64,000 nucleotides of DNA, taken from NCBI GenBank assembly GCA_017302015.1, contig JAFLEE010000002.1:4301-68300 (forward strand). The letters run 5' to 3'. Positions 1-64,000 of the stretch are shown here, piece by piece (position 1 is the first letter of the stretch; each line of letters opens with the position of its first letter). The notes beneath the pieces are model-generated. The model was not told the DNA's origin. It did no database searches and saw nothing but the letters and a program-made list of their open reading frames with translations. The DNA comes from Spirochaetota bacterium (GTDB lineage Bacteria; Spirochaetota; UBA12135; COTS27; JAFLEE01). The position numbers and the translations under genes were made by a program.

Positions 1-1
1 C

Positions 2-1117
2 GGATGCCGGGATGACGGCGACGCCGCCGTAGCGGTTGCGCAGCCGGGTGTCCGGATCGCCGGGCAGCAGGGCCTCGCCCTCGATGAAGAGGATCTCCAA
101 CTCCTCTCCCTCTGGAAAATCCGCCACCTCGAGGTCCTCGAAGCGCAGAGCCTCCAGGTGGAGGAGAGCGGCGTCGATCCCTTCGAGCATTTCCAGGAAG
201 AACGGGAACTCTACTCCAAGGCGCTCTCCAATATCCTCGAGGAAATCGAGCGCTTTTTCCAGGAGATCAAGACGCGGGGCACCGGAAAGTTCAAACCGGT
301 CGCCGACCAGGGAGACGAACTGCTGTCCATCGTGAAGCGCGCTCGGAACGTCCTCCTGGTCATGGTCAACCTCCGCCTGGGCGACACGCTCACCTCCTCC
401 GAATTGGCCCTCTATACGGCCATCTACGGCATGGTCATCGGCATGGGGTTGGGCATGGACGAGAAGCAGCAGCAGATCGTCTACCAGGCCGGCATCCTCC
501 TCAACGTGGGCATGCTGCGGCGCGAGGTCGAGAGCCTCATCATGAAGAAGGAGAAGCTCACCCCCGCCGAACTCCAGGTGGTGCGCTCCCACCCGACCTT
601 CGGGGCCATCATGATCAAAGACAAGATGCGCCTCGAGCCCCAACTCGCCGCCATCGTCGAATCGCACCAGGAGTGCATGGACGGCTCCGGCTATCCGAAG
701 GGGCTCACCGGCGAGAAGATCTCCATCCACAGCAAGATCCTCGGCGTGGCCGAGGAATTCGTGGCCCTCTGCGACGACCGCTCCTACCGCAAGAAGATGT
801 CCCTGCAGCAGGCCATGCGGACCCTCATCGGCGACGGGCGCAAGAAATTCGAGCAGAAGATCCTCCAGATCCTCCTGGCCAACCTGTCCGCCTTCCCCCT
901 CGGTACGGCGGTGGAACTCACCGACGGCCGCAAGGCCGTGGTGGTGGGGGCCAACGCCCAAGTGCCCATGCGGCCGAAGGTGCGGGTGCTCATGACCAGC
1001 GATATGAAGCCCCTGCCGGAGCGCAAGACCCTCGACCTGCTCCAGGAGAAGGGGCTCTCCGTCAAACTCGCCATCGAAGACGAGGTCGTGCGCCGCAGGA
1101 TCTTCGCCCAATTATGA
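2..1117 (+). CDS. Degenerate HD-GYP/HD-domain protein (5' end outside window)
   Basis: The frame is open from the first bases, so the gene starts outside the window; the GTG at 158 is only an internal codon. The visible 371 residues show an HD-GYP-like fold: a helical lead-in, then AGILLNVGML where a canonical protein has the LHDIGK motif, then RSHP, ESHQE, DGSGYPKGL and a closing helix with FVALCDDRSYR. The GYP signature survives but the metal-binding HD pair is replaced by N-V, so cyclic-di-GMP hydrolysis is doubtful (inference). The last about 75 residues form a small beta-rich tail (AVELTDGRKAVVVGANAQ), as in many HD-GYP regulators. The stop overlaps the next start by 4 nt (ATGA). Confidence 0.8.
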   Translation, partial: GCRDDGDAAVAVAQPGVRIAGQQGLALDEEDLQLLSLWKIRHLEVLEAQSLQVEESGVDPFEHFQEERELYSKALSNILEEIERFFQEIKTRGTGKFKPVADQGDELLSIVKRARNVLLVMVNLRLGDTLTSSELALYTAIYGMVIGMGLGMDEKQQQIVYQAGILLNVGMLRREVESLIMKKEKLTPAELQVVRSHPTFGAIMIKDKMRLEPQLAAIVESHQECMDGSGYPKGLTGEKISIHSKILGVAEEFVALCDDRSYRKKMSLQQAMRTLIGDGRKKFEQKILQILLANLSAFPLGTAVELTDGRKAVVVGANAQVPMRPKVRVLMTSDMKPLPERKTLDLLQEKGLSVKLAIEDEVVRRRIFAQL

Positions 1118-1491
1118 GCGCCCCCATGACGACGGTGGTCCGGGGCCGGGAGGCCGAAACCGCGGTGCGGCGGCACTTGGAAGGCCTCGGGTGGCGCATC
1201 GTCGCGGCCAATTGGCGCGCCGGGCGCCTGGAGATCGACCTGATCGCAGAAGCCGATCGGATGCTCGTCTTCGTCGAGGTCAAAAGCCGCCGGGAAGACC
1301 GGGCCTACGACCCCCTGGCCGCCCTGAGGCCCGCCCAGAAACGGCGCCTGGTGGCCGCCTCCAGGTATTTCCTCGACCGGCATCCCGCTTGGGGCCGCCA
1401 TTATTGCCGTTACGACGTCGTCTTCCTCATCCGAAATCCAGAAGGAGGTTCAAGACTCGAGCACATCGAAAACGCCTATCTGGCCGCTTGA
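1114..1491 (+). CDS. yraN: YraN/UPF0102 family endonuclease-like protein
   Basis: A 125-residue protein beginning at the ATG that overlaps the previous stop (ATGA). It has the UPF0102 layout: G-x-x-x-E-x-x-A-x-x-x-L near the N-terminus, then NWRAGRLEIDLIAEADRMLVFVEVKSR, which supplies the E-x-D ... E-V-K residues of a PD-(D/E)XK nuclease fold, and a closing YDVVFL strand. Length matches the family (about 120 residues). YraN is broadly conserved, with a role presumed in DNA or recombination intermediate processing but not well established. Overlap with the HD-GYP-like gene implies co-transcription. Confidence 0.88.
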   Translation: MSAPMTTVVRGREAETAVRRHLEGLGWRIVAANWRAGRLEIDLIAEADRMLVFVEVKSRREDRAYDPLAALRPAQKRRLVAASRYFLDRHPAWGRHYCRYDVVFLIRNPEGGSRLEHIENAYLAA

Positions 1492-1572
1492 CCGCGACCC
1501 GGGCCGCCTGACCCGACATTCAGCGATTAGCATGGATTCCATGGATGGAAATCCGGCTACACGGAGGTAGCC

Positions 1573-1698
1573 ATGAAAATCGCAGTGGTGATTGACCATG
1601 AAAAAATTGCCGCCATCAAGAAGAAGATCCAAAAAAAGGATTACATCGACCACGCCGTCACCCAACTCGCCTATGAGCTCTCGCTCATCTTCAAGTGA
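1573..1698 (+). CDS. Small 41-residue ORF of unknown function
   Basis: ATG at 1573 is preceded by a good Shine-Dalgarno (ACGGAGGTAGCC). The product begins MKIAVVIDHEKIAAIKKKIQKK and ends LAYELSLIFK: a hydrophobic N-terminal strand, a lysine-rich helix and a hydrophobic C-terminus. No family was recognised. It ends 13 nt before the start of the receiver-domain gene, so both probably share a transcript and the small protein may be functionally linked to it (inference). Support is the ribosome site, the tight spacing and the amphipathic composition; conservation is untested. Confidence 0.55.
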   Translation: MKIAVVIDHEKIAAIKKKIQKKDYIDHAVTQLAYELSLIFK

Positions 1699-1711
1699 AG
1701 GCGCAACGTCG

Positions 1712-2122
1712 ATGACCCCGAAATCGGCGGGCAAGGCCGCTCCGGTGGTACCCGGGGCGGCCACGCTCATGATCGTCGACGACGACGAGGAGGTGCGCAA
1801 GATCCTTGCCAAGGGGTGCGCCGCCGCGGGATACCGGGTGCTGATGGCCGACAACGGCCTGCGCCTCGTTTCGACCCTCCGCTCCGAGAAAGTCGAGGTG
1901 GTTTTGCTCGACATCAATATGCCCTGGGTTTCCGGGTTGCGGGTCGGGAAGGCCATCAAAGAAGACCCGGGGCTCCGGCATATCAAGGTCGTCTACGTGA
2001 CGGGGGTCCACGAGCGGGAAGCGGAGTGCCGCGACACCGGGTGCGACGGGTTCATCCGCAAACCCTTCGCCCTCCGCCTCGTGCTTGAGACCATCGAGAA
2101 GCTCCTCAAGCCGGGCGCTTAG
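1712..2122 (+). CDS. Stand-alone response-regulator receiver protein
   Basis: The 136-residue protein is a single REC domain with no output domain. It shows the acidic cluster IVDDDEE, the phospho-acceptor Asp in VVLLDINMPWVSG, the switch Thr in VVYVTG and the conserved Lys in FIRKPF. An N-terminal Ala/Pro-rich tail of about 17 residues precedes the domain. The ATG at 1712 is chosen because AAGG lies at 1698-1701 and the REC fold starts soon after; an upstream in-frame ATG at 1592 would overlap the 41-residue ORF. No histidine kinase is adjacent, so the partner is unknown. Confidence 0.85.
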   Translation: MTPKSAGKAAPVVPGAATLMIVDDDEEVRKILAKGCAAAGYRVLMADNGLRLVSTLRSEKVEVVLLDINMPWVSGLRVGKAIKEDPGLRHIKVVYVTGVHEREAECRDTGCDGFIRKPFALRLVLETIEKLLKPGA

Positions 2123-2163
2123 GGGGGACGACCGGAGACGGGAACACCCCGGTCTTTTCGTCC

Positions 2164-3090
2164 ATGGAAACCTATCGCCTGGAACTGACGCAAGACGGCA
2201 GTCCCACCTTCCATTCGAGCCTCTTCGGCGAGGCCTGCCACGCACGCCAGGGGGCGCTCCGCGAGTCGCGCCTCAAATTCGCCCAGCCCGCCCATCGCCA
2301 TCTTGCCGAGGCATCGCCCCTGGGCCCCATTCGGGTCTTGGATGCCTGCTACGGCCTCGGCTACAATAGTTTTTCATTCCTCGATTCGCCCGAGATCCGC
2401 GGACGCCCGGTGGAAGTGCTCGGCATCGAAATCGAGGCGCAATTGCTGGCGCGCAACCAGGTGATGGAGCCCGTCTTTCCGTCATGGACGGAGGGGCTAG
2501 CCCGGATACGGGCCGGCGGAATCGCCCAAAGGGAACACCATAGCGTACAGGTGCTGATCGGGGGGCTTGAAGTGCTCTACCGGGAACCGGAGGGGCCGCT
2601 GGGACGGGCGATCGGGCGGGGATTCGACCTCATCTTCCACGACGCGTTCACCGCCCGGAAATGCCCCGAACTCTGGTGCGTGGAACTCTTTACCCGCTAC
2701 CGGGATCTCCTGCGGGAAGGAGGGGCCGTCCTCACCTATTCGTCCGCCCATCCGGTGAGCGCGGGCTTCATCGAAGCGGGATTTTCCGTGAGGGAGACCC
2801 CGGCCGTGGATCGTCGTCAAGGGGGGATCCTCGCGGTGAAGGATGGGGGCGGAAACACCGAAGGGTGGATGAAGGCGATCCACGAAGAGAGCACCGCGGG
2901 GGCCCCTTACCGGGCTAAAAACGGCGAACCCTGGACGTCCTCCCCCCCCGAGGTGCGCTCGCGCATACTTGAAGGTTGGGAATCGGAGAAAGCCGAGCGG
3001 GTCGCCCGCGGGAAAGAGACGGTTAAACGGTGGTTGAAGCGCGCCGATTCAAGAGAAGACGGGCGCCATCGAGGTCATCGGTCGTGGTGA
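2164..3090 (+). CDS. mnmD: MnmD-like tRNA (5-methylaminomethyl-2-thiouridine) methyltransferase
   Basis: A 308-residue SAM-dependent methyltransferase of the DUF752/MnmC-N type. The Rossmann signature VLDACYGLGYNSFSFL (residues 58-73) matches the VLELGFGTGLNF motif of MnmC, and FHDAFTARKCPELW (about 159-172) matches the family DAF-P-x-x-x-PE-(L/M)W motif. In E. coli this activity is fused to an oxidase domain in MnmC; here it stands alone, as in several deep-branching bacteria. It would methylate the wobble uridine of certain tRNAs. The 3' end overlaps the convergent ispD by 68 nt, and the Arg/His-rich last residues may simply result from that read-through. Confidence 0.8.
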   Translation: METYRLELTQDGSPTFHSSLFGEACHARQGALRESRLKFAQPAHRHLAEASPLGPIRVLDACYGLGYNSFSFLDSPEIRGRPVEVLGIEIEAQLLARNQVMEPVFPSWTEGLARIRAGGIAQREHHSVQVLIGGLEVLYREPEGPLGRAIGRGFDLIFHDAFTARKCPELWCVELFTRYRDLLREGGAVLTYSSAHPVSAGFIEAGFSVRETPAVDRRQGGILAVKDGGGNTEGWMKAIHEESTAGAPYRAKNGEPWTSSPPEVRSRILEGWESEKAERVARGKETVKRWLKRADSREDGRHRGHRSW

Positions 3091-3766
3091 TCTTCGGATT
3101 GGGGTGCGCCAAAGCGATCACCCGGACCCGGCCGCCGGCACGGGTAAACACTTCGGCGTCGTCGGTCGGATCGGGACCCAGACGGCGGTGGAGGACGGCC
3201 TCATAGGCTTTCCTGAGCGCGCCGAGGGGGAAGATCTGGGGGGTGGAAACCGCCATGAGGGATTTCCGCGGCGGGCTATCCTCGACCCAGCCTTCGCCAT
3301 CCACGCGCTTGACCGTATCGCGAAGGGGTTCTCCGGGCAAGAGGCCCCCGTCGAAGCCGGTGCTCTCCCGGATCAGCAGGCGCAGGTCGTCGGGGTGCAG
3401 GAGCGGCCGGGCGGCATCGTGGATGAAGACGGTGCCCGAATCGGCTTGGAGCGCGTGGAGGCCGGCATACACCGATTCGAAGCGTTCCCGGCCGCCGTGG
3501 ACCAGGCGCGTTCGGGCCAGGCTCGCGGGCAGCCCGCGCGCATCGAGGACCATGGGGGAGAGCCATTCGCGGAAGACGGCTTCATCCTCGGGGGAGACCA
3601 CGAGCACGGTCTCGGTGAACTCGGGGACGGCCTCGAAGAGCCTCAGGACGTGCAGGAAGACCGGGAGGCCGGCGAGTTCGAGGAATTGCTTTTTTCCCCG
3701 GCCCCCGGAACGCCGAAAGCGCTCGCCACTTCCCGCGCATGGGATGACGAGGAGTCTGGGAGGCAT
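3023..3766 (-). CDS. ispD: 2-C-methyl-D-erythritol 4-phosphate cytidylyltransferase
   Basis: This 247-residue protein forms CDP-methylerythritol in the MEP isoprenoid pathway. The N-terminus carries the nucleotide-binding loop CAGSGERFRRSGGRGKKQFLEL, mid-protein has VHGGRERFESVYAGL and FIHDAARPLLHPDDL, and the C-terminus has STPQIF and DDAEVF, all IspD hallmarks. It is third in an apparent carD - PIN/TRAM - ispD operon, starting 8 nt after the PIN/TRAM stop without an obvious Shine-Dalgarno, so translational coupling is likely. No ispF follows; in spirochaetes ispD is often fused or adjacent to ispF, so that gene must lie elsewhere. Confidence 0.95.
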   Translation of the reverse strand: MPPRLLVIPCAGSGERFRRSGGRGKKQFLELAGLPVFLHVLRLFEAVPEFTETVLVVSPEDEAVFREWLSPMVLDARGLPASLARTRLVHGGRERFESVYAGLHALQADSGTVFIHDAARPLLHPDDLRLLIRESTGFDGGLLPGEPLRDTVKRVDGEGWVEDSPPRKSLMAVSTPQIFPLGALRKAYEAVLHRRLGPDPTDDAEVFTRAGGRVRVIALAHPNPKITTTDDLDGARLLLNRRASTTV

Positions 3767-3774
3767 GGGTTTGT

Positions 3775-4740
3775 TTACGCGAGGCGGCAGAAGACGATCT
3801 TGCCCGTCTCGCTCTGCAAGTACGAGGTGACGACCATATCTTGCGTGGTGCCCAAAAGGCGCTCGCCCTCCTCGACGACGACCATGGTGTCGTCTTCGAG
3901 GTAGCCGATGGCCTGGCGCCGGGCGTTGCCCTTCTTGACGAGGGCGACCTTGATGGTATCGCCCACGGCGTAATTGGGCTTCAGGAGCGTGGCGAGGTTA
4001 TTGATATTAATGACTTCCACGCCCTCGACCTGGGCGACCTTGAGCAGGTTGAAGTCGGTGGAGATGATCTTGGCCTTGTTCTTCTTGGCGAGGTAGAGGA
4101 GCTTATTGTCGACCCCGCGCAGGTTTTCCACGTCTCCGGGGAGGATCTGCACGTCGAGCTGGTCGCTGGCCTTCATTTCTCCGAGGATGGAAAGGCCGCG
4201 GCGGCCCTTTTTGCGCTTCTCATGGACGGTGCTGTCGGCGATGAGCTGGAGCTCTTTCATCACGAACTCGGGAACGACCAGGGAGCGGGTGAGGAAGCCG
4301 GCCTTGCAGACCTCGATGACGCGGCCGTCGATCAGGGCGCTGGTGTCGACCAGATAGGCCTCTTTGGCGTCGGCGGCCTCGGCCGTTTGGGGCTTGAAGA
4401 AGGCGGCGGTACGCGCGTAATGGAGGGCGGTGTAGACGGCGAGGAGGGAAGCGAAGACCAGGCCGATGTTCACGGCCGGCACCGGGTGGCGGACCTTGAA
4501 CTGGAAATCAAAGACCCAGGCGCCGAGGGCCAGGAAGGCCGAGAGGAGCACGAGGGTGATGAGGAAGGTGAGCAGGCGGAAGAAGGGGAGCCGGGGGAGG
4601 AGCAGGCGGTCGTAGGCGAAGAAGACCGCCAAGGCCGAGCCCGCGAGGATTCCCCGCTCCGGCCAGGAGAGCCAGTTGGAGGGCCCCAGGAACAGGGCGG
4701 TGGCGGCCAGCAGCAGCGTCCAGGCGATACGAGGGATCAC
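3775..4740 (-). CDS. Membrane-anchored PIN/TRAM domain protein (YacL type)
   Basis: A 321-residue protein with three to four hydrophobic segments in the first 115 residues, a PIN ribonuclease-like domain (YLVDTSALIDGRV, VVPEFVMKELQ, GVDNKLLYLAKK, IISTDFNLLKVA supply the acidic residues) and a C-terminal TRAM domain (DTIKVALVKKGNARRQAIGYLEDDTMVVVEEG). This is the layout of Bacillus YacL, thought to be an RNA-binding or RNA-cleaving membrane protein. The start is the GTG at 4740, which overlaps the carD stop (GTGA). The carD - PIN/TRAM - ispD order resembles the arrangement I recall from spirochaetes and Firmicutes. Confidence 0.9.
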   Translation of the reverse strand: MIPRIAWTLLLAATALFLGPSNWLSWPERGILAGSALAVFFAYDRLLLPRLPFFRLLTFLITLVLLSAFLALGAWVFDFQFKVRHPVPAVNIGLVFASLLAVYTALHYARTAAFFKPQTAEAADAKEAYLVDTSALIDGRVIEVCKAGFLTRSLVVPEFVMKELQLIADSTVHEKRKKGRRGLSILGEMKASDQLDVQILPGDVENLRGVDNKLLYLAKKNKAKIISTDFNLLKVAQVEGVEVININNLATLLKPNYAVGDTIKVALVKKGNARRQAIGYLEDDTMVVVEEGERLLGTTQDMVVTSYLQSETGKIVFCRLA

Positions 4741-5261
4741 GCGTGTCCTTTGCTCTTTTCGAAGTGGCCGGCGAGGGAATCGAGCTTGCCGGAGACGAGG
4801 GAATTGGCCTCTTTCTCGTCGCTATTGGAGGAGATGGAGATCTCCTTGACCAGCATCTTGAAGGCGCCCTCGTACTGCTTGCGCTCCATGATGGAGAGGT
4901 TCTTGATCTTATTGCGGATATAGAGTTCTTTGACCACGTTAACGATATTCTCGATGTCGCCGGTCTTGAGCTTCTCGATGTTCTCCTGGAAGCGCAGTTT
5001 CCAGTTGTCTTCGATCTTCTGGGGATATTCGGAGAGTTTCTTGAGGACCTTGGGGATTTCGGTCTTCTTGATGACCCGGCGCAGGCCCATCGCCGAGGCC
5101 TGCTCGTGGGGGATGGAGATGTACATCCCCGATTCCTTCATCTTCACCTTGAGGAATTGGACGGGTTTGGTATTGACTTCTTTGTCGTAGGTGCTTTCGA
5201 CGACCCCGACGCCATGCAACGGATAGACCACGTAATCTTCAATTTTAAATTTGACTGGCAT
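4737..5261 (-). CDS. carD: CarD/CdnL-TRCF family transcription regulator
   Basis: A 174-residue RNA polymerase-binding regulator. The N-terminus (FKIEDYVVYPLHGVGVV, then YISIPHEQASAMGLR) is the Tudor-like RNAP-interaction domain that contacts the beta subunit; the C-terminal half is helical (LSIMERKQYEGAFKMLVKEIS), as expected for the DNA-interacting part that stabilises the open complex. I use the ATG at 5261 rather than the TTG at 5270. There is no Shine-Dalgarno, and a TATAAT box ends 8 nt before the ATG, so the mRNA is probably leaderless. It is the first gene of the carD - PIN/TRAM - ispD operon. Confidence 0.93.
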   Translation of the reverse strand: MPVKFKIEDYVVYPLHGVGVVESTYDKEVNTKPVQFLKVKMKESGMYISIPHEQASAMGLRRVIKKTEIPKVLKKLSEYPQKIEDNWKLRFQENIEKLKTGDIENIVNVVKELYIRNKIKNLSIMERKQYEGAFKMLVKEISISSNSDEKEANSLVSGKLDSLAGHFEKSKGHA

Positions 5262-5279
5262 GGTGGCCAATTATACCAT
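5251..5279 (+). promoter_or_regulatory. dctPQM promoter, interleaved with the carD -10 box
   Basis: On the plus strand TTGACT (5251-5256) is followed after 17 nt by TACCAT (5274-5279), or after 15 nt by TATACC (5272-5277). On the minus strand TATAAT occupies 5275-5270 and serves carD. The two divergent promoters therefore share their core bases, so binding of polymerase to one probably excludes the other. Confidence 0.6.
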
Positions 5280-5297
5280 CCTTCCCTGAGTCCATCC

Positions 5298-6335
5298 ATG
5301 AAAAATCCGCTTCTTTGGCCCTATTGGGCCCTCCTCCTCCTTCCCGCCTTCGGCCAATCCACGGAGAGCAATCTTCCGCCGATGGGCCCCGAGGTGAAGA
5401 TCGTCTTGGCGACCCTCGCGCCCAAAAGCTCCGCCGACGGAAAAGCCCTCTCGCGCATGGTGCCCCAACTCTTTAAGGAAAGCGGCCAGAGCATCAAGGT
5501 GCAGATCTTCTACGGGGGGCAGATGGGCGATGAGGCCGAGGCCGTCGAGAAGATCCAGGCACGCCAGATCGACGGGGCCGCGTTCACCGGCAACGGCCTC
5601 GGGCGCATTTCCGGGGATTCCCGCGTCCTCGAATTGCCGGGGCTCTTCCGCACCCCGACCGAGGCCGAGTACGTCTACCCGCGCATCGAGGGCTCGATCA
5701 ACGCGCTCTACGAGAAGAAGGGCTTCCACCTCGTCGCGCTCGTGGAGGTGGGCTACGCCTATTTCTTCTCCAAGAAGCCCATCACCTGCATCGAGGACGT
5801 GCGTAAGACCAAGTGCTGGGTCTGGAAGGGCGACCAGCTCGCCAACGAGATGATGAACGACCTCAAGATCCCCGCCATCCCCGTCAATATGACCGAGGTG
5901 AATTCGGCCCTGCAGACCGGGCTCCTCGACGCGTTCTACGCCACCCCGGCGCTCGCGGCGGCCGTGCAGTGGAATAACCAGGTGACGACCCTGCTGGAAA
6001 TGCCCATCACCATGGTGAGCGGGGGGCTCGTCACGTCCCTGGAAGCCTGGCAGCGGATGAACGACGCCCAGCGCAAACTTTTCACCCGCGTGGCGCGCAA
6101 CCGCATGGGCGACCTGACCCGCGAGAACCGCCGCAATAACGCCGAGTCCATCAAACTTTTCAAGCAGAACGGAATGAGCGTCACGGCGAGCAAAGACCCC
6201 GCCAACACCATGGAGCAGGCCGGCTATTCGATGGAAGCGCGCCTTTCGGGGAAGCTCTTCCCCACCGAACTCGCCGTGCGGGCCCGGGCCCTCGTTGCTG
6301 AATACCGAGAGAAAAACGCCGGCGGGAAGAAGTGA
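5298..6335 (+). CDS. dctP: TRAP transporter substrate-binding protein
   Basis: A 345-residue periplasmic solute receptor of the DctP family with an N-terminal signal peptide (MKNPLLWPYWALLLLPAFGQ). Typical segments are IVLATLAPKSSADGKALSRMVPQLFKE, IFYGGQMGDEAEAVEKIQ, a FFSKKPIT stretch and TGLLDAFYATP, the region around the carboxylate-binding Arg in classical family members. The ATG at 5298 is the first that gives a proper signal peptide. The stop overlaps the dctQ start (GTGA), and the three genes form a compact operon for Na+- or H+-driven uptake of an organic acid or similar solute; the substrate cannot be told from sequence. Confidence 0.92.
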   Translation: MKNPLLWPYWALLLLPAFGQSTESNLPPMGPEVKIVLATLAPKSSADGKALSRMVPQLFKESGQSIKVQIFYGGQMGDEAEAVEKIQARQIDGAAFTGNGLGRISGDSRVLELPGLFRTPTEAEYVYPRIEGSINALYEKKGFHLVALVEVGYAYFFSKKPITCIEDVRKTKCWVWKGDQLANEMMNDLKIPAIPVNMTEVNSALQTGLLDAFYATPALAAAVQWNNQVTTLLEMPITMVSGGLVTSLEAWQRMNDAQRKLFTRVARNRMGDLTRENRRNNAESIKLFKQNGMSVTASKDPANTMEQAGYSMEARLSGKLFPTELAVRARALVAEYREKNAGGKK

Positions 6336-6880
6336 AGGGTCTCCCCCGTTGGTTCGCGGCCCTCACCGGGGCCATGGATGGCTTCCTACGCTATGGGCTC
6401 GTGGTTTTTTTCTCCACGGGGGCCGTGCTTTACCTCGTTCAAATCGCCCTCAGGCTCAACCACCGATCCGTGCTCTGGCTCGATCCGCTCCTTCAGTACC
6501 TGTTCGTCATGGCCGCGCTCTTCGGGGCCGCCTTCGGGGTGAAATCCGGCGAGAGCATCAAGATCGAGGTCTTCCGAAAGCTTTCCCAGAAGCGCCCCCT
6601 GCGGGTGGCCCTCAACCTCATCGCGGCCGGCATCAGCGGGCTCATGACGGCGGCTTTCGTGCTGCGCCTCGAGCAGGACTTCGCCCGGGGCGAGGCAAGC
6701 GATTTCGTCCTGCCGCGTTGGGCGCTCAACCTCCCCTACATCCTGTTGTTCGTTTTTAGCGCGATCTACTACGCGGGCCGGGCCGCCTTCCCGGCCTTCG
6801 ATGTCGACGGCGACGGCCATGGGGCCCCCGAATCCGCCCCCGGCGCGGAAGCCGCAAAAACCGGGGAGGGCGCCCGATGA
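6332..6880 (+). CDS. dctQ: TRAP transporter small permease
   Basis: A 182-residue membrane protein with four predicted transmembrane helices (around residues 20-40, 53-70, 90-110 and 130-150), matching DctQ topology and length; the C-terminal about 30 residues are a charged tail. Recognisable features are LDPLLQYLFVMAALFGAAFGVKSGESIKIEVF between helices 2 and 3. It starts at GTG 6332 overlapping the dctP stop, and its own stop overlaps the dctM start, so all three subunits are translationally coupled. Confidence 0.88.
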   Translation: MKGLPRWFAALTGAMDGFLRYGLVVFFSTGAVLYLVQIALRLNHRSVLWLDPLLQYLFVMAALFGAAFGVKSGESIKIEVFRKLSQKRPLRVALNLIAAGISGLMTAAFVLRLEQDFARGEASDFVLPRWALNLPYILLFVFSAIYYAGRAAFPAFDVDGDGHGAPESAPGAEAAKTGEGAR

Positions 6881-8595
6881 CCGCCGCGCTCGTTATCGGC
6901 CTCTGCGTCCTCTTATTCCTGGGCCTCCCGCTCTACATCGCCCTCTTCGGCATCAGCGCGGCGCTCTTCGCCTCCACCGACCATATGTCCCTCTGGTCCA
7001 CCACGATCAGCTTCCAGAAGCTCCAGGGCCAGGAATTCCTCTCCGCCATCCCGCTCTTCACCTTCGCCGGTTACCTGATGTCCCGGGGGAGCAGCCCCAC
7101 GCGCGTGGTGAACCTGTTCCGGGCCGCCTTCTCGTTCCTGCGCGGCGCCGACGCCGGCATCGTCGTCGCGATCATGGCGCTCTTTACGGCCTTGGGGGGC
7201 GCGAGCCCCGTGGCCATCATCGCCCTCGGCGGCCTCATGCTCCCTCTGCTGACCGGGAGCGGAAAAACCGAGAAATTCTCCCTGGGTCTCATCACCTCCT
7301 CGGGGAGCATCGGCCTGCTGTTCGCCCCCTCGCTTCCGGTCATCGTCTACGCGATCATCGCCAGCCAGAACCAGACCAACGTCGAGATCAACACCCTCTT
7401 CCGGGCCGCGCTGCTCCCCTCCTTCATCCTCATCGCCGTGATCGTGCTGTTCGCCACCCTCCAGAAGAACCGGCCCGATGCCCGGCCCCACGAGGCCTTC
7501 TCGTTCGCGCGCCTCGCCCGCGCTCTCTGGGGCGCCCGCTGGGAGTTGCCCATCCCCTTCATCGTCTACGGGGGCATCTACTCGGGGCTCATCACCGTGC
7601 TCGAAGCGGCCGCCATCACCGCCGCCTACGTCTTCCTCATGGAGTTCGTGTTCTACCACGAACTGAAGTTGCGCAAGGATTTCGTGCCCATTACGGTCGA
7701 GAGCATGAAACTCGCCGGCAGCATCTTCATCATCATGGCGACGGCCCTCATCCTCTCGAATTTCCTCATCCGCCAGGAGATCCCCGAGAAACTCTTCCAG
7801 GCCATCCACCCGATCATCAAGAGCCCGTACGGGTTCTTGCTCGTGGTGAACATCCTCTTGATCGTGGCCGGGTCGCTCCTCGAGATCTACAGCGCCATCC
7901 TCATCATGCTCCCCATCCTCCTCCCCATCGTCACGGAATACGGCATCAATCCCTACCATTTCGCCATCGTGTTCCTGGTCAACATGGAGATCGGCTACCT
8001 GGCGCCCCCGGTGGGGATCAACCTGTTCATCTCGAGTTTCCGTTTCAAGAAGCCCATCACCATGATCTACGGGGCGACCTGGCCCTTCCTGGTGCTCATG
8101 GGCTCCGTGCTGCTGCTCCTCACCTACGTGCCGGCGCTCTCCACCGTGGGCTTGCCGAAGGCGGCCAAGAGCATCCCCGCGAGCGTCGAAACAGGCGCGA
8201 GTTCCCCGGGCAAATCCCAGGGGAATGGCCCGGCCATCGCCCCGGCGGCCCCGGTCCAGTGGCGGGGGTTTCCGGATCGGATCGTCGGGATGAAGGCGGT
8301 CGCCACTTCGGCGGAGGTGCACCTCCAATTCAAGGCCCCCGGCCTCGACGGGGGCAAAGGACGGGCGACCCGCTACGAAGTGAAATACATGGATTCCCCC
8401 ATCGAGAAGCAGGATGATTTCGAATTCGCCAACGAGTTCGAGTGCAAGAACCCTCCCCTGGCGGCGGGCGAGCCGGAAGACTTCCCTCTCTCAGGACTCG
8501 AGCCGGGGAGGACCTGGTGGCTCGGCATCCGTGCCCTCGACCAGAACGGAAGAGCGGGGCTCTGGTCCGACGTGCTTAAATTCAGCACGCCCTGA
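6877..8595 (+). CDS. dctM: TRAP transporter large permease with C-terminal FN3-like domain
   Basis: A 572-residue protein. Residues 1 to about 425 are an ordinary DctM (TFAGYLMSRGS, GGASPVAIIALGGLMLPLL, GLLFAPSLPVIVYAI, NMEIGYLAPPVGINLFISS). The family normally ends near 425-430. Here a Ala/Pro/Gly-rich linker (about 427-465) leads to a fibronectin type III-like domain (about 470-570) with RYEVKYMDSP, PLSGLEPGRTWWLGIRALDQNGRAGLWSD and a final KFSTP strand. A domain after the last helix of the transport core would lie outside the membrane, possibly contacting DctP or the wall; side and role are inference. Function of the core: solute translocation by the ion-driven transporter. Confidence 0.93.
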   Translation: MTAALVIGLCVLLFLGLPLYIALFGISAALFASTDHMSLWSTTISFQKLQGQEFLSAIPLFTFAGYLMSRGSSPTRVVNLFRAAFSFLRGADAGIVVAIMALFTALGGASPVAIIALGGLMLPLLTGSGKTEKFSLGLITSSGSIGLLFAPSLPVIVYAIIASQNQTNVEINTLFRAALLPSFILIAVIVLFATLQKNRPDARPHEAFSFARLARALWGARWELPIPFIVYGGIYSGLITVLEAAAITAAYVFLMEFVFYHELKLRKDFVPITVESMKLAGSIFIIMATALILSNFLIRQEIPEKLFQAIHPIIKSPYGFLLVVNILLIVAGSLLEIYSAILIMLPILLPIVTEYGINPYHFAIVFLVNMEIGYLAPPVGINLFISSFRFKKPITMIYGATWPFLVLMGSVLLLLTYVPALSTVGLPKAAKSIPASVETGASSPGKSQGNGPAIAPAAPVQWRGFPDRIVGMKAVATSAEVHLQFKAPGLDGGKGRATRYEVKYMDSPIEKQDDFEFANEFECKNPPLAAGEPEDFPLSGLEPGRTWWLGIRALDQNGRAGLWSDVLKFSTP

Positions 8596-8711
8596 CCTTC
8601 GGTTTCGCCCCAGGATCCCGGTTCGATCGCGGCGCGCTGCGCCCAAAGGGGCTGTGGGTCCAGCGGTGCGCCCGATACCCGAGGCAGGCGCGGCTTCCTG
8701 AAAAAAGACGA

Positions 8712-8739
8712 TTTTCCGGGAAAACTCGCATCGTATAAT
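8712..8739 (+). promoter_or_regulatory. leuCD promoter with operator-like palindrome
   Basis: TATAAT at 8734-8739 is the best -10 box upstream of leuC; no consensus -35 is present at the matching distance. Instead a 13-nt perfect inverted repeat, TTTTCCGGGAAAA, occupies 8712-8724, where a -35 element or activator site would lie. A regulator binding here would plausibly control the leu operon. Confidence 0.5.
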
Positions 8740-8749
8740 TGGGATCCTG

Positions 8750-8800
8750 GGCCGTACGGCCGGGAAATCCCCCTTTTTCGTATTTTAGGCCCACGGGCCT
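8750..8800 (+). promoter_or_regulatory. Palindromes in the leuC leader
   Basis: Between the -10 box and leuC lie GGCCGTACGGCC (8750-8761, perfect palindrome) and AGGCCC-AC-GGGCCT (8787-8800). Both fall in the transcribed leader of about 95 nt and could form hairpins. No run of leucine codons or classic attenuator was recognised. Confidence 0.35.
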
Positions 8801-8842
8801 GAGGGCGATTTTCCGCGCGTGGCCGACCCGATGAGGCTTGAA

Positions 8843-10234
8843 ATGGGCAAGACGCGTTACCAAAAAATCGAAGAAAGCAACCAGGTGGAACTCGAGGGCG
8901 GAAAAAGGGCATTGGCCGTCGGACTGCACATCGTGCACGAGGTGACCAGCGCCCAGGCATTCGCCGCCCTGAAGAAGATGGGGCTTCGGGTGAAGAATCC
9001 CGGGCAGACCTTCGCGGTCACCGACCACGTGGTGCATACGGGGGGCTCCTCCGCCCCCAACGATCTGATGGATGAGGCCCTGGTGAAGACCCTCGAGGAC
9101 CATTGCCGCGAGTTCGGGATCACCCTCTATGGCCAGCATAACGGCAAGCAGGGCGTCTGCCACGTGGTGGCCCCCGAAGTCGGGTTGACCCGGCCGAACT
9201 CCACGGTCTTCTGCGGGGACAGCCACACCTCCACCCACGGCGCCTTCGGGGCCATCGCCGCGGGCATCGGCACCTCCAATGTGCGCGATATCCTCGCCAC
9301 CGGGTGCCTGCTCAACCATGTCTCGCCGAAACAGATGAAGATCGAGGTCAACGGGAAATTGGCCCCTTGGCTCTCGGCGAAAGACCTCATCCTCTACGTC
9401 CTCTCCCGCATCGGCAACGAATGGGCCACGGGCGGGGCGGTGTTCTTCACCGGGGAGGCGATCCGCGCCCTCTCCATGGAAGGGCGCATGACGGTGTGCA
9501 ATATGACCATCGAGATGGGCGGGCGCTTCGGCTATTGCGACGTGGACGAGACGACGCTGGCCTGGTTCTCGAAGGACCGCGATTTCTGGCGCGCCTCCGA
9601 GTTGACCGAGGCGCGCCGGCGCGAATGGCTGTCGTTCAATACCGACGCCGACGCCGTCTTCGACAAGGCGGTGGTCTTCGATGCATCCGAGATCCGCCAG
9701 ATGGTTTCTTTCGGCCTCACGCTCAACGAGATTGCCCCGGTCGACGGGCGCACCTCGCGGATCGCCGATGTGGTCGAATCGCGGCGGCACCTGGAGGTGG
9801 CGGAAGGCACGGCCATCGATGCCATCCCCATCGAGCACGCGTTCCTCGGTTCGTGCACCAACGGGCGCCTGGGCGATTTCCAGGCGGCCGCGCGCGTGGT
9901 GCGCCTCCACGGGGGGCGCATCAAGGTGAAGAGCGCCCTGGCCGTGCCCGGGAGCATCGAGGTCAAGCGGGCGTGCGAGGCGCTCGGCCTCCATACCATC
10001 CTCATCCAGGCCGGCTGGGAATGGCGGGAACCCGGTTGCAGCAGTTGCCTCGCCATGAACCCGGATAAGTTCGAGGGCCGCGTGGCCTCCTCCACCAACC
10101 GCAATTTCCCCGGCCGGCAGGGGCCCCAGAGCCGCACCTTCCTCATGAGCCCCGAGTCGGTGGCCCTCTCGGCCATGGAAGGGCACGCCGCGGACCTCAA
10201 GGCGTTCTACGCCAAGCACGGGGAGCCCGTCTAG
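8843..10234 (+). CDS. leuC: 3-isopropylmalate dehydratase, large subunit
   Basis: A 463-residue aconitase-family enzyme that isomerises 2- to 3-isopropylmalate in leucine synthesis. The [4Fe-4S] ligands are visible in FLGSCTNGR and in EPGCSSCLAMNPDK, and the nearby GDSHTSTHGAFGA motif is canonical. I choose ATG 8843 because GAGG sits 6 nt upstream; GTG 8819 and ATG 8831 lack a ribosome site. Length fits bacterial LeuC (about 465). leuD follows after 9 nt. Aconitase relatives share the fold, but the pairing with leuD and overall length support LeuC. Confidence 0.92.
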   Translation: MGKTRYQKIEESNQVELEGGKRALAVGLHIVHEVTSAQAFAALKKMGLRVKNPGQTFAVTDHVVHTGGSSAPNDLMDEALVKTLEDHCREFGITLYGQHNGKQGVCHVVAPEVGLTRPNSTVFCGDSHTSTHGAFGAIAAGIGTSNVRDILATGCLLNHVSPKQMKIEVNGKLAPWLSAKDLILYVLSRIGNEWATGGAVFFTGEAIRALSMEGRMTVCNMTIEMGGRFGYCDVDETTLAWFSKDRDFWRASELTEARRREWLSFNTDADAVFDKAVVFDASEIRQMVSFGLTLNEIAPVDGRTSRIADVVESRRHLEVAEGTAIDAIPIEHAFLGSCTNGRLGDFQAAARVVRLHGGRIKVKSALAVPGSIEVKRACEALGLHTILIQAGWEWREPGCSSCLAMNPDKFEGRVASSTNRNFPGRQGPQSRTFLMSPESVALSAMEGHAADLKAFYAKHGEPV

Positions 10235-10243
10235 GAGCCCGCC

Positions 10244-10951
10244 ATGAAAATCACCGGAATCGTCGTCCCCTTCCTCCAGCCGAACACCGACACGGATGTG
10301 ATCATCCCCGCGCGCTTCCTCAAGCGCACCGCCCTCGACGGCTTCGAGCCCTTCGCGTTCTTCGAGAAGCGCTACCTGCCGAGCACCGTGTGCGAACCGA
10401 GCCTCGCCTCGCGGGATTACGTCTTCACCCGCCGCGACCCGGATCCGGAGAGCCCCTTTAACCACCCGGCCGCCGCGGGGGCCACGTTCCTCCTGACCTG
10501 GAACAATTTCGGCTGCGGCAGTTCCCGCGAGCACGCCGTCTACGCCCTGCGCAATTACCGCGTCATCATCGGGGGGGCGCCGGCCGGGAAGACCGCCTTC
10601 GCCGACATTTTCCGCGACAATTGCCGACAAAACCTCATCTGGACCCCCGTCCTCTCCGAAGCGGACCACGGGCGGCTGGCGGCCTGGGCGTCCGAAGCCA
10701 TGGCCAAGGGCCCGGCGCGCTTGACGCTCGATTCGGAGACCGCGAGATTATCGACCGGGGACGGCGCCCTCGACCTCCCCTGCTCGATCCCGCCGCACCA
10801 CGTGTCCTATATCCACGCGGGAAAAGACCCTTTCGAAACGGCGAAGGAGCAGGTGGCTTCCCACGGGAAGCGGATCGACGCCTGGTTCCGGGAGCACCCG
10901 GCATTCTACGAAAGCGCCCCCGACGCGCTGGCCAAAGCCCGAGAGGGATGA
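10244..10951 (+). CDS. leuD: 3-isopropylmalate dehydratase, small subunit
   Basis: A 235-residue swivelling domain partner of LeuC. Typical segments: NTDTDVIIPARFLKRT near the N-terminus, LLTWNNFGCGSSREHAVYALRNY in the middle, and a C-terminal PPHHVSYIHAGKDPFE region. The length is somewhat above the usual about 200 residues because of the C-terminal tail (EQVASHGKRIDAWFREHPAF). A GGAG Shine-Dalgarno precedes ATG 10244, 9 nt after leuC, so both are co-translated from one mRNA. No leuA or leuB is in the window. Confidence 0.93.
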   Translation: MKITGIVVPFLQPNTDTDVIIPARFLKRTALDGFEPFAFFEKRYLPSTVCEPSLASRDYVFTRRDPDPESPFNHPAAAGATFLLTWNNFGCGSSREHAVYALRNYRVIIGGAPAGKTAFADIFRDNCRQNLIWTPVLSEADHGRLAAWASEAMAKGPARLTLDSETARLSTGDGALDLPCSIPPHHVSYIHAGKDPFETAKEQVASHGKRIDAWFREHPAFYESAPDALAKAREG

Positions 10952-10957
10952 GGCGCC

Positions 10958-12178
10958 ATGGAAGAATCCAAGAACGTCATCACCAACCACCTGATCATCA
11001 AGAACATCCTCCTCGACATCAAGGACCGCAACCAGCTCATGACGCTGCGGGTCCGCGACCACGAGATCCGGGGGACCTTCTCGGCGTTGGATCCGGTGAT
11101 GGACGGTCTTAAGATCGTGCTCGACCGTAAGGTCGAGCACCGGCCGAACGAGAAGATCCAGGCCGAGTTCGTCTACAAGAAGGACTTCTACACGTTCGAG
11201 TGCGAGCTCGCGCGCACCATCGGATCCTCCGCCTACCTCGGGTTCCCGAAGAAGATGACCTACCATCCCAACCGGGGTTCCAAGCGCCTCCAGGTGCTCG
11301 ACAAGAAGATCCTCGTGCGCATCCAGTTCCTCGGCGCGGCGCGGGCCCGCGCCTTCCGCAAGGACGTGCGCATCGAGCCGAGCGAACTCGACCGGGTCCA
11401 CCACGAACTCAACCAGGACGTGCCGGATCTCGCCGAGATGGGCAAGCATATCGCCTCCTACCTGCACCGCCTGGGGGACCGGGTGGACCTGAAACTCGGG
11501 AAGATCGCGAAGCTCTTCAAGCCGGCCGAGGCGCTCTTCCAGGGGTCGCGGGCCCTGTTCATGCCCGATTCCCAGCAGATCGATTCTTTCCTGCGGGCGC
11601 GGCCCGATGTCTTCATCGCCGGGCAATTCCCCGATTACCTCCTCGCCGAGCACGGCGGCATCCAGGAGGCGGATGCCCTGGCTTGGATGGAGGAGTACAA
11701 GGCGAGGAAGATCACCTCGGAGATCTTCGCCCCCGTGACCGTCATGGGGAGCGTCATCGGCTTCCTCTATTGCGGCTCCTCCATCGCCACCCCGCGGAAG
11801 ATCTCCCCCAATGACGTGCTCTCGGTGCTCGCCCTCGCCGACGCGCTCTCGGAAGCGGTGGTGAAGCGCAACATCAACAGCAAGAACGACAAGGAGATCT
11901 ACCATATCCAGCTCGCCGACATCAGCGAGGGCGGGATGCAGATCCTCGTCAACGACCCCATCCTGAACAAGATCCTCGGGGTCGCCAACCAGCTCATGGT
12001 GAGCCTGCAGTTCTTCGACAAATGGATCAAGACCTACGGGGAAATCGTGCGCGTGCGGCCGGCCGAGGGCGGCGGCGAGACGGGGCTCTTCTCGATCATG
12101 TTCCACCCCGACGATATCCCCTCCTCCGACCGCATCCAACTCAAGCGGGTCATCAATTACTTCGAGGCCAACGCCTGA
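10958..12178 (+). CDS. PilZ-like / DUF1577-like protein
   Basis: A 406-residue cytoplasmic protein. Residues about 1-130 look like a YcgR-type N-terminal beta domain (LRVRDHEIRGTFSALDPVMDGLKIVLD, EFVYKKDFYTFECEL). The middle has helices and a GAF-like stretch (ITSEIFAPVTVMGSVIGFLYCGSS). The C-terminal about 100 residues carry a PilZ-type DISEGGMQILV segment, but no clear RxxxR cyclic-di-GMP motif precedes it. From memory the overall layout resembles DUF1577, a family described from Leptospira. It starts 6 nt after leuD and is followed after 5 nt by a STAS gene, so the three processes share a transcript; a signalling role is inference. Confidence 0.7.
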   Translation: MEESKNVITNHLIIKNILLDIKDRNQLMTLRVRDHEIRGTFSALDPVMDGLKIVLDRKVEHRPNEKIQAEFVYKKDFYTFECELARTIGSSAYLGFPKKMTYHPNRGSKRLQVLDKKILVRIQFLGAARARAFRKDVRIEPSELDRVHHELNQDVPDLAEMGKHIASYLHRLGDRVDLKLGKIAKLFKPAEALFQGSRALFMPDSQQIDSFLRARPDVFIAGQFPDYLLAEHGGIQEADALAWMEEYKARKITSEIFAPVTVMGSVIGFLYCGSSIATPRKISPNDVLSVLALADALSEAVVKRNINSKNDKEIYHIQLADISEGGMQILVNDPILNKILGVANQLMVSLQFFDKWIKTYGEIVRVRPAEGGGETGLFSIMFHPDDIPSSDRIQLKRVINYFEANA

Positions 12179-12183
12179 TCCCC

Positions 12184-12525
12184 ATGAAGAACAATTACCG
12201 CATCGAAACCTCCGGCATGCTCGCCGTCATCACGCCGCTGGCCGATTTCACCGTCTTCTTCACACGCGAGATCGCCGAGGACCTGGACCGCCTGGAGAGC
12301 GAGGGCATCCGATACGTCCTCTTCCATCTCGCCCACGTGAATTGGATGGACTCCCTGGGCACCGGCTGCCTCCTCAAGGCCGCCGCGATCGCCGAAAAGC
12401 ACGGCAAGAAGGCCACGCTGGTCCTCGCCGGGGAAAAGGTCCGCTTTTCGCTCCGGCAATTGGGGCTCGAGGATCGGTTCCTCTACGCGACGAGCGTCGA
12501 GCGGGGCCGGGACCACTATCTCTGA
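12184..12525 (+). CDS. STAS domain protein (anti-sigma factor antagonist-like)
   Basis: A 113-residue protein that is a single STAS domain: short N-terminal strands, then YVLFHLAHVNWMDSLGTGCLLKAAAIAEKHGKKATLVLAG. The Asp-Ser pair in MDSLGTG corresponds to the phosphorylatable serine of SpoIIAA-type antagonists. The ATG at 12184 follows the previous stop by 5 nt. No partner kinase or sigma factor is adjacent; the link to the upstream PilZ-like gene suggests a shared signalling role (inference). Confidence 0.85.
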   Translation: MKNNYRIETSGMLAVITPLADFTVFFTREIAEDLDRLESEGIRYVLFHLAHVNWMDSLGTGCLLKAAAIAEKHGKKATLVLAGEKVRFSLRQLGLEDRFLYATSVERGRDHYL

Positions 12526-13121
12526 GTTTCCCCGCCGGCCCTCAAGGCGATCCGGAAGAATCATTCCCGCGGGGCGCCGCGCGAGTTCATCGAGGGCAGG
12601 TTCCGGGGGATCCGCAGGCAGAAGAGGGTCGGTCCTCTAGATGGAGGGCGATGATCCTTCCTTGCCATAGGGCTGGCCAAAGAAGGGCTCCGTCTCCGAA
12701 CGAGCGAGCCTCGGGAGTCCGTGCCTCTGATGTCGGCGAGCGGCCACCGGGGGGGGGCGCTCGACGGCGTACGTCGCGTCTGATTTTCAATTTCCTAGGT
12801 GCCGAGAGATCGCCTCCAGGCGAAGGGTGCCCTCTCTTTCAAAAGAAACCTGGGGTCCCCGCGGTTCGCATCGATCGGTCAGCGTCGAGAGGACCGCGCG
12901 GAAGGCCCCGTAGCCGCGCGGGCGCGTTCGTGGCGGTTCTTTACGCCAATTGATTGATGTTTCAAATGCGCTTCACGTGGACGACGGGAAGAACATCGTC
13001 GCGAGGACGTTTTCTTTATGCGCATCCCACGCCGCAATCAACGTGCGATCGTCGGAACATGCGCGGGGAAGCGTATGGAAATCGGATCATCGGAATGATG
13101 TGGAAGGATCGAAAAATGGAT
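12526..13121. other. About 600 nt without a recognised gene
   Basis: Neither strand shows a convincing reading frame, ribosome site or known RNA family. I looked for tmRNA, RNase P, SRP and common riboswitch signatures and saw none. The second half is visibly less GC-rich than the neighbouring genes. A hairpin plus T-tract lies just downstream (13122-13167), so an unrecognised non-coding transcript could end there. Confidence 0.5.
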
Positions 13122-13167
13122 TCCGGGAGGTCAAAAAGCTCCGGAGCACGTTTTTCACTTTTTTTCC
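13122..13167 (+). terminator. Imperfect hairpin with T-tracts
   Basis: TCCGGGAG (from 13122) pairs with CTCCGGA (from 13139) with one bulge, and is followed by TTTTT and TTTTTTT tracts. It resembles an intrinsic terminator and would insulate the promoter at 13176 from upstream transcription. Confidence 0.45.
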
Positions 13168-13175
13168 ATGTACCC

Positions 13176-13204
13176 TTGGCAAGAGAATTCACAGATCCTA
13201 TAAT
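13176..13204 (+). promoter_or_regulatory. Near-consensus sigma70 promoter for the Lys/Ala microprotein
   Basis: TTGGCA (13176-13181), a 17-nt spacer and TATAAT (13199-13204) form one of the strongest promoters in the window. The expected start is near 13211, giving a leader of about 58 nt before the ATG at 13269. Confidence 0.75.
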
Positions 13205-13268
13205 TAAGCAACTTTAACGGGTTCCGTTCGCGGGGCACGTTAAAAATTTACGGGGAGAGAGGGACACC

Positions 13269-13316
13269 ATGGCCAAAAAAGCCAAGAAGAAAGCCAAGAA
13301 AAAAGCCAAGAAGTAA
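13269..13316 (+). CDS. 15-residue Lys/Ala microprotein
   Basis: ATG at 13269 opens MAKKAKKKAKKKAKK followed by TAA. It has a purine-rich ribosome site (GGGGAGAGAGGGACACC) and a near-consensus promoter 65 nt upstream. The product is ten lysines and four alanines after Met, in an AKKK repeat like the tails of histone H1-like or HU-like DNA-binding proteins. It could bind DNA, RNA or acidic surfaces, or be the leftover of a longer histone-like gene. Against the latter, promoter, ribosome site and stop are all clean. An AACCC-GCTA-GGGTT hairpin directly follows the stop. Confidence 0.55.
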   Translation: MAKKAKKKAKKKAKK

Positions 13317-13592
13317 AACCCGCTAGGGTTCCTTCTCGGACGTTGGCGTGTCGAACGTGAGCGCAAGCTCCCGTTGCGGCGACGCCAGTTTCGAAACGGA
13401 AACACCCAGCAGCCGGGCCGAGCGTGCGAGCGCTTCGCTCCTTGTGAGCAGGTTCGACGCGATCCGGTTAAGGTCCTCTGCTCTGCACTGGATCTCCGGA
13501 ACGTTCCGGCTGCGGGTGTTTACCGTAAACTCTCCTTGTTAGTTTTTCTTGTCACGGTTCGCCCGCCTGTTTCCAGGTGTTTCAGGCGATCC
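13317..13592. other. Non-coding stretch with two perfect palindromes
   Basis: No supported gene. CCGGAACGTTCCGG (13496-13509) is a perfect 14-nt palindrome and GTTTAC-C-GTAAAC (13518-13530) is a perfect 13-nt inverted repeat only 8 nt further on. Both look like protein-binding operators, with a T-rich stretch (AGTTTTTCTTG) after them. Confidence 0.4.
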
Positions 13593-13676
13593 ATGATGAT
13601 TCATTTCCACTCCCACTCCCACTCCCACTCCCACTCCCACTCCCACTCCCACTCCCACGAAGCAGTCTTTGATTAA
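13593..13676 (+). CDS. Possible 27-residue His-Ser repeat peptide
   Basis: ATG at 13593 (or 13596) follows AGG with a 6-nt spacer and reads MMIHF, then eight His-Ser pairs, then HEAVFD and TAA. The reading frame coincides with the hexanucleotide repeat CACTCC, so it may be a chance ORF over a repeat. If expressed, the His run would bind Ni, Zn or Cu ions. No promoter was identified nearby. Confidence 0.3.
   Translation: MMIHFHSHSHSHSHSHSHSHSHEAVFD
13608..13658 (+). repeat. (CACTCC)8 hexanucleotide tandem repeat
   Basis: Eight uninterrupted copies of CACTCC followed by CAC. Copies are identical, which suggests recent slippage expansion. The hexamer period keeps the His-Ser frame intact whatever the copy number. 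Confidence 0.9.
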
Positions 13677-14161
13677 AGATCCTGTTCGTCTCGTACAGGT
13701 TTATCTTGCATTATCCGAGGATAGAGTCCGCATCGTGCCATCCGAAGCGAGTCCCCCGGGCAGGGCACTGACTTTTTTTGATGGTGGTTAGGATCCTTTC
13801 TCCGATTTCGCGCTGACGGCAAGCCGAGTGCATCCGCCCCAGACGTACTTCCCCGTTCGTCCCAAGCATCACGATCCCCGCCATGGAAAGGGCGAGACAC
13901 GCGACAGGGGATCGTCGGCCCGAAACGGCGGGAACAACGCTTCGTTCGCGTGAGCGCAAGCGGAAGAGGGGATCGCCATAGGCGATAGCGTCGCAGGACA
14001 CTCGGTTCCTGTCGTGAGGCCGGCAAAAACCGAAAACCTCGGGACGAAAGGGTCGTCGAGGCTTAGAATCGGGACCGATAATGGGCGCTGGAGTCGTAGA
14101 CGAACCTGACGGGCCGCGGCAAGTTCCGAATGGCATGGGGCGGCGGGTTCGAAAACCTGAA
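13677..14161. other. About 480 nt without a recognised gene
   Basis: Open frames on the minus strand here lack ribosome sites and recognisable domains, and the base composition is less skewed than in coding neighbours. Nothing identifiable was seen apart from the tRNA promoter at its right end. Confidence 0.5.
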
Positions 14162-14191
14162 ATTGAACCGGGGCGAAGCTTCATCGGATAA
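14162..14191 (+). promoter_or_regulatory. tRNA-Arg / hisB promoter
   Basis: TTGAAC (14162-14167), 18-nt spacer, GATAAT (14186-14191). The tRNA begins 9 nt after the -10 box, so transcription probably starts at or just before its first base and continues into hisB. Confidence 0.6.
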
Positions 14192-14199
14192 TGCGGGAT

Positions 14200-14274
<75 letters not shown>

Positions 14275-14280
14275 TTTCCC

Positions 14281-15309
14281 ATGCATAAGTGGCTTTTCCT
14301 GCCTGCCGCCTCCGTCTTTGAGACGGGCAAATCCGCCTCTCCATTCCGCACGGGGGCCTGCCGCGCGCTTTGGAAGCTCTCCGAAGCCGGCTTCGCCTTC
14401 GCATTTACCGTCGGCGAATCGGAGTCGAAGCGGCTGAAGAAAACGGCCCTCGACCATGATTTCCGCGCCGCGCACTTCGTTCGGGAAAGCCTCATGGTCG
14501 AGTTCATCGCCTCGGGTTTCCAGCCCGCCAAGTCGGGCAAGGATGGGCTCACCGACGCCAGTTCCTTCTTCACGCGCCACAGGGTCGATTTGAACTTATC
14601 GCTGGCCTTGGTTCCTCTCCCCCTGGCCTTGCCGAAAGAAATCGCCTCCCTCCACCCTGGCCCCGATTGGGGCGAGACGGTGACGCGGGTGCTCGCCCGG
14701 CCCCGGCGCGTTGAGATCCACCGGAAGACGAAGGAGACCGACATCCACCTCGTCCTCAACCCGGACGGATCGGGGCGTTCGTCCATCCACACCGGGATCG
14801 GGTTCTTCGACCACATGCTCGAGCAGGTCGCCCGCCACGGGGGGATGGACCTCAAGATCGATTGCAAGGGCGATCTTCACATCGACGCCCACCACACCGT
14901 GGAAGATACCGGGATCGCCCTCGGCGAGGCCCTCCGCGCCGCCGTCGGCGACAAGCGCGGCCTGTCCCGTTACGGCTCTTCGGCGCTCGGAAAGAAGCTC
15001 GAGACCGTGAGCCTGCTCCTTCCCATGGACGAGTCCCTGGCCACCTGCGCCCTCGATTTCTCCGGCCGGTCGCACCTCGTCTTCCAGGGCAAGTTCCGCC
15101 GGGAGAAGGTGGGCGACCTGCCGGTCGACCTGATCAAGCATTTCTTCGAGGCGGTCGTGCAGAACGCGGGGATCAACCTGCACCTCACCGTGCGCGGCGA
15201 AAACGACCACCACCAGGTCGAGGCGGCCTTCAAGGCCTTCTCGCGCGCGCTGCGCCAGGCATTCGTGCGCTCCGGCCAGGAACTCCCCAGCACCAAGGGC
15301 GTCTTGTAG
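14281..15309 (+). CDS. hisB: Imidazoleglycerol-phosphate dehydratase with vestigial HAD domain
   Basis: A 342-residue protein. Residues about 143-342 are a complete IGPD: KETDIHLVLNPDG, HTGIGFFDHMLEQVARHGG, DAHHTVEDTGIALGEAL, and NDHHQVEAAFKAFSRALR. It dehydrates imidazole glycerol phosphate in histidine synthesis. Residues 1-142 follow the course of the HAD histidinol-phosphatase half of bifunctional E. coli HisB (355 residues): WLFLPAASVF stands where FIDRDGTL should be, GACRALWKLSEAGFAFAFTV matches the GVIPELLKLQKAGYKLVMIT region, and WGETVTRVLARPRR matches the linker. The catalytic aspartates are missing, so phosphatase activity is probably lost. ATG 14281 has no Shine-Dalgarno and lies 6 nt after the tRNA. 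Confidence 0.9.
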   Translation: MHKWLFLPAASVFETGKSASPFRTGACRALWKLSEAGFAFAFTVGESESKRLKKTALDHDFRAAHFVRESLMVEFIASGFQPAKSGKDGLTDASSFFTRHRVDLNLSLALVPLPLALPKEIASLHPGPDWGETVTRVLARPRRVEIHRKTKETDIHLVLNPDGSGRSSIHTGIGFFDHMLEQVARHGGMDLKIDCKGDLHIDAHHTVEDTGIALGEALRAAVGDKRGLSRYGSSALGKKLETVSLLLPMDESLATCALDFSGRSHLVFQGKFRREKVGDLPVDLIKHFFEAVVQNAGINLHLTVRGENDHHQVEAAFKAFSRALRQAFVRSGQELPSTKGVL

Positions 15310-15318
15310 GCCGGCGCC

Positions 15319-18300
15319 TCAGGGGGTCGACCGCGGGGCGAAGACGCGGTAGAGGAGCGCCGAAGACCAGGCGCGGAAACGGTCGATCGAGGCGAAGACG
15401 GCGGGGATGACCACGAGGCTCAGCAAGGTCGAACTGATGAGCCCCCCGATGAGCAGGATGCCCATGCTCACCCTCTGGCTCGAGGCTTCGTTGAGGCCGA
15501 CGGCGATGGGGATCATCCCCGCGATGAGCGCGAAACTGGTCATGAGGATGGGCCGCAAACGGTTTCGACCGGCTTCCCGGATGGCGTCCTCCCGGGAGGC
15601 GCCCTCCCCGAGGAGCTGCACCGCCCGGTCCACGAGGAGGATCGAGTTCTTGGTCGCCACCCCCACGAGGAGGATACCGCCGATCATGGAAAAGATATCG
15701 AGGGATTTATGGAAGATCCCCAGGGCGAGGAAGCCCCCGGAGACGGCCAGGGGCAGCACGAGCATGATCGTGAACGGCGTCACGAAGGATTCGTAGAGGC
15801 TCGAGAGCACGAGGAAGATGAAGAGCACGCCGAGGGAAATGGCGAGGGCCATGTTGACGATGAGTTCGCGGTAATAGGTGGCCTGGCCGAAGAAGCCGTA
15901 GGTGACGCCCATGGGCACCTTGTAGGCCCCCCCGTCGGCCTGGCCGTCGAGGAGGGCGATGACGTCGGCGCGGGCGGTGCCGATGCCGGGGCCCCCGGCG
16001 GCCATATCGGCGGTGACCATGACATATCGGGTGCGGTTCTCCCGATTGATGCTGGCCAGGCCGGTGGCTTCGCGGGGCGCCGAGACCCGCGTCAGGGGGA
16101 TGAAGGCGCCGTTGATGTTGGGGACGCGGATCTGGCTATAGGCCTTGCGCAGGTCGCGTTGGTCCTCGCGCACGCGCACGCGGATATCGTACTCGCGCCC
16201 GCCCTCCCGGAAAACGGCCGGGATCGAGCCTTCGATCTGGGTGCGCAACTCGATGCCGACCATGTCGCTGGCGACCCCGAGCTCCTGAGTTTTGGCCTTA
16301 TCGATGACGACCTGGAACTCGGGGTTGCCCTCGCTGATGTTCACGTCCACATCCTTGAGGGCGGGGTGGTTGCGGATGCGCTCGAGGAGTTTCAGCGCGG
16401 TGGCGCGTACCTGGGCGAAATCGTTCCCGGCGATGCTGAGGTTGAAGGGACGGGCCCCGCTGCCCACCGGGTCGGTGTCGCGCACCTTCACCCGCGTCCA
16501 GGCCCAGGGCTTCAGGTCGGCCCTGAGGAGGTCCTTGAAGGCGCTGGTGGGGAGCGTGCGTTCCTTGCGGGGCACGAGGGTGACGAAGAAATTCGCCTTG
16601 TTCATCTCGCCGTTGGCGTTGCCCACGGTCAGCACGGTGGTCTTCACCTCCCGGTGGGAGCGGATGCGGCGGTCGATCTCGGCGGAGGCGCGCGCGGTGG
16701 CGTCCAGGCTGACCCCGGCCGGGAGTTCCAGGGAGATGGTGAACTCGCCGTCGTCCTGAACGGGGAAGAAGGTCTTCGGCACGTAGCGGTAGGCGACGAA
16801 GAGGCTTCCCGCGAAGATCAGGAGCGAGCCGAAGACGACCTTCACGGGCGACCGCATGGCGTAGCGCAGCACCCGGTCATAGGAGCGCTCGAGCCAGGCT
16901 TGGAAGGCCTCGGAGACCGACGCCATGGACCGGGAGAAGCGCACCAGGGGGTTGCGGGTGGATTTCCCGTGGTCGGGCGCCCCGATGAAATAGGCGGAAA
17001 GCATGGGGGCGATCGTCATGGCATCGAAGAGGCTCACGATCATGGCGAAGCAGATCGTCAGGCCGAACTCCTTGAAATACCGCCCGACGAGGCCTTGGAG
17101 GAAGGCGATGGGGCCGAAGACGGCCAGGATGGTGAGGGTCGTCGCCAGAACGGCCATGGTCACCTGCCGGGTGCCGAGCAGCGACGCCTCTTTCGGGGAA
17201 TGGCCGAGTTCGATGTGGCGGAAGATGTTCTCCCGGACCACGATGGCGTCGTCGATGAGGAGGCCGACGGTGAGGGAGAGGGCCAGGAGCGTCATCATGT
17301 TGATGGTGAAGCCCATGGCGTACATCAGGACGAAGGCCCCCAAAAGCGAGGTGGGGAGGGCGAGGCCCGTGACGAGGGTGGCGCGGACGCTGCCGAGGAA
17401 GAACCAGACGACCAGGATGGTGAGGAGGATGCCGAAGAAGATGGACTCCTTCACGTCGGTGACGTTGTCTCGGATGGCCCGCGCCCCGTCGCGGACGATG
17501 GAGAGTTCGGGGTTCCCCTTCCGCCCCTTGATCTGGGCGTTGATGTCGCCCACCCGCCGGGTGAGGTGGTCGGCCACCTCCACCGTGTTGGCGCCGCTTT
17601 GGCGGTAGATGTAGAAGAGCAGGCCGCGCTGCCCGTTGACGAAGGTGCGGCTCTTCTCCTCTTCGAGGGTGTCGACCACGCGGCCGAGGTCGGCGATGCT
17701 CACGGCGAACTCGTTGCCGGTGTAGCGGACCACCGTGTTCTTGATGTCATCGAGGGTGCGGAACTCGCCGAGGGCCCGGTAGACGGTCTGCTTGGCATCG
17801 TCGGCGGTCTTGCCCACGGGGATATTCTTGCCCACGTTGTTGATCTGGCGGGCGACCTGGAAGGCGAACACGTCGCGGGCGTTGAGTCGATCGCGGTCGA
17901 GTTCCACGAGGATCTCCCGCTTCCGGGCGCCGAGGATGTTGACTTGGGCCACCTGGTTCACCTGCTCGAAGCGGGGTGTGATGACTTCCTTGGCCAGGTC
18001 GAAGAGTTCCGCGTCGGTGAGGTCGGCCCGCAGGGTGACCACCTGCACGGGCTGGTCGCCGGGGTTGAAGGCGCGGATGGAGGGTTCCTTGGAATCGGTG
18101 GGGAGCTTGGGCCGGGCGGTGGAGACCCGGTCGCGCACGAGTTGGAGGTCGTAACGGACGTCGGTGTCGAGGTTGAACTCGACGAGGATGAACGAGTAGC
18201 CCTCGTGGCTCTCGCTGCGCATGTTCTGGATCCCCTGGATGCCGCTGATCTCGTCTTCCAGCACCTTGGTGACGAGGGTTTCGACTTCCTGGGGACCGGC

Positions 18301-18459
18301 GCCCGGGTATTGGGTGAGCACGATCACATAGGGAAAATTGACGTTGGGGAGGAGGTCGATCCCCAGTTTTTGGGAGAAGAAGATGCCGGCGGTGAGGATC
18401 AGCAGGACCAGGCAGGTGATGAAAATCGGGCGTTTGATCGAGAGTTCGGCGATATGCAT
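15319..18459 (-). CDS. RND efflux pump subunit (HAE-1/AcrB type)
   Basis: A 1046-residue inner-membrane exporter. The N-terminus IAELSIKRPIFITCLVLLILTAG is the first helix; porter-domain repeats and LLPNVNFPYVIVLTQYPGAGPQEVE follow; the proton-relay pair is in ALSLTVGLLIDDAIVVRENIFRH (about residue 400), and GDxxHG-like C-terminal helices end the protein. Length matches AcrB-like pumps. Start ATG 18459 lies 13 nt after the ankyrin gene stop with GGGG upstream. No membrane-fusion protein or outer-membrane channel gene is adjacent in view, so substrate and partners are unknown. The 3' end faces hisB. Confidence 0.93.
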   Translation of the reverse strand: MHIAELSIKRPIFITCLVLLILTAGIFFSQKLGIDLLPNVNFPYVIVLTQYPGAGPQEVETLVTKVLEDEISGIQGIQNMRSESHEGYSFILVEFNLDTDVRYDLQLVRDRVSTARPKLPTDSKEPSIRAFNPGDQPVQVVTLRADLTDAELFDLAKEVITPRFEQVNQVAQVNILGARKREILVELDRDRLNARDVFAFQVARQINNVGKNIPVGKTADDAKQTVYRALGEFRTLDDIKNTVVRYTGNEFAVSIADLGRVVDTLEEEKSRTFVNGQRGLLFYIYRQSGANTVEVADHLTRRVGDINAQIKGRKGNPELSIVRDGARAIRDNVTDVKESIFFGILLTILVVWFFLGSVRATLVTGLALPTSLLGAFVLMYAMGFTINMMTLLALSLTVGLLIDDAIVVRENIFRHIELGHSPKEASLLGTRQVTMAVLATTLTILAVFGPIAFLQGLVGRYFKEFGLTICFAMIVSLFDAMTIAPMLSAYFIGAPDHGKSTRNPLVRFSRSMASVSEAFQAWLERSYDRVLRYAMRSPVKVVFGSLLIFAGSLFVAYRYVPKTFFPVQDDGEFTISLELPAGVSLDATARASAEIDRRIRSHREVKTTVLTVGNANGEMNKANFFVTLVPRKERTLPTSAFKDLLRADLKPWAWTRVKVRDTDPVGSGARPFNLSIAGNDFAQVRATALKLLERIRNHPALKDVDVNISEGNPEFQVVIDKAKTQELGVASDMVGIELRTQIEGSIPAVFREGGREYDIRVRVREDQRDLRKAYSQIRVPNINGAFIPLTRVSAPREATGLASINRENRTRYVMVTADMAAGGPGIGTARADVIALLDGQADGGAYKVPMGVTYGFFGQATYYRELIVNMALAISLGVLFIFLVLSSLYESFVTPFTIMLVLPLAVSGGFLALGIFHKSLDIFSMIGGILLVGVATKNSILLVDRAVQLLGEGASREDAIREAGRNRLRPILMTSFALIAGMIPIAVGLNEASSQRVSMGILLIGGLISSTLLSLVVIPAVFASIDRFRAWSSALLYRVFAPRSTP

Positions 18460-18472
18460 GGGACCCCGGGGT

Positions 18473-18919
18473 TCATTTGGCGGCGTCGGCGGCCTGCAGA
18501 AGGGCCTGGATCTCTTCCCGGCCATAGCGTTTCGCGAAAAGGAGGGCCGTGGAACCGTAGCGGGAAGTCTTATGGACCTCCACCTTCAGTTCCAGGAGGA
18601 CCTTCACGGCCTCGGTATTGCCGAAGACGCACGCCATCATGAGGGCCGTCTGGCCGGCACCGTCTCCGAGATCCATGGCGTAGAAATTCTTCTCGGCGAT
18701 GAGGCGAACCATGGGGCCGGCGGCGAAGGCGCTGGCGAGGATGAGGGGGGTGCGTCCGAGGAAATCCCGCGCCGTAAGATCGGCCCCCGCGAGGATGGCG
18801 GCCTGGGCCCCCGGGAGGTCACCGGCGGTGATCGCATCGCGAAGGACCTGTTCCTGATTCGCGGGCGCGGCGGAAAGCAGGGCGAAGGAAAAAAACAGGA
18901 TGGCTCCCGGGCGTCCCAT
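18473..18919 (-). CDS. Secreted ankyrin-repeat protein
   Basis: A 148-residue protein with a signal peptide (GRPGAILFFSFALLSAAPA) followed by three to four ankyrin repeats: LRDAITAGDLPGAQAAILAGADLTARDFLGRTPLILASAFAAGP, then GQTALMMACVFGNTEAVKVLLELKVEV, then GSTALLFAKRYGREEIQALL. Ankyrin proteins mediate protein contacts; a periplasmic location is inferred. The ATG at 18919 has no Shine-Dalgarno, and a TATAAT box ends 7 nt before it, indicating a leaderless mRNA. It is co-directional with the RND gene 13 nt downstream and probably co-transcribed. Confidence 0.85.
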   Translation of the reverse strand: MGRPGAILFFSFALLSAAPANQEQVLRDAITAGDLPGAQAAILAGADLTARDFLGRTPLILASAFAAGPMVRLIAEKNFYAMDLGDGAGQTALMMACVFGNTEAVKVLLELKVEVHKTSRYGSTALLFAKRYGREEIQALLQAADAAK

Positions 18920-18926
18920 GGAGCAG

Positions 18927-18956
18927 ATTATAGGTTGGTCCGGGAATGCTTTCCAA
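18927..18956 (-). promoter_or_regulatory. Promoter of the ankyrin - RND operon
   Basis: Read on the minus strand: TTGGAA (18956-18951), 18-nt spacer, TATAAT (18932-18927), then 7 nt to the ATG at 18919. Confidence 0.6.
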
Positions 18957-18976
18957 ATGGGGGGATCCCGCACGCG

Positions 18977-21163
18977 TCAGGGAACGGTCGCGGATACCAG
19001 GGCGATGCGATTCACCCAATCGACGGTTTTCCCCGACAATTCCCGGCGGAAACGCTCGGCGATCCGAGCGGTCGCGGACGGGCCCAGGGCGCGCTCGAGG
19101 GAAGCTTTCCAGGGAGAGGGGCCCTCCACGGGGAACCACCGGGCGAGTTCGCGGGCGCTGAGGTGGCGACGAAAGGCGAGGGCTTGGAATTGGATGCGGA
19201 CCCCCTCCCAACCGGCCGCCTCGATCTGCGGTTTCAGTTCGCCGGAAGCGATTCGAAAACGGCCTTGCGGGGAGTCGGCATAGAGGGATTCTTCCGCCCG
19301 GGAGACGGTTTCCGCTTCGCCGGAATCGCTCCATTTGAGGAGAGAAGTGAGGCGCGCTGACTCTCGGGGAATCCGTTGGGCGAAGAGCAAACGCGCGCCG
19401 GGGGCCGCGATCGACCTGAGGCGCGGTAAGTCTGCCGCCGGGAGGGGATCGATGGCCAGGATCAAATCAAAGCGCAATCGGGAGGATGGTTCAGGGATCT
19501 GGGGGTGGATCTGCCATGCTTCTTTCGGCACGCCGGCAGGGATCCGGCTGGAAAGGAGGCCGGCCAGACTCGCCTCTTCGAGCGCCGCATGGACGCCCGC
19601 ATGGCCCGGTTGGCGCAGGGCTTCCCAAAAAAGAAGCCCCGTATCGGCGCCGGGGATGAGGAGAAGGCGATCCCGAAGGTTGGCGGCCTCTTGAAAGAGC
19701 CATTGGCGCATGAAGTCGAAACTGCGCTCCTCTTCGCCCAAGGCTCGCGCCATGAAGGATTCCTCCTGGCCGCCTGCGCCCCCGTCCAGGACCCGGGCGA
19801 TTTGGATTTCTCGCCGGCGCTCGAGGGTGGGTTTGACCGCGCCCTCCCAGCCCAGTTCGCCCGGTTGCCAGAAAATCCTCCCGCGGAGGTTTTCGGGGAG
19901 GTACTCCTGGGAAACCCAATGGTCGGTGAAGGCGTGGGGGTAGAGGTAGCCCTTCCCGTGGCCGAAGCCTTCCTTATCGCGATTGCCGTCTTTCAGCGGA
20001 TCGGGGACCTCACCGGTCTTGTCGGTCTCGGTGGCCTTGAGGGCGTCGAAGAAGGCCATGGTGGAATTGCTCTTGGGGGCGCCGCACAGGTAGAGGCACG
20101 CCTGGGAAAGATGGAAGCGGCCCTCCGGCAGTCCGACGTAATCGAAGGCTTGGGAGGCGGCCATCACGACCCCGAGTGCCTGGGGATCGGCGAGGCCGAT
20201 ATCTTCGCTGGCCAGGATGATCATGCGCCGGAAGATGAAGCGGGGATCCTCCCCCGCGTAGACCATGCGGGCCATCCAATAAAGGGCGGCATCGGGATCG
20301 CTCCCGCGCACGCTCTTGATGAAGGCCGAGATGACGTCGTAATGGGCATCGCCGTCCTTGTCGTAGAGCACGGCCTTCTGTTGGATGGATTCTTCGCAGA
20401 TGGCCAGGGTGAGGCGGATGACGCCGTCGTCCCCGGGGGGGGTCGTCTCCACGGCGAGTTCGAGGGCGTTGAGGAGGGACCGGGCGTCGCCCGAGGCCGT
20501 GTGCACCAGGTGGTCGAGGCACTCCGCGGGGAGATCGACTTTTTTCGAGCCGAAGCCCCGCGAGGCATCGGCGAGGGCCTGCCGGGCGACGCGCGCCAAA
20601 TGGGACGCGTCCAAGGGGCGGAGTTCGAAGATGCGCGAGCGGGAAACCAGGGCCTTATTGACCTCAAAATAGGGGTTTTCGGTGGTGGCCCCGATGAGGG
20701 TGAGGAGCCCGCTCTCGACGTGGGGGAGCAGGGCGTCTTGCTGGGCCTTGTTGAAGCGGTGGACCTCGTCGACGAAAAGGAGGGATTTCTGGCCCTGGGT
20801 TCCCAGGGTGCGCTCGGCGGCCTCGATGGCTTCGCGGATATCCTTCACCCCGGCGAGCACCGCATTGAGGGCGATGAAACGGCAGCGCGTGGTGTTGGCG
20901 ATGACGCGGGCCAGGGTGGTCTTGCCCGTGCCGGGCGGTCCGTAGAAGATCACGCTGGTGAGTTGGTCGATCTGGATGGCCCGCCGCAGGAGGCGGCCTT
21001 CGCCGAGGATGTGCTCCTGGCCGATGAACTCCTCCAGGGTGCGAGGCCGCATGCGGGCGGCCAGGGGTTCATGGCGGCCGCGGGCCTCCCGCGCCGCGGC
21101 GGAGAAAAGATCGTCTTGGCCGGCGTCAGCCAACGGGGGGCGCTCCCCGGCGCATGGCGCCAT
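18977..21163 (-). CDS. rarA: RarA/MgsA AAA ATPase fused to an extra C-terminal domain
   Basis: A 728-residue protein. Residues about 30-440 are a full RarA (replication-restart and recombination ATPase): [19 protein letters not shown], Walker [10 protein letters not shown] (75-83), Walker [17 protein letters not shown], sensor GATTENP, and the tetramerisation region ending [16 protein letters not shown]. Residues about 440-728 form a second domain of predicted alpha/beta character ([21 protein letters not shown]...[11 protein letters not shown]) that looks methyltransferase-like, as in the long RarA/unknown-domain fusion proteins known from cyanobacteria. The ATG at 21163 overlaps the upstream phosphatase gene by 38 nt; a TTG about 10 codons later is an alternative. 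Confidence 0.9.
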
Positions 21164-21848
21164 CGGCGGAGGCGGGCTTGGGCATCTTGAGTTTCTTGTT
21201 CACCAATTGGATCTTGTTCTTGCGGGTATGGATCTTGATGTATTGGAGCCGCCGCCCCAGCCCGTGGCCGCTATTGAGGTAGGTCTTTCCGTTCTTGTCG
21301 AGGCGCTCCTGGATGTGGGTGTGCCCGCAGATGACGATGTCGAACTTCTGGAACATGCGCTGGGCGTACTCGTAGGTGTTCTTCTCGACATTCTTGTCGA
21401 ATTTTTCGGAATAGATATGGGAAAAAACCTTCTCGAGGCGGATCCCCAGGAATCGTTCGAGCCAGCCGGCGAAGAGGACGAAGGCCCGCATGAAGGGGCC
21501 GACCATCCAGCGGTCGTTCTGGAATCCGTGGCTGACGAGCACGCGCCGCCCGTCGGCCAGGCTGAAGAAATACGTGAAATTGCCCATGAGATCGTAATCG
21601 TGGTTGCCCACGAGGAGGATGATCTCGGGGGTCTTGCGGATGAGATCGTAGAGCACGGGGTGGGCGCGGCGCACGCGGAACTCCGAGCATTTCCAGAATT
21701 CGAAAATGTCGCCGTTGAGGAGGATCGTGTAGCCCTTGGCCAGGAGCTTCATCCACTCCCGCATCACCGCGTAGTCCTTCCTCCCGAAGAGGTCGTGGCG
21801 GCCCCCGTCGCCGAGGTGGAGATCGGAAAAGACGGCGTATTTGGCCAC
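21126..21848 (-). CDS. Calcineurin-like metallophosphoesterase (LpxH-like)
   Basis: A 240-residue protein with all metal-binding motifs of the superfamily: FSDLHLGDGG, LLNGDIFEFW, LLVGNHDYDL, VSHG and CGHTHIQ. The layout is close to UDP-2,3-diacylglucosamine hydrolases of lipid A synthesis, but the family also has other phosphodiesterases and no lpx genes are adjacent, so the substrate is open. The start is the GTG at 21848, 6 nt after the lipoprotein stop. The gene overlaps rarA by 38 nt. Confidence 0.88.
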   Translation of the reverse strand: MAKYAVFSDLHLGDGGRHDLFGRKDYAVMREWMKLLAKGYTILLNGDIFEFWKCSEFRVRRAHPVLYDLIRKTPEIILLVGNHDYDLMGNFTYFFSLADGRRVLVSHGFQNDRWMVGPFMRAFVLFAGWLERFLGIRLEKVFSHIYSEKFDKNVEKNTYEYAQRMFQKFDIVICGHTHIQERLDKNGKTYLNSGHGLGRRLQYIKIHTRKNKIQLVNKKLKMPKPASADGAMRRGAPPVG

Positions 21849-21854
21849 GGGGTT

Positions 21855-22442
21855 TTAGCGCGAGGCGGCCCGCGCCACGGGGTAGCGGATGAGGGTCAAA
21901 TATTTGTCGGGATTCCCCTTGCCGAACATCCCCGGACCCCTCAGGTATTCTTCCTCGTGGGGCCCCGCGATCCGGTAGCCTTGATCCGTGATGAAGGCTT
22001 TGAGCCGGGCGATGGATTCCACTTCTTTGGCATATGGGCCGAGGTGCAGGATCTCGGCCGTGGGCCCGTAGGCCCAAGAAGCGAGCCGAAGCCTCCCGCG
22101 ATTCGTGAAAGCATGACTCTCGAGGGTATCGGGAACCGGTAGGCCGACTTCCCCATGCCAGGTGGATTTCGGGGTTTTTTCGAACGTGTTGGGGAATCGG
22201 GCCTTGGGGGCGGCGTCGGGAAGGCCGTATTCGCGTTTCAATTTGTACCAAGCGGAAAAAAGCTCCTTCATCGCGCCCTTCATCCACAGATCGGGATCGC
22301 CGTCGCCCTCGATGACGAGCATGCGTTCATCGGGGCGGTCGCTGATGCGGGGCGTTTTGAGCGTCTCGTAACGGGAAAGATCGGGACCGCAGGCGCACAG
22401 GGCAAAAATTAGAATGAGGCAAAAAGGTGCGGTCATTGGCAT
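21855..22442 (-). CDS. Lipoprotein with GyrI-like small-molecule-binding domain
   Basis: A 195-residue protein. The N-terminus (PFCLILIFALCAC) is a lipoprotein signal with the Cys of LCAC as the lipidated residue. The C-terminal about 90 residues carry the GyrI-like/AraC effector-binding pattern: ASWAYGPTAEILHLGPYAKEVESIARLKAFI, then GYRIAGPHEEEYLRGPG and YLTLIRYPV. These domains usually bind small cationic ligands inside cells; a lipid-anchored version suggests envelope ligand binding (inference). ATG 22442 has GGAG 5 nt upstream. First gene of the lipoprotein - phosphatase - rarA set. Confidence 0.8.
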   Translation of the reverse strand: MPMTAPFCLILIFALCACGPDLSRYETLKTPRISDRPDERMLVIEGDGDPDLWMKGAMKELFSAWYKLKREYGLPDAAPKARFPNTFEKTPKSTWHGEVGLPVPDTLESHAFTNRGRLRLASWAYGPTAEILHLGPYAKEVESIARLKAFITDQGYRIAGPHEEEYLRGPGMFGKGNPDKYLTLIRYPVARAASR

Positions 22443-22487
22443 GGGGGCTCCAAGAGTGGCCGGGAAAGGGTGATTCAGATGGAGGAT

Positions 22488-22495
22488 AGTATAAT
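22488..22495. promoter_or_regulatory. Overlapping divergent -10 boxes
   Basis: TATAAT on the plus strand (22490-22495, towards the GNAT-like gene) and TATACT on the minus strand (22493-22488, towards the lipoprotein gene) overlap. -35 elements are weak on both sides. Confidence 0.5.
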
Positions 22496-22578
22496 TTATC
22501 GCGCTTTTGAACAAAAGAACCGGTATCCCGTCACCTTGGCTTGCCCAGGCCGCGGGAATTCGACCGAAGAGAGGGCCC

Positions 22579-23775
22579 ATGGCTGATATCGAGATTCGAC
22601 CGATCGATCGCATGAAAGAACCGGGTCGGTTCGAAAAAGAATTCGTGCTATTCCCCTGGAAGATCTACCGCTCGAAGGAAAACCGGTCCAAGGGCTGGGC
22701 GAAAGCCTGGTGTCCGCCGCTCATCATCGACCATATGGATCGTTTCAACACGACCAAGAACGAGAAACTCAAGCGCATCACCGCGCAAGCCTTCCTGGCC
22801 TATCGCGGCGGCGAAACCGTCGGCCGCATCACGGCCCAGATCAACCACGCCCACATCGAATACTTCAAGGAAGACGTGGGATTTTTCGGCTATTTCGAGT
22901 GCATCGAGGACAAGGCCGTCGCCCATGCGCTCTTTGAAGCCGCCGCCGCCTGGGTGCGCGAGCGGGGCGTGCGCCGCATCCGCGGGCCCTTTAGTTTTTC
23001 GATCGCCGATGATTGGGGCTGGAAATGCGATTTGGGCCCCGACATGCCGGCGGGTTACGACACCATGCCCATGGTCTACCAGCCCCACAATCCCCCCTAT
23101 TACAACGAGTTCGCGACTTCTTGGGGCATGACCAAACTCCAGGACCACCTGGCCTACCACCTCGACATGGAGAAGGGCCTCTCCGAGAAGATGCACCGCG
23201 TGGCGGAGCTCGTCGAGAAGAAGGCGAGCAAGTTCGGGAAAATCACCTACCGCCACGTCAAACTGAGCGACTGGGACCGAGAGATCGCCCTGGTGCGCGA
23301 AGTCATCGACGACGCCTGGGAACCGAATTGGGGCCAGGTGCCCTACACCCCCGCGGAACTCGACCATGACGCCAAAGACCTGAAGATGGTGATGGAAGAG
23401 CGCCTCATTTGGCTGGTCTTCATCGGGGACGAGATCGCCGGGTTCATCATGGGCCTCCCCGACGTGAATCTGGTGCAATCGAAGATCAACGGACGCCTGC
23501 TGCCCTTCGGCCTCTTGCGGCTGCTGTGGGCCGTGAAGGTGCGCCGGCGCTGGGCGCGGGGCCGCTGCACCCATTTGGGCATCAAGCGGAAGTTCCAGCA
23601 CCGGGGTCTGGAAGCGCCGCTGATCGTCAAGCTCTTCCAGGCGGGCCGTGAGATCGGCGTCGTCGATTGCGAGCTTTCCTGGATCCTCGAGAGCAATAAG
23701 CCCATGCGCACGCTGGCCGAACCCTTCAGCGACCGCATTTGGATGAGCTACCGCTCCTACGAAAAAGCGATCTGA
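22579..23775 (+). CDS. GNAT-fold acetyltransferase-like protein
   Basis: A 398-residue cytoplasmic protein. Two GNAT-like halves can be seen: an N-terminal one with FLAYRGGETVGRITAQINHAHIEYF followed by FGYFECIEDKAVAHALFEAAAAWVRERGVRRIRGP, and a C-terminal one with WLVFIGDEIAGFIMGLPDVN...LGIKRKFQHRGLEAPLIVKLFQAGREIGVVDCELSWILESN. The C-terminal glycine/arginine segment (RKFQHRGLEA) is the pyrophosphate-binding loop position. Substrate unknown; long GNAT proteins like this are common in bacteria. GAGAGGG precedes the ATG at 22579. A strong terminator follows the stop. Confidence 0.72.
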   Translation: MADIEIRPIDRMKEPGRFEKEFVLFPWKIYRSKENRSKGWAKAWCPPLIIDHMDRFNTTKNEKLKRITAQAFLAYRGGETVGRITAQINHAHIEYFKEDVGFFGYFECIEDKAVAHALFEAAAAWVRERGVRRIRGPFSFSIADDWGWKCDLGPDMPAGYDTMPMVYQPHNPPYYNEFATSWGMTKLQDHLAYHLDMEKGLSEKMHRVAELVEKKASKFGKITYRHVKLSDWDREIALVREVIDDAWEPNWGQVPYTPAELDHDAKDLKMVMEERLIWLVFIGDEIAGFIMGLPDVNLVQSKINGRLLPFGLLRLLWAVKVRRRWARGRCTHLGIKRKFQHRGLEAPLIVKLFQAGREIGVVDCELSWILESNKPMRTLAEPFSDRIWMSYRSYEKAI

Positions 23776-23794
23776 ACGAAATCATGAAGATTCG

Positions 23795-23845
23795 ACGGCG
23801 CGGAAGTTCTCCGAAAGGGGATCTTTCGCGCCGTTTTCTTTTTTT
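23795..23845 (+). terminator. Rho-independent terminator after the GNAT-like gene
   Basis: Arm ACGGCGCGGAAG (from 23795) pairs with CTTTCGCGCCGT (ending 23834) with one mismatch, then TTTCTTTTTTT. This is the clearest intrinsic terminator in the window. Confidence 0.85.
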
Positions 23846-24004
23846 CGTTTCAAGACGCGACAAGGAGGAGAGAAAAGACCGTAAGAAACGTTTGCATCCT
23901 CTACGAAATGAAAAATAAATGGTGATCCCCGCGCATTGAATTACTAAATAGCCCTTTCGTTCAGAAATAATTTCGGTTCATTCATTTCGGAAAACGAAAC
24001 CGAT

Positions 24005-24033
24005 TTGAAAAGCGGCGGGGTGAAGTCGATAAT
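24005..24033 (+). promoter_or_regulatory. kup promoter
   Basis: TTGAAA (24005-24010), 17-nt spacer, GATAAT (24028-24033). The expected start near 24040 gives a leader of about 38 nt. The rest of the interval between the terminator and kup is AT-rich and shows no riboswitch fold that I recognise. Confidence 0.65.
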
Positions 24034-24077
24034 CTCGGGATGATCCAAGCGACCATGATCGGCTTCGGGAGCCTGCG

Positions 24078-25973
24078 GTGAGCGCAGAGCGCCGGGGAAC
24101 GGGCGCTCCGCGTTCGCGTCTCATCCAACTTAGCATCGGGGCCCTCGGCGTTGTCTTCGGGGATATCGGCACCTCCCCGCTCTATACTTTGAAGGAATGC
24201 TTCAACCCGGAGCACGGCTTTAAACCCGACCCGGCCAATGTCCTCGGGGTCCTCTCGCTCATCTTTTGGGCGCTCATGCTCGTGGTGGTCTTCAAGTACG
24301 TCCTGCTCATCATGCGCGCGGACCACGATGGGGAAGGCGGGGTGATCTCGCTTTTGGCCCTCGTGAGTTCCCAGTACAAGAAATCGGCCGTTCCCAGGGT
24401 CCTCGTGGGGATCGGCCTCGCGGGGACGGCGCTCCTCCTGGCCGACGGTATGATCACCCCCGCCATCTCCGTCCTCGGGGCGGTGGAGGGGCTATCGATC
24501 CTCTCGCCGAGCCTAGCGGGCGCGGTCGTCCCGATCTCTGCGGCGATCCTCATCGGCGTGTTCTTCGTCCAGCACCGGGGAACGACGGCGGTGGGCAGGT
24601 GGTTCGGCCCGATCATCATCGTTTGGTTCGCGACTATCGGGATCCTGGGAGCCCGGTCGATCTTGGCTTGCCCCCAGGTGCTCGCCGCGGTCGATCCGCG
24701 CTACGCCGCCGGGTTCTTCATCCACCACGGCCCCCGCGGGTTCCTGATCCTCGCTTCCGTCGTGCTGGCGGTCACCGGGGCGGAGGCGCTCTATGCGGAT
24801 ATCGGGCATTTCGGGAAATTTCCCATCCGCCTCGGCTGGTTCGCCTTGGCGATGCCGGCGCTCCTCCTCAATTACTTCGGGCAGGGCGCGGCCGTCATCA
24901 CCCATGGGGCCGCGGTCCTGGCCAATCCCTTCTATTTCATCGCCCCGCATTGGTTTTTGATCCCGCTGCTGGTGATCGCCACCGCCGCCGCCGTGATCGC
25001 CAGCCAGGCGCTCATCACGGGCGCGTTCTCGCTCGTGCAGCAGGGCATCCAACTTGGCTATATCCCGAAGATGCGCATCGTCCACACCAGCCATGACGTG
25101 CGGGGGCAGATCTACATCCCCCTGGTCAACGGGGCGCTGCTCGTCGCCTGCCTTTTCCTCGTGTTCTCGTTCAAGACTTCGGGCAACCTGGCCTCCGCCT
25201 ACGGCATCTCGGTGATGGGGACGATGCTCTGCACCAGCATCCTATTCATCGTGCATTGGCGCGGCCGGGGCACGCCCTGGGCGCCCGTGCTGGGGCTCCT
25301 CGCCGTGTTCTTGGCCATCGACCTCTCCTTCCTTCTGGTCAACACGACCAAGATCGCCACCGGGGGATGGTTTCCGCTCCTGGTGGGCGGGCTCTTCTTC
25401 GCCACCATGCAGACCTGGAAATGGGGCAAATCGACCCTCGGCCGCCTGCAGCGCTCGACCCCCACGCTGCTGGACAACCTGCTTATGGGACTGAAGCGGG
25501 GGGATATGCCGGTGGCCAGGGTCCCCGGCACCGCGGTGTTCCTATTGGAAAACTCCCAATCTCGCCTGAGCGTCCTTTGGCACCACCTCAAGTACAACAA
25601 GGCGCTTTGCGAGAAGGTGGTGCTCCTTTCGGTGGAGGTCAGCCAGCACCCCTATGTGGCGGCGGCCGACCGCCTCGAGATGACGCGGCGCATCCAGGGC
25701 TTCCTCGATGTCTCCTGGACCCACGGCTATATGGAAACGCCGGAGATCGGTGAGATCTGCCGGGCGGTGACCCAGGCCGGTTTCGAAATCGATCCGAGGC
25801 AGGTGACCTATTACCTCGGCCGGGTCAATTTCAAGGTGCGATCGGACCGCGCCCCCGGCGTCTGGTTCAAGCAGTACTTCGCCCTCCTGTTCCGCAATGC
25901 TTCCGGGACCGTGGACGAATTGCAAGTTCCCCCGAACCGGGTGGTGGAAGTCGGGGCCCAGGTCGAAATTTAG
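24078..25973 (+). CDS. kup: Kup-type potassium transporter
   Basis: A 631-residue K+/H+ symporter of the KUP/HAK family. It opens with LSIGALGVVFGDIGTSPLYTLKECF, then ADGMITPAISVLGAVEGL and GAEALYADIGHFGKFPIRLGWF, both family signatures; about 12 hydrophobic helices are followed by a C-terminal cytosolic region of about 150 residues (KVVLLSVEVSQHPYV, DVSWTHGYMETPEIGEICR). Length fits. The start is GTG 24078 with GGGAG upstream. It is monocistronic and ends convergently against the beta-helix gene. Confidence 0.95.
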   Translation: MSAERRGTGAPRSRLIQLSIGALGVVFGDIGTSPLYTLKECFNPEHGFKPDPANVLGVLSLIFWALMLVVVFKYVLLIMRADHDGEGGVISLLALVSSQYKKSAVPRVLVGIGLAGTALLLADGMITPAISVLGAVEGLSILSPSLAGAVVPISAAILIGVFFVQHRGTTAVGRWFGPIIIVWFATIGILGARSILACPQVLAAVDPRYAAGFFIHHGPRGFLILASVVLAVTGAEALYADIGHFGKFPIRLGWFALAMPALLLNYFGQGAAVITHGAAVLANPFYFIAPHWFLIPLLVIATAAAVIASQALITGAFSLVQQGIQLGYIPKMRIVHTSHDVRGQIYIPLVNGALLVACLFLVFSFKTSGNLASAYGISVMGTMLCTSILFIVHWRGRGTPWAPVLGLLAVFLAIDLSFLLVNTTKIATGGWFPLLVGGLFFATMQTWKWGKSTLGRLQRSTPTLLDNLLMGLKRGDMPVARVPGTAVFLLENSQSRLSVLWHHLKYNKALCEKVVLLSVEVSQHPYVAAADRLEMTRRIQGFLDVSWTHGYMETPEIGEICRAVTQAGFEIDPRQVTYYLGRVNFKVRSDRAPGVWFKQYFALLFRNASGTVDELQVPPNRVVEVGAQVEI

Positions 25974-26010
25974 TTCCAACCGGGCCGGACGTCCGCGCGC
26001 TTTGCCGTCG

Positions 26011-27780
26011 CTATTCGGCCCCGGCGGCTCCGCTCACCGCGGCCGTTCGGGCGCCCAAGCCGATCATCGACTTCATGAAGGGCCCCGGTTGGATCGCCTG
26101 GTTATCGATGAAGCGGATACGTTCGCTATCCTCGACCCAGACGGCGGTATTGGAACTCACCCCGAAGGCTGACCCGGAGGGCCAGGATTCCTCCAGGGGC
26201 CGGATAAAGCGATTGCCCCGGACCTCCACGTCGCGGGCCGAGGTGATGAGAAGCCCCAGGCTACGGCAGCGCTCCACGGTGTTCGAGACGATGCGGATAT
26301 TCCGCTGGCCGCCCGCGGGTGCCCAGAGGCCGCGGGTCATTCCCGCGGCGCAGACGGTGATCATGGCGGGCTGGGAATGGCCCCCGTTCACGTGCTCGTA
26401 GCCGCAGTCGACGATGCGGTTTCGGGCGATGAGCACGTTCCACGAATAGCCGGATTCGAGCCACCAGGAGATCTCGGGGGAAAGCACGATCCCCGCGATG
26501 CTGCTGTGCTCGATGAGGTTGTCCTCAATCACCCCGTCGGAGGCCTTGATGAGGATGCCCCGGGCCCGGTGGTTGCGGATCGTGTTGCCGCGGACGATGA
26601 ATCCGCTGCCGCTGCGGGTCGGGCTGTCGATGACGTCGCCGGGGGCGAGGGGGAAGTCGGGAGCGAGGGCCAGGCGCCAATACGAGCGCAGGGAGGAATA
26701 GAGCTGCTTGTTGCCGAGTTTCATCCCGTTCTTGATGGCTTCCGCCCCGCCGCGCTCCCCGGCCTCCAGCGCCGTGATCGCCTTGAGCGTCGCCTCGGCC
26801 AGGATCGCCCCGTTCGACCCCGCGCTGAGGCGCAAGGTCTCACCGACGGAAAAGGGCGGCGTCTCGGTGTGGCCCGCGATGACCAGGCCGCTCGTGCGAT
26901 CGAGGACGAGGGCGTATTTCCCGTGGATGGCGACCCCGTCATCGCTATGGCCCTCGATGAGGCAGCCCTCGACGCGCGGCCCGATGCGCGAGGAGATGGA
27001 GTGGATGCCGTCGGCGAGATTGGCCATGAGCCGGGCTTCGGTGGCGCCGGGAGGCGGGGGTCCCGGGGTGATGCGGACCCCGAGGTAGGCGTTGCGCTCG
27101 CCGTCGGTCTCCAGGACGGCGAAGGTAGGGCCCGTGTGGAGGGTCACCCCCCGGAGCGTGGTGGCGGCGCAGGAGGCCAGGATGGCCACGTGGGCCGATT
27201 TCGCCTTGAATTTTTGGACGACGAAATCGCCCTTGGCTACGGCGTGGCGCGCCCCCGCCTGCTCGAGGAATACGTGGAGAAGCTCGCCCTTGGGTTGGTA
27301 GCGGACCTTGCGCGGCCCGGACCAGGCCCCCGCCTTCCATTGCCGGGTTTTGCCGTCGAAGAGGTAGAGTTCGCCCTCGTCCATCGGGATGGCGGGGTAG
27401 CCAGCGTGGATCTTCAGGTCGAATCCCGTATCGTCCGCGTCCATCGCCACTACGGTCGCCTGGGTGAAGTGAAGCGGATCGTAATCGACGGTGAGGCCGC
27501 TGAGTTCCACATTCGTGCAGGACCGCAGGACCAAGGCCGTCTTCACCTCGGTGCAGACCAGCGTGACTCCCGCGGCTTGGATGCGCAGGCCCGTGAGATT
27601 GGAGAGCGAAAGATGGGTATTGGCGGCGCCCGGCGAGACGCGGTAGCGTCCCTTCGGCCAGGTGATTTCTCGTTTCCCGGAAGCGTATGCCTCGAACGTA
27701 ACGGCGGCGAGGTCGACCGGATTCTGGGGGAAGGCGAGGCCGGCCGAAACCAATAGCGCTGGAAGCAGGGCGTTTTTCAT
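26011..27780 (-). CDS. Secreted right-handed parallel beta-helix protein
   Basis: A 589-residue protein with a signal peptide (NALLPALLVSAGLAFPQ). The body contains PbH1-type coils: TSNVELSGLTVDYD-like rungs, GIHSISSRIGPRVEGCLIEGHSDDGVAIHG, SGFIVRGNTIRNHRARGILIKASDGVIEDNLIEHSSIAGIVL, and NIRIVSNTVERCRSLGLLI. This is the fold of polysaccharide lyases and glycosidases such as GH110; the HSDDGVAIHG segment is a candidate active-site rung, but the exact family is not settled. AGGAG precedes ATG 27780. It diverges from an AraC regulator, which probably controls it. Confidence 0.82.
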   Translation of the reverse strand: MKNALLPALLVSAGLAFPQNPVDLAAVTFEAYASGKREITWPKGRYRVSPGAANTHLSLSNLTGLRIQAAGVTLVCTEVKTALVLRSCTNVELSGLTVDYDPLHFTQATVVAMDADDTGFDLKIHAGYPAIPMDEGELYLFDGKTRQWKAGAWSGPRKVRYQPKGELLHVFLEQAGARHAVAKGDFVVQKFKAKSAHVAILASCAATTLRGVTLHTGPTFAVLETDGERNAYLGVRITPGPPPPGATEARLMANLADGIHSISSRIGPRVEGCLIEGHSDDGVAIHGKYALVLDRTSGLVIAGHTETPPFSVGETLRLSAGSNGAILAEATLKAITALEAGERGGAEAIKNGMKLGNKQLYSSLRSYWRLALAPDFPLAPGDVIDSPTRSGSGFIVRGNTIRNHRARGILIKASDGVIEDNLIEHSSIAGIVLSPEISWWLESGYSWNVLIARNRIVDCGYEHVNGGHSQPAMITVCAAGMTRGLWAPAGGQRNIRIVSNTVERCRSLGLLITSARDVEVRGNRFIRPLEESWPSGSAFGVSSNTAVWVEDSERIRFIDNQAIQPGPFMKSMIGLGARTAAVSGAAGAE

Positions 27781-27856
27781 GGCGACTCCTAGGTGAATCC
27801 GATGGGCCCTTCGCACCGACCGCCCTCGGCGGGGCCGCCTTGGGATCGTTTTCTTT

Positions 27857-27874
27857 CCCCCATACTATAGGGGG
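27857..27874. promoter_or_regulatory. Operator-like site between beta-helix and AraC genes
   Basis: CCCCCATACTATAGGGGG: five C and five G in inverted arrangement flank an 8-nt AT-rich core that contains a minus-strand -10 (TATAGT, 27869-27864). A regulator bound to the G/C arms would cover the core promoter of the beta-helix gene. Confidence 0.45.
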
Positions 27875-27951
27875 TTTGGGCTGGATATTCCATGGAGCCA
27901 GAGTCGAAATACATGTAAGAATCAAAGATCTAGGCGAAAAAAGCACGTAAA

Positions 27952-28827
27952 ATGACCGACCCAATGCTCGAGGACAATGAAGAACCGATTCGTGGGCGAG
28001 CGCCTTTCGACCTGGCCGGGTTCCAAGCGCCGTCGACCTTCGAGGAAGAGTTCTTGAATAATCTATCCATCGAAATAAAGAATTACGGCTACACCTCGTA
28101 CCAAAGGGAAGAAACCATCCTCCGCCACGGCCCCTACGACGAGGTCCAACTCATCCTCCGGGGGAAAAGCCGGGTGCGCGCCGGAAAAACCCTCACCCAT
28201 TTGGAGGCCCCCTCCCTCCACCTGTTCTCCCTCGGTCGCGAAACCGAAATCACCAATCTGCCGGGGCTGCGCAAAGTGCACTTCCAATGCAAACTCACCC
28301 ACCGTTCGACGGATCTCCTCCTGGGGGAGGAACCCAGATCGTTCCCCTTCGACGGGGCGGTCGACTCCTGGTGGGACCGGGCGAAAGCGTCGGTGGACGG
28401 CAAGAATCTCCTCTCGGGCAAGGGCCTCCTTTACGAACTCCTCTCCACGATATCCGGCCCCCTCTTTCGCATCGCGCAGGCGAAGGAGGAGGGCCTGGCC
28501 CATTACGACCGCTTTTTCCGCTACGTCCGAAGCGCGCGCCTCACGGAGTTCTCCGTCGCCGAGATCGCGGGCAGCTATGGCGTGCACCCGAACCACTTCT
28601 CCCAAGACTTCAAGAAGCGCTTCGGCGTCCCGGCCAAGCAATTCTTCCTGGGCGAAAAGACGCGGGAGGCCAAGGAGCGCCTGACGGAAAGCGCCGAGAG
28701 TCTTTCCGCCATCGCCCTCGGACTCGGCTATTACGACGCCTTCCATTTTTCGAAGGCCTTCAAGCGGCAAACCGGCCTCTCCCCGAAGGATTTCCGCAAA
28801 CGCTACCGGGCGGCCGACCCATCATAG
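27952..28827 (+). CDS. AraC-family transcription regulator
   Basis: A 291-residue regulator. The C-terminal about 100 residues (190-287) are the double helix-turn-helix: EFSVAEIAGSYGVHPNHFSQDFKKRFGVPAKQFF, then LSAIALGLGYYDAFHFSKAFKRQTGLSPKDFRKRYR. The N-terminal about 150 residues are a cupin-like sensing domain (ILRHGPYDEVQLILRGKSRVRAG). It diverges from the secreted beta-helix gene and likely regulates it in response to a sugar. The ATG at 27952 has no clear Shine-Dalgarno. dus follows 1 nt after the stop. Confidence 0.9.
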   Translation: MTDPMLEDNEEPIRGRAPFDLAGFQAPSTFEEEFLNNLSIEIKNYGYTSYQREETILRHGPYDEVQLILRGKSRVRAGKTLTHLEAPSLHLFSLGRETEITNLPGLRKVHFQCKLTHRSTDLLLGEEPRSFPFDGAVDSWWDRAKASVDGKNLLSGKGLLYELLSTISGPLFRIAQAKEEGLAHYDRFFRYVRSARLTEFSVAEIAGSYGVHPNHFSQDFKKRFGVPAKQFFLGEKTREAKERLTESAESLSAIALGLGYYDAFHFSKAFKRQTGLSPKDFRKRYRAADPS

Positions 28828-28828
28828 A

Positions 28829-29905
28829 ATGGCCCCCATGATCCGCATCGGCGACCGCGAAATCCCCCAGGCCCTCTACCTCGCCCCCATGGAAGAGGTG
28901 AGCGACCGCACCTTCCGGGTGCTCTGCCGGGAGCAGGGGGCCGACGTGGTGGTGACCGAGTTCGTCAATAGCGACGGCCTCACCCGCAAATGCGGGAAAT
29001 CCCTGCGCAAGATGGATTTCCACCCCGGGGAGCGGCCCATCGGTATCCAGATCTACGGCCAGCACCTCGAGCCCATGGTGGCGGCGGCCCGCATGGCCGC
29101 GGAACGGGAGCCCGATTTCATCGACATCAACGCGGGCTGCTGGGTCAAGAAGGTGGCGGGACGGGGCGCCGGCGCCGGACTGCTGAAAGACCCCGACCAT
29201 CTGGCCGCCATCGTTTCCTCCGTCGTGGCCGCCGTGGACATCCCGGTGACGGTGAAGACGCGCCTGGGCTGGGATGAGAACTCCATCCACATCCTCGACA
29301 ACGCGCGCCGGATCGAAGACGCGGGGGCCGCCGGCCTCACGCTGCATTGCCGCACCCGCAGCCAGGGCCACTCGGGGCCCGCCGATTGGTCGTGGATCCC
29401 GCGGGTGAAGGAAGCGGTCCGATTCCCCGTGGTGCTCAACGGCGGGGTGATGAACGCCGAAGACGTCGTGCGGGCGTTCCGGGAAACCGGGGCCGACGGG
29501 GTCATGATCGCCCGGGGCGCCATCGGCAGCCCCTGGATCTTCCGCCAGGCCAAGGAGGCCCTCGCGGGCCGCCCCGTGGCGAGCCCGCCGCCCCGGGAAC
29601 GCGTCGAACTCTGCCTTCGGCACCTGCGCCTATTCCTCGAGGCGAAGGGCCCCCGGGGGATCACGGCCTTCCGCAAATTCTACGCGGGCTACGTGAAGGG
29701 CTACGTCCATGCCAGCAAGGTGCGCGTCTCCCTCATGGCCTTCCTCGAGGCGGGCCCCATCGAGGAGCGTCTGCGCGCCTGGGTGGACGAACTCGAAGCG
29801 ATGGAACGGGAGGGCCGGTCGATCGAGGCCCATCCGGCCCCGACTCCCCAAGCGGACGACACGGCCGGGCTCCCGGTCGATCCGTGCGGGGATGTTTGCC
29901 GCTGA
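28829..29905 (+). CDS. dus: tRNA-dihydrouridine synthase
   Basis: A 358-residue FMN enzyme that reduces uridines in the tRNA D-loop. The TIM barrel shows LYLAPMEEVSDRTFRVLCRE, GIQIYGQHLEPM, DFIDINAGCWVKKVAGRGAGAGLL (the catalytic Cys is present; the usual Pro after it is Trp), PVTVKTRLGWDE, LTLHCRTRSQGHSGPADW, VVLNGGVMNAED and DGVMIARGAIGSPWIF. Most similar to DusB. A tail of about 40 residues after the helical domain is Pro-rich. The ATG at 28829 is 1 nt after the AraC stop; ATG 28838 is an alternative. Confidence 0.93.
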   Translation: MAPMIRIGDREIPQALYLAPMEEVSDRTFRVLCREQGADVVVTEFVNSDGLTRKCGKSLRKMDFHPGERPIGIQIYGQHLEPMVAAARMAAEREPDFIDINAGCWVKKVAGRGAGAGLLKDPDHLAAIVSSVVAAVDIPVTVKTRLGWDENSIHILDNARRIEDAGAAGLTLHCRTRSQGHSGPADWSWIPRVKEAVRFPVVLNGGVMNAEDVVRAFRETGADGVMIARGAIGSPWIFRQAKEALAGRPVASPPPRERVELCLRHLRLFLEAKGPRGITAFRKFYAGYVKGYVHASKVRVSLMAFLEAGPIEERLRAWVDELEAMEREGRSIEAHPAPTPQADDTAGLPVDPCGDVCR

Positions 29906-29932
29906 GCACCCTCCGGGCCGGGCAGATCCCGT

Positions 29933-31171
29933 ATGCATGAATCGCGACTCATCGGGCGGCTGAGCGGGCGCCCGCCGATGCCCGGCCTATCCGAGGGGAC
30001 GCGCCTGGAATCCCTGACCCTGGGCGGCGCGCCGTTCCCCGTGGAAATCGGGGAGTTTTGGACGGCCCAGCAACGCCAAGCGAGTCGCCTCCACGAGGTG
30101 GCCTACCGGGCCTGCTTCAAGCCCCAACTCCCGCGTTTCTTCATCGAGCGCCTCACCGATCCCGGGGAGGTGGTCTACGATCCGTTCTCGGGCCGAGGCA
30201 CGACCTATCTCGAGGCGGCGCTCTGCGGCCGGGTCCCGTGGGCCAACGATATCAGCCCCCTGTCGCGCATCCTGGCGGCGCCGCGCCTGGAGGTCCCGAG
30301 TTCGGAGGAGGTGGACGGTCGCCTGGCGGAGCTCCCGCTCCAGGGCCGCGCCCGGGCCGAGCTCGACCTCTCCATGTTCTACCACCCCGACACCGAATCC
30401 CAATTGGTCCTCCTTCGCCGGTATCTCCTCGCCAGGCGGGAGGCGGGCGCGGAAGACGGGGTGGACCGCTGGATCCGCATGGTCGCCACCAACCGCCTCA
30501 CGGGGCATTCCCCGGGCTTCTTCTCCGTCTACTCGCTCCCGCCGAACCAGGCGGCCAAACCCCAGGCGCAGCGGAGGATCAACGAACGCCTGAAGCAGGA
30601 GCCGCCCCCCCGCGACGTGAAGGCGGTGATCGGGAAGAAATCCCGAAACCTCATGAAGGATTTGTCGCTGGACGACCGCATCCGACTGAAGCGCATCGCC
30701 GCCCAGGCGCGCTACCTCGATGGCGATGCCCGCGAAACGTCCGCCCTCGAGGCGGGCCGCGTGGCCCTCGTCGTCACCTCCCCGCCTTTCCTCGATGTGG
30801 TCCAGTACGCCGACGATAATTGGCTTCGCCTCTGGTTCAACGGCCTCGATGCCGAGGCCATCGCCGCGAAAATCACCATGGCGCGGACCGTGGCGGCCTG
30901 GTCGGGGGTGATGTCGGGGGTCTTCGCCGAATTGGCGCGCCTCCTGCGGCCCGGCGGCCACCTGGTCTTCGAGGTCGGCGAGGTCGATCGGGGCCGTATT
31001 CGATTGGAAGAGGCCGTCGTTCCCCTCGGCCTCTCGGCCGGCTTGGAATGCGGGGGGATCCTCATCCACTCCCAAGCGTTCACGAAAACGGCCAATATTT
31101 GGGGCGTCTCGAATAATGCCCGCGGTACGAATACGAACCGCTTGGTGCTGTTCCGAAAACCGGGAAGTTGA
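29933..31171 (+). CDS. DNA methyltransferase-like protein (motif I then TSPPF)
   Basis: A 412-residue SAM enzyme. Motif I is VVYDPFSGRGTTYLEAALCGR (about residues 80-100) and motif IV is VVTSPPFLDVVQYADDNWLRLWF (about 280-300), with a long helical insert between them; LRPGGHLVFEVGEV is motif V/VI. The order and SPPF tetrapeptide fit N4-cytosine or N6-adenine DNA methylases, or related RNA enzymes. No restriction enzyme gene adjoins it, so it may be an orphan methylase. Start ATG 29933 is uncertain; ATG 29978 is also possible. Confidence 0.75.
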   Translation: MHESRLIGRLSGRPPMPGLSEGTRLESLTLGGAPFPVEIGEFWTAQQRQASRLHEVAYRACFKPQLPRFFIERLTDPGEVVYDPFSGRGTTYLEAALCGRVPWANDISPLSRILAAPRLEVPSSEEVDGRLAELPLQGRARAELDLSMFYHPDTESQLVLLRRYLLARREAGAEDGVDRWIRMVATNRLTGHSPGFFSVYSLPPNQAAKPQAQRRINERLKQEPPPRDVKAVIGKKSRNLMKDLSLDDRIRLKRIAAQARYLDGDARETSALEAGRVALVVTSPPFLDVVQYADDNWLRLWFNGLDAEAIAAKITMARTVAAWSGVMSGVFAELARLLRPGGHLVFEVGEVDRGRIRLEEAVVPLGLSAGLECGGILIHSQAFTKTANIWGVSNNARGTNTNRLVLFRKPGS

Positions 31172-31186
31172 CCCTCCCCCGGGCCG

Positions 31187-32506
31187 CTATTTGAGCGACT
31201 TCAGGTACTCGGCGAGATCGGCCTCCGCGTCTTGGTAGGCCTTCCCGGGGATGCTATGCCCCGATTCGATGTAATGGGCCATCTTCTTCGGCGCCGTGAT
31301 GCTGTTGAACATGGCGTAGACGCTGGAGGGCGCGCAGGTGGTGTCGATGAACCCCACGTTGGCGTAGGTCTTGGCCTTGATGCGCGGGGCGAAATGGCAC
31401 ATATCGTAATAGCCCGCGGCGTCGCGGTTGGCCGCATTGGTGGCGTTGGTGAAACCGGTGAAGGCGACCCAGCGTGGCCAACCGGCCTTGGTGCCGCCCA
31501 TTGGACCGTGGTGGTTGCACATCGCCGTCACGTAGGCGTAACAGGCGGTGATCTGCGGGTCGAGGGCCGCACCCATGATCGATTGGGCGCCTCCCTGGCT
31601 GCCGCCCATGATGATGAGGGTCTTGCCGTCCCACTCGGGCTGGGCCTTGAGGAACTCCAGGGCGCGCAGCACCCGCAGGAACATGCCGTTGAAATAGGTG
31701 GTGTCGCGGTTGGAATTCCCCCAGGACGGGTAGCCCACGAGGACGTTCGTCTCGATGTATTTGTAGTAGGCGGCCGGTTGGCCGTTGGAGATGCCGTGGG
31801 CGTTGATGTCCATGGCGATGAGGCCGTTTAACGCGCGCCCGTCCTGGCGGCTGGAACTTCGCACGCCGGCCCCCTGCACCGAAAGGAGCGCGGGGAGGGA
31901 TTTGGCGGTCGCCTTGGCCGGCCGAGCGTAGTATCCGGAGACCGGGAGGTTGTTGACGCAATCGATGCGCACGTCGAAGGCCTCGATCTTGCCCTGGTTA
32001 TTCGAGGCGACCGCCACCGGTTCCAACCGAAATTTGAGGGGGATCTTGGCAAGGCGCGCCTTCTGGGAGGCCCAATAGGCGTCGAAATCAGGGGGACAGG
32101 CACGGCCGGGGCGGATGCGGGTGGGCTCGAAGCCGGCCCCCCCGTAGGCGTTGACGGTCTTTTTCCCGGCCTCGTACTCGAAGGGATAGCAGGCGGCGAG
32201 GATGAAACCGGGACGATCGAGAGAGGCGGGGATCTCGACGGGCGTTTCTTTCGTCTCGATTTCCACCGATTGGGCCGGGGCGTACTCCTTATCGATGGAG
32301 ATCCGGATCTTACGCCCCGCCACCGGGTTCTTGGCCCCGTCGAGGAGGCTGACCTGGAACTTCACGGTTTCGCCGACCTTGTAGAGCGCGTCGGCACGGT
32401 CGGCCGAGATTTTGACGACCCACGGGGCCTCTTTTTTTTCCTGGGCGAGGAGGGCGAAGGGGAGGAGGAAGAGGAGAGCGGCCAGTGGGCGGGGGAGGTA
32501 TTTCAT
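31187..32506 (-). CDS. Secreted acetylxylan esterase-like (CE7/AXE1) enzyme
   Basis: A 439-residue protein with a signal peptide (KYLPRPLAALLFLLPFALLAQ), an N-terminal beta-sandwich of about 110 residues and a C-terminal AXE1 alpha/beta-hydrolase domain: the nucleophile is in IIMGGSQGGAQSIM, the start of the CE7 core is RPGRACPPDFDAYWASQKARL, and the His is in YIESGHSIPGKAY. CE7 enzymes remove acetyl groups from xylo-oligosaccharides. ATG 32506 is preferred for a clean signal peptide; ATG 32521 is five codons upstream. It follows a second esterase gene, forming a pair. Confidence 0.85.
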   Translation of the reverse strand: MKYLPRPLAALLFLLPFALLAQEKKEAPWVVKISADRADALYKVGETVKFQVSLLDGAKNPVAGRKIRISIDKEYAPAQSVEIETKETPVEIPASLDRPGFILAACYPFEYEAGKKTVNAYGGAGFEPTRIRPGRACPPDFDAYWASQKARLAKIPLKFRLEPVAVASNNQGKIEAFDVRIDCVNNLPVSGYYARPAKATAKSLPALLSVQGAGVRSSSRQDGRALNGLIAMDINAHGISNGQPAAYYKYIETNVLVGYPSWGNSNRDTTYFNGMFLRVLRALEFLKAQPEWDGKTLIIMGGSQGGAQSIMGAALDPQITACYAYVTAMCNHHGPMGGTKAGWPRWVAFTGFTNATNAANRDAAGYYDMCHFAPRIKAKTYANVGFIDTTCAPSSVYAMFNSITAPKKMAHYIESGHSIPGKAYQDAEADLAEYLKSLK

Positions 32507-32533
32507 GGCGTATTTTTCCATGCCGATCGGGGA

Positions 32534-33295
32534 TCAGCGCAGGCGGAGGTTTTTCTTGATGAAGGGGATGGCCCGTTGGATGGCGAGGTCCCAGTAGGCC
32601 CATTGGTGGTCGCCGGGGTGCTCTTCGTACTCGTGGGCGTAACCGGCCTTATCGAGGAAGGCGTGCATGCCTCGGTTCTCCCCGATGAGGAAATCGGAGT
32701 CGCCGCAATCGAGCCGGAGGGCCGGACGCCGCGTCTTGGGGCATTTTTTCGCCAGGGCGCTTAGGTCGTTGGCGCTGCCCCGCCTGTTCTTCCCCCAGAC
32801 GGGATCGAACTCGGCCATCCAGGTGATTTCGCGCACGGGCCTCGAGAAGGGCGTGTGGGCGCCCAAGGCCCCGGAGAAGGAGACCGCGGCGCAGAATTGA
32901 TCGGGGTGCCCCAGGGCGAGCTTCAGCGCGCCATAGCCCCCCATGGAGAGCCCGGTGGTCATGCGGCCTATTCGCGAGGGAATGGTGCGGAAGGTCCGGT
33001 CGGTCCATCCCACCAGGTCTTTGACGATGAAAGTCTCGTAGGCCTGCCGCGGGTTGGACGCGCTGTCGGTATAGAAACTTCGGCCCCCGTCGGGCATGAC
33101 GACGATGAGTGGAAGGCCGGCGAGGTGGCGCTCGATGCTGGTGCGACGCACCCAAGCCGTGTGGTTGTCCGAGAGGCCGTGGAGCAGGTAGAGGACGGGG
33201 AAAGGCCCCTTCCCCTCATCGGGCACGATGACCATGGCACTGGTCATTTTGTTCAGCGCATTGCCTGCATTCAAATGGAACTCGGCGACTGCCAT
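32534..33295 (-). CDS. Esterase D/FrmB-family hydrolase
   Basis: A 253-residue alpha/beta hydrolase: FPVLYLLHGLSDNHTAW (oxyanion region), TGLSMGGYGALKLALGHP (nucleophile Ser), LRLDCGDSDFLIGENR (Asp) and HPGDHQWAYWDLAI (His). No signal peptide is seen, so it is probably cytoplasmic. ATG 33295 is chosen because GGGAG lies 7 nt upstream; longer in-frame starts exist upstream. Members include S-formylglutathione hydrolase and feruloyl/acetyl esterases; pairing with the CE7-like gene favours a carbohydrate esterase role (inference). Confidence 0.85.
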   Translation of the reverse strand: MAVAEFHLNAGNALNKMTSAMVIVPDEGKGPFPVLYLLHGLSDNHTAWVRRTSIERHLAGLPLIVVMPDGGRSFYTDSASNPRQAYETFIVKDLVGWTDRTFRTIPSRIGRMTTGLSMGGYGALKLALGHPDQFCAAVSFSGALGAHTPFSRPVREITWMAEFDPVWGKNRRGSANDLSALAKKCPKTRRPALRLDCGDSDFLIGENRGMHAFLDKAGYAHEYEEHPGDHQWAYWDLAIQRAIPFIKKNLRLR

Positions 33296-33313
33296 AGTGG
33301 ACTCCCTGGGGAA

Positions 33314-33319
33314 TTGTAA
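33314..33319 (-). promoter_or_regulatory. -10 box of the esterase operon
   Basis: TACAAT on the minus strand, followed by the GGGAG ribosome site and ATG at 33295. No convincing -35 was seen. Confidence 0.4.
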
Positions 33320-33383
33320 ACTGATGTTGCCGCCCATGGGATAATTTGCCATCGTGGCGGACCTCCTTGCCGTTTCCTGTTCC

Positions 33384-33767
33384 ATGAAGAACTTGGTCAA
33401 ATTCCCCGCATGGCGGGCGCTATCCGCGGTTTTGGCGGTGATGGCGTTCGTGGGCGGGGCCCCAGCTCAAAATCCGCTGCTTCCGGCGCCTCCCGAAGCG
33501 CGCGGGGCCTTGGATCCGCTGACGATCCTAGCGGAAGGGGTGGTGCGCGCCTATCAAGCATCCCCGAAGAAGCCTTCGAGCATCGGACGCTGCCCCTTTA
33601 GCCCCTCCTGCTCGCATTACGCCATGGAGGCGATCCATCGCCACGGTCCCCTGGCCGCGGCCCTCCTCACCGCCGACCGGCTCTTCTTCCGCGAGCACCA
33701 GGCTTTGGACGCCCAATACCTGAAGGTCCCCACGGAAACGGGGATCCGGTTCCTCGACCTCCCCTAA
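33384..33767 (+). CDS. yidD: Secreted YidD-like protein
   Basis: A 127-residue protein. Residues about 55-105 match the YidD (UPF0161) core: VVRAYQASPKKPSSIGRCPFSPSCSHYAMEAIHRHGPLAAALLTADRLFF, with the conserved Cys pair of RC-x-F-x-PSCS and the Y-A-x-E-A-I-x-x-H-G motif. Ordinary YidD is about 75-85 residues, cytoplasmic and near rnpA-yidC; here a signal peptide or anchor (ALSAVLAVMAFVGGAPA) precedes it and it sits 3 nt before an MMPL-type transporter gene. Its role may therefore differ from the usual assistance in membrane-protein insertion. ATG 33384 preferred over GTG 33354. Confidence 0.75.
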   Translation: MKNLVKFPAWRALSAVLAVMAFVGGAPAQNPLLPAPPEARGALDPLTILAEGVVRAYQASPKKPSSIGRCPFSPSCSHYAMEAIHRHGPLAAALLTADRLFFREHQALDAQYLKVPTETGIRFLDLP

Positions 33768-33770
33768 ACT

Positions 33771-36026
33771 ATGTTCAAGTTCTTCACGCGTCTCGCCGTA
33801 GCTCATCCCCTGGCGGTCCTCGTCTTTTGGAGCCTGGCCTTCCTGGCCCTGCTCACCCCCGCTCTCAACGTCCAGAACGTCCTCAAGGGGGGCGGTTTCG
33901 ACGCGGAGAAGCAGGAGTACTTCAAGGCCAGCCAGGAAATCGCATCCCTCTTCGGCGGCTTCCAGAGCGAACTCGTGATCGTCTTCGACATCCCCGAGGG
34001 AGCGGGCAACGAGGTCTTCGGGAAGGTGGAGGAGGCCGTCTCTCCCCTTCGGCGGGAGAGCGACGTCGCCCGGGTGATGACCTACGGCAGTTCTTTCGAC
34101 CCCCGCTTCGTCAGCGCGGACCGCCGCCACACCCTCGCCATCGTGGGCTTCCACTTGAGCGAGTTCGTCCTCCAGCAGCGCTTGCCCGAGTTGCGGGAGA
34201 AGATCCACGCCAAGGGCCTCAAATGGGGGATGACCGGGGCCGCCGCCTTCAATGAGGCCCTCACCGAGTATTCCCGCCGCGACGCGGTGCGGGGGGAACT
34301 CTTCGCCATTCCCCTCGTGCTCCTCGTGCTCCTGTGGCTCTTCCGCAGTTTCCCCGCCGCCCTCCTCCCCATCGCCATGGCGGCCGTGTCCATCGTCACC
34401 ACTCTCGGCCTCACCTGGTTCTTGGGGAAGGCCGCCGACCTCTCGCTCTTCGTGCTCAACGTCGCCTCGCTCCTGGGCATCGGCTTGGCCATCGACTACT
34501 CGCTCCTCATCGTCTCGCGCTACCGCGAGGAGTATGCCCTCGCCCGGGGCGCCGGGAAGGAGGGCGGCGAGGCGGCCGACCTGGCCATCCATTACACCCT
34601 CGACACCGCCGGGCGGGCGGTCTTCTTCAGCGCCCTCACCGTGCTCGTCGGCCTCTCGGCCATGACGCTCTTCGGCTTCATGTTCATGACCTCCATCGGC
34701 GTCGGCGGGATGCTGGTGGTGGCGCTCTCCCTGGTGACGTCCCTCACCCTCCTCCCGGCCTGCTTGAAACTCCTCGGGCCCGCCCTCGAGCGTTGGCGGC
34801 TGCCGGGGCGCCCGGCGGACCGCGACGCCGAGAACTCTCCGGGGCTTTGGGCGCGCCTGACGATGTTCGTCCTGCGCCGCCCCCTGGCGACCCTGGTGGT
34901 CATCCTGGGCCTCCTCCTCTACCTCGGCTCCCCCGCCCTCCATATGCGCCTGGGGACCTCCAACGCCGAGATCCTCCCCGTCTCCAGCGCGCCGCGCAAG
35001 ACCTACGACCTCGTGGAGAGGCAATTCGACCTCACCCCGAAATCCGGCGACCTCCAGATCCTGGTGGAGCCCCTGGGCGGGGCGACGGATGACCCGACGA
35101 ACCTCGCCTCCATGCACGCCTTCGCCGCGGACCTCCTGCGCCGGGAGGCGGTCTCCAATCTCCTCTCGCCGGTCAATCTGGGCGGGCCGATGGAATTAGA
35201 CCGGCTCCAGGGCCTATTCGCCCTGCGCAAAGCGATGCCGGGGGCCATCGATCCCATGCTCTCCGCCGGCCTCGATTCCCTATTGCGGACGAACGCCGCC
35301 CTCTTTCGGGTGCGTACGAAGTACGCGGTCGGGCAAAAAGACGGGGAGGCACTCGTGCAAGACCTCCGGGATCACCCGCCCGCGGGCCTTCGGATTAAGG
35401 TCACCGGGGAGATCCCTCGGCTCATGGATTTCAGCCGGGGCCTCTACGCCCGGTTCCCCCTGGCGGCCGCCTGGATCATCGGGTTCACCCTGCTCCTCAT
35501 GCTCCCCATGTTCCGCTCGGTCTGGCTGCCCCTCAAATCGGTCCTGGCGACCATCCTCTCTCTCGTCGCCACCTTCGGCATCGTCGTGTGGGTCTTCCAA
35601 GACGCCCATTTCCAGGACCTCCTCGGCTTCACTTCCCCCACCTATACCGAGGCCGTCCTCCCGGCCGTCCTCTTTTCGGTGCTCTTCGGGCTCTCCATGG
35701 ACTACGAGGTCTTCCTCCTGGCGAGGATCCGGGAGGCTTGGAAAGAGACCGGGGATAACGACCGGGCCGTGGTCCTGGGGGTCGCCCGCACCACCGGCCT
35801 CATCACCGGGGCGGCGCTCTGCATGATCCTCGTCGCCTGCGGCTTCGCCCTGGCCCATATCCTGCCGGTGAAGGTCATCGGGGTCGGCATCGCCGTGGCC
35901 GTGGCGGTGGATGCCACCATCGTGCGGGGGCTCCTCGTGCCGTCGGTGATGAAACTCCTCGGGGAGTGGAATTGGTGGATCCCGGCCTGGCTCGAGCGCA
36001 TCCTTCCGGATTGGAAGGGGCATTAG
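33771..36026 (+). CDS. MMPL-family RND transporter
   Basis: A 751-residue membrane protein with two repeats, each a helix, a large extracytoplasmic loop and five more helices. The key motifs are LLGIGLAIDYSLLIVSRYREE (first repeat) and VLFGLSMDYEVFLLARIREA plus AVAVDATIVRGLLVPSVMKLLGEWNWWIPAWLE (second repeat), typical of MmpL exporters of lipids or lipid-linked compounds. Start ATG 33771 lies 3 nt after the YidD-like stop, so both are one transcription unit. The cargo is unknown. Confidence 0.93.
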   Translation: MFKFFTRLAVAHPLAVLVFWSLAFLALLTPALNVQNVLKGGGFDAEKQEYFKASQEIASLFGGFQSELVIVFDIPEGAGNEVFGKVEEAVSPLRRESDVARVMTYGSSFDPRFVSADRRHTLAIVGFHLSEFVLQQRLPELREKIHAKGLKWGMTGAAAFNEALTEYSRRDAVRGELFAIPLVLLVLLWLFRSFPAALLPIAMAAVSIVTTLGLTWFLGKAADLSLFVLNVASLLGIGLAIDYSLLIVSRYREEYALARGAGKEGGEAADLAIHYTLDTAGRAVFFSALTVLVGLSAMTLFGFMFMTSIGVGGMLVVALSLVTSLTLLPACLKLLGPALERWRLPGRPADRDAENSPGLWARLTMFVLRRPLATLVVILGLLLYLGSPALHMRLGTSNAEILPVSSAPRKTYDLVERQFDLTPKSGDLQILVEPLGGATDDPTNLASMHAFAADLLRREAVSNLLSPVNLGGPMELDRLQGLFALRKAMPGAIDPMLSAGLDSLLRTNAALFRVRTKYAVGQKDGEALVQDLRDHPPAGLRIKVTGEIPRLMDFSRGLYARFPLAAAWIIGFTLLLMLPMFRSVWLPLKSVLATILSLVATFGIVVWVFQDAHFQDLLGFTSPTYTEAVLPAVLFSVLFGLSMDYEVFLLARIREAWKETGDNDRAVVLGVARTTGLITGAALCMILVACGFALAHILPVKVIGVGIAVAVAVDATIVRGLLVPSVMKLLGEWNWWIPAWLERILPDWKGH

Positions 36027-36043
36027 GGACCGGGGCGCGCGCC

Positions 36044-36988
36044 TTGGACCGAGACGGCCTCTTCCGGTCCCACCCCTTCCTGAAACCGGACCACCAGGAG
36101 CACCTGGTCGTCTGCGGGGATGACCTCGATGCCCTCCTGTCCGCCGCCCTGTTCCTTCGCCACCATCCCCGCGCCCGGATCGCCGGATTCTATTCGGGTT
36201 TCCGGGACTTGCTCCTCATGCCCGAGGCCGCCGGCGACCTGGAGCGCACCGTCTGGATCGATCTCGACATCTCCCATCCCGCCTGCCCCTCCCTCGGCCA
36301 CCATGTGCTGAAAGCCCGTAGAGACGACGTCTTTACGGGCCATGGGACGTCACTGAACCTGAATACCCTGCGCGGGGTCGATATGGCCCATTTTAGGGAC
36401 AAGTACCCCCTCGGGACGGTGCATTTCCTGGCGGCCCTCTATGAAGAGCCGATCCCCGAGGGGAGCGGGATGGAGGGGCTCCTGTGGCTCGCGGACTCGG
36501 CCTTCATCAGCGGCCAGTCCCACCAGTACCGGGAGAATATGGGCCGCTGGCTGGAGGAGGTCTTGGTCCATCCCGATCTCCGCCGCGCCTTCGACCGGTT
36601 GGATGAGCCGGCCTTCGAGGAGGGGATGGGAGGCTTGATGGACGGCCTGCGGCGCTCCGGCTTCCGCGGGGGGCGGGTGCAATCCCGCTCCTACCACCGT
36701 GCCCTGGGGGGGTTCTCCATCAAGGTGAAACCGACCGATCTGGGCGGCTTCGCCCGCCTCTCGGGGATGGTCGCCGAGTTCACAGGCTGGCCCGATCTCG
36801 CGGGGAGGGTTCTTCGGGGCGAGGCGATCCACAGCCGGGGGCGGCGGCGGCGGGAATCCATGGCCACGGTCCTGGGCGGGCGAAGCCTGGGCGAGTTCCT
36901 GGGGGCGGAAGGGGTGTTCTCTTACGCCCTCCCCGGCCTCGGAGAGATGAATTACACCACGGGGATCCACCCGGAAAAGCGAGGGTGA
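36044..36988 (+). CDS. Uncharacterised protein, weakly DHH phosphoesterase-like
   Basis: A protein of about 314 residues. VVCGDDLDALLSAALFLRHHPRARIAGFYSGF and TVWIDLDISHPACPSLGHHVL recall the acidic motifs and HH pair of DHH-type phosphoesterases, and LNLNTLRGVDMAHFRDKYPLGTVHFLAALYEE is a conserved-looking block, but I cannot name a family. No ATG is available: TTG 36044 clears the MMPL stop and is used here, with GTG 35966 or 35975 and TTG 36011 as alternatives that would overlap it. It is probably co-transcribed with the MMPL gene and ends convergently. Confidence 0.6.
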   Translation: MDRDGLFRSHPFLKPDHQEHLVVCGDDLDALLSAALFLRHHPRARIAGFYSGFRDLLLMPEAAGDLERTVWIDLDISHPACPSLGHHVLKARRDDVFTGHGTSLNLNTLRGVDMAHFRDKYPLGTVHFLAALYEEPIPEGSGMEGLLWLADSAFISGQSHQYRENMGRWLEEVLVHPDLRRAFDRLDEPAFEEGMGGLMDGLRRSGFRGGRVQSRSYHRALGGFSIKVKPTDLGGFARLSGMVAEFTGWPDLAGRVLRGEAIHSRGRRRRESMATVLGGRSLGEFLGAEGVFSYALPGLGEMNYTTGIHPEKRG

Positions 36989-37039
36989 AGTCCTCGGCGC
37001 AAGCCCGACCTGGCGGCCTTTGCGGGGGCGCCTGAACGC

Positions 37040-38920
37040 CTACTCCACTAGGTCGATACGGGTTTCCAGGCGCAGCTGATCCCGGGAGTCCACGGCTTCC
37101 ACGAGGAGGCATTGGATTTCAGGGTGGAGGACCGCATTGGGCCAAGGGACCGAGCGCACTCGAATCGGCGCATCGGCGAGGATGCGAATGCGGGCCGAGG
37201 GCCAAGCGACGACCCACTCGCGGTCATTGGTAGCCGTCGGTTTCAGGGGTTCGTGGCATCCGGTATGGAAGCGAAACCATTCATGGCCGGCCTCCTGGGT
37301 CTTGGTCAGGCGGGCCTCGTCTTCGAGGATCACCCAGCCCGAGGCCGACCACTCGATCCGCCGGATCCAATGGGCCACATCATCGTAGGCTTGCCGCCCG
37401 TCGATGAAGACCCGACCTCCCTCGGCCCCCAGGGATTCGATGCGTACGGGAACGGCCACGGCCGGCATTTCGGTGGGGAAGCGTTCGCAGCGGGCCCCCG
37501 GAGTCTGGAGGATATTGTGCCCCTTCTGGCCCCGGTAGAGGCGGTTGAAATCGGGGGTGGAGTAATCGGGGGTGCCGGCTTCCACCAAGATCGCCTCGGG
37601 ACCGCGGTAGAGCGATAGGTGCCCCCCATCGTCGTGGAGGTGGAAATCATTGCCACTGCCGCCCCGGATCCAGAGGGCCATGGCGTTTTCGTGGTCCCAG
37701 GCGCGGCGCCAGACGAGGAGTTGCTGGGCGGGGTAGAAGGCGTGGGTCGGCGTCGCCGCGGCCTCCGGGATATCCTTGGCGAGATGGAGGTAGACGAGGC
37801 TAAACCAATCTTCGGAATACCGCTCCCCCAACCAACCGCGGTGAACCGCGTGGCGCGTCTGGGGATTGCGCGTGATGAGCGAGCCGAGGAGGAGCGCGGG
37901 CCAGGGATGGCTTCCCGCGAGTCCGTGGCCGGAGTCGTAGGGGTTGACGAGGTAGGGGCCCGTGAGGCGCATCTGGGCGAACCATGAATCGAAGGCGCGC
38001 AGCATGGGCAAGTCGGCGAGGCGAGGATCCCCCGCGCGCACCATGGCATGGACGACTTCCAGGACGTCCTGCAGGGTGAAGGCGGCGTAACTATAGCCCT
38101 CGGACCAGGAGCCCCCTTCCCCCTGGGCGAGGAGGGTCTTGGCCAGGCCTAGCACGCCCAGTTCATAGGCGGGCCGAAGGGATTCGTCTCCAAGATAAAG
38201 GCAGGCATAGACTAGGCCGCACAAGGGCATGGCCCACTGGTTGGACCGGTAGGTCTGCTTTTTCACATACCACGGGATCTTCTTCTCCCAACTCTCCACG
38301 ATGAGCGCGATCTCCTGGCGCAGGTTGCGCTTCAGATCCGCCCGCAGCGGCGCCGGGACCCGGTCGCCCATGAGATCGAGGATCCGCACCAGGGCGAGGA
38401 TGCCCGCGCCGGTGGCCAACCAGACCCCGTCGCCCTCCGCGGGCAGGGGACGGTTCGGGTCGTAGGCGGTCCAGCCGCTGCGCTGGAGGGGGCGGAACTC
38501 CGCGGCCACGACGGAAAGCTGATCCAGGAGAAGCGCCTGGGAGCGGGGATCCTCCCCGAGGCGGGCGCAGAAGGCGAGGTTCATGAGGCGCGCGCCCAGG
38601 CGGTAATCGAGCCAAAGCCGCACATCGGCGTTGGCCAGGGCGAAGACCGTTTCGTGGGGCCCGGCGTTCTTCGCCCGTCCATCGAGGACCATGGGGGGAT
38701 GGATATCCGCCACGCACTGGGGCCGGTGCATGATCCCGTCGGGAAGCTGCTCCGCCGCCTTCGACCGGATGGCTTGGGTGATCCGTTGGATCTCGGGATC
38801 CGGACTGGAGAGGATGGCCTCCCAGGGGAACGGGACGTAGCGCAAGGCACCCTTCCACGGGGGCATCGCGTCCAGGTTGACTTCGATACGCTCCGTTTCG
38901 GGCGAGGCAGGGTGACCCAT
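37040..38920 (-). CDS. Heparinase II/III-like polysaccharide lyase
   Basis: A 626-residue protein with an N-terminal alpha/alpha toroid (to about residue 390) and a beta-sandwich domain. The heparinase II/III signature region is WIRGGSGNDFHLHDDGGHLSLYRGPEAILVEAGTPDY (about 412-450), where His and Asp line the metal and active sites. No signal peptide is evident, which is unusual for this fold. GAGG lies 6 nt before ATG 38920. It is third in a minus-strand operon after a DNA methylase and an HXXEE protein. A second family member lies at 43443. Confidence 0.85.
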   Translation of the reverse strand: MGHPASPETERIEVNLDAMPPWKGALRYVPFPWEAILSSPDPEIQRITQAIRSKAAEQLPDGIMHRPQCVADIHPPMVLDGRAKNAGPHETVFALANADVRLWLDYRLGARLMNLAFCARLGEDPRSQALLLDQLSVVAAEFRPLQRSGWTAYDPNRPLPAEGDGVWLATGAGILALVRILDLMGDRVPAPLRADLKRNLRQEIALIVESWEKKIPWYVKKQTYRSNQWAMPLCGLVYACLYLGDESLRPAYELGVLGLAKTLLAQGEGGSWSEGYSYAAFTLQDVLEVVHAMVRAGDPRLADLPMLRAFDSWFAQMRLTGPYLVNPYDSGHGLAGSHPWPALLLGSLITRNPQTRHAVHRGWLGERYSEDWFSLVYLHLAKDIPEAAATPTHAFYPAQQLLVWRRAWDHENAMALWIRGGSGNDFHLHDDGGHLSLYRGPEAILVEAGTPDYSTPDFNRLYRGQKGHNILQTPGARCERFPTEMPAVAVPVRIESLGAEGGRVFIDGRQAYDDVAHWIRRIEWSASGWVILEDEARLTKTQEAGHEWFRFHTGCHEPLKPTATNDREWVVAWPSARIRILADAPIRVRSVPWPNAVLHPEIQCLLVEAVDSRDQLRLETRIDLVE

Positions 38921-38926
38921 ATGGCC

Positions 38927-39388
38927 TCAGGGATTCTTGACGAGGAGGGGCCGTAGTTTCAGGAGGATCACGGGGAAGGCCATGATCCCGATGCCGCCCG
39001 ATAGGGAGACCGCCAGCGTCCACGCATCGAGGAGCCCTTGGCGGTGGGCTTGCCGGTAGAGGATGAATGCGAGGGGAAGGAAAAGGGCGACGGCGGTGAA
39101 GACCCCGGGAGAAAAGCGCCGCTTGACGAGGAGGGGCGCGAGGTGGAAGAAGACCGCGTTGATCGCCGCCAAGGCGGGGAACATCAGGCTGAGGGCCGGC
39201 ACGTTCCAACCAATCATGGAGAAACAGACGCCTCCGACGATGACGGCGGCGTTGACCACGTAGAATTGGGGCCAATCCACGGGAAAGCCCAGGGTGTCCC
39301 GGGCCCACCCGCGCCAGTCGAGGGTGTATTCCTCGAGCACATGGGCGGCGTAGGCTGCGGTGAGCATCCAGAAAAAGGAATGGTCCAT
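38927..39388 (-). CDS. HXXEE-domain membrane protein
   Basis: A 153-residue protein with four hydrophobic segments and the AHVLEEYTLDW motif near the N-terminus that gives the HXXEE family its name; a second conserved feature, NAAVIVGG, follows. Function of the family is unknown; buried His and Glu suggest metal binding. AGGAGGG precedes ATG 39388. It lies 9 nt after the methylase gene and 6 nt before the heparinase-like gene. Confidence 0.8.
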   Translation of the reverse strand: MDHSFFWMLTAAYAAHVLEEYTLDWRGWARDTLGFPVDWPQFYVVNAAVIVGGVCFSMIGWNVPALSLMFPALAAINAVFFHLAPLLVKRRFSPGVFTAVALFLPLAFILYRQAHRQGLLDAWTLAVSLSGGIGIMAFPVILLKLRPLLVKNP

Positions 39389-39397
39389 CGTTCCCTC

Positions 39398-40384
39398 CTA
39401 GTCGGCGTCGTGTTTTTTCGCGGGCGCTTCCAACGAGTTCATGATGGCGAAACGGCCCCGGCCGAACTCCTCCCCGAGGGCTTGGATGGCGGCGCGCTTG
39501 GTCAGGCCCGCCTTCCGGTGGGAGGAGAAGCGGGCGTGGAGTTCCCGCCGTTCCCGGGGGCTCCAAGGGCGGTGCTGGTTCGGGGGGGCGTCGGGGTTGG
39601 GGGTCCGAAGCCCGGCGAGGAGGGAACCGGGCTTCACGCGTTCGAGGGCTTCCAGCCCGCTGCGGTAGGCCTTGGGGTTGAGTTCGAAGCCGCAGCCCTC
39701 CCGTCCCATCCCCCGGGCCACGCGCAGGGTGGTGAATCCGCCCAGGAAGAAATCGCAGACGCGGTCGCCGGGGCGGCTGGAGTATTGGATCATCTTGACG
39801 AGGAGTTCCTGGGGGAGTTCGTTCTTGTTCTTCACTTGGCCCGGCTTGTAGACGCGGGGGATCTCCCAAACGTCCTCCAAATCCCTGTAGAGGAGCGATC
39901 GGCCCCGCTCATCGCGTTCTTGGGGTCCGAAGCGGTCGTGTGTATTGAAGACGGGTTTTCCCCCGGGCTTGGTACCATAGAGGATGTGGTAATGCGAAGT
40001 GACGTACTTCAGGCGGGTGTTGACGCCGAAATGGTATTTCCAGACGAGGTGGTTGACCAGGGTCAGGGGCGTTTCGTGGAGGGCGTCGAGCACTTCCCGG
40101 AGGCGCGTCCAACCCGAGACGATGTAGAAGGATCCCCCCGGGCGCAGCACGCGGGAGGCTTGGGCGAGCCAGGCGCGGGTGAAGGGGGCATACTGGGCCG
40201 CGTCGACCTCCACGTAGCCGTCGACGACGAAGGATTCGTCCCGGTGGTAATGGGCGTGGAGCTTGTCGCCCCCGATGCCGTAGGGCGGGTCGGTGATGAA
40301 GAGGTCGACGCTGCCGTCTTCGAGGCGCTCGGGGGCCCCGCGCACGCAATCCTGGTTCCAGGTGAGGATCTGGGGGCGGGCCAT
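39398..40384 (-). CDS. Site-specific DNA methyltransferase (DPPY type)
   Basis: A 328-residue beta-class amino-methyltransferase: motif IV is LFITDPPYGIGGDKLHAHYH (about 32-50), then LRPGGSFYIVSGW, and motif I near the C-terminal side is RVCDFFLGGFTTLRVARGMGREGCGFELN, in the order typical of N6-adenine or N4-cytosine beta-class enzymes. A basic C-terminal region of about 70 residues (SPRERRELHARFSSHRKAGLTKRAAIQALGEEFGRG) looks like a helix-turn-helix. ATG 40384 lacks a Shine-Dalgarno; TTGCCC-N17-GAAAAT upstream would give a leaderless mRNA. It diverges from the SNF2 helicase gene. Confidence 0.88.
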   Translation of the reverse strand: MARPQILTWNQDCVRGAPERLEDGSVDLFITDPPYGIGGDKLHAHYHRDESFVVDGYVEVDAAQYAPFTRAWLAQASRVLRPGGSFYIVSGWTRLREVLDALHETPLTLVNHLVWKYHFGVNTRLKYVTSHYHILYGTKPGGKPVFNTHDRFGPQERDERGRSLLYRDLEDVWEIPRVYKPGQVKNKNELPQELLVKMIQYSSRPGDRVCDFFLGGFTTLRVARGMGREGCGFELNPKAYRSGLEALERVKPGSLLAGLRTPNPDAPPNQHRPWSPRERRELHARFSSHRKAGLTKRAAIQALGEEFGRGRFAIMNSLEAPAKKHDAD

Positions 40385-40449
40385 GGGTGCGTTATTTTCG
40401 GTTCTGGGGCCGGAAAGGGCAACGGAGGGCTTTGGGCGCGCCGCGCGGC

Positions 40450-40479
40450 TTGAAGCCGTAAATTCCGGGATGCTATGAT
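40450..40479 (+). promoter_or_regulatory. Promoter of the SNF2 helicase gene
   Basis: TTGAAG (40450-40455), 18-nt spacer, TATGAT (40474-40479). The ATG at 40491 lies 11 nt after the -10 box with no ribosome site, so the leader would be only a few nucleotides. Confidence 0.6.
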
Positions 40480-40490
40480 GCCCCAAGCAC

Positions 40491-43394
40491 ATGGCCTCCC
40501 TCGTCGACACCGCCGAACTCGATTCCCTGGGAGACCTGTTCCTCGATCAGCAGATCCAAAACCTGCGCCTTTCCGACCAGCGGCATTTCTTCGACGCCCT
40601 CGCTTCCCGCCAGCGGACCGAACGGCGCTGGCACCCGGGCGACCGGGTCTCCTATAACGACGGGCGCTGGTGGATCGACGCCATCGAAGAGGGCGATCTC
40701 CTCCTCAAGAACGGCGAGCGCATCACCTATCGCCCGCCCGGCGACAAGGCCCTCAAACCGGTGGCGGGCAACCGCCTCCTCGAACTCGCGGGCGAGAAGA
40801 AGGAGCGCACGCCCCACGACGAGCGCGCCTTCCGCCTTCGCCAGACCGCCTTCGAACTCCGCTACCGCGACACGCGCCGCTACGCCTCTCTGAAGGGCTC
40901 CCGCATCCAGATCCTCCCCCACCAGCTCCAGGCCGTCGAGCGGGTCATCCAATCCCTCACCCCGCGCTTCCTCATCGCCGACGAGGTCGGCCTGGGCAAG
41001 ACCATCGAGACCGGCCTCCTCATCAAAGAGTTCGCCATGCGCTACCGCTACCGCCACATGATCGTGGTGGCGCCGGCGAGCCTGCTGCTCCAGTGGCAGA
41101 ACGAGCTGCGGGAGAAGTTCAGCGAAGATTTCTCCATCCTCGACAAGCGCGCCATGGACCGCGCCGGGGACCTCCACGCCTTCATCGACAAGAACCCCCG
41201 CGTCCTCGTCAGCCTCGACTTCGCCAAGCAGGAGAGCGTCGCCGAGGGCCTCGCCAAGCGCATCTGGGACCTCGTGGTCTTCGACGAGGCCCATCGCCTG
41301 CGCCGCGACCGCCAGAAGATCACCCGGGCCTGGGCGTTCGCCGACGCGCTTTCGGTGCGCACCAAGAGCCTGCTGCTGCTCTCGGCCACCCCCTTCTCCG
41401 GAAAGATCGAGGAGCTCTATTTCTTCACCAGCCTCCTCGACAAGACGAAGATCGGGAGCCTCCATTCCTTCGAGGAGGCCTATTTCAACAAGGGCGGCGC
41501 CTTCCTGGGGAACCTGCTCTCCGAACTCACCATCCGCCGCACCAAGCGCGAGGTCGGGGGCTTCACGCGCCGCCAGGCCTTCACCCAGCGCTACCGCCTC
41601 ACGGGCCCCGAGAAGGCCTTCTACGACCAGCTCTCCGAGTACGTCCAGACGGAGTACCGCCGGGCGATCGAGCACCAGAAGGAGAACGGCGCCAAGGCCT
41701 CGCCCCGGGCCCTCATGCTCACCTTCTTCCAGAAGATGATGGATAGTTCCATGGCCGCCATCCTCTCGGCCCTGGGGAAGCGCATCGCGGCCATCGAGGC
41801 CGCCATGGAGAAGGCCCGCAGCGAGCAGGCCACCGCGCGGGCGGCCGCCGACACCCTCTCGGGCATCGAAGACGACATGGACGCCGACGACGAGGCCGAA
41901 TCCGCCGCGGCCGCCGCGGAGACCTTAGACGACCTGCGCAGCGAACTCTTCTTCCTCCAGCGCGTCCACGCCCTGGGGCGGGACCTTCGCACCGACAGCA
42001 AGAGCGAAGAATTGGTGCGGCTCCTGCGGCACATCTGGAAGAGCGATCCGGCCGAGAAGATCGTGCTTTTCACCCAATTCAAGTCGACGATGTTCCACCT
42101 CGAGAAGCTCTTCGCCGACGTGAAGCCCCTCGTCTTCCACGGCTCCATGAGCCTCGAGGAGAAGGACGCGGCCATCGAGGCCTTCCGCCGCGACCGGGTG
42201 CTGCTGCTTTCCACCGAGGCCGGCGGCGAGGGGCGCAACCTCCAGTGCGCGCGCATCCTCGTCAATTACGACCTCCCGTGGAACCCGTTCAAGCTCGAGC
42301 AGCGCATCGGGCGCATCCACCGCTTCGGCCAGAAGCACGACGTGAACATCTATAATTTCGTGCTCGAGGCCTCCATCGGCGAGCGGATCCTCGAGATCCT
42401 CGAGGAGAAGATCAAGGTCTTCGAGGACGCCTTCGGCGAAACCGAGGCCCTCCTCGGCATGGTCGACGGGGGGGGGCGCGACTTCGAGCGCCTCTTCATG
42501 AAGATGCTGGCCAAGGGCGAGGACGCCGGGGCCGCGGTGGAGCAGCGCCTCTCCATCTCCCGCGAGAAGCTCAAGCGCCTGGCCGTCACGAGCCAGATGC
42601 TCGCCGAAACCCCGGTGAAGCCGGAGGCCGTGCGCCACGAACTTTCCCAATTGGCCGACAAGCTCCAGTCGTTCTTCCTCGACTACGCCCCGGGCCACCC
42701 GGAGGATTTCGTCATCCTCGAGACCCGCACGGTCTCCGATTTCCGCCTCTACCGCCTCCAAGTGCGCCGCGACCTCTGCGAGACCGATTGGGTGACCTTC
42801 GACGTGCGCGCGCTGCACGACGAGGCCCTGCCGGCCGAGGGGTTCCCCCATCGCCTCACCCCCCTGCACCTCGAGCATCCCCTCGTCAAGCGGATGATCG
42901 AGCGCTCCTTCGCCCATAGCCTGGAGCATGCGGTGCTCGGCCGCCGGCCGGGGGGCGCCGGCGAATCCATCCGGTTCTCCTTCGTCCTCACCTTCGATTC
43001 GTTCAAGACCGACGAGCGCAGCCTCGAGATCGTGCTCCCCTGGGGCGAGGCGTCCGACGCCGGGGCCTGCTACGGCGAGGCCGCCGACCGGGTGCGGGAA
43101 GTGCTGGAGCGCGAAAAGAAAGATCTCACCGCGCGCACCACGCGACTCGTCGACGCCGAATTGGGGAAGATCCGGGAGAGCCACGAACGCCAGATCCGAG
43201 AGACCGAGGAACTCCTGGCCACCTACGAAATGAAGAACAAGCAGCTCGGGGGCGACCATTATTTCCTGCTCATCCCCAAAGTGCGCAAGCACCTGCAGCA
43301 ACTCCGAAGGGATTTCGCCGACGTCTCGGCCTTGACGCGGGAAAAACTCGAAATTCGCGCCGATTTTTGGCTTTTTTCCGTGGCCGTGGAATAG
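40491..43394 (+). CDS. SNF2-family (HepA/RapA-like) helicase
   Basis: A 967-residue ATPase. After a short N-terminal SH3-like region (WHPGDRVSYNDGRWWIDAIEEG) come Walker A ADEVGLGKTIETGLL (163-177), DEAH FDEAHRLRRD (264-273), motif III LLLSATPFSG, and in the second lobe VLLFTQFKSTMFHLEKLF-like, STEAGGEGRNLQ and RIGRIHRFGQKHDV. The last about 320 residues include HPLVKRMIERSFAHSLEHAV and a coiled coil (RVREVLEREKKDLTARTTRLVDAEL). The type occurs both as RapA-like transcription recycling factors and in defence loci with methylases. Here a DNA methylase diverges from it. Confidence 0.9.
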   Translation: MASLVDTAELDSLGDLFLDQQIQNLRLSDQRHFFDALASRQRTERRWHPGDRVSYNDGRWWIDAIEEGDLLLKNGERITYRPPGDKALKPVAGNRLLELAGEKKERTPHDERAFRLRQTAFELRYRDTRRYASLKGSRIQILPHQLQAVERVIQSLTPRFLIADEVGLGKTIETGLLIKEFAMRYRYRHMIVVAPASLLLQWQNELREKFSEDFSILDKRAMDRAGDLHAFIDKNPRVLVSLDFAKQESVAEGLAKRIWDLVVFDEAHRLRRDRQKITRAWAFADALSVRTKSLLLLSATPFSGKIEELYFFTSLLDKTKIGSLHSFEEAYFNKGGAFLGNLLSELTIRRTKREVGGFTRRQAFTQRYRLTGPEKAFYDQLSEYVQTEYRRAIEHQKENGAKASPRALMLTFFQKMMDSSMAAILSALGKRIAAIEAAMEKARSEQATARAAADTLSGIEDDMDADDEAESAAAAAETLDDLRSELFFLQRVHALGRDLRTDSKSEELVRLLRHIWKSDPAEKIVLFTQFKSTMFHLEKLFADVKPLVFHGSMSLEEKDAAIEAFRRDRVLLLSTEAGGEGRNLQCARILVNYDLPWNPFKLEQRIGRIHRFGQKHDVNIYNFVLEASIGERILEILEEKIKVFEDAFGETEALLGMVDGGGRDFERLFMKMLAKGEDAGAAVEQRLSISREKLKRLAVTSQMLAETPVKPEAVRHELSQLADKLQSFFLDYAPGHPEDFVILETRTVSDFRLYRLQVRRDLCETDWVTFDVRALHDEALPAEGFPHRLTPLHLEHPLVKRMIERSFAHSLEHAVLGRRPGGAGESIRFSFVLTFDSFKTDERSLEIVLPWGEASDAGACYGEAADRVREVLEREKKDLTARTTRLVDAELGKIRESHERQIRETEELLATYEMKNKQLGGDHYFLLIPKVRKHLQQLRRDFADVSALTREKLEIRADFWLFSVAVE

Positions 43395-43406
43395 GGCCGC
43401 GGCCCC

Positions 43407-43436
43407 CTGAACCCGGGCCCCGGGGGATGCCATACT
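43407..43436 (+). promoter_or_regulatory. Promoter of the second heparinase-like gene
   Basis: CTGAAC (43407-43412), 18-nt spacer, CATACT (43431-43436), then 6 nt to the ATG at 43443, with no ribosome site. Confidence 0.5.
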
Positions 43437-43442
43437 TGGCCC

Positions 43443-45317
43443 ATGCTCGAAAGATTCCTGCCGGTCACCGGCGCTTCCCTCCCTCCCCTGGGGCCGCTGC
43501 GCTATGTCCCCGACGGCCTCAACCGCGGTGCCTGGGAGGGGCTTCCTTCCGACTGGAAAAGCGCGCTCCTTCGGAAGGGCATCCGCTGGCTTGGCCGGGC
43601 GTGGCCAACGCTACCGGCGCGCCGCTACCTCGATTTCTACCGCGACGGCAATCGAAGCCGTTTCGAGCAGCTCTACTTCATGCGGCGATCGGCCCTGGGC
43701 GATCTGGTGCTCGCCGAATGCGTGGAGGGCGAAGGGCGCTTCACCGCGGACCTCGCCGACCTCATCTGGGCCGTTTGCGAGGAGACCTCTTGGGTGGTCC
43801 CCGCCCATAATAACCATGATCGCACCGGGGGGCGCCGCGACCTGCCCCCCTTTACCGGGGAGCCCTACGTCGACCTCTTCAGCGCGGAGACCTCCGCCAC
43901 GCTCGCATGGGCGTTTTCCCTGCTGCCCCAAGCGCTCGACCGGGAGTCCCCGGGGTTCCGGGAGCGCATCCGCCATGAGATCCGCCACCGGGCCCTCGCT
44001 CCGTTTCTCGCACATGAGGATTGGGGCTGGATGGGGCTGAGCCACGGCGACAAGGTCAATAATTGGAACCCGTGGATCCTGAGCAACCTGCTCGTCCCCG
44101 CGCTGCGGGTCGAGGACGACCCCGCGCAACGCCTGGCCCTCGTCGGGAAGATCCTCCGGTGCCTGGAGCGCTTCTGCGCCGGATACGATCCGGACGGGGG
44201 TTGCGACGAGGGCCCGGGCTATTGGAATGCGGCGGCGGCGAGCCTCTTCGACGCCCTCGACCTCCTCGACGCCGAAAGCGGCGGGACGCTTAAGGTTTGG
44301 GGGGATCCGCTCCTTCGGGCCATGGGGCGCTTCCCGATGCTCATGCACCTGGGCGCCGATCAATTCGTCAATTTCGCCGACGGGCAGCGGCAGGGCCGCC
44401 CCGACGGCGCGCTTCTCGCCCGCTACGGCCGATGCGTGGGAGACGCCGATTTGGAGCGCTTCGGTCGCTGGGCGCTGGCGGACCAAGGCGGCCTGCCGGT
44501 CGCTTGGAATTGGGGCCATTTCCAGCGCTCCCTCGGCAATCTCTTCCGCCTCGAACCCGGGCCGGTTCCCCCCGGGCCGCCCCTTCTACGCGACGGGCTC
44601 CTGCCCGATCTCCAGGTCTTGGTCGCCCGGGAATCGGCGGGGACGACGCGGGGGTTCGCGCTCGCCGCCAAGGGCGGCCATAATGGCGAGAGCCATAACC
44701 ATAACGACGTCGGATCGTTCATCGCCTACCTCGACGGGAAGCCGCTCTTCGTGGACGCGGGGGTGGGGGAATACACGAAGCAGACTTTCTCGAGCGAACG
44801 CTACTCCATTTGGACGATGCAGAGCGCCTGGCATAATCTGCCCCAGATCGGGGGGGTGGATCAGGCGGCGGGCGGGACATACAAGTCCGCGACCGCCCGC
44901 CTCTATCAAGGAGATGAGGAAAGCGGCATCGAACTCGATCTCACCCCCGCTTGGCCGAAGGAAGCGGGCTTGGAAGCCTGGCGCCGCCGGCTGGCCCTGG
45001 AGAGGCGCGGGTCCTCGAGGGTGCTCCTCGAGGATGAGTGGGTGCTTCACCAGCCCCGCGACGTGCGCCTCCACCTCCTCTCCTTGGCGGAGCCGGAGCT
45101 CGGGCAAGCGGGCGAGGTGCGCTACCGCCTCGACACCGATTCCCTGGCCGTCCTCGCCTATGATGGGGAACTCCTAGAGGCGACGGTGGAGGAGAAGCCC
45201 CTCCTGGACGGGAATTTGCGGGGGGCCTGGGGCCCGCGCCTTTGGCGGCTATGCCTGCGCCTGCGCCGCGAAGCCGCCTCGGGCTCCTGGAAAATCGTCC
45301 TCAGACGGGGTCCGTGA
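43443..45317 (+). CDS. Heparinase II/III-like polysaccharide lyase
   Basis: A 624-residue protein with an alpha/alpha toroid (to about residue 380) followed by the heparinase II/III C-terminal domain, marked by FALAAKGGHNGESHNHNDVGSFIAYLDGKPLFVDAGVGEYTKQTFS (about 405-450). The paired His-Asn-His-Asn-Asp is the family hallmark, better conserved here than in the gene at 37040. No signal peptide is evident. Substrates of the family are uronic-acid polysaccharides such as heparin or alginate oligomers. The ATG at 43443 appears leaderless. Confidence 0.88.
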   Translation: MLERFLPVTGASLPPLGPLRYVPDGLNRGAWEGLPSDWKSALLRKGIRWLGRAWPTLPARRYLDFYRDGNRSRFEQLYFMRRSALGDLVLAECVEGEGRFTADLADLIWAVCEETSWVVPAHNNHDRTGGRRDLPPFTGEPYVDLFSAETSATLAWAFSLLPQALDRESPGFRERIRHEIRHRALAPFLAHEDWGWMGLSHGDKVNNWNPWILSNLLVPALRVEDDPAQRLALVGKILRCLERFCAGYDPDGGCDEGPGYWNAAAASLFDALDLLDAESGGTLKVWGDPLLRAMGRFPMLMHLGADQFVNFADGQRQGRPDGALLARYGRCVGDADLERFGRWALADQGGLPVAWNWGHFQRSLGNLFRLEPGPVPPGPPLLRDGLLPDLQVLVARESAGTTRGFALAAKGGHNGESHNHNDVGSFIAYLDGKPLFVDAGVGEYTKQTFSSERYSIWTMQSAWHNLPQIGGVDQAAGGTYKSATARLYQGDEESGIELDLTPAWPKEAGLEAWRRRLALERRGSSRVLLEDEWVLHQPRDVRLHLLSLAEPELGQAGEVRYRLDTDSLAVLAYDGELLEATVEEKPLLDGNLRGAWGPRLWRLCLRLRREAASGSWKIVLRRGP

Positions 45318-45396
45318 CAATGCGATGACAATCGGCGGCCGAAGACGCGGCGGGAGCAAGGGGAAAATGGGGCGCGCTTGTCGGCCGATTTCAGGG

Positions 45397-45402
45397 TTTA
45401 AT
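45397..45402 (+). promoter_or_regulatory. -10 box before the small barrel-like gene
   Basis: TTTAAT ends 8 nt before the ATG at 45410, which has no Shine-Dalgarno. The -35 is not convincing. Upstream, ATCGGCGGCCGA and TCGGCCGAT are inverted copies that may bind a regulator. Confidence 0.4.
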
Positions 45403-45409
45403 TCGGTCC

Positions 45410-46027
45410 ATGAAAAAAGCCATCCCCGTCCTCCTGCTCCTGGCCTCGATGCTTTCCGCGGGAGAAAAGGGCGCCGACACCAATAAACCCGCGCGCTTCC
45501 GCATCCCTCACGCGTTCAACTTCGAACTCGGGACGAAGTACAATTTCTCCTCCACCTTCAAGGAGATGCCGGCCGTCGGCGCGTTCGGGGCCTTCGAGTA
45601 CGCCTGGCAACTCTCCGGATTCGAGGGACACCGACCCGCCGTCTACCTCGGACTCCCCCTGCGTTGGCACACGATGCTTAGCGGCAGCAACGCCTTCGGC
45701 CAATCCCAGATCCTCTCCTACGGCTTCACCATCCGCCACCAACTCTCCACCGGCCGCCTGCGGCCCTTCATCGCCTATAATCTCCTCGTCAACCAGTTCA
45801 CCCCCGACGCGCTCCAGACGAACCTGGCGGGGCACCCCGGGCGCCTCATGGGCCACGAGACCAAGTTCGACTTCGGCCTCGAACTGGTGGGCGACAAGCC
45901 GGCCAAGGGGTTCGCGGCGTGCGGGCGGCTCCAGATCTCCGGGAGCCTCACGACCTTCCCTTCCCTCACCGACCCCGCGCGCAGCGTCTGGTCGCTCTAC
46001 GCCAGCCTGGGGTTCTGGCTCCTCTGA
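45410..46027 (+). CDS. Secreted protein, probably outer-membrane beta-barrel-like
   Basis: A 205-residue protein with a signal peptide (KKAIPVLLLLASMLSAGE). The mature part alternates polar and hydrophobic residues in strands with aromatic girdles (FNFELGTKYNFSS, FGAFEYAWQLSGF, AVYLGLPLRWHTML, LSYGFTIRHQLSTG, RPFIAYNLLVNQF) and ends in SLYASLGFWLL, a fair outer-membrane C-terminus. The family is not recognised. It lies after the heparinase-like gene and ends 0 nt from the convergent AraC gene. Confidence 0.7.
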   Translation: MKKAIPVLLLLASMLSAGEKGADTNKPARFRIPHAFNFELGTKYNFSSTFKEMPAVGAFGAFEYAWQLSGFEGHRPAVYLGLPLRWHTMLSGSNAFGQSQILSYGFTIRHQLSTGRLRPFIAYNLLVNQFTPDALQTNLAGHPGRLMGHETKFDFGLELVGDKPAKGFAACGRLQISGSLTTFPSLTDPARSVWSLYASLGFWLL

Positions 46028-46909
46028 TCAGCCGGCGGCGACGCGGCCCTGCTGCTCGAGGTAGCGCCGCGGCGTCATGCCGGTTTTCTTCTTGAACGCC
46101 CGGTAGAAGGTGGTGATGTCCTCGAAACCCGCGTGGAGCGAGGCGTGCATGATGTTCCCGGTCGACACCAATTGCCGGCAGGCGTAATCGAGGCGGAGGT
46201 CTTCGATGCGGCGGTGGGCGGTCATGCCCGTGACCTTCTTGAAGAGGTGGGTGAACCTGCGGTAGGAGAGGCCGCTGAGTTCCGCCAAGTCGGCCACGGA
46301 GATGCGTTCGGTGAAGTGCCCGGCGAGCCACGCCTCGCAGCGGTGGATGACGGTCTCCTCGCGGCTGGTATGGTCGTCGGGGGGGGCCGGGGGCTCGGAG
46401 AGGAGGACGGCGGCCACCTGCACCACCCACGCCAGGATGAGGGGCGCCCCCGCCGCATCGCGCCGTTGGCCGGCGAAGAGCGCCTGGCGCACGAGGTCTT
46501 CGAGGCGGGAGGCTTGGAAGGGATCGGCCAATGAGAAGACGGGGGTGCGTTCGGACCGTTCGCGGAAGGGGCGCCAAAGCACCGAGAGCACCGGGTGCGC
46601 CGTCAGGAGGGCGGTCTCGAAGCAGATGGTGATGAGCGAGAGGGGGTCTTGAGTATCGTCGAGGAAACGGTGGACCTGCCCGGGCGTCGTGAGGATCCAG
46701 GTGCGGGCGGCCACCGCATGGGTGCGCCCCTCCAATTCGAGGCGGCCGCGCCCGAGTTCCACATAGACGAGTTCGGCGTAGGCGTGGCTGACCGGCTCCA
46801 TGCGGAAGCCCCGGGCGTGGGAGGATTGGAACACGGAGAGCCCCGTGGGCGGGAGCGTCACCGCCACCGGCGTGGTGCGGAAATCGGAGGAACCAGGGGG
46901 TCGCGTCAT
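46028..46909 (-). CDS. AraC-family transcription regulator
   Basis: A 293-residue regulator with an N-terminal cupin (YAELVYVELGRGRLELEGRTHAVAARTWILTTPGQVHRF) and a C-terminal AraC double helix-turn-helix (ISVADLAELSGLSYRRFTHLFKKVTGMTAHRRIEDLRLDYACRQL, then ASLHAGFEDITTFYRAFKKKTGMTPRRYLEQQ). ATG 46909 overlaps the upstream stop by 4 nt. It is the last gene of the nine-gene minus-strand array. Neighbouring heparinase-like genes on the other strand make a sugar regulon possible, but that is inference. Confidence 0.92.
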   Translation of the reverse strand: MTRPPGSSDFRTTPVAVTLPPTGLSVFQSSHARGFRMEPVSHAYAELVYVELGRGRLELEGRTHAVAARTWILTTPGQVHRFLDDTQDPLSLITICFETALLTAHPVLSVLWRPFRERSERTPVFSLADPFQASRLEDLVRQALFAGQRRDAAGAPLILAWVVQVAAVLLSEPPAPPDDHTSREETVIHRCEAWLAGHFTERISVADLAELSGLSYRRFTHLFKKVTGMTAHRRIEDLRLDYACRQLVSTGNIMHASLHAGFEDITTFYRAFKKKTGMTPRRYLEQQGRVAAG

Positions 46910-47286
46910 GGGGGGAAGACCGCCTTGCGGCCCGGAGTCCGCAGCGAAAGTTCTTGGTCGGCTTGGCGCAGGAGCGATTCGATGCGGGGGAGGAGCTGAT
47001 TTTGTCCGAGGGTCGCCTTGGGGAGCCCCGAAAGGAGGAGCATCGCTTGGCCCAAGGAGGCCGGCGAGGGTTCGGGCGCACGGACGGAACGGGCTACGGC
47101 ATCGGCGAGCAGCCGCAGGCGCGCCGAATCGAAAAGGGCTTCCGCCCCGACTTGGGCCGCGGCGTCGAAGCGGAGTTCCTTTTCCGCTTCGGCGGGAACT
47201 TTCCGGCCTTGGAGGGCCGCCCGGGCGAGGATTTCTCCGGCGCGTTCGAGGGGAGATTCGGTTTTTCCTTCCCGGCCCACGTTCAT
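46906..47286 (-). CDS. Small helical protein of unknown function
   Basis: A 126-residue protein, mostly predicted helix and rich in Ala, Leu, Arg and Glu (SPLERAGEILARAALQGRKVPAEAEKELRFDAAAQVGAEALF). No family was recognised and no signal peptide or membrane segment is seen. ATG 47286 overlaps the RluA-type stop by 4 nt (ATGA) and its own stop overlaps the AraC start. Its existence rests on frame, tight coupling and composition. Confidence 0.65.
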   Translation of the reverse strand: MNVGREGKTESPLERAGEILARAALQGRKVPAEAEKELRFDAAAQVGAEALFDSARLRLLADAVARSVRAPEPSPASLGQAMLLLSGLPKATLGQNQLLPRIESLLRQADQELSLRTPGRKAVFPP

Positions 47287-48050
47287 TCCCCTTCCTCGGG
47301 CTCCGGCCGGTTTTTCGCGGCGTCCATCGGCCCGAGGGGGGCGGCGGTCGTCGGGGGCTTTTTCGGCAGCGGCACGGCCGGATGCCGGATTTCCGCGCTG
47401 TAGATTTTCCACAATTCGGGGAACCATACGGGCACGGGCGCGAAGACGTGGAGGCCGGAAAGCTTCATCTCGGCGCTGTGGAGGTAGAGGCGTTGGCGGT
47501 GGAGGCGCTTGGCCCAGGCCTTATTGAGTTCGAAATCCCCGTATTTGTCGTCGCCGAGCACCGGCTTCCCGAGCCCGGCGAGATGGAGTCGGATCTGGTG
47601 GGTGCGCCCGGTATAGAGGAGGGCCTCGAGGAGGGTGAACTCGCCGAAGGCCCGCACCACGCGGAAGCCCGTTTGGGCGGGGAAGGTGCGCCCATTATGG
47701 CTGACGGGGGAATCGACCAAAAATCGCTCGCCGCGGAAGCGGCCTTTGGCGATGACGAGGTACTTCTTCTCCCCCGCCTCCAGCCGTTCGGCCCATTTTC
47801 GGGCGCCCTCCGGGGTGAGGGCGAGGAGCATCGCGCCGCTGGTGTCCCGGTCGAGGCGGTGGACCGGGAAGACCTCGCGGCCGAGGGAGAGCTTCATCTC
47901 GTTGACGAGGTTGCGCCCGACGCGGGCCCCGCCGTGGGAAGAGAGGCCGGCGGGCTTGTTCACGACCAGGGCGTCGGGGCCTTCCCAAAGGCGCTCGATC
48001 TCGAAGGGCCGATTCGCGGCCCGGGGCCCGCCATGCTTGTTTCGGGTCAT
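47283..48050 (-). CDS. RluA-family RNA pseudouridine synthase
   Basis: A 255-residue enzyme with the catalytic motif VFPVHRLDRDTSGAMLLAL, the preceding VVNKPAGLSSHGG block, and GRTHQIRLHLAGLGKPVLGDDKYGD. There is no S4 RNA-binding domain at the N-terminus, and a Pro-rich tail ends the protein. It isomerises uridine to pseudouridine in rRNA or tRNA; the target cannot be fixed (RluA, RluC, RluD or TruC-like). The start and stop both overlap neighbours by 4 nt. Confidence 0.9.
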   Translation of the reverse strand: MTRNKHGGPRAANRPFEIERLWEGPDALVVNKPAGLSSHGGARVGRNLVNEMKLSLGREVFPVHRLDRDTSGAMLLALTPEGARKWAERLEAGEKKYLVIAKGRFRGERFLVDSPVSHNGRTFPAQTGFRVVRAFGEFTLLEALLYTGRTHQIRLHLAGLGKPVLGDDKYGDFELNKAWAKRLHRQRLYLHSAEMKLSGLHVFAPVPVWFPELWKIYSAEIRHPAVPLPKKPPTTAAPLGPMDAAKNRPEPEEGE

Positions 48051-48364
48051 CCGAATTTCTCCGGCGGGGTGAACGGGGCGCCGCCGAGCTCGCCGTGGAG
48101 GCGGATCGCCCCGTGGCGGGTTTCATACTTGCGCACGTTATCCTCGAGGGCGAGGAGCAGGCGCTTGGCGTGGTCGGGAGCGAGGATGATGCGGGCGTTC
48201 ACCTTGCCCTTGGGGGCGGACGGCTGGAGATAGGCGAAGTCGAGGACGAATTCGCTGGGGGTATGGTTGAGGATGGCGAGGTTGCAATAGCTTCCCTGGG
48301 CCGTGGCCTCGTCGATTTGGATCTCAAGGTTGCTTGGCGGCAGCGGGTTTTCGCCCGTCGTCAT
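48047..48364 (-). CDS. DUF3467 protein
   Basis: A 105-residue protein matching DUF3467: ATAQGSYCNLAILNHTPSEFVLDFAYLQPSAPKGKVNARIILAPDHAKRLLLALEDNVRKYE. The family is widespread in Bacteroidetes, spirochaetes and relatives, and its function is unknown. AAAGGA lies 7 nt before ATG 48364, supporting that start although it overlaps the upstream TPR gene by 41 nt. The stop overlaps the RluA-type start. Confidence 0.9.
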   Translation of the reverse strand: MTTGENPLPPSNLEIQIDEATAQGSYCNLAILNHTPSEFVLDFAYLQPSAPKGKVNARIILAPDHAKRLLLALEDNVRKYETRHGAIRLHGELGGAPFTPPEKFG

Positions 48365-49406
48365 GGGGGGATCCTTTCGGTTTTTTTTCGTCCGACGCGG
48401 GGGCGGCGTCCAAGTTTTTCAGTCCGCGGCGAACCGCATCGCGCAATTCGAGGATCGGGGGCGAGACGAGAAGATCGGCTTCTTCGCGGCCCGAGGCGTC
48501 GCTTTCCTCCATGAGCCGCGCATGGCGCCTCAGGTAGAAGGCGCGATCTTCGCCCTTTTTCTTGAAGGAGGGATTGGCCTTGGTCCAGGCGACGACCTCG
48601 GCATCCACATCATCCTGGCTGCGGCTGGCGTACCAATGGGCCAGATAGAGGTGGCACAGGCGCGGAAAATGGGCGAAGGCGATGGCCCGCTCGAAATAGA
48701 GGCGGCTCTCCATGGGGCGGCCTTGGCCGCGGGTAAGGAGCGCCAGGGCGAAGAGCGCCTTGCCGCCGGCCACGCGCTCCTCGGTGAGGACGGGGACGCC
48801 CTCTTCGTCCAGTTCGGGGGCGGGCTGCCCGGAGGCGTGGACCTCCCCCGGCGCTCCCCCCGCGGGATGGTCGGCGCGGGAGGGACCTCGCCCGCGGATG
48901 CCCCCATCGGCATATCCGGTGACGCGCGTCAGCAGGGTGTGGAGGGCCGCCTCCTCGAGATCGGGGCGCCGGTACTGGCGCCAGGCGGCGGCGAGATAGA
49001 GGTTCACGTCGAGGGCCGTTTGGGGCCGGAGAAAGCCGCCGCGGTGGGCGTCGGCCTTCCGAAGATATTCGATGGCGGGGTCGAGGTGGCCCCGGCGGAG
49101 ATGGAGGACGCCGAGATGGAGCAGGGCGTCGGGATTGCGCGGCTCGCGTTTCAGGACCTCGAGGAAAGATTTCAAGGCCAGGTCATCGCGCCCGGTGTCG
49201 AGCCAATTGAGGCCCTCGCTGATGAGGAGCGCGAGTTCGGCGTCGGGCCCTTTCGGCGCCTCGGTTTCGGCGCGCACCGCGGCTTTTTTGACCATTGGGG
49301 CGTGGGCGGGGGCCGCGGCGGCGAGGGGCAAAGATAGCAGCCCCAAGCAGAAAACGGCGCGAAGTCGCATGGCCGAGATTGTGGTATGGACGCCCGGCCT
49401 TGTCAT
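48324..49406 (-). CDS. Secreted TPR-like protein
   Basis: A 360-residue protein with a signal peptide core (RLRAVFCLGLLSLPLAAAAPAHA) and TPR-type repeats (AELALLISEGLNWLDTGRDDLALKSFLEVLKREPRNPDALLHLGVLHLRRGHLDPAIEYLRKA). ATG 49406 overlaps the upstream stop by 4 nt like most junctions in this array, so I take it; ATG 49370 gives a tighter signal peptide. A linker rich in Gly, Pro and Asp lies mid-protein. Probably a periplasmic scaffold; partners unknown. Confidence 0.78.
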   Translation of the reverse strand: MTRPGVHTTISAMRLRAVFCLGLLSLPLAAAAPAHAPMVKKAAVRAETEAPKGPDAELALLISEGLNWLDTGRDDLALKSFLEVLKREPRNPDALLHLGVLHLRRGHLDPAIEYLRKADAHRGGFLRPQTALDVNLYLAAAWRQYRRPDLEEAALHTLLTRVTGYADGGIRGRGPSRADHPAGGAPGEVHASGQPAPELDEEGVPVLTEERVAGGKALFALALLTRGQGRPMESRLYFERAIAFAHFPRLCHLYLAHWYASRSQDDVDAEVVAWTKANPSFKKKGEDRAFYLRRHARLMEESDASGREEADLLVSPPILELRDAVRRGLKNLDAAPASDEKKPKGSPHDDGRKPAAAKQP

Positions 49407-50911
49407 CTCGGGGAAAGTCCGAGCAGTTTTTCCGCGCGTCGCGCGAGTTCCTCGAGCCTCTGGGGCACCCGGTTGGTCTCCCGGAGGTTGAACCAGGGGA
49501 GCGCGTTGGTATAGGTATCGGGGGTGATCGCCTGGGCCCAGGTGAGCGCGCGCCGGTAAAGGTTCGTGGCGCCGATGAGGTCCCCGGTGGAGGCCACGAG
49601 TTCGCCCCGGGTGAGTTGGAGCAGGGGGTTTCGGTCATCGAGTTCGATCGCCCTCGCGATGCGTGAGAGGGAGAGGCGCCGCACCTCCTGGTTCGTATCG
49701 CCGATGGCCGCGCACACGAAGTTATTGAGGAAGAGCGGGTCTTGCTGGCCGAAATTCGTGGCGACCTGGTTGAGTTCGCTGAACCACCGGTAGGCGCGCG
49801 GGTTGTTCTGGAGTTTGAGTTCCGCGAGGCCGAGGGTGTAGTAGACCCGGGGATCGGGCCAATGGCGCAGGGAATCCTCCAGGGCCATCACCGCGTTGGG
49901 CCAGCGTTCCAGGGCCAAATAGATGAGGCCCTGGTTGAAGCGGGCCGGGCCCGTGGAAAGCGGGTCGCGGGCGGCCTCATCAAGGCGCTCCAGGGCGCGC
50001 TGCAGCACCCCTTCGTCGGCGGGAAGTTCTTCGAGGGTCGGAAGGCGGTCGCGGCCCAATGGGTCGCGAAGGGCCAAGGAGGAGACGGCGAGTTGGATGA
50101 GGCCGTTTCCGGGGGACACGAGGAGGGATTCCCGGCGGCGGTTCTCCACCAGGTAGCGCTGGAGGGCGAACCAACGCCGCTCGTCGTTGGTGGCCGCCTG
50201 GAACTCGGCGGCGAGCATGCGGTCGGCCCAATGGGCCTCGTCGGGGAACCGATTGGCCTCGAGGGCGGTACGGGCGCGGCGGAGATCGCCCTCGAGGAGG
50301 TAGAACACGCCCATATTCACGCGGAACTCCGCGGTCGGGACGTAACCGTTCGTATAGTAGGGGTGGTAGGCGCGATAGAAGGCCCTCCAGCGGAGTTCTT
50401 CCGCCGGCCCCTCCCCCGTGGCGGGCGCGATCTGCAGGAGGTAGCGGTCCATCGTCAGCGCCCGGTCGAAGGCGTCCACGGAAAGGGGCGATTTCCGGCC
50501 TTCCCAACTATCGAGGGAGGCTTCCTTCAGCATGCGCAGGTCGAGGCGCAGGAGTTCCCGGTACAGGCGGAAGGCGTCGAGGCGCCGCTCCCACGGCGCC
50601 TCGAGGAAGTACTGGTCGGCGGCGAGGAGGAGGATTTCGCTGGTTTGGGACGGATCGCCGGAGAGGAGGTTGGTGAGGGAAACGAGGGCGTCCGCCAGGG
50701 CGGTGTTCGTCTCCCGCATCGCGCGCACCCGCGGGGCGGCCCAATCCATATTCGAGTAGGCGGTGAATTGGCGGATGAAGAGGGTATTGGACTGGAACTG
50801 CTCCCGCAGGCGCAGGATGCGGTCGAGGTTGCCGGCCCGGTCGGATAGGGAGGGCTCCTGCGCCGCGAGGAAGGCCGAGGCCGCCAGGAACAGGAGCGCG
50901 GCCCGCTTCAT
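49403..50911 (-). CDS. Secreted TPR-rich protein
   Basis: A 502-residue protein with a signal peptide (KRAALLFLAASAFLAAQ) and helical repeats of TPR character across its length (for example ALEDSLRHWPDPRVYYTLGLAELKLQNNPRAYRWFSELN). No enzyme motif is visible. ATG 50911 overlaps the lptF stop by 4 nt. Location after lptF makes a role in the envelope plausible but unproven. Confidence 0.8.
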   Translation of the reverse strand: MKRAALLFLAASAFLAAQEPSLSDRAGNLDRILRLREQFQSNTLFIRQFTAYSNMDWAAPRVRAMRETNTALADALVSLTNLLSGDPSQTSEILLLAADQYFLEAPWERRLDAFRLYRELLRLDLRMLKEASLDSWEGRKSPLSVDAFDRALTMDRYLLQIAPATGEGPAEELRWRAFYRAYHPYYTNGYVPTAEFRVNMGVFYLLEGDLRRARTALEANRFPDEAHWADRMLAAEFQAATNDERRWFALQRYLVENRRRESLLVSPGNGLIQLAVSSLALRDPLGRDRLPTLEELPADEGVLQRALERLDEAARDPLSTGPARFNQGLIYLALERWPNAVMALEDSLRHWPDPRVYYTLGLAELKLQNNPRAYRWFSELNQVATNFGQQDPLFLNNFVCAAIGDTNQEVRRLSLSRIARAIELDDRNPLLQLTRGELVASTGDLIGATNLYRRALTWAQAITPDTYTNALPWFNLRETNRVPQRLEELARRAEKLLGLSPR

Positions 50912-52269
50912 TCCCGGCCCTTCTTGATGAACACCGCGAGCCCCGCGATGAAGAGGATGATATTGGGCAGCCACATGGAGAGGCGGGCGTCCATGATGCG
51001 CTTATTGCCGAGGGTCTCCCCCAGGGTCATGAGGGCGTAGTAGATGAAGATGATGAGCACGGCGCTGCCGAAGCTGATGCCGCGCCCGCTGCGCGCGAAG
51101 GAGATGCCCAGCGGCATGCCCAGGAAGACGAAGACGAGGCAGGCCGCGGGGATGGAGTACTTCTTGTGGTATTCGATCCACAGGTCGGGGGAGACGGGCA
51201 CGTGGGCCTTCTCCCTCTGGCGGATCACCTTGATGAGGTCGACCACGCTGAGTTCCCGGGGCGATTTATCGTTGGGATTGTAGTCGGGCTTCGTCACCTG
51301 GTTGTAGATGTTGAGCGCGGTCTCCTGGAAGACGATGTGCTGGATGTCGTCGAAGTTCGTCTCGCCGAGCTCGAGGCTGCGGCCCCGACGGAGGTCGAGG
51401 GTGATGAGGGGCGAGTTGAGGGTGTTGTTCAACCACTCCCCCGTCGAGGCGTAGAGCAGTTTCACCTTGCCGGCGGCCCGGTCGCGCTCGTAGATGAACA
51501 CCGACTGCATGACCTTGCCGTCGTCGCTGACGCCGAGGGTGGAGATCTTCTTATCGGTATGGGGCAGGTCGGTGAAGACGCGATCCTGGAGGAGGATGCC
51601 CGGGTTCGAATAGACGACCGCCTTGTAGAGCATCTTATAGCGGAAATTGGTCTCGGGCATGACCCAATTGATGAACCAGAAGAGGCCGATGGTGACGAGG
51701 ATGCCCAGGAGGGCGGAGGGGGCGAAGATCGACAGCAGCGAGATGCGGTTGGCCCGCATGGCGATGATCTCCGAACTCGTGGAGAGCTTGCCGAAGGTCG
51801 CCAGCATCCCGAACAGCACGCCCATGGGCACGGTGATGGCCGCCGTGAAGGGGAGCATGTAGAGGAAAAGCTGGAGGGTGATGGAAAGCGGCGTGGCCTT
51901 CTCCATGGTGAGCTGGACGAGTTCCCCGATCTTCTGCAGCGCGAAGACCAGGGTGAAAAAGAGGGTGCCGACGAGGAACGGACCGAAGGATTCCTTGAGG
52001 ATATAGCCCTGGATGATGCGGAGGCGGAAGGCCATGGCGAAGAAATCGCGCAGGCGCTCGGAGGCGGCCCGGGCGAGTTCCCGGGGAGCCGGGGGATTCT
52101 TCAGGAACCCGACGATGGCGCGCGCGGCGGCGCGAAAGCGCCCCGGAAGGGCCCGAAGCGCGGCGGCGGCCCAGGACGCGAAACGCAGGGAGGCCGCCCC
52201 GGCGGCGCGGGAAATATGCGCGAGGCGGCGGGCGGCGGCGGAAAACCGGTGGGCGAATCGGCCCGTCAT
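50908..52269 (-). CDS. lptF: LptF/LptG-type LPS export permease
   Basis: A 453-residue membrane protein of the YjgP/YjgQ family: LRIIQGYILKESFGPFLVGTLFFTLVFALQKIGELV (first helix), EIIAMRANRISLLSIFAPS (cytoplasmic coupling segment), a periplasmic jellyroll region, and LGMPLGISFARSGRGISFGSAVLIIFIYYALMTLGE near the end. It would form the LPS ABC exporter with LptB and a second permease. Residues 1-80 are an unusual Ala/Arg-rich cytoplasmic extension; a later ATG at 52035 would remove it, but it lacks a ribosome site. Starts 4 nt after the proC stop. Confidence 0.9.
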   Translation of the reverse strand: MTGRFAHRFSAAARRLAHISRAAGAASLRFASWAAAALRALPGRFRAAARAIVGFLKNPPAPRELARAASERLRDFFAMAFRLRIIQGYILKESFGPFLVGTLFFTLVFALQKIGELVQLTMEKATPLSITLQLFLYMLPFTAAITVPMGVLFGMLATFGKLSTSSEIIAMRANRISLLSIFAPSALLGILVTIGLFWFINWVMPETNFRYKMLYKAVVYSNPGILLQDRVFTDLPHTDKKISTLGVSDDGKVMQSVFIYERDRAAGKVKLLYASTGEWLNNTLNSPLITLDLRRGRSLELGETNFDDIQHIVFQETALNIYNQVTKPDYNPNDKSPRELSVVDLIKVIRQREKAHVPVSPDLWIEYHKKYSIPAACLVFVFLGMPLGISFARSGRGISFGSAVLIIFIYYALMTLGETLGNKRIMDARLSMWLPNIILFIAGLAVFIKKGRE

Positions 52270-52273
52270 GGGG

Positions 52274-53074
52274 TCAGCCAAGTTCCTCCGCGCGCTTCGT
52301 GGCGGCGGCGACGGCTCGGAAGAGCGCGCTGCGCAATCCGCCGGCCTCGAGGGCTTCCAGGGCGGCGATGGTGGTTCCCCCCGGGGAGGTGACCTGGTCT
52401 TTGAGCACGGCGGGGTGGAGGCCGCTGTCGCGAACCAATTCGGCGGCGCCGCGCACGGTCTCGAGGGCGAGGGTTTGGGCGATGTCGCGGGGCAACCCTT
52501 GGCGGACCCCCGCATCGGCGAGGGCCTCGATGAAGAGGAACACATAGGCCGGGCCGGACCCGGACACCGCCGTGACGGCGTTCATGAGTTTTTCATCGAC
52601 CACCAGGCTCCGCCCCGCCGCCGCGAAGAGCGCCCCGACGCGTTCCCGATCGGCGGCGGCGACGTTCGCGGAAAAGGCGATGGCCGAAACCCCGGCGCCG
52701 ACGCGGGCCGGGGTGTTGGGCATGGCGCGCGCCACGGGGTTCGCCGCGGGGGCGAGAAGGGCCTGGATCTTCTGGATCGAGACGCCCGCGGCGATGGAGA
52801 CGAGCAGCGTCTGCGGCCCCAGGTGGGGTTTAAGCTCGGCGAGCAGGCCGGGGAGGTGCTGGGGTTTCACGGCCAGGAACAGGACTCGGCTGTGGGCGGC
52901 CAGGTCGGCGGGATCCTTCGCCCGGCGGGCGCCGATTTCGCGGCGGAACGCCTCGGCCCGCTCGTCGGAGGGCTCGAGGAAAAGGAGTTCCTCGGCGCGC
53001 AGGAGGCCCTTCCGGACCATCGCCCCCGCCAGGGCGGAACCCATGGCGCCGATGCCGGCGAATCCGGTGCTCAC
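52274..53074 (-). CDS. proC: Pyrroline-5-carboxylate reductase
   Basis: A 266-residue NAD(P)H enzyme making the last step of proline synthesis. GFAGIGAMGSALAGAMVRKG is the dinucleotide-binding loop, LFLAVKPQHLPGLLAEL and VARAMPNTPARVGAGVSAI follow, and the C-terminal domain has AVSGSGPAYVFLFIEALADAGVRQGLPRD and DQVTSPGGTTIAALEALE. The start is GTG 53074, overlapping the cheW stop (GTGA). Confidence 0.95.
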   Translation of the reverse strand: MSTGFAGIGAMGSALAGAMVRKGLLRAEELLFLEPSDERAEAFRREIGARRAKDPADLAAHSRVLFLAVKPQHLPGLLAELKPHLGPQTLLVSIAAGVSIQKIQALLAPAANPVARAMPNTPARVGAGVSAIAFSANVAAADRERVGALFAAAGRSLVVDEKLMNAVTAVSGSGPAYVFLFIEALADAGVRQGLPRDIAQTLALETVRGAAELVRDSGLHPAVLKDQVTSPGGTTIAALEALEAGGLRSALFRAVAAATKRAEELG

Positions 53075-53538
53075 GCGCCCACCGCCGCTCTCCGATCTCC
53101 GATCTCGAAATCGAGGATGCCGTCGAGGCTGAGGATGACGAGGTAGGAGGCCGTGCCGTCTTCGCTCTTTTCCTTGGCCACCTTGTCGATGTATTTGTCC
53201 CCGACGGTCTCGAGGATGAGGGGCGGGGCTTGGATGAGTTCGGCTTCCAGGTGCTTCACTTGGCGGATATCATCCACCACGAAGCCGCACTTCACCCCGC
53301 CGGATTGGGCGACGAGGACCTTTCGTTTGCCGTCTTCGGTCTCTTCGGCCGGGGGGAGGCCGATGCGCAGGCGGAGGTTGATGATGGGCAGCACCTCGCC
53401 CCGGAGGGATTGGACCCCCTCGAAGAACGGTGGCGCATCTGGGAGCGGTTCGGCCCGGGGCATCTCGACGATCTCCTTCACCACCTCGATGGGGAAGGCA
53501 TATTCATGCTCTCGAAGGATGAAGGTGACGACTTGCAT
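53071..53538 (-). CDS. cheW: CheW-like chemotaxis adaptor
   Basis: A 155-residue CheW domain: QVVTFILREHEYAFPIEVVKEIVEMPRAEPLPDAPPFFEGVQSLRGEVLPIINLRLRIGLP, then VLVAQSGGVKCGFVVDDIRQVKHLE. Such proteins bridge receptors to the CheA kinase. A short insert (KVAKEKSEDGTAS) lies before the last strand. GGAGG precedes ATG 53538 and a TATACT box lies just upstream. First gene of the nine-gene array; no cheA or receptor is in view. Confidence 0.92.
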   Translation of the reverse strand: MQVVTFILREHEYAFPIEVVKEIVEMPRAEPLPDAPPFFEGVQSLRGEVLPIINLRLRIGLPPAEETEDGKRKVLVAQSGGVKCGFVVDDIRQVKHLEAELIQAPPLILETVGDKYIDKVAKEKSEDGTASYLVILSLDGILDFEIGDRRAAVGA

Positions 53539-53564
53539 GGTTTTTCGCCTCCAGAGTCGGTTTT

Positions 53565-53570
53565 AGTATA
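53565..53570 (-). promoter_or_regulatory. -10 box of the cheW operon
   Basis: TATACT on the minus strand, followed by GGAGG and the ATG at 53538. This is the only promoter seen for the nine-gene minus-strand array. Confidence 0.45.
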
Positions 53571-53688
53571 TTATGGAAGGAAGCCCCTCCGTAGGTACCT
53601 TTTCTCCCCGAGCGATCCGAGGCCGCAGCCCGTTTTCCACCGCGGTTCCCCATCGGGAGGCCCCTCGGATAGTAAATTCAGACCCCCC

Positions 53689-55512
53689 ATGGCGTTCGAC
53701 GATACCTTCAAGGAACAACTCAAAGACCGGGTCGATCTCGCCGCCATCATCGGCGAGCGCATCACCGTGCAGAAAAAGGGCACCCGTTACCTCGCGCTCT
53801 GCCCCTTCCATAACGACCACCACCCTTCCATGAACATCGACCCGAACCGGGGGTTCTTCAAGTGCTTCGCCTGCGGCAAGGGAGGGGATGTTTTCACCTT
53901 CCTCATGGACTACGACCACCTCTCATTCCCCGAGTCGGTGAAATACCTCGCGGAACGCTACGGCATCCCCCTCCCGGAGGACCACGAGCGGGCCTTCAAG
54001 CGCGCGGACGAAACCCTGCCCCTGAAGGATATGAACGCCTTCGCGGCCACCGTCTTCCACGAATACCTGCTGCGCCATAAGGACGGCCATCCGGGCCGCG
54101 CCTACCTGAAGAGCCGCGGCATCGGCAAGGAAGTGGCGCTGCGCTACCGCCTCGGCTACGCCCCCCCCGAGTTCCGCTTCATGGAGCGGTTCATCCGCGC
54201 CAAGGGCTTCGACCCCAAGTATTTCCAGGAGAGCGGCCTCTTCTACTTCAAGGACGGGCGGCCGCTTGATTTCTTCCGGGGACGGCTGATGTTCCCCATC
54301 ACCAACGAGCGCGGCGAGGTGCTGGGCTTCGGCGGCCGCGTGCTCGGGCAGGGGGAGCCGAAATACCTCAACACCAGCGAGACCCCGCTCTTCAAGAAGA
54401 AGACCGTGCTCTACGGCCTCCACACCGCCCTGAAGGAATTGGCCCATTCCAAGACCGTCTACGTCACCGAGGGCTATCTCGACGTCATCGCCTGCCAAGA
54501 GGCCGGGTTGGCCGCCGTGGCCCCCCTCGGCACCGCGCTCACCGAAGAGCAATTGCTGAAGCTCAAGCGCTACGGGGAAACCATCGTGCTCCTGTTCGAC
54601 GGGGACGGCGCCGGCATGCGGGCCGCCGAGCGGGCGTCGCTCATCTGCATCGAACTCGCGGTGAAAGCCGAGGTGGTGCTGCTGCCCGACGGGCAAGACC
54701 CCTTCGAGTTCGCCGCCGAGCATGGGAACGAGGCCCTCAAGCAGTTCGCCCAGGAAAAGCGCGTCGATGTCTACTCGTTCCTCCTCGACCGGCGCATCCC
54801 CAAGCATCCGCTTTCCCCGGCGGATAAATCGGCCCTGGCCAAGGATTTCGCGGCGCTCCTGGTGCGTATCAGAGACGGGGCGGTGATGGCCGATTACAAG
54901 AACCGCATCGCGGCGGCCTTGGGCCTCGACGCCTCCCATTTCGACCATATGGCCAAGGCCCCGCCCATGCGCGAGAAGCCCAAGCCCGTCTACGAGAACG
55001 CCCGCCTCACGAAGGTGGAGCGCGATTTCGTGCTGATGCTCTGCGATAACCCCCGGCACATCGCCCGGGCGGCCACCCTCATCCGCCCCGAGCACCTCAC
55101 CGACAAGGGCGCGGGGTTCATCTACACGAAGCTCCTCGAGGTGCGGCACAAGGCCGACCTCTCGTTCACCGATATCCTGGAACTCTTCCCCCAGCCCGAG
55201 ATCCGCGATTACCTCGAACGAAAGATCCTGGGGAGCGACCTCTTCCAATCCTTCCGGGTTCCCGCGGTGGAGGAGAAGGACGCCAAAAAGGCCGAGGCCC
55301 AGAGGCTGGACATCGAAAAATCCATCAATCAGGCCGTCGACGAGTACTTGTGCAAGCTCAAACTCGAGATCCTGGGCCGCCAAAAGTCCGAGGTCCAGGG
55401 TCGGCTCTCCGATGCCATGGGCGCCGGGAACGATGGCGAGGTGAACGCCCTCCAGGAGGAGTTCCTGCGCCTCGCCGGCGAGATGCAGCACCTGAAAAAC
55501 CACCGGGAATAG
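53689..55512 (+). CDS. dnaG: DNA primase
   Basis: A 607-residue primase. The zinc-binding domain is ALCPFHNDHHPSMNIDPNRGFFKCFACGKGGDVFTFLMDYDHLSF (three Cys and one His). The TOPRIM core follows: VYVTEGYLDVIACQEAGLAAVAPLGTALTEEQ and VLLFDGDGAGMRAAERA. The C-terminal helicase-binding region is divergent, as is usual. ATG 53689 is placed just before the conserved LKDRVDLAAIIGERITVQKKG; it has no Shine-Dalgarno. rpoD, often downstream, is not here. Confidence 0.95.
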   Translation: MAFDDTFKEQLKDRVDLAAIIGERITVQKKGTRYLALCPFHNDHHPSMNIDPNRGFFKCFACGKGGDVFTFLMDYDHLSFPESVKYLAERYGIPLPEDHERAFKRADETLPLKDMNAFAATVFHEYLLRHKDGHPGRAYLKSRGIGKEVALRYRLGYAPPEFRFMERFIRAKGFDPKYFQESGLFYFKDGRPLDFFRGRLMFPITNERGEVLGFGGRVLGQGEPKYLNTSETPLFKKKTVLYGLHTALKELAHSKTVYVTEGYLDVIACQEAGLAAVAPLGTALTEEQLLKLKRYGETIVLLFDGDGAGMRAAERASLICIELAVKAEVVLLPDGQDPFEFAAEHGNEALKQFAQEKRVDVYSFLLDRRIPKHPLSPADKSALAKDFAALLVRIRDGAVMADYKNRIAAALGLDASHFDHMAKAPPMREKPKPVYENARLTKVERDFVLMLCDNPRHIARAATLIRPEHLTDKGAGFIYTKLLEVRHKADLSFTDILELFPQPEIRDYLERKILGSDLFQSFRVPAVEEKDAKKAEAQRLDIEKSINQAVDEYLCKLKLEILGRQKSEVQGRLSDAMGAGNDGEVNALQEEFLRLAGEMQHLKNHRE

Positions 55513-55569
55513 CCCCTTTCGGAGACCCGCCCGGGGAAGGGATAATGGGGGATCCACCCGGGATTCAAG

Positions 55570-56196
55570 ATGCCAACCAAACCGCCCCTTTGCTGCTGCG
55601 ACCTCGAGGGGGTATTCACCCCCGAGGTCTGGATCGCCGTGCACCACGCCACCGGCATCCCCGAATTGAAACTCACCACCCGCGACGTGAAGGATTACGA
55701 CGAACTCATGCGGATGCGCCTGGGCGTACTCGACCGCCATGGCGTCACCCTGGGGAAGATCCAGGAAGTGATCGAGGGGATGGATCTCCTCCCCGGTGCC
55801 CGGGCCTTCCTCGACCGCCTCCGGGGGGCCATGCAGGTGGTGATCCTCTCCGATACCTACTACGAATTCGGCATGCCCTTCATGCGCAAACTCGGCCTGC
55901 CCACGCTCCTCTGCCATACCCTCGAGACCGATGAGGCGGGGCGCATCACCGGCTACCACCTGCGCAGCCGCGACAGCAAGCGCGAAGCCGTGGCGGCGTT
56001 CCAGGGCCTGGGGTTCCGCGTCGTGGCGATGGGCGATAGTTACAACGACACCACCATGCTGCGCGCCGCCGATCGGGGTTTCCTCTTCCACGCCCCCGAG
56101 AACGTGAAGAAGGATTTTCCCGATCTCGAGGCCACCGACGATTATGAGGTGCTCCTCGGGAAACTCCTGGCCGCGGCCGGCCTCGCGAAGCCCTGA
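55570..56196 (+). CDS. thrH: ThrH: phosphoserine phosphatase / homoserine phosphotransferase
   Basis: A 208-residue HAD enzyme close to Pseudomonas ThrH. The nucleophile motif is DLEGVFTPEVW (D-x-E instead of D-x-D, as in ThrH), followed by TTRDVKDYDELMRMRLGVLDRHG, VVILSDTYYEFGMPFMRKLGLPTLLCH, and AMGDSYNDTTMLRAADRGFLFHAPENV. The family can move phosphate from phosphoserine to homoserine, linking serine and threonine synthesis. A GATAAT box lies about 25 nt before the ATG; there is no ribosome site. Confidence 0.92.
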   Translation: MPTKPPLCCCDLEGVFTPEVWIAVHHATGIPELKLTTRDVKDYDELMRMRLGVLDRHGVTLGKIQEVIEGMDLLPGARAFLDRLRGAMQVVILSDTYYEFGMPFMRKLGLPTLLCHTLETDEAGRITGYHLRSRDSKREAVAAFQGLGFRVVAMGDSYNDTTMLRAADRGFLFHAPENVKKDFPDLEATDDYEVLLGKLLAAAGLAKP

Positions 56197-56203
56197 GGCC
56201 GCC

Positions 56204-57493
56204 ATGAAGATCCTCCCCCCGCTGGCATGCGCGCTCCTCCTCGGGTGGGCTCCCGCCTCGGATATCCCCCCGAGGTTCGAGGCCGTCTCCCCGTTCGACG
56301 GGGGGTTGGCCGCCGTGAAACTCGAGAACCGTTGGGGCCTCCTCGACAAGACCGGCCGCGAGATGGTCCTGCCCCGCTATGAACGGGTGGACGCTTTCCA
56401 GGAGGGCCTCGCCTTCGTGAGGTTCGAGGGGAAACTCGGGGTCATCGACCGGACGGCCCGGGAAGTGGTGGCGCCACGTTATGACGAGGCCCAAGGGTAT
56501 TCCGAGGGCTTGGCCTGGGTCAAGCGCGGCGGGAACTGGGGCCTCATCGATCGCAGCGGCAAGGTCGTCGTCTCGCTCCAGTACGAGGAGGCGCGGCCCT
56601 TCCGCGAGGGGTTCGCCCCGGTCAAGGCCGAGGGCCGGTGGGGTTTCATCGATCGGGCCGGGAAGGCCCTCGCGGCGCCCCGCTATGAGCAGGTCGAGGC
56701 TTTCAGCGAGGGATCGGCCCGGGTGAAGCACGGCGGAAAATGGGGGCTCCTCGACCGAAGCGGGAAGCCGCTGGCGGCGTCCCGCTATGACACCATCGGT
56801 CCATGGGCCGAAGGGTTCGCCGTGGTCACGCGCGAGGGCCGCTGCGGCTTCCTCGACCGCACGGGAAAAGAGGGCATGCTCCTCGCCTATGATTCGTTGG
56901 GCGAGCTCCACGAGGGCCTTTCGGTGGCGATCCTCTCCGGGAAATGCGGCGTGGTCGACAAGGGCGGCCAGGCCGTCGTGGCGCCGCGCTACGAGGCCAT
57001 CGGCGCCTTCCAACGGGGCCTGGCCCCGGCGAAACTCAAGGGCATCTGGGGCTATATCGACCGCAGCGGGCGGGAAGCCATCCCCGTCCAGTACGATTTC
57101 GTCGAGGCCTTCGTCGACGGGCTCGCCCGGGTGAAACTCAACGGGAAGATCGGCCTACTCGATCGCAGCGGGAAAGAGATCGCGGCGATCCGCTATGAGG
57201 GGATCGAGGCCTTCAGCCAGAACCTGGCCTGGGCGAAGCTCGGGGGAAAATGGGGGCTGCTCGACCGCTTGGGCCGGGAAATCTTGGCTCCGAAGTACGA
57301 CGACGCGGGGCCGTTTACGGATGGCTTCGCGCCGGTGAAGGCCGGCGATCGTTGGGGCCTGGTGGACCGCAGCGGGCTCGAAGCCGTGGCGCCCCGGTTC
57401 GAGCAGGTGGGGGCCATCCGGGAGGGGTTCCTCGCGGTGCAAGCGGAGGGCAAGTGGGGCTTCCTCGATCTCGCCCCCCTCGTCAAAAAATAG
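56204..57493 (+). CDS. Secreted WG-repeat protein
   Basis: A 429-residue protein with a signal peptide (KILPPLACALLLGWAPA) and twelve tandem repeats of about 34 residues, each of the form FxEGLAxVKxxGKWGLLDRSGKxxxAPRYExVxA. The repeats fill the whole mature protein, giving an extended beta-repeat structure. WG/KWG proteins are surface or periplasmic and of unknown function. GAGG precedes ATG 56204, 7 nt after the thrH stop, so the genes are linked. Confidence 0.9.
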   Translation: MKILPPLACALLLGWAPASDIPPRFEAVSPFDGGLAAVKLENRWGLLDKTGREMVLPRYERVDAFQEGLAFVRFEGKLGVIDRTAREVVAPRYDEAQGYSEGLAWVKRGGNWGLIDRSGKVVVSLQYEEARPFREGFAPVKAEGRWGFIDRAGKALAAPRYEQVEAFSEGSARVKHGGKWGLLDRSGKPLAASRYDTIGPWAEGFAVVTREGRCGFLDRTGKEGMLLAYDSLGELHEGLSVAILSGKCGVVDKGGQAVVAPRYEAIGAFQRGLAPAKLKGIWGYIDRSGREAIPVQYDFVEAFVDGLARVKLNGKIGLLDRSGKEIAAIRYEGIEAFSQNLAWAKLGGKWGLLDRLGREILAPKYDDAGPFTDGFAPVKAGDRWGLVDRSGLEAVAPRFEQVGAIREGFLAVQAEGKWGFLDLAPLVKK

Positions 57494-58420
57494 GTGGAGC
57501 GGCGCCTGAAACCTCTCCTGCTGGCGGCCTTCCTCGCCGCAAGCGGCATCCTCGCGGCCCAGGGGACGAACCGGGAGCGGGCCTTCGCCGATTGGCTCTA
57601 CGAAAGCGGGCGCTACGATGAGGCGTTTTTCCAATACCATCGGGCGGCCTTCTTCGAATCGAATCTCGCGGGGCGCTTCGATGCCCTGCGCGGCGGGTTG
57701 CGCTCGCGCCTTCGGGCGGGGAAAAGCGGGGAATGCCTGGCGGAAATCGCGATCCTCGCCGCGGACCCCGTGCTACGGGGCGACGCCGCGTTCCTCGCCG
57801 ATTGCCGCCTGGCGTCGGCCCGCGCCCTCCTGATGCGCCGCGATTGGACGAACGCCGAAAGAAACGCCGCACTTGTCGCCAATGAGCCCGGGATGGATGA
57901 GCGCCGGCGCGACCACGGTCGGGTTCTCCAGGGCGCGGCCCTCGTCTGGAATACCGAGCCCCAACGCTTGGCCAAGGCCTTTCATGGCCTCGGCGCACCG
58001 ACCGGGGACCCCCGCTTCGCCACCTCGTGGGAGGCGTGGCGAAAGGCGATCCCCGAGGCGCCGCGCCTCAGGGAGACCTCGCCATTCCTGGCGGGGCTTT
58101 GCGCTTTCTTCCTCCCCGGCTCGGGGCATTGGATGAGCGGGGCCGGCCTCGACGGCCTCCAAGCCTTTCTCATCGACGGAACGCTCATCGCGGCGACGGC
58201 GCTCCTCCTCCGGGAAGATCTCTCGAAGGCCTCCGACGCCCCCGGACGCTTCGCGATCACCCTGCCCGTGGGCCTCATCACCCTGTTCATCCACGGGGCC
58301 AACGTGACGGGGGCCGTGCGCGCCAGTCTTCGGGGGAACGAGATGGCGAAGTATCGATTCCGGCTGGGCCTCGCGGCGGGGCTGGATTCCCTCGCGGCCG
58401 GGTTTTCTCTGGACCTCTGA
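57494..58420 (+). CDS. Membrane protein of unknown function with helical repeats
   Basis: A 308-residue protein: signal-like N-terminus (LKPLLLAAFLAASGILAAQ), a central helical-repeat region (ADWLYESGRYDEAFFQYHRAAFFES), and a C-terminal membrane part starting LAGLCAFFLPGSGHWMSGAGLDGLQAFLIDGTLIAATALLLRED. The FLPGSGHWMSG segment resembles the PGxGxxY turn of TM2-like membrane domains. Start GTG 57494 directly abuts the TAG of the WG gene. No specific function can be assigned. Confidence 0.72.
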   Translation: MERRLKPLLLAAFLAASGILAAQGTNRERAFADWLYESGRYDEAFFQYHRAAFFESNLAGRFDALRGGLRSRLRAGKSGECLAEIAILAADPVLRGDAAFLADCRLASARALLMRRDWTNAERNAALVANEPGMDERRRDHGRVLQGAALVWNTEPQRLAKAFHGLGAPTGDPRFATSWEAWRKAIPEAPRLRETSPFLAGLCAFFLPGSGHWMSGAGLDGLQAFLIDGTLIAATALLLREDLSKASDAPGRFAITLPVGLITLFIHGANVTGAVRASLRGNEMAKYRFRLGLAAGLDSLAAGFSLDL

Positions 58421-58436
58421 AGGGGGATCCCGGCGA

Positions 58437-59456
58437 TCAGTGGTGGTTTCGAAGGGGATGGGAGCGGATTTCCTCTTCCAACTCCCCGGCCGTCACGGTG
58501 GCCGTACCGAACTTGGAGACCACCACCCCGGCCGCGTGGTTGGCCAAGGTGGCGGCCTCGAGCAGGCTCGCGCCGACGGCGATGGCCGCGGCATGCACCG
58601 CGATGACGGTGTCCCCGGCGCCGCTGACGTCGTGCACCGCCCGGGCGAAGGTCGGGATGAAGGTCGCCTCCCCGTCTCGGGTGAGGAGGACCATGCCCCG
58701 GGAGCCGCGCGTGATGAGGGTGTGCTTCAGGTTGTGCTTTTCCAGCAGCAATAGGCCCGCCCGGCGCACCTCCTCGTCGGTCTCGCAGGGGAGGCCGCTG
58801 TCTTCCCCGGCTTCGTGGTGGTTGTGGGTCATGGCGTCGATGTCGCGGTAGACGGCGTAATTGCGCTTCTTGGGGTCGACCACGGTGACGATGCCCTTGC
58901 CCCGCAGGAGGTCGAGGAGGCGGTCGAAGGTGGCGCGGTGGATGAAGCCCTTCCCGTAGTCGGAGATGATGACGGCCTTGAACCGTCCGATGGCGGGGGC
59001 GAGGCGGGAGAAAAGCTCGGCGGCGACCTTCTCGGGGACGGCCTCGGTCGATTCCTGGTCGATGCGCAGGAATTGCTGGGGGTTGCGCAGGATCTGGCCC
59101 GCATGGGCGATGACGCGGGTCTTGAGGGCGGTGGGGCGGCTTTCGTCCTCCACGATGAAGCGGTTGTCGATCTGGTCGCGGCGCAGGAGGTCGCGGAAGA
59201 GCGCCGCGCGTTCGTCCTTCCCGCAGACGCCCGCCAGGGAGGCCCGCACGCCCAGGGCCGCGAGGTTGAGGGCGACATTGGCCGCGCCGCCCATGCGGTG
59301 GTGGAGGGATTGCTGCTCGAGGATGGGGACCGGGGCCTCGGGGGAGATGCGGCGGACGATCCCCTCGAGATAGGCGTCGAGGATGCAATCGCCGAAGACG
59401 AGGACCTCCAGCCCCCTGAGTTTCGGCAGGAGGGCCACCAGGGAATCGACGGTCAT
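58437..59456 (-). CDS. rfaE1: D-glycero-beta-D-manno-heptose-7-phosphate kinase
   Basis: A 339-residue PfkB-family kinase matching the N-terminal half of HldE: VLVFGDCILDAYLEGIVRRISPEAPVPILEQQSLHHRMGGAANVALNLAALG, then VDPKKRNYAVYRDIDAMTHNHHEA and the catalytic DVSGAGDTVIAVHAAAIA. It phosphorylates heptose-7-phosphate for the LPS inner core. The nucleotidyltransferase half is absent, so that function would be encoded elsewhere. Overlaps pssA by 4 nt. Confidence 0.93.
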   Translation of the reverse strand: MTVDSLVALLPKLRGLEVLVFGDCILDAYLEGIVRRISPEAPVPILEQQSLHHRMGGAANVALNLAALGVRASLAGVCGKDERAALFRDLLRRDQIDNRFIVEDESRPTALKTRVIAHAGQILRNPQQFLRIDQESTEAVPEKVAAELFSRLAPAIGRFKAVIISDYGKGFIHRATFDRLLDLLRGKGIVTVVDPKKRNYAVYRDIDAMTHNHHEAGEDSGLPCETDEEVRRAGLLLLEKHNLKHTLITRGSRGMVLLTRDGEATFIPTFARAVHDVSGAGDTVIAVHAAAIAVGASLLEAATLANHAAGVVVSKFGTATVTAGELEEEIRSHPLRNHH

Positions 59457-60463
59457 TCGTAGACTTCCTTCTCGGGATAAAGGAGGAACCAGAAGTGGCG
59501 CACGATGGAATGGCCGAAATAATAGATGGCCGCGAGGATGAGCGCGTACTGGAAGAAGAGCCCGGTGCCCACGATGATCGCCACCAGCACGAGGATCTTG
59601 CCCCGACGGGGCAGGCGCGCCAGGTGGTACTTGATCTTGTAGAAGCGGATCGGGGAGATCATGAGGAGGGCCAGGGCGGAGTAGGTGACGAGCAGGAACA
59701 GGAAATTGCGGAAGAGCGCCCGGAAGAACTCCGCGACCGACGCGAAGAACGAGATGTTCTGGAGCACGTGGTACTGCTTGAAGAGCACCTCCACCGGGGG
59801 ATTGACGAGGGAGAACACGAGGAAGAGGGCCACCGTGCCGCCGGCGAAGGTCGAGGGGACACCGCTGAACCAGGGCTGGGGCGGGAGGTTATTGAAGCGC
59901 GCCAGGCGCACCACCGCGCAGATCGGGAAGAGGAAACTGAGGACCTTCACGAGGAACAGGTTGTTCACCAGCCAATCGGGCACGTAATGGGCCACGTTAT
60001 AGACGACCCCCGTCTCGGGGAGGGAATGGCCGGCGAAGAGGGTGACGACGTAGAAGAGCACCCCCGGCGCGATGCCGAAGGTCACCAGGTCGGCCATGGA
60101 GTCGAGGTGCTTGCCGAACTCGCTCTGCACGCCCAGGGCCCGGGCAAGCATGCCGTCCATGAAGTCGAGGAGAACCCCGGCGATGATGAAGATGCCCGCG
60201 TAGGCCAGGTAGCGCTGGGGCTCGCCCGCGCGCATGGTCTCGGGAGTCAGGTAGACGATGATCTCCTTCACCGCCTGGAGGGAGGCGAGGATGGAGCTGA
60301 AGCCGAAGAAGAGGCTCGTGAGGGTGGCGAAATTGGGGATCCAACTCTTGTTCGGCCTCACGGGGTTCTTCGGCAGGCGGAGCTTGGGCAAGCGAAGGGC
60401 GATCTTTCGGCGGGGGCGCGGGGCGCGGGTCTTCGCCATCGGGCGGCGGCGTTGGGCCTTCAT
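59453..60463 (-). CDS. pssA: CDP-diacylglycerol-serine O-phosphatidyltransferase
   Basis: A 336-residue membrane enzyme with the CDP-alcohol phosphatidyltransferase signature DFMDGMLARALGVQSEFGKHLDSMAD (D-x2-DG-x2-AR-x8-G-x3-D-x3-D) and about eight hydrophobic helices. Serine specificity is inferred from the PssA-like start (SWIPNFATLTSLFFGFSSI) and overall layout. The first about 35 residues are very basic and could bind anionic lipid. ATG 60463 overlaps the upstream lipoprotein stop by 4 nt; ATG 60439 is an alternative. Confidence 0.9.
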   Translation of the reverse strand: MKAQRRRPMAKTRAPRPRRKIALRLPKLRLPKNPVRPNKSWIPNFATLTSLFFGFSSILASLQAVKEIIVYLTPETMRAGEPQRYLAYAGIFIIAGVLLDFMDGMLARALGVQSEFGKHLDSMADLVTFGIAPGVLFYVVTLFAGHSLPETGVVYNVAHYVPDWLVNNLFLVKVLSFLFPICAVVRLARFNNLPPQPWFSGVPSTFAGGTVALFLVFSLVNPPVEVLFKQYHVLQNISFFASVAEFFRALFRNFLFLLVTYSALALLMISPIRFYKIKYHLARLPRRGKILVLVAIIVGTGLFFQYALILAAIYYFGHSIVRHFWFLLYPEKEVYE

Positions 60464-62175
60464 GGGTGTTTGACCCCTCCTGAGGGTTCTGCGGGATTCT
60501 CGACGGGGTATTTCCGCCCGGTCAGTTTTTCGAGGGATTGGGCGGCCATGAGGCGTACGCCCCAGATGCGCCCGGGATCGCGGTAAAACGGCTCGAGGAA
60601 CCGGGCCTGGCCGCGGTCGGGGAGGCGGCCGAGGGCTTCGAGGGCGAAGCATTGGAGGTCGTTGGGCGTCCCGCCGCGCCGCAGGAGTTCCATGAGGACG
60701 GGGATCCAGGATTCGTCGCCGCTGGCCCCCATGGCTTCGGTCAGCAGCAGGCATTCCGTTCCGTCCCGCCCCGCGAAGAGGCGGTCGCGGAGGGCGTCCC
60801 GATCGAGACCGGAGGCGGCGAGGGCGCGCAGCATCCATTGGCGGGCTCGGGGGTAATCGGAAATCCGTAGGAAGGCTTCAGCGGTCTTCCAGGCGCGATC
60901 ATGGGAGGCGAGGCCGGCGCGGAAGGCGCCGGCGAGGAGGCGGTCCGCCGTTTCGGCGTGGGCCCCGACTTTTTTCTCGAGGCGAAGGCGCCCCTCGGGC
61001 GGCGGCGCGCCGCGGCGCAATTCGGCGGCCTGGCCGAGTTCACGCTCGCCGGCTTCCCAGCGCGCCTGGGCCGTCGGGTGGCGGAGGCGGTCGATGAGTC
61101 GGAAGAAAAGCGAACCCGTAGGGAGCTTTTCGCTGGAGGACCCGCGTTTTTCTTGGGTGAAGGCCGGGGGGAGGGCCGCCGGGAAAACTTCCAGCGGGAA
61201 CCGGTTGAAGAGGGCCGCGACGCGGGCGGAGCCCTCGGGCCCGGATGCCGCCGGCCGCTCGCGCTCCGCGAGTTCGACGAAATGCTCCGCGAGGAAATCA
61301 TTGGTGAAACGCGCCATGGCCGCCCGAAAGGAGGAATCGCCCGTAAGCGAGAGGAGGGCGTCCGATTCGCGGCGGCCTTCTTTCTGCAATTGGGCCCTGA
61401 ACTCCTGGACGCGGCGGGTGCGCACCGCCCCGCGGATCGCCCGGCGAAAATCGTCCCGCTTCATGGACTGGTTGAGCTCATCGGCCGCGGGCACTTGCGG
61501 CGCCCCGAACCGCAGAAAGAGCACCCCGGCGTCCTGGAAAATCGGGGCGGCGACGGCGCCTTTGGGCGTGCTTTCCGCGAGGGCGGCGTAGCGCCAATGG
61601 GAGGTGGTCCAACCGATCTCGAGGCGGGTGAACCCCGTTCGATGGTCTTTGGGCAAACCTTCCCAGAACGTCTCCAGGTTGGAGGCCGCGCGGATGGCGG
61701 GTTCCAGCCGCGCCAAGAGGCCGGCGGTCGGGCCATCGGGGACCCGGTTCGAGTCGCAACGGCCCAGCAGATAGAGGGCTTCCGCGTTCCAGATGGTCGC
61801 GTGGCGCTTCACCAGATCGACGGTGAGTTGGCGGTCGGACGGGGTCCAGGAGCGGTCGAGAGCGGCGCCCACGGCGGTCAAGAGCGCATTGGTGAAACCG
61901 GGGTGGGAGGGGAGCAATCGGTCCAACCCAAGCCGACGCGCTTCGAAGGCCAGGACCCGGTTGGAGAGGGCGTGCCGGCACGCCGCGCCCATCGAAGCAT
62001 CGGAAAAGGTCGCCGTGGCGCGGTAGCCCTCGCTCCGGTCGTCGAGAAAAGCGTCGAATTCGGAACGGGTCAGGGTATTTTTCCCCCAGGTTCCCACGGC
62101 GCGTTGGCAGGAAGTCAGGAGGGCCAGGCAAAGGAGGGGGAGGAACCAGCGTCCGCGAGGGGTAAATCCGGCCAT
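60460..62175 (-). CDS. Lipoprotein with PpiC/SurA-like and HEAT-like regions
   Basis: A 571-residue protein. FLPLLCLALLTSC is a lipoprotein signal (lipobox LTSC). The N-terminal half looks like a SurA/PpiC-type chaperone (TWGKNTLTRSEFDAFLDDR, AVAAPIFQDAGVLFLRFG), and the C-terminal 150 residues are helical repeats of HEAT type (ESWIPVLMELLRRGGTPNDLQCFALEALGRLPD). This suggests an envelope folding or scaffold role, unproven. ATG 62175 lacks a Shine-Dalgarno and is probably leaderless. It leads the lipoprotein - pssA - rfaE1 operon. Confidence 0.75.
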   Translation of the reverse strand: MAGFTPRGRWFLPLLCLALLTSCQRAVGTWGKNTLTRSEFDAFLDDRSEGYRATATFSDASMGAACRHALSNRVLAFEARRLGLDRLLPSHPGFTNALLTAVGAALDRSWTPSDRQLTVDLVKRHATIWNAEALYLLGRCDSNRVPDGPTAGLLARLEPAIRAASNLETFWEGLPKDHRTGFTRLEIGWTTSHWRYAALAESTPKGAVAAPIFQDAGVLFLRFGAPQVPAADELNQSMKRDDFRRAIRGAVRTRRVQEFRAQLQKEGRRESDALLSLTGDSSFRAAMARFTNDFLAEHFVELAERERPAASGPEGSARVAALFNRFPLEVFPAALPPAFTQEKRGSSSEKLPTGSLFFRLIDRLRHPTAQARWEAGERELGQAAELRRGAPPPEGRLRLEKKVGAHAETADRLLAGAFRAGLASHDRAWKTAEAFLRISDYPRARQWMLRALAASGLDRDALRDRLFAGRDGTECLLLTEAMGASGDESWIPVLMELLRRGGTPNDLQCFALEALGRLPDRGQARFLEPFYRDPGRIWGVRLMAAQSLEKLTGRKYPVENPAEPSGGVKHP

Positions 62176-62185
62176 TTGGATGGAT

Positions 62186-62215
62186 ATTGTAGTGCAAGCC
62201 GCCGGAAAAGGACAA
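62186..62215 (-). promoter_or_regulatory. Promoter of the lipoprotein - pssA - rfaE1 operon
   Basis: Read on the minus strand: TTGTCC (62215-62210), 18-nt spacer, TACAAT (62191-62186), then 10 nt to the ATG at 62175. Confidence 0.6.
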
Positions 62216-62355
62216 TGCGCGCAACCCGCGCAACGAGGCAACTTGGAGGATCTGCGCCCTAGGCCGCCGCGGGAATTCACCCCCCTGCGGGAGAGGATGG
62301 AAAAACGCCGTTCCCAGGCATGGAAGGGCCTTCGCGGTCCGCTCGGGGGTGGAAT

Positions 62356-62385
62356 TTGGAAAAAGGGCCCCAATGAAGCTATAAT
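62356..62385 (+). promoter_or_regulatory. tRNA cluster promoter
   Basis: TTGGAA (62356-62361), 18-nt spacer, TATAAT (62380-62385). tRNA-Tyr starts 8 nt later. Confidence 0.7.
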
Positions 62386-62393
62386 TGCGTGTC

Positions 62394-62475
62394 GGAGAGA
62401 TACTCAAGCGGTCAACGAGGGCAGACTGTAAATCTGCTGGCTATGCCTTCGAAGGTTCGAATCCTTCTCTCTCCA
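62394..62475 (+). tRNA. tRNA-Tyr (anticodon GTA)
   Basis: Acceptor GGAGAGA pairs with TCTCTCC; anticodon arm CAGACTGTAAATCTG gives GTA; the long variable arm is typical of class II tRNAs; T-loop GGTTCGAATCC. First of three tRNAs, followed by 117 nt with no gene seen. Confidence 0.95.
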
Positions 62476-62592
62476 TATCGCCTGGATGGCGATGGGCGAT
62501 CCGCGCGGCATGAAGCCAGCGCAAAGCGGATCGCGACCTCCCGTTCCCTGCCTCGTGGATCGGGTGGCGCTCTTTTCGGTCGTTTGGAAGTT

Positions 62593-62664
62593 GCGGGTGT
62601 CGTATAGTGGTTATTACCTCAGCCTTCCAAGCTGAAGATGGCGGTTCGATTCCGCTCACCCGCT
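62593..62664 (+). tRNA. tRNA-Gly (anticodon TCC)
   Basis: Acceptor GCGGGTG pairs with CACCCGC; anticodon arm TCAGC-CTTCCAA-GCTGA gives TCC; T-arm GCGGTTCGATTCCGC. tRNA-Leu follows after only 4 nt. Confidence 0.95.
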
Positions 62665-64000
62665 TGTCGCCCAAGTGGTGGAATTGGTAGACACGCCAGC
62701 TTGAGGGGCTGGTGGTAGCAATACTGTAGGAGTTCGAGTCTCCTCTTGGGCAATGTTCGACAGGAATCGGTAGAGCGCCACGAGCGCCTCCGTATCCATC
62801 CGGCAATACCTTACCAGGTCTTGCCGGATTTTTTGTTTTTGGGCCTCGGGCGCGCCGCCGAGATGGGCCTCGAGCCAGGCGATGCTGGCCGTGTGGCCGT
62901 CGCCGATATCCAGATCCCCGTAACTCTGGCCCGAGACGAGCGGGAGCAGGGTCTTGATCCCGGTGCGGCCGCCCTGGTCGGGATGGTAATAGTGGAAAAA
63001 ACGGAAGGGATCCCAGAAATCGATGATTTTGGGGAGGGCTTCCCGGATCCAGCCCTGGTGCTCGGGGAAGGCGTCGGCCAATTCCCTCAGGCGGCTCGTT
63101 TCGAAGCCCGCGTTGAAGACCCCGATGGTCGCGGCGCCGGAAAGGGCGGCCTTCAGGGCTTCGAGGAAGGCGGGCCGGGGGTCCGGCGTCTCGGGGTGCC
63201 AATCCCCCAAGTGCTCGGCCGTTTCGGGCTCGCTCTTTTCGTCTTTCAAGCGGTGTAGCGAGAATTGGAACACCATCACCTGGTAGGGCCGCGTCCCGGG
63301 CACGAAGGGCACCGCGGTCTGGCAGGCCTCGAAGTCGACGAAATGGAGGGGGAAGCGCACCTCGGAAAGGAACGCGCGGATGGCCTCCCGGTCGCTCCAC
63401 GGGATGCCGCTTTTCACGGCCCGCACCTGGATGCGCTGCGTTTCGGAGAGCGGCCAGGAATCGGGGACCTCTTTGAGGGTGTGGATGCCCCGGGCGAGGA
63501 GGTCTTCGGCCGTGCGGCGTCCGCGGTGGAGCGTAAAGACGCTGTGCTCGGGGCGGGGCGGGATGCAATGGTCGTGCATGGGACAGGCGGCGGGATGCTG
63601 GCACCAGGGGCCCGTGCTGCGCTCGGGTTCCTCCGCGTGGTCCCTCAGGAAGGCGCGGCGGCGCGCCACGGATTCCACATCGCGTTGCCTCGCCACGACG
63701 GTGGAGGTGACGTCCTGGCTGCGGAAGAGGAGGGCGGGATCGATGGTGTCCCCGCTCTGGTAATCCCGGTGGAGGAGGAGGACGCGGGCGCGGCGGAGGG
63801 AGCATCCGGCGGCCGTGAAGACCGACCAGGCGAGGGTCGCCTCGGCCAGATGGGCATCGCGCAGGTTCATGGCATCGGTGGCGAGGATCACGTCGTAATG
63901 GCCCCCGGGCTGCGCCGCGAGGACGGAGGCCGAGGCGTCGCAGCCCGCCTCCACGAGCCGGGGTTCGTAGAGCGTCCGTCCCGAGGGGAGCGCGGCCCGG
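62656..64000 (-). CDS. DUF2779-type nuclease (5' end outside window)
   Basis: The frame is open to the right edge, so the start is not seen; GTG 63954 is internal. The visible 447 residues hold a Cas4/RecB-like half with a Cys cluster (CQHPAACPMHDHC) and DVILATDAMNLRDAHLAEATLAWSVF, then a DEDD exonuclease-like half: PLHFVDFEACQTAVPF (D-x-E), GVFNAGFETSRLRELAD and LVRYCRMDTEALVALY. This two-nuclease layout is that of DUF2779/TM0106-like proteins, related to DNA repair or defence. The last about 32 residues come from antisense tRNA-Leu and beyond, so the true C-terminus may differ. Confidence 0.82.
   Translation of the reverse strand, partial: RAALPSGRTLYEPRLVEAGCDASASVLAAQPGGHYDVILATDAMNLRDAHLAEATLAWSVFTAAGCSLRRARVLLLHRDYQSGDTIDPALLFRSQDVTSTVVARQRDVESVARRRAFLRDHAEEPERSTGPWCQHPAACPMHDHCIPPRPEHSVFTLHRGRRTAEDLLARGIHTLKEVPDSWPLSETQRIQVRAVKSGIPWSDREAIRAFLSEVRFPLHFVDFEACQTAVPFVPGTRPYQVMVFQFSLHRLKDEKSEPETAEHLGDWHPETPDPRPAFLEALKAALSGAATIGVFNAGFETSRLRELADAFPEHQGWIREALPKIIDFWDPFRFFHYYHPDQGGRTGIKTLLPLVSGQSYGDLDIGDGHTASIAWLEAHLGGAPEAQKQKIRQDLVRYCRMDTEALVALYRFLSNIAQEETRTPTVLLPPAPQAGVSTNSTTWATSG
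62669..62752 (+). tRNA. tRNA-Leu (anticodon GAG)
   Basis: Acceptor GCCCAAG pairs with CTTGGGC; anticodon arm CCAGC-TTGAGGG-GCTGG gives GAG; a class II variable arm (TGGTAGCAATACTGTA) and T-arm GGAGTTCGAGTCTCC follow. The antisense strand is read through by the nuclease ORF from the right. Confidence 0.95.

Follow-up and report, generated by a model that had tools for sequence, protein, structure and literature searches.

Lysine- and alanine-rich sequences that are disordered and strongly basic are familiar in bacteria from the histone-H1-like proteins, which include Hc1 and Hc2 of Chlamydia, BpH1 of Bordetella and the tails of AlgP and PhaF in Pseudomonas. These are proteins or domains of at least 100 aa (about 100–240 aa with many repeats in the H1-like and Hc1–Hc2 family), usually with proline and often with a folded or helical partner domain. 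Among far smaller products, bTHX and L41e are ultra-small ribosomal proteins, tiny and very basic, and leader peptides of the trpL and hisL type are encoded by short ORFs behind a promoter, with codon runs for one amino acid. Hc2 is between 165 and 237 aa in length, depending on repeat number (PMC2848022), and the AlgP tail, fragments of which bind DNA, is required for polyphosphate (polyP) granules to be spaced properly (PMC9239181).

Here we describe a spirochaete gene with a product of only 15 residues that has the Lys/Ala-rich, tail-like composition of the H1-like proteins, but neither their length nor their proline. It resembles a set of free-standing ORFs from other lineages, referred to here as the K/A class, whose entire product is 10–24 aa, usually Pro-free and made from an autonomous transcription unit; like Hc2, members of this class vary in length by repeat number. 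The chemistry of H1-like tails is known; the same chemistry as a stand-alone micro-gene appears to be new.

Anatomy of the miniature gene and its predicted expression signals

All the parts of a miniature gene, namely a predicted promoter, a ribosome site, an ORF and a 3′ hairpin, occur together in the window (the whole stretch of DNA that was analysed, 64 kb in length). Its features are as follows:

13176..13204, + strand: predicted sigma-70-type promoter, TTGGCA-N17-TATAAT (11/12 consensus match)
13213..13244 (about), + strand: 5′ leader hairpin at the predicted transcript 5′ end (−14.3 kcal/mol, z −2.6; same in the full-length fold)
13252..13264, + strand: purine-rich ribosome site GGGGAGAGAGGGA (from sequence; unpaired in the centroid fold)
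13269..13316, + strand: micro-ORF MAKKAKKKAKKKAKK and TAA (reading frame; 12-nt ×3 repeat with synonymous changes)
13343..13388 (about), + strand: strong 3′ hairpin, followed by just a short run of T (−39 kcal/mol for 13317–13400, z −3.1; from the fold)

The ORF runs from the ATG at 13269 to the end of the TAA at 13316 and comprises 16 codons including the stop (ATG GCC AAA AAA GCC AAG AAG AAA GCC AAG AAA AAA GCC AAG AAG TAA). Following the start Met, the product consists solely of lysine (10 of the 15 residues) and alanine (4 of 15). An in-frame stop lies 17 codons 5′ of the ATG, with no ATG, GTG or TTG in between that could serve as an alternative start. The ORF is built from three copies of a 12-nt tandem unit that differ just at synonymous third positions. 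From base composition, about 4 × 10−10 all-A/K frames of this kind are expected in the 5.43 Mb genome, a figure that ignores repeat expansion and, because the ORF is itself a repeat, understates the ways in which such an ORF can arise. The gene is present as a single copy in this 5.4 Mb, 165-contig genome.

The promoter (TTGGCA at 13176–13181, a 17-nt spacer and TATAAT at 13199–13204) is the sole sigma-70 match at 11/12 or better within the window, and would start transcription near 13211. Within the purine run, GAGG is placed 6 nt 5′ of the ATG. The predicted fold leaves the ribosome site and the ORF mostly unpaired, with hairpins on both sides. The 3′ hairpin is a candidate weak terminator or mRNA-end stabilizer; its T run is poor and a consensus terminator scan did not pick it up. 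The original prediction, of a clean 16-codon frame for a 15-residue AKKK peptide with the composition of an H1-type tail, behind a strong promoter and a purine-rich ribosome site, is thus borne out in each of these elements; it had included neither of the two hairpins.

We rejected the possibility that the ORF forms the end of a longer gene, with or without a frameshift. The in-frame stop and the intervening promoter argue against a truncated gene, and a Pfam search of the frames of the non-coding stretch around the micro-gene gave no match. No longer in-frame form of the peptide exists in its own genome. The original prediction had suggested looking there for longer AKKK-tailed proteins, and just one such tail was found, on a 247-codon frame. 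Four HU-type matches are likewise present in this genome, so the K/A peptide is not its sole basic nucleoid-type protein.

Upstream of the micro-gene are a 113-aa frame without a Pfam match and a PilZ gene; downstream are a tRNA-Arg at 14201 (880 nt away) and then hisB at 14281. The same non-coding stretch of approximately 1.7 kb also holds a perfect CCACTC repeat (8.7 copies, 13607–13658), 290 nt downstream of the micro-gene.

Lysine/alanine micro-genes within and beyond the phylum

The gene is isolated in its own lineage: it is missing from two genomes of the same order and one of the same class, and no relative carrying the exact gene was found. Using a strict pattern on 393 Spirochaetota genomes we recovered one true counterpart, in a Brevinema-like MAG, which brings the K/A micro-ORF to 2 of 393 genomes of the phylum. 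The counterpart, MAAKKKAKKAKKKK, lies downstream of plsY and has its own TTGACT-N17-TATATT promoter and a GGGAGG; a run of T comes after its strong hairpin. The search of relatives for the short ORF with its promoter, suggested in the original prediction, gave a comparable design in this MAG but not the exact gene. Several other candidates in the phylum were rejected. A match in G002, from the same order, is the AKKKP C-terminal tail of an 80-aa protein (L292:5840-6070), a different gene that shares the (A/P)KKK repeats but carries them at the C-terminus of a coiled-coil-like protein, with other neighbours and without micro-gene anatomy. AKKK matches in G001 and at G002:1793616 were out of frame or internal, and the pattern first applied to the phylum otherwise matched only by chance or out of frame (G162, G031, G132, G074 and G288). 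A loose RMN pattern gave mostly unrelated K/E/D/T/N-rich starts, and its reversed-pattern controls also gave matches.

A single pattern scan of the genomes of 84,980 species, in which the pattern fixed Ala at residue 2, matched at least 119 places. Among the matches listed, 72 of 119 stand alone as ORFs no longer than 24 aa, encoding 57 distinct peptides, with 61 at 85% A/K or more; another 36 start longer ORFs, 7 are possible tails and 4 are out of frame. The K/A class is defined as free-standing ORFs of 10–24 aa with at least 85% A/K (776 K and 301 A class-wide). The window gene falls within this definition and has the promoter, ribosome site and 3′ hairpin of a class member, its T run being weak. 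The ratio of 72 free-standing ORFs to 7 possible tails among the matches listed supports the original reading of a free-standing short gene, for which the opposing outcome was that the same DNA would end a longer gene in relatives.

Among the matches listed, K/A micro-ORFs come from roughly ten bacterial phyla as well as from DPANN archaea (Gamma-, Beta- and probably Alphaproteobacteria, Acidobacteriota, Nitrospirota, Nitrospinota, Desulfobacterota-type, Bdellovibrionota, Planctomycetota, Verrucomicrobiota, Omnitrophota, Goldbacteria, Patescibacteria, Spirochaetota and DPANN archaea), in which single taxon assignments may be wrong because many carriers are MAGs. The gene had been treated as a singleton; by design, it joins a widespread class. 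This membership appears to be one of design, not of provable homology, because repeat expansion can give rise to Lys-rich peptides of low complexity again and again, which leaves common descent unproven. Two acidobacterial genomes have two different K/A micro-genes each (L132 and L146; L133 and L147), with differing leaders. On viral contigs, the same pattern gave a result that contrasts with the cellular matches, with 52 of 102 possible tails and 20 of 102 free-standing ORFs. Viral contigs L171, L176, L179, L185, L208, L214 and L234 encode free-standing Lys/Asn/Arg-rich microproteins of 22–23 aa, of the MAKKKKAKKKNKKKKKNKKKRK type.

Purifying selection on class members in other lineages

Expression signals are enriched around the K/A ORFs. 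A ribosome site is found at 86% of 73 K/A loci compared with 18% of random ATGs, a terminator at 51% (2% in the control), a promoter at 34% (6%) and a 3′ fold with z < −2 at 71% (7%); loci of the same lineage are not independent, so that the 73 loci are not 73 separate events. In a gammaproteobacterial group, 13 distinct 16-mers show clear purifying selection (pS 0.57, pN 0.015, pN/pS 0.026), and other same-length sets mostly have pN/pS values of 0.07–0.17, with one set of three at 0.39. As the search pattern constrains part of the peptide, the cleanest test is one that is independent of it. A search with the gammaproteobacterial promoter and leader, without any K/A or length condition, matched 12 of the 147 genomes of the order, and all 12 encode a K/A microprotein, of 16, 17, 21 or 22 aa. 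Independent ORF-pattern matches in this order, of 15–22 aa, are again behind the same promoter. An acidobacterial leader-only pattern matched 3 of 120 genomes, all with K/A microproteins, and a betaproteobacterial leader pattern recovered just its own source, giving no promoter-only support in that group. Among these microproteins, length changes by whole codons and the flanks are conserved, which is the behaviour expected of translated peptides under selection.

Searches of Pfam and NCBIfam with E values up to 10 found no match for four class members of 20–23 aa (the window 15-mer is too short to scan), and a PDB search gave no match. Neither the peptide strings nor any H1-like microproteins were found described in the literature searched, which included few subscription papers. 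A global microbial smORF catalogue predicts ORFs from 30 nt (PMC11364881) and may hold K/A ORFs unnamed; its text does not mention lysine-rich peptides and describes no such class. A length under the usual gene-calling cutoff, combined with a Lys density that leaves no usable tryptic peptides, means that both standard annotation and standard proteomics would miss the class. We propose tentatively, at a little under even odds, that prokaryotes across many phyla, including DPANN archaea, encode undescribed stand-alone Lys/Ala microproteins of 10–24 residues that are ribosomally made polycations acting as chromatin-like free tails, with the window gene as a spirochaete member. If this is true, few known autonomous protein genes would be smaller, and these would be recurrent in distant phyla, strongly selected and nearly invisible; an H1- or HU-like basic tail could exist as its own gene, and would offer a simple genetic system for the effects of free polycations on the nucleoid, RNA or ribosomes.

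Proposed role and competing explanations

We consider it probable (roughly 0.6) that the window feature is a genuine autonomous micro-gene that makes a polyanion-binding Lys/Ala polycation. Transcription from the consensus promoter would yield a short mRNA that is bounded by hairpins on both sides and has an accessible ribosome site, and from it a 15-residue Lys/Ala peptide with a charge of roughly +10 would be translated. As 10 of the 15 residues are Lys and the only hydrophobic ones are Ala and the initiator Met, such a peptide could bind little except polyanions. By its charge, this genetically encoded polycation would most likely bind DNA and/or RNA, with ribosomes and polyP as the main alternative targets; the original prediction had likewise raised nucleic-acid binding as a possibility. 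By analogy with a free histone-H1 or HU tail, our best guess is that it would neutralize and condense the DNA or RNA that it binds. An antimicrobial role was judged unlikely, given that the product lacks both a signal peptide and a hydrophobic face.

Ribosomes contain other polybasic proteins of very small size, and the peptide could accordingly be a ribosome- or translation-associated micro-component similar to bTHX or L41e, with rRNA or tRNA as its target and not the nucleoid. This is unlikely, though the likeliest of the alternatives. The class is present in DPANN archaea too, and the gammaproteobacterial promoters have GC-rich discriminators (CGGNCC) directly after TATACT, which are typical of growth-rate-controlled translation genes. 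However, the window discriminator is AT-rich and the neighbours are non-ribosomal, and bTHX and L41e are Arg-rich, fixed in sequence and universal in their clades, whereas the K/A class is repeat-like, length-variable and patchy: only 7 of the 97 genomes from one order carry it, which does not fit a core component of the ribosome, and its presence in 2 of 393 spirochaete genomes is far from clade-wide conservation. Somewhat less probable is that low-complexity expansion produced the window copy by chance, or that this copy is a functionless relic, whatever the class does elsewhere. Its threefold repeat, a second simple repeat nearby and its absence from relatives fit such an origin, but a promoter, ribosome site and ORF that are perfectly aligned, repeat units with only synonymous differences and the lack of an upstream coding remnant in Pfam searches do not. 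We give little credence to the peptide acting chiefly on polyP or storage granules in the manner of the Lys-rich C-terminal domain of AlgP. AlgP is H1-like and Lys/Ala/Pro-rich and sits at polyP granules, the spacing of which requires its tail (PMC9239181); the peptide has no granule-anchoring domain, and no polyP gene is among the neighbours examined.

It is similarly improbable that the ORF has a leader or regulatory function, in which its ten Lys codons would control a downstream gene by stalling ribosomes or sensing Lys-tRNA, despite the density of these codons and the leader-like promoter and hairpins. In three Patescibacteria (L069, L098 and L080) the micro-ORF is 69–258 nt upstream of secA, and in betaproteobacteria it is immediately downstream of lysA; both placements lend some support to a leader, but the latter puts the micro-gene after the lysine gene and not before it. 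The gammaproteobacterial group has a conserved synteny, with an EVE-domain gene upstream and rpiA downstream, and no neighbour gene common to all loci examined was found. The absence of a common partner, together with the finding that roughly half of the loci have a terminator immediately behind the ORF, argues that the product acts in trans and not as a leader. Unlike trpL and hisL, the window gene and its class have no lysine operon downstream and no antiterminator choice; synonymous codons swap freely (pS of about 0.57), an Rfam search of the window found tRNAs only and no known attenuator RNA family, and what follows the window gene is the distant tRNA-Arg and hisB, not a biosynthetic operon directly downstream. 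In the hisB product (gene at 14281–15309), the IGPD domain spans residues 171–324; the first approximately 160 residues, which have no Pfam match, resemble a HAD phosphatase domain whose DxD motif has been lost (FLPAASVFETGK).
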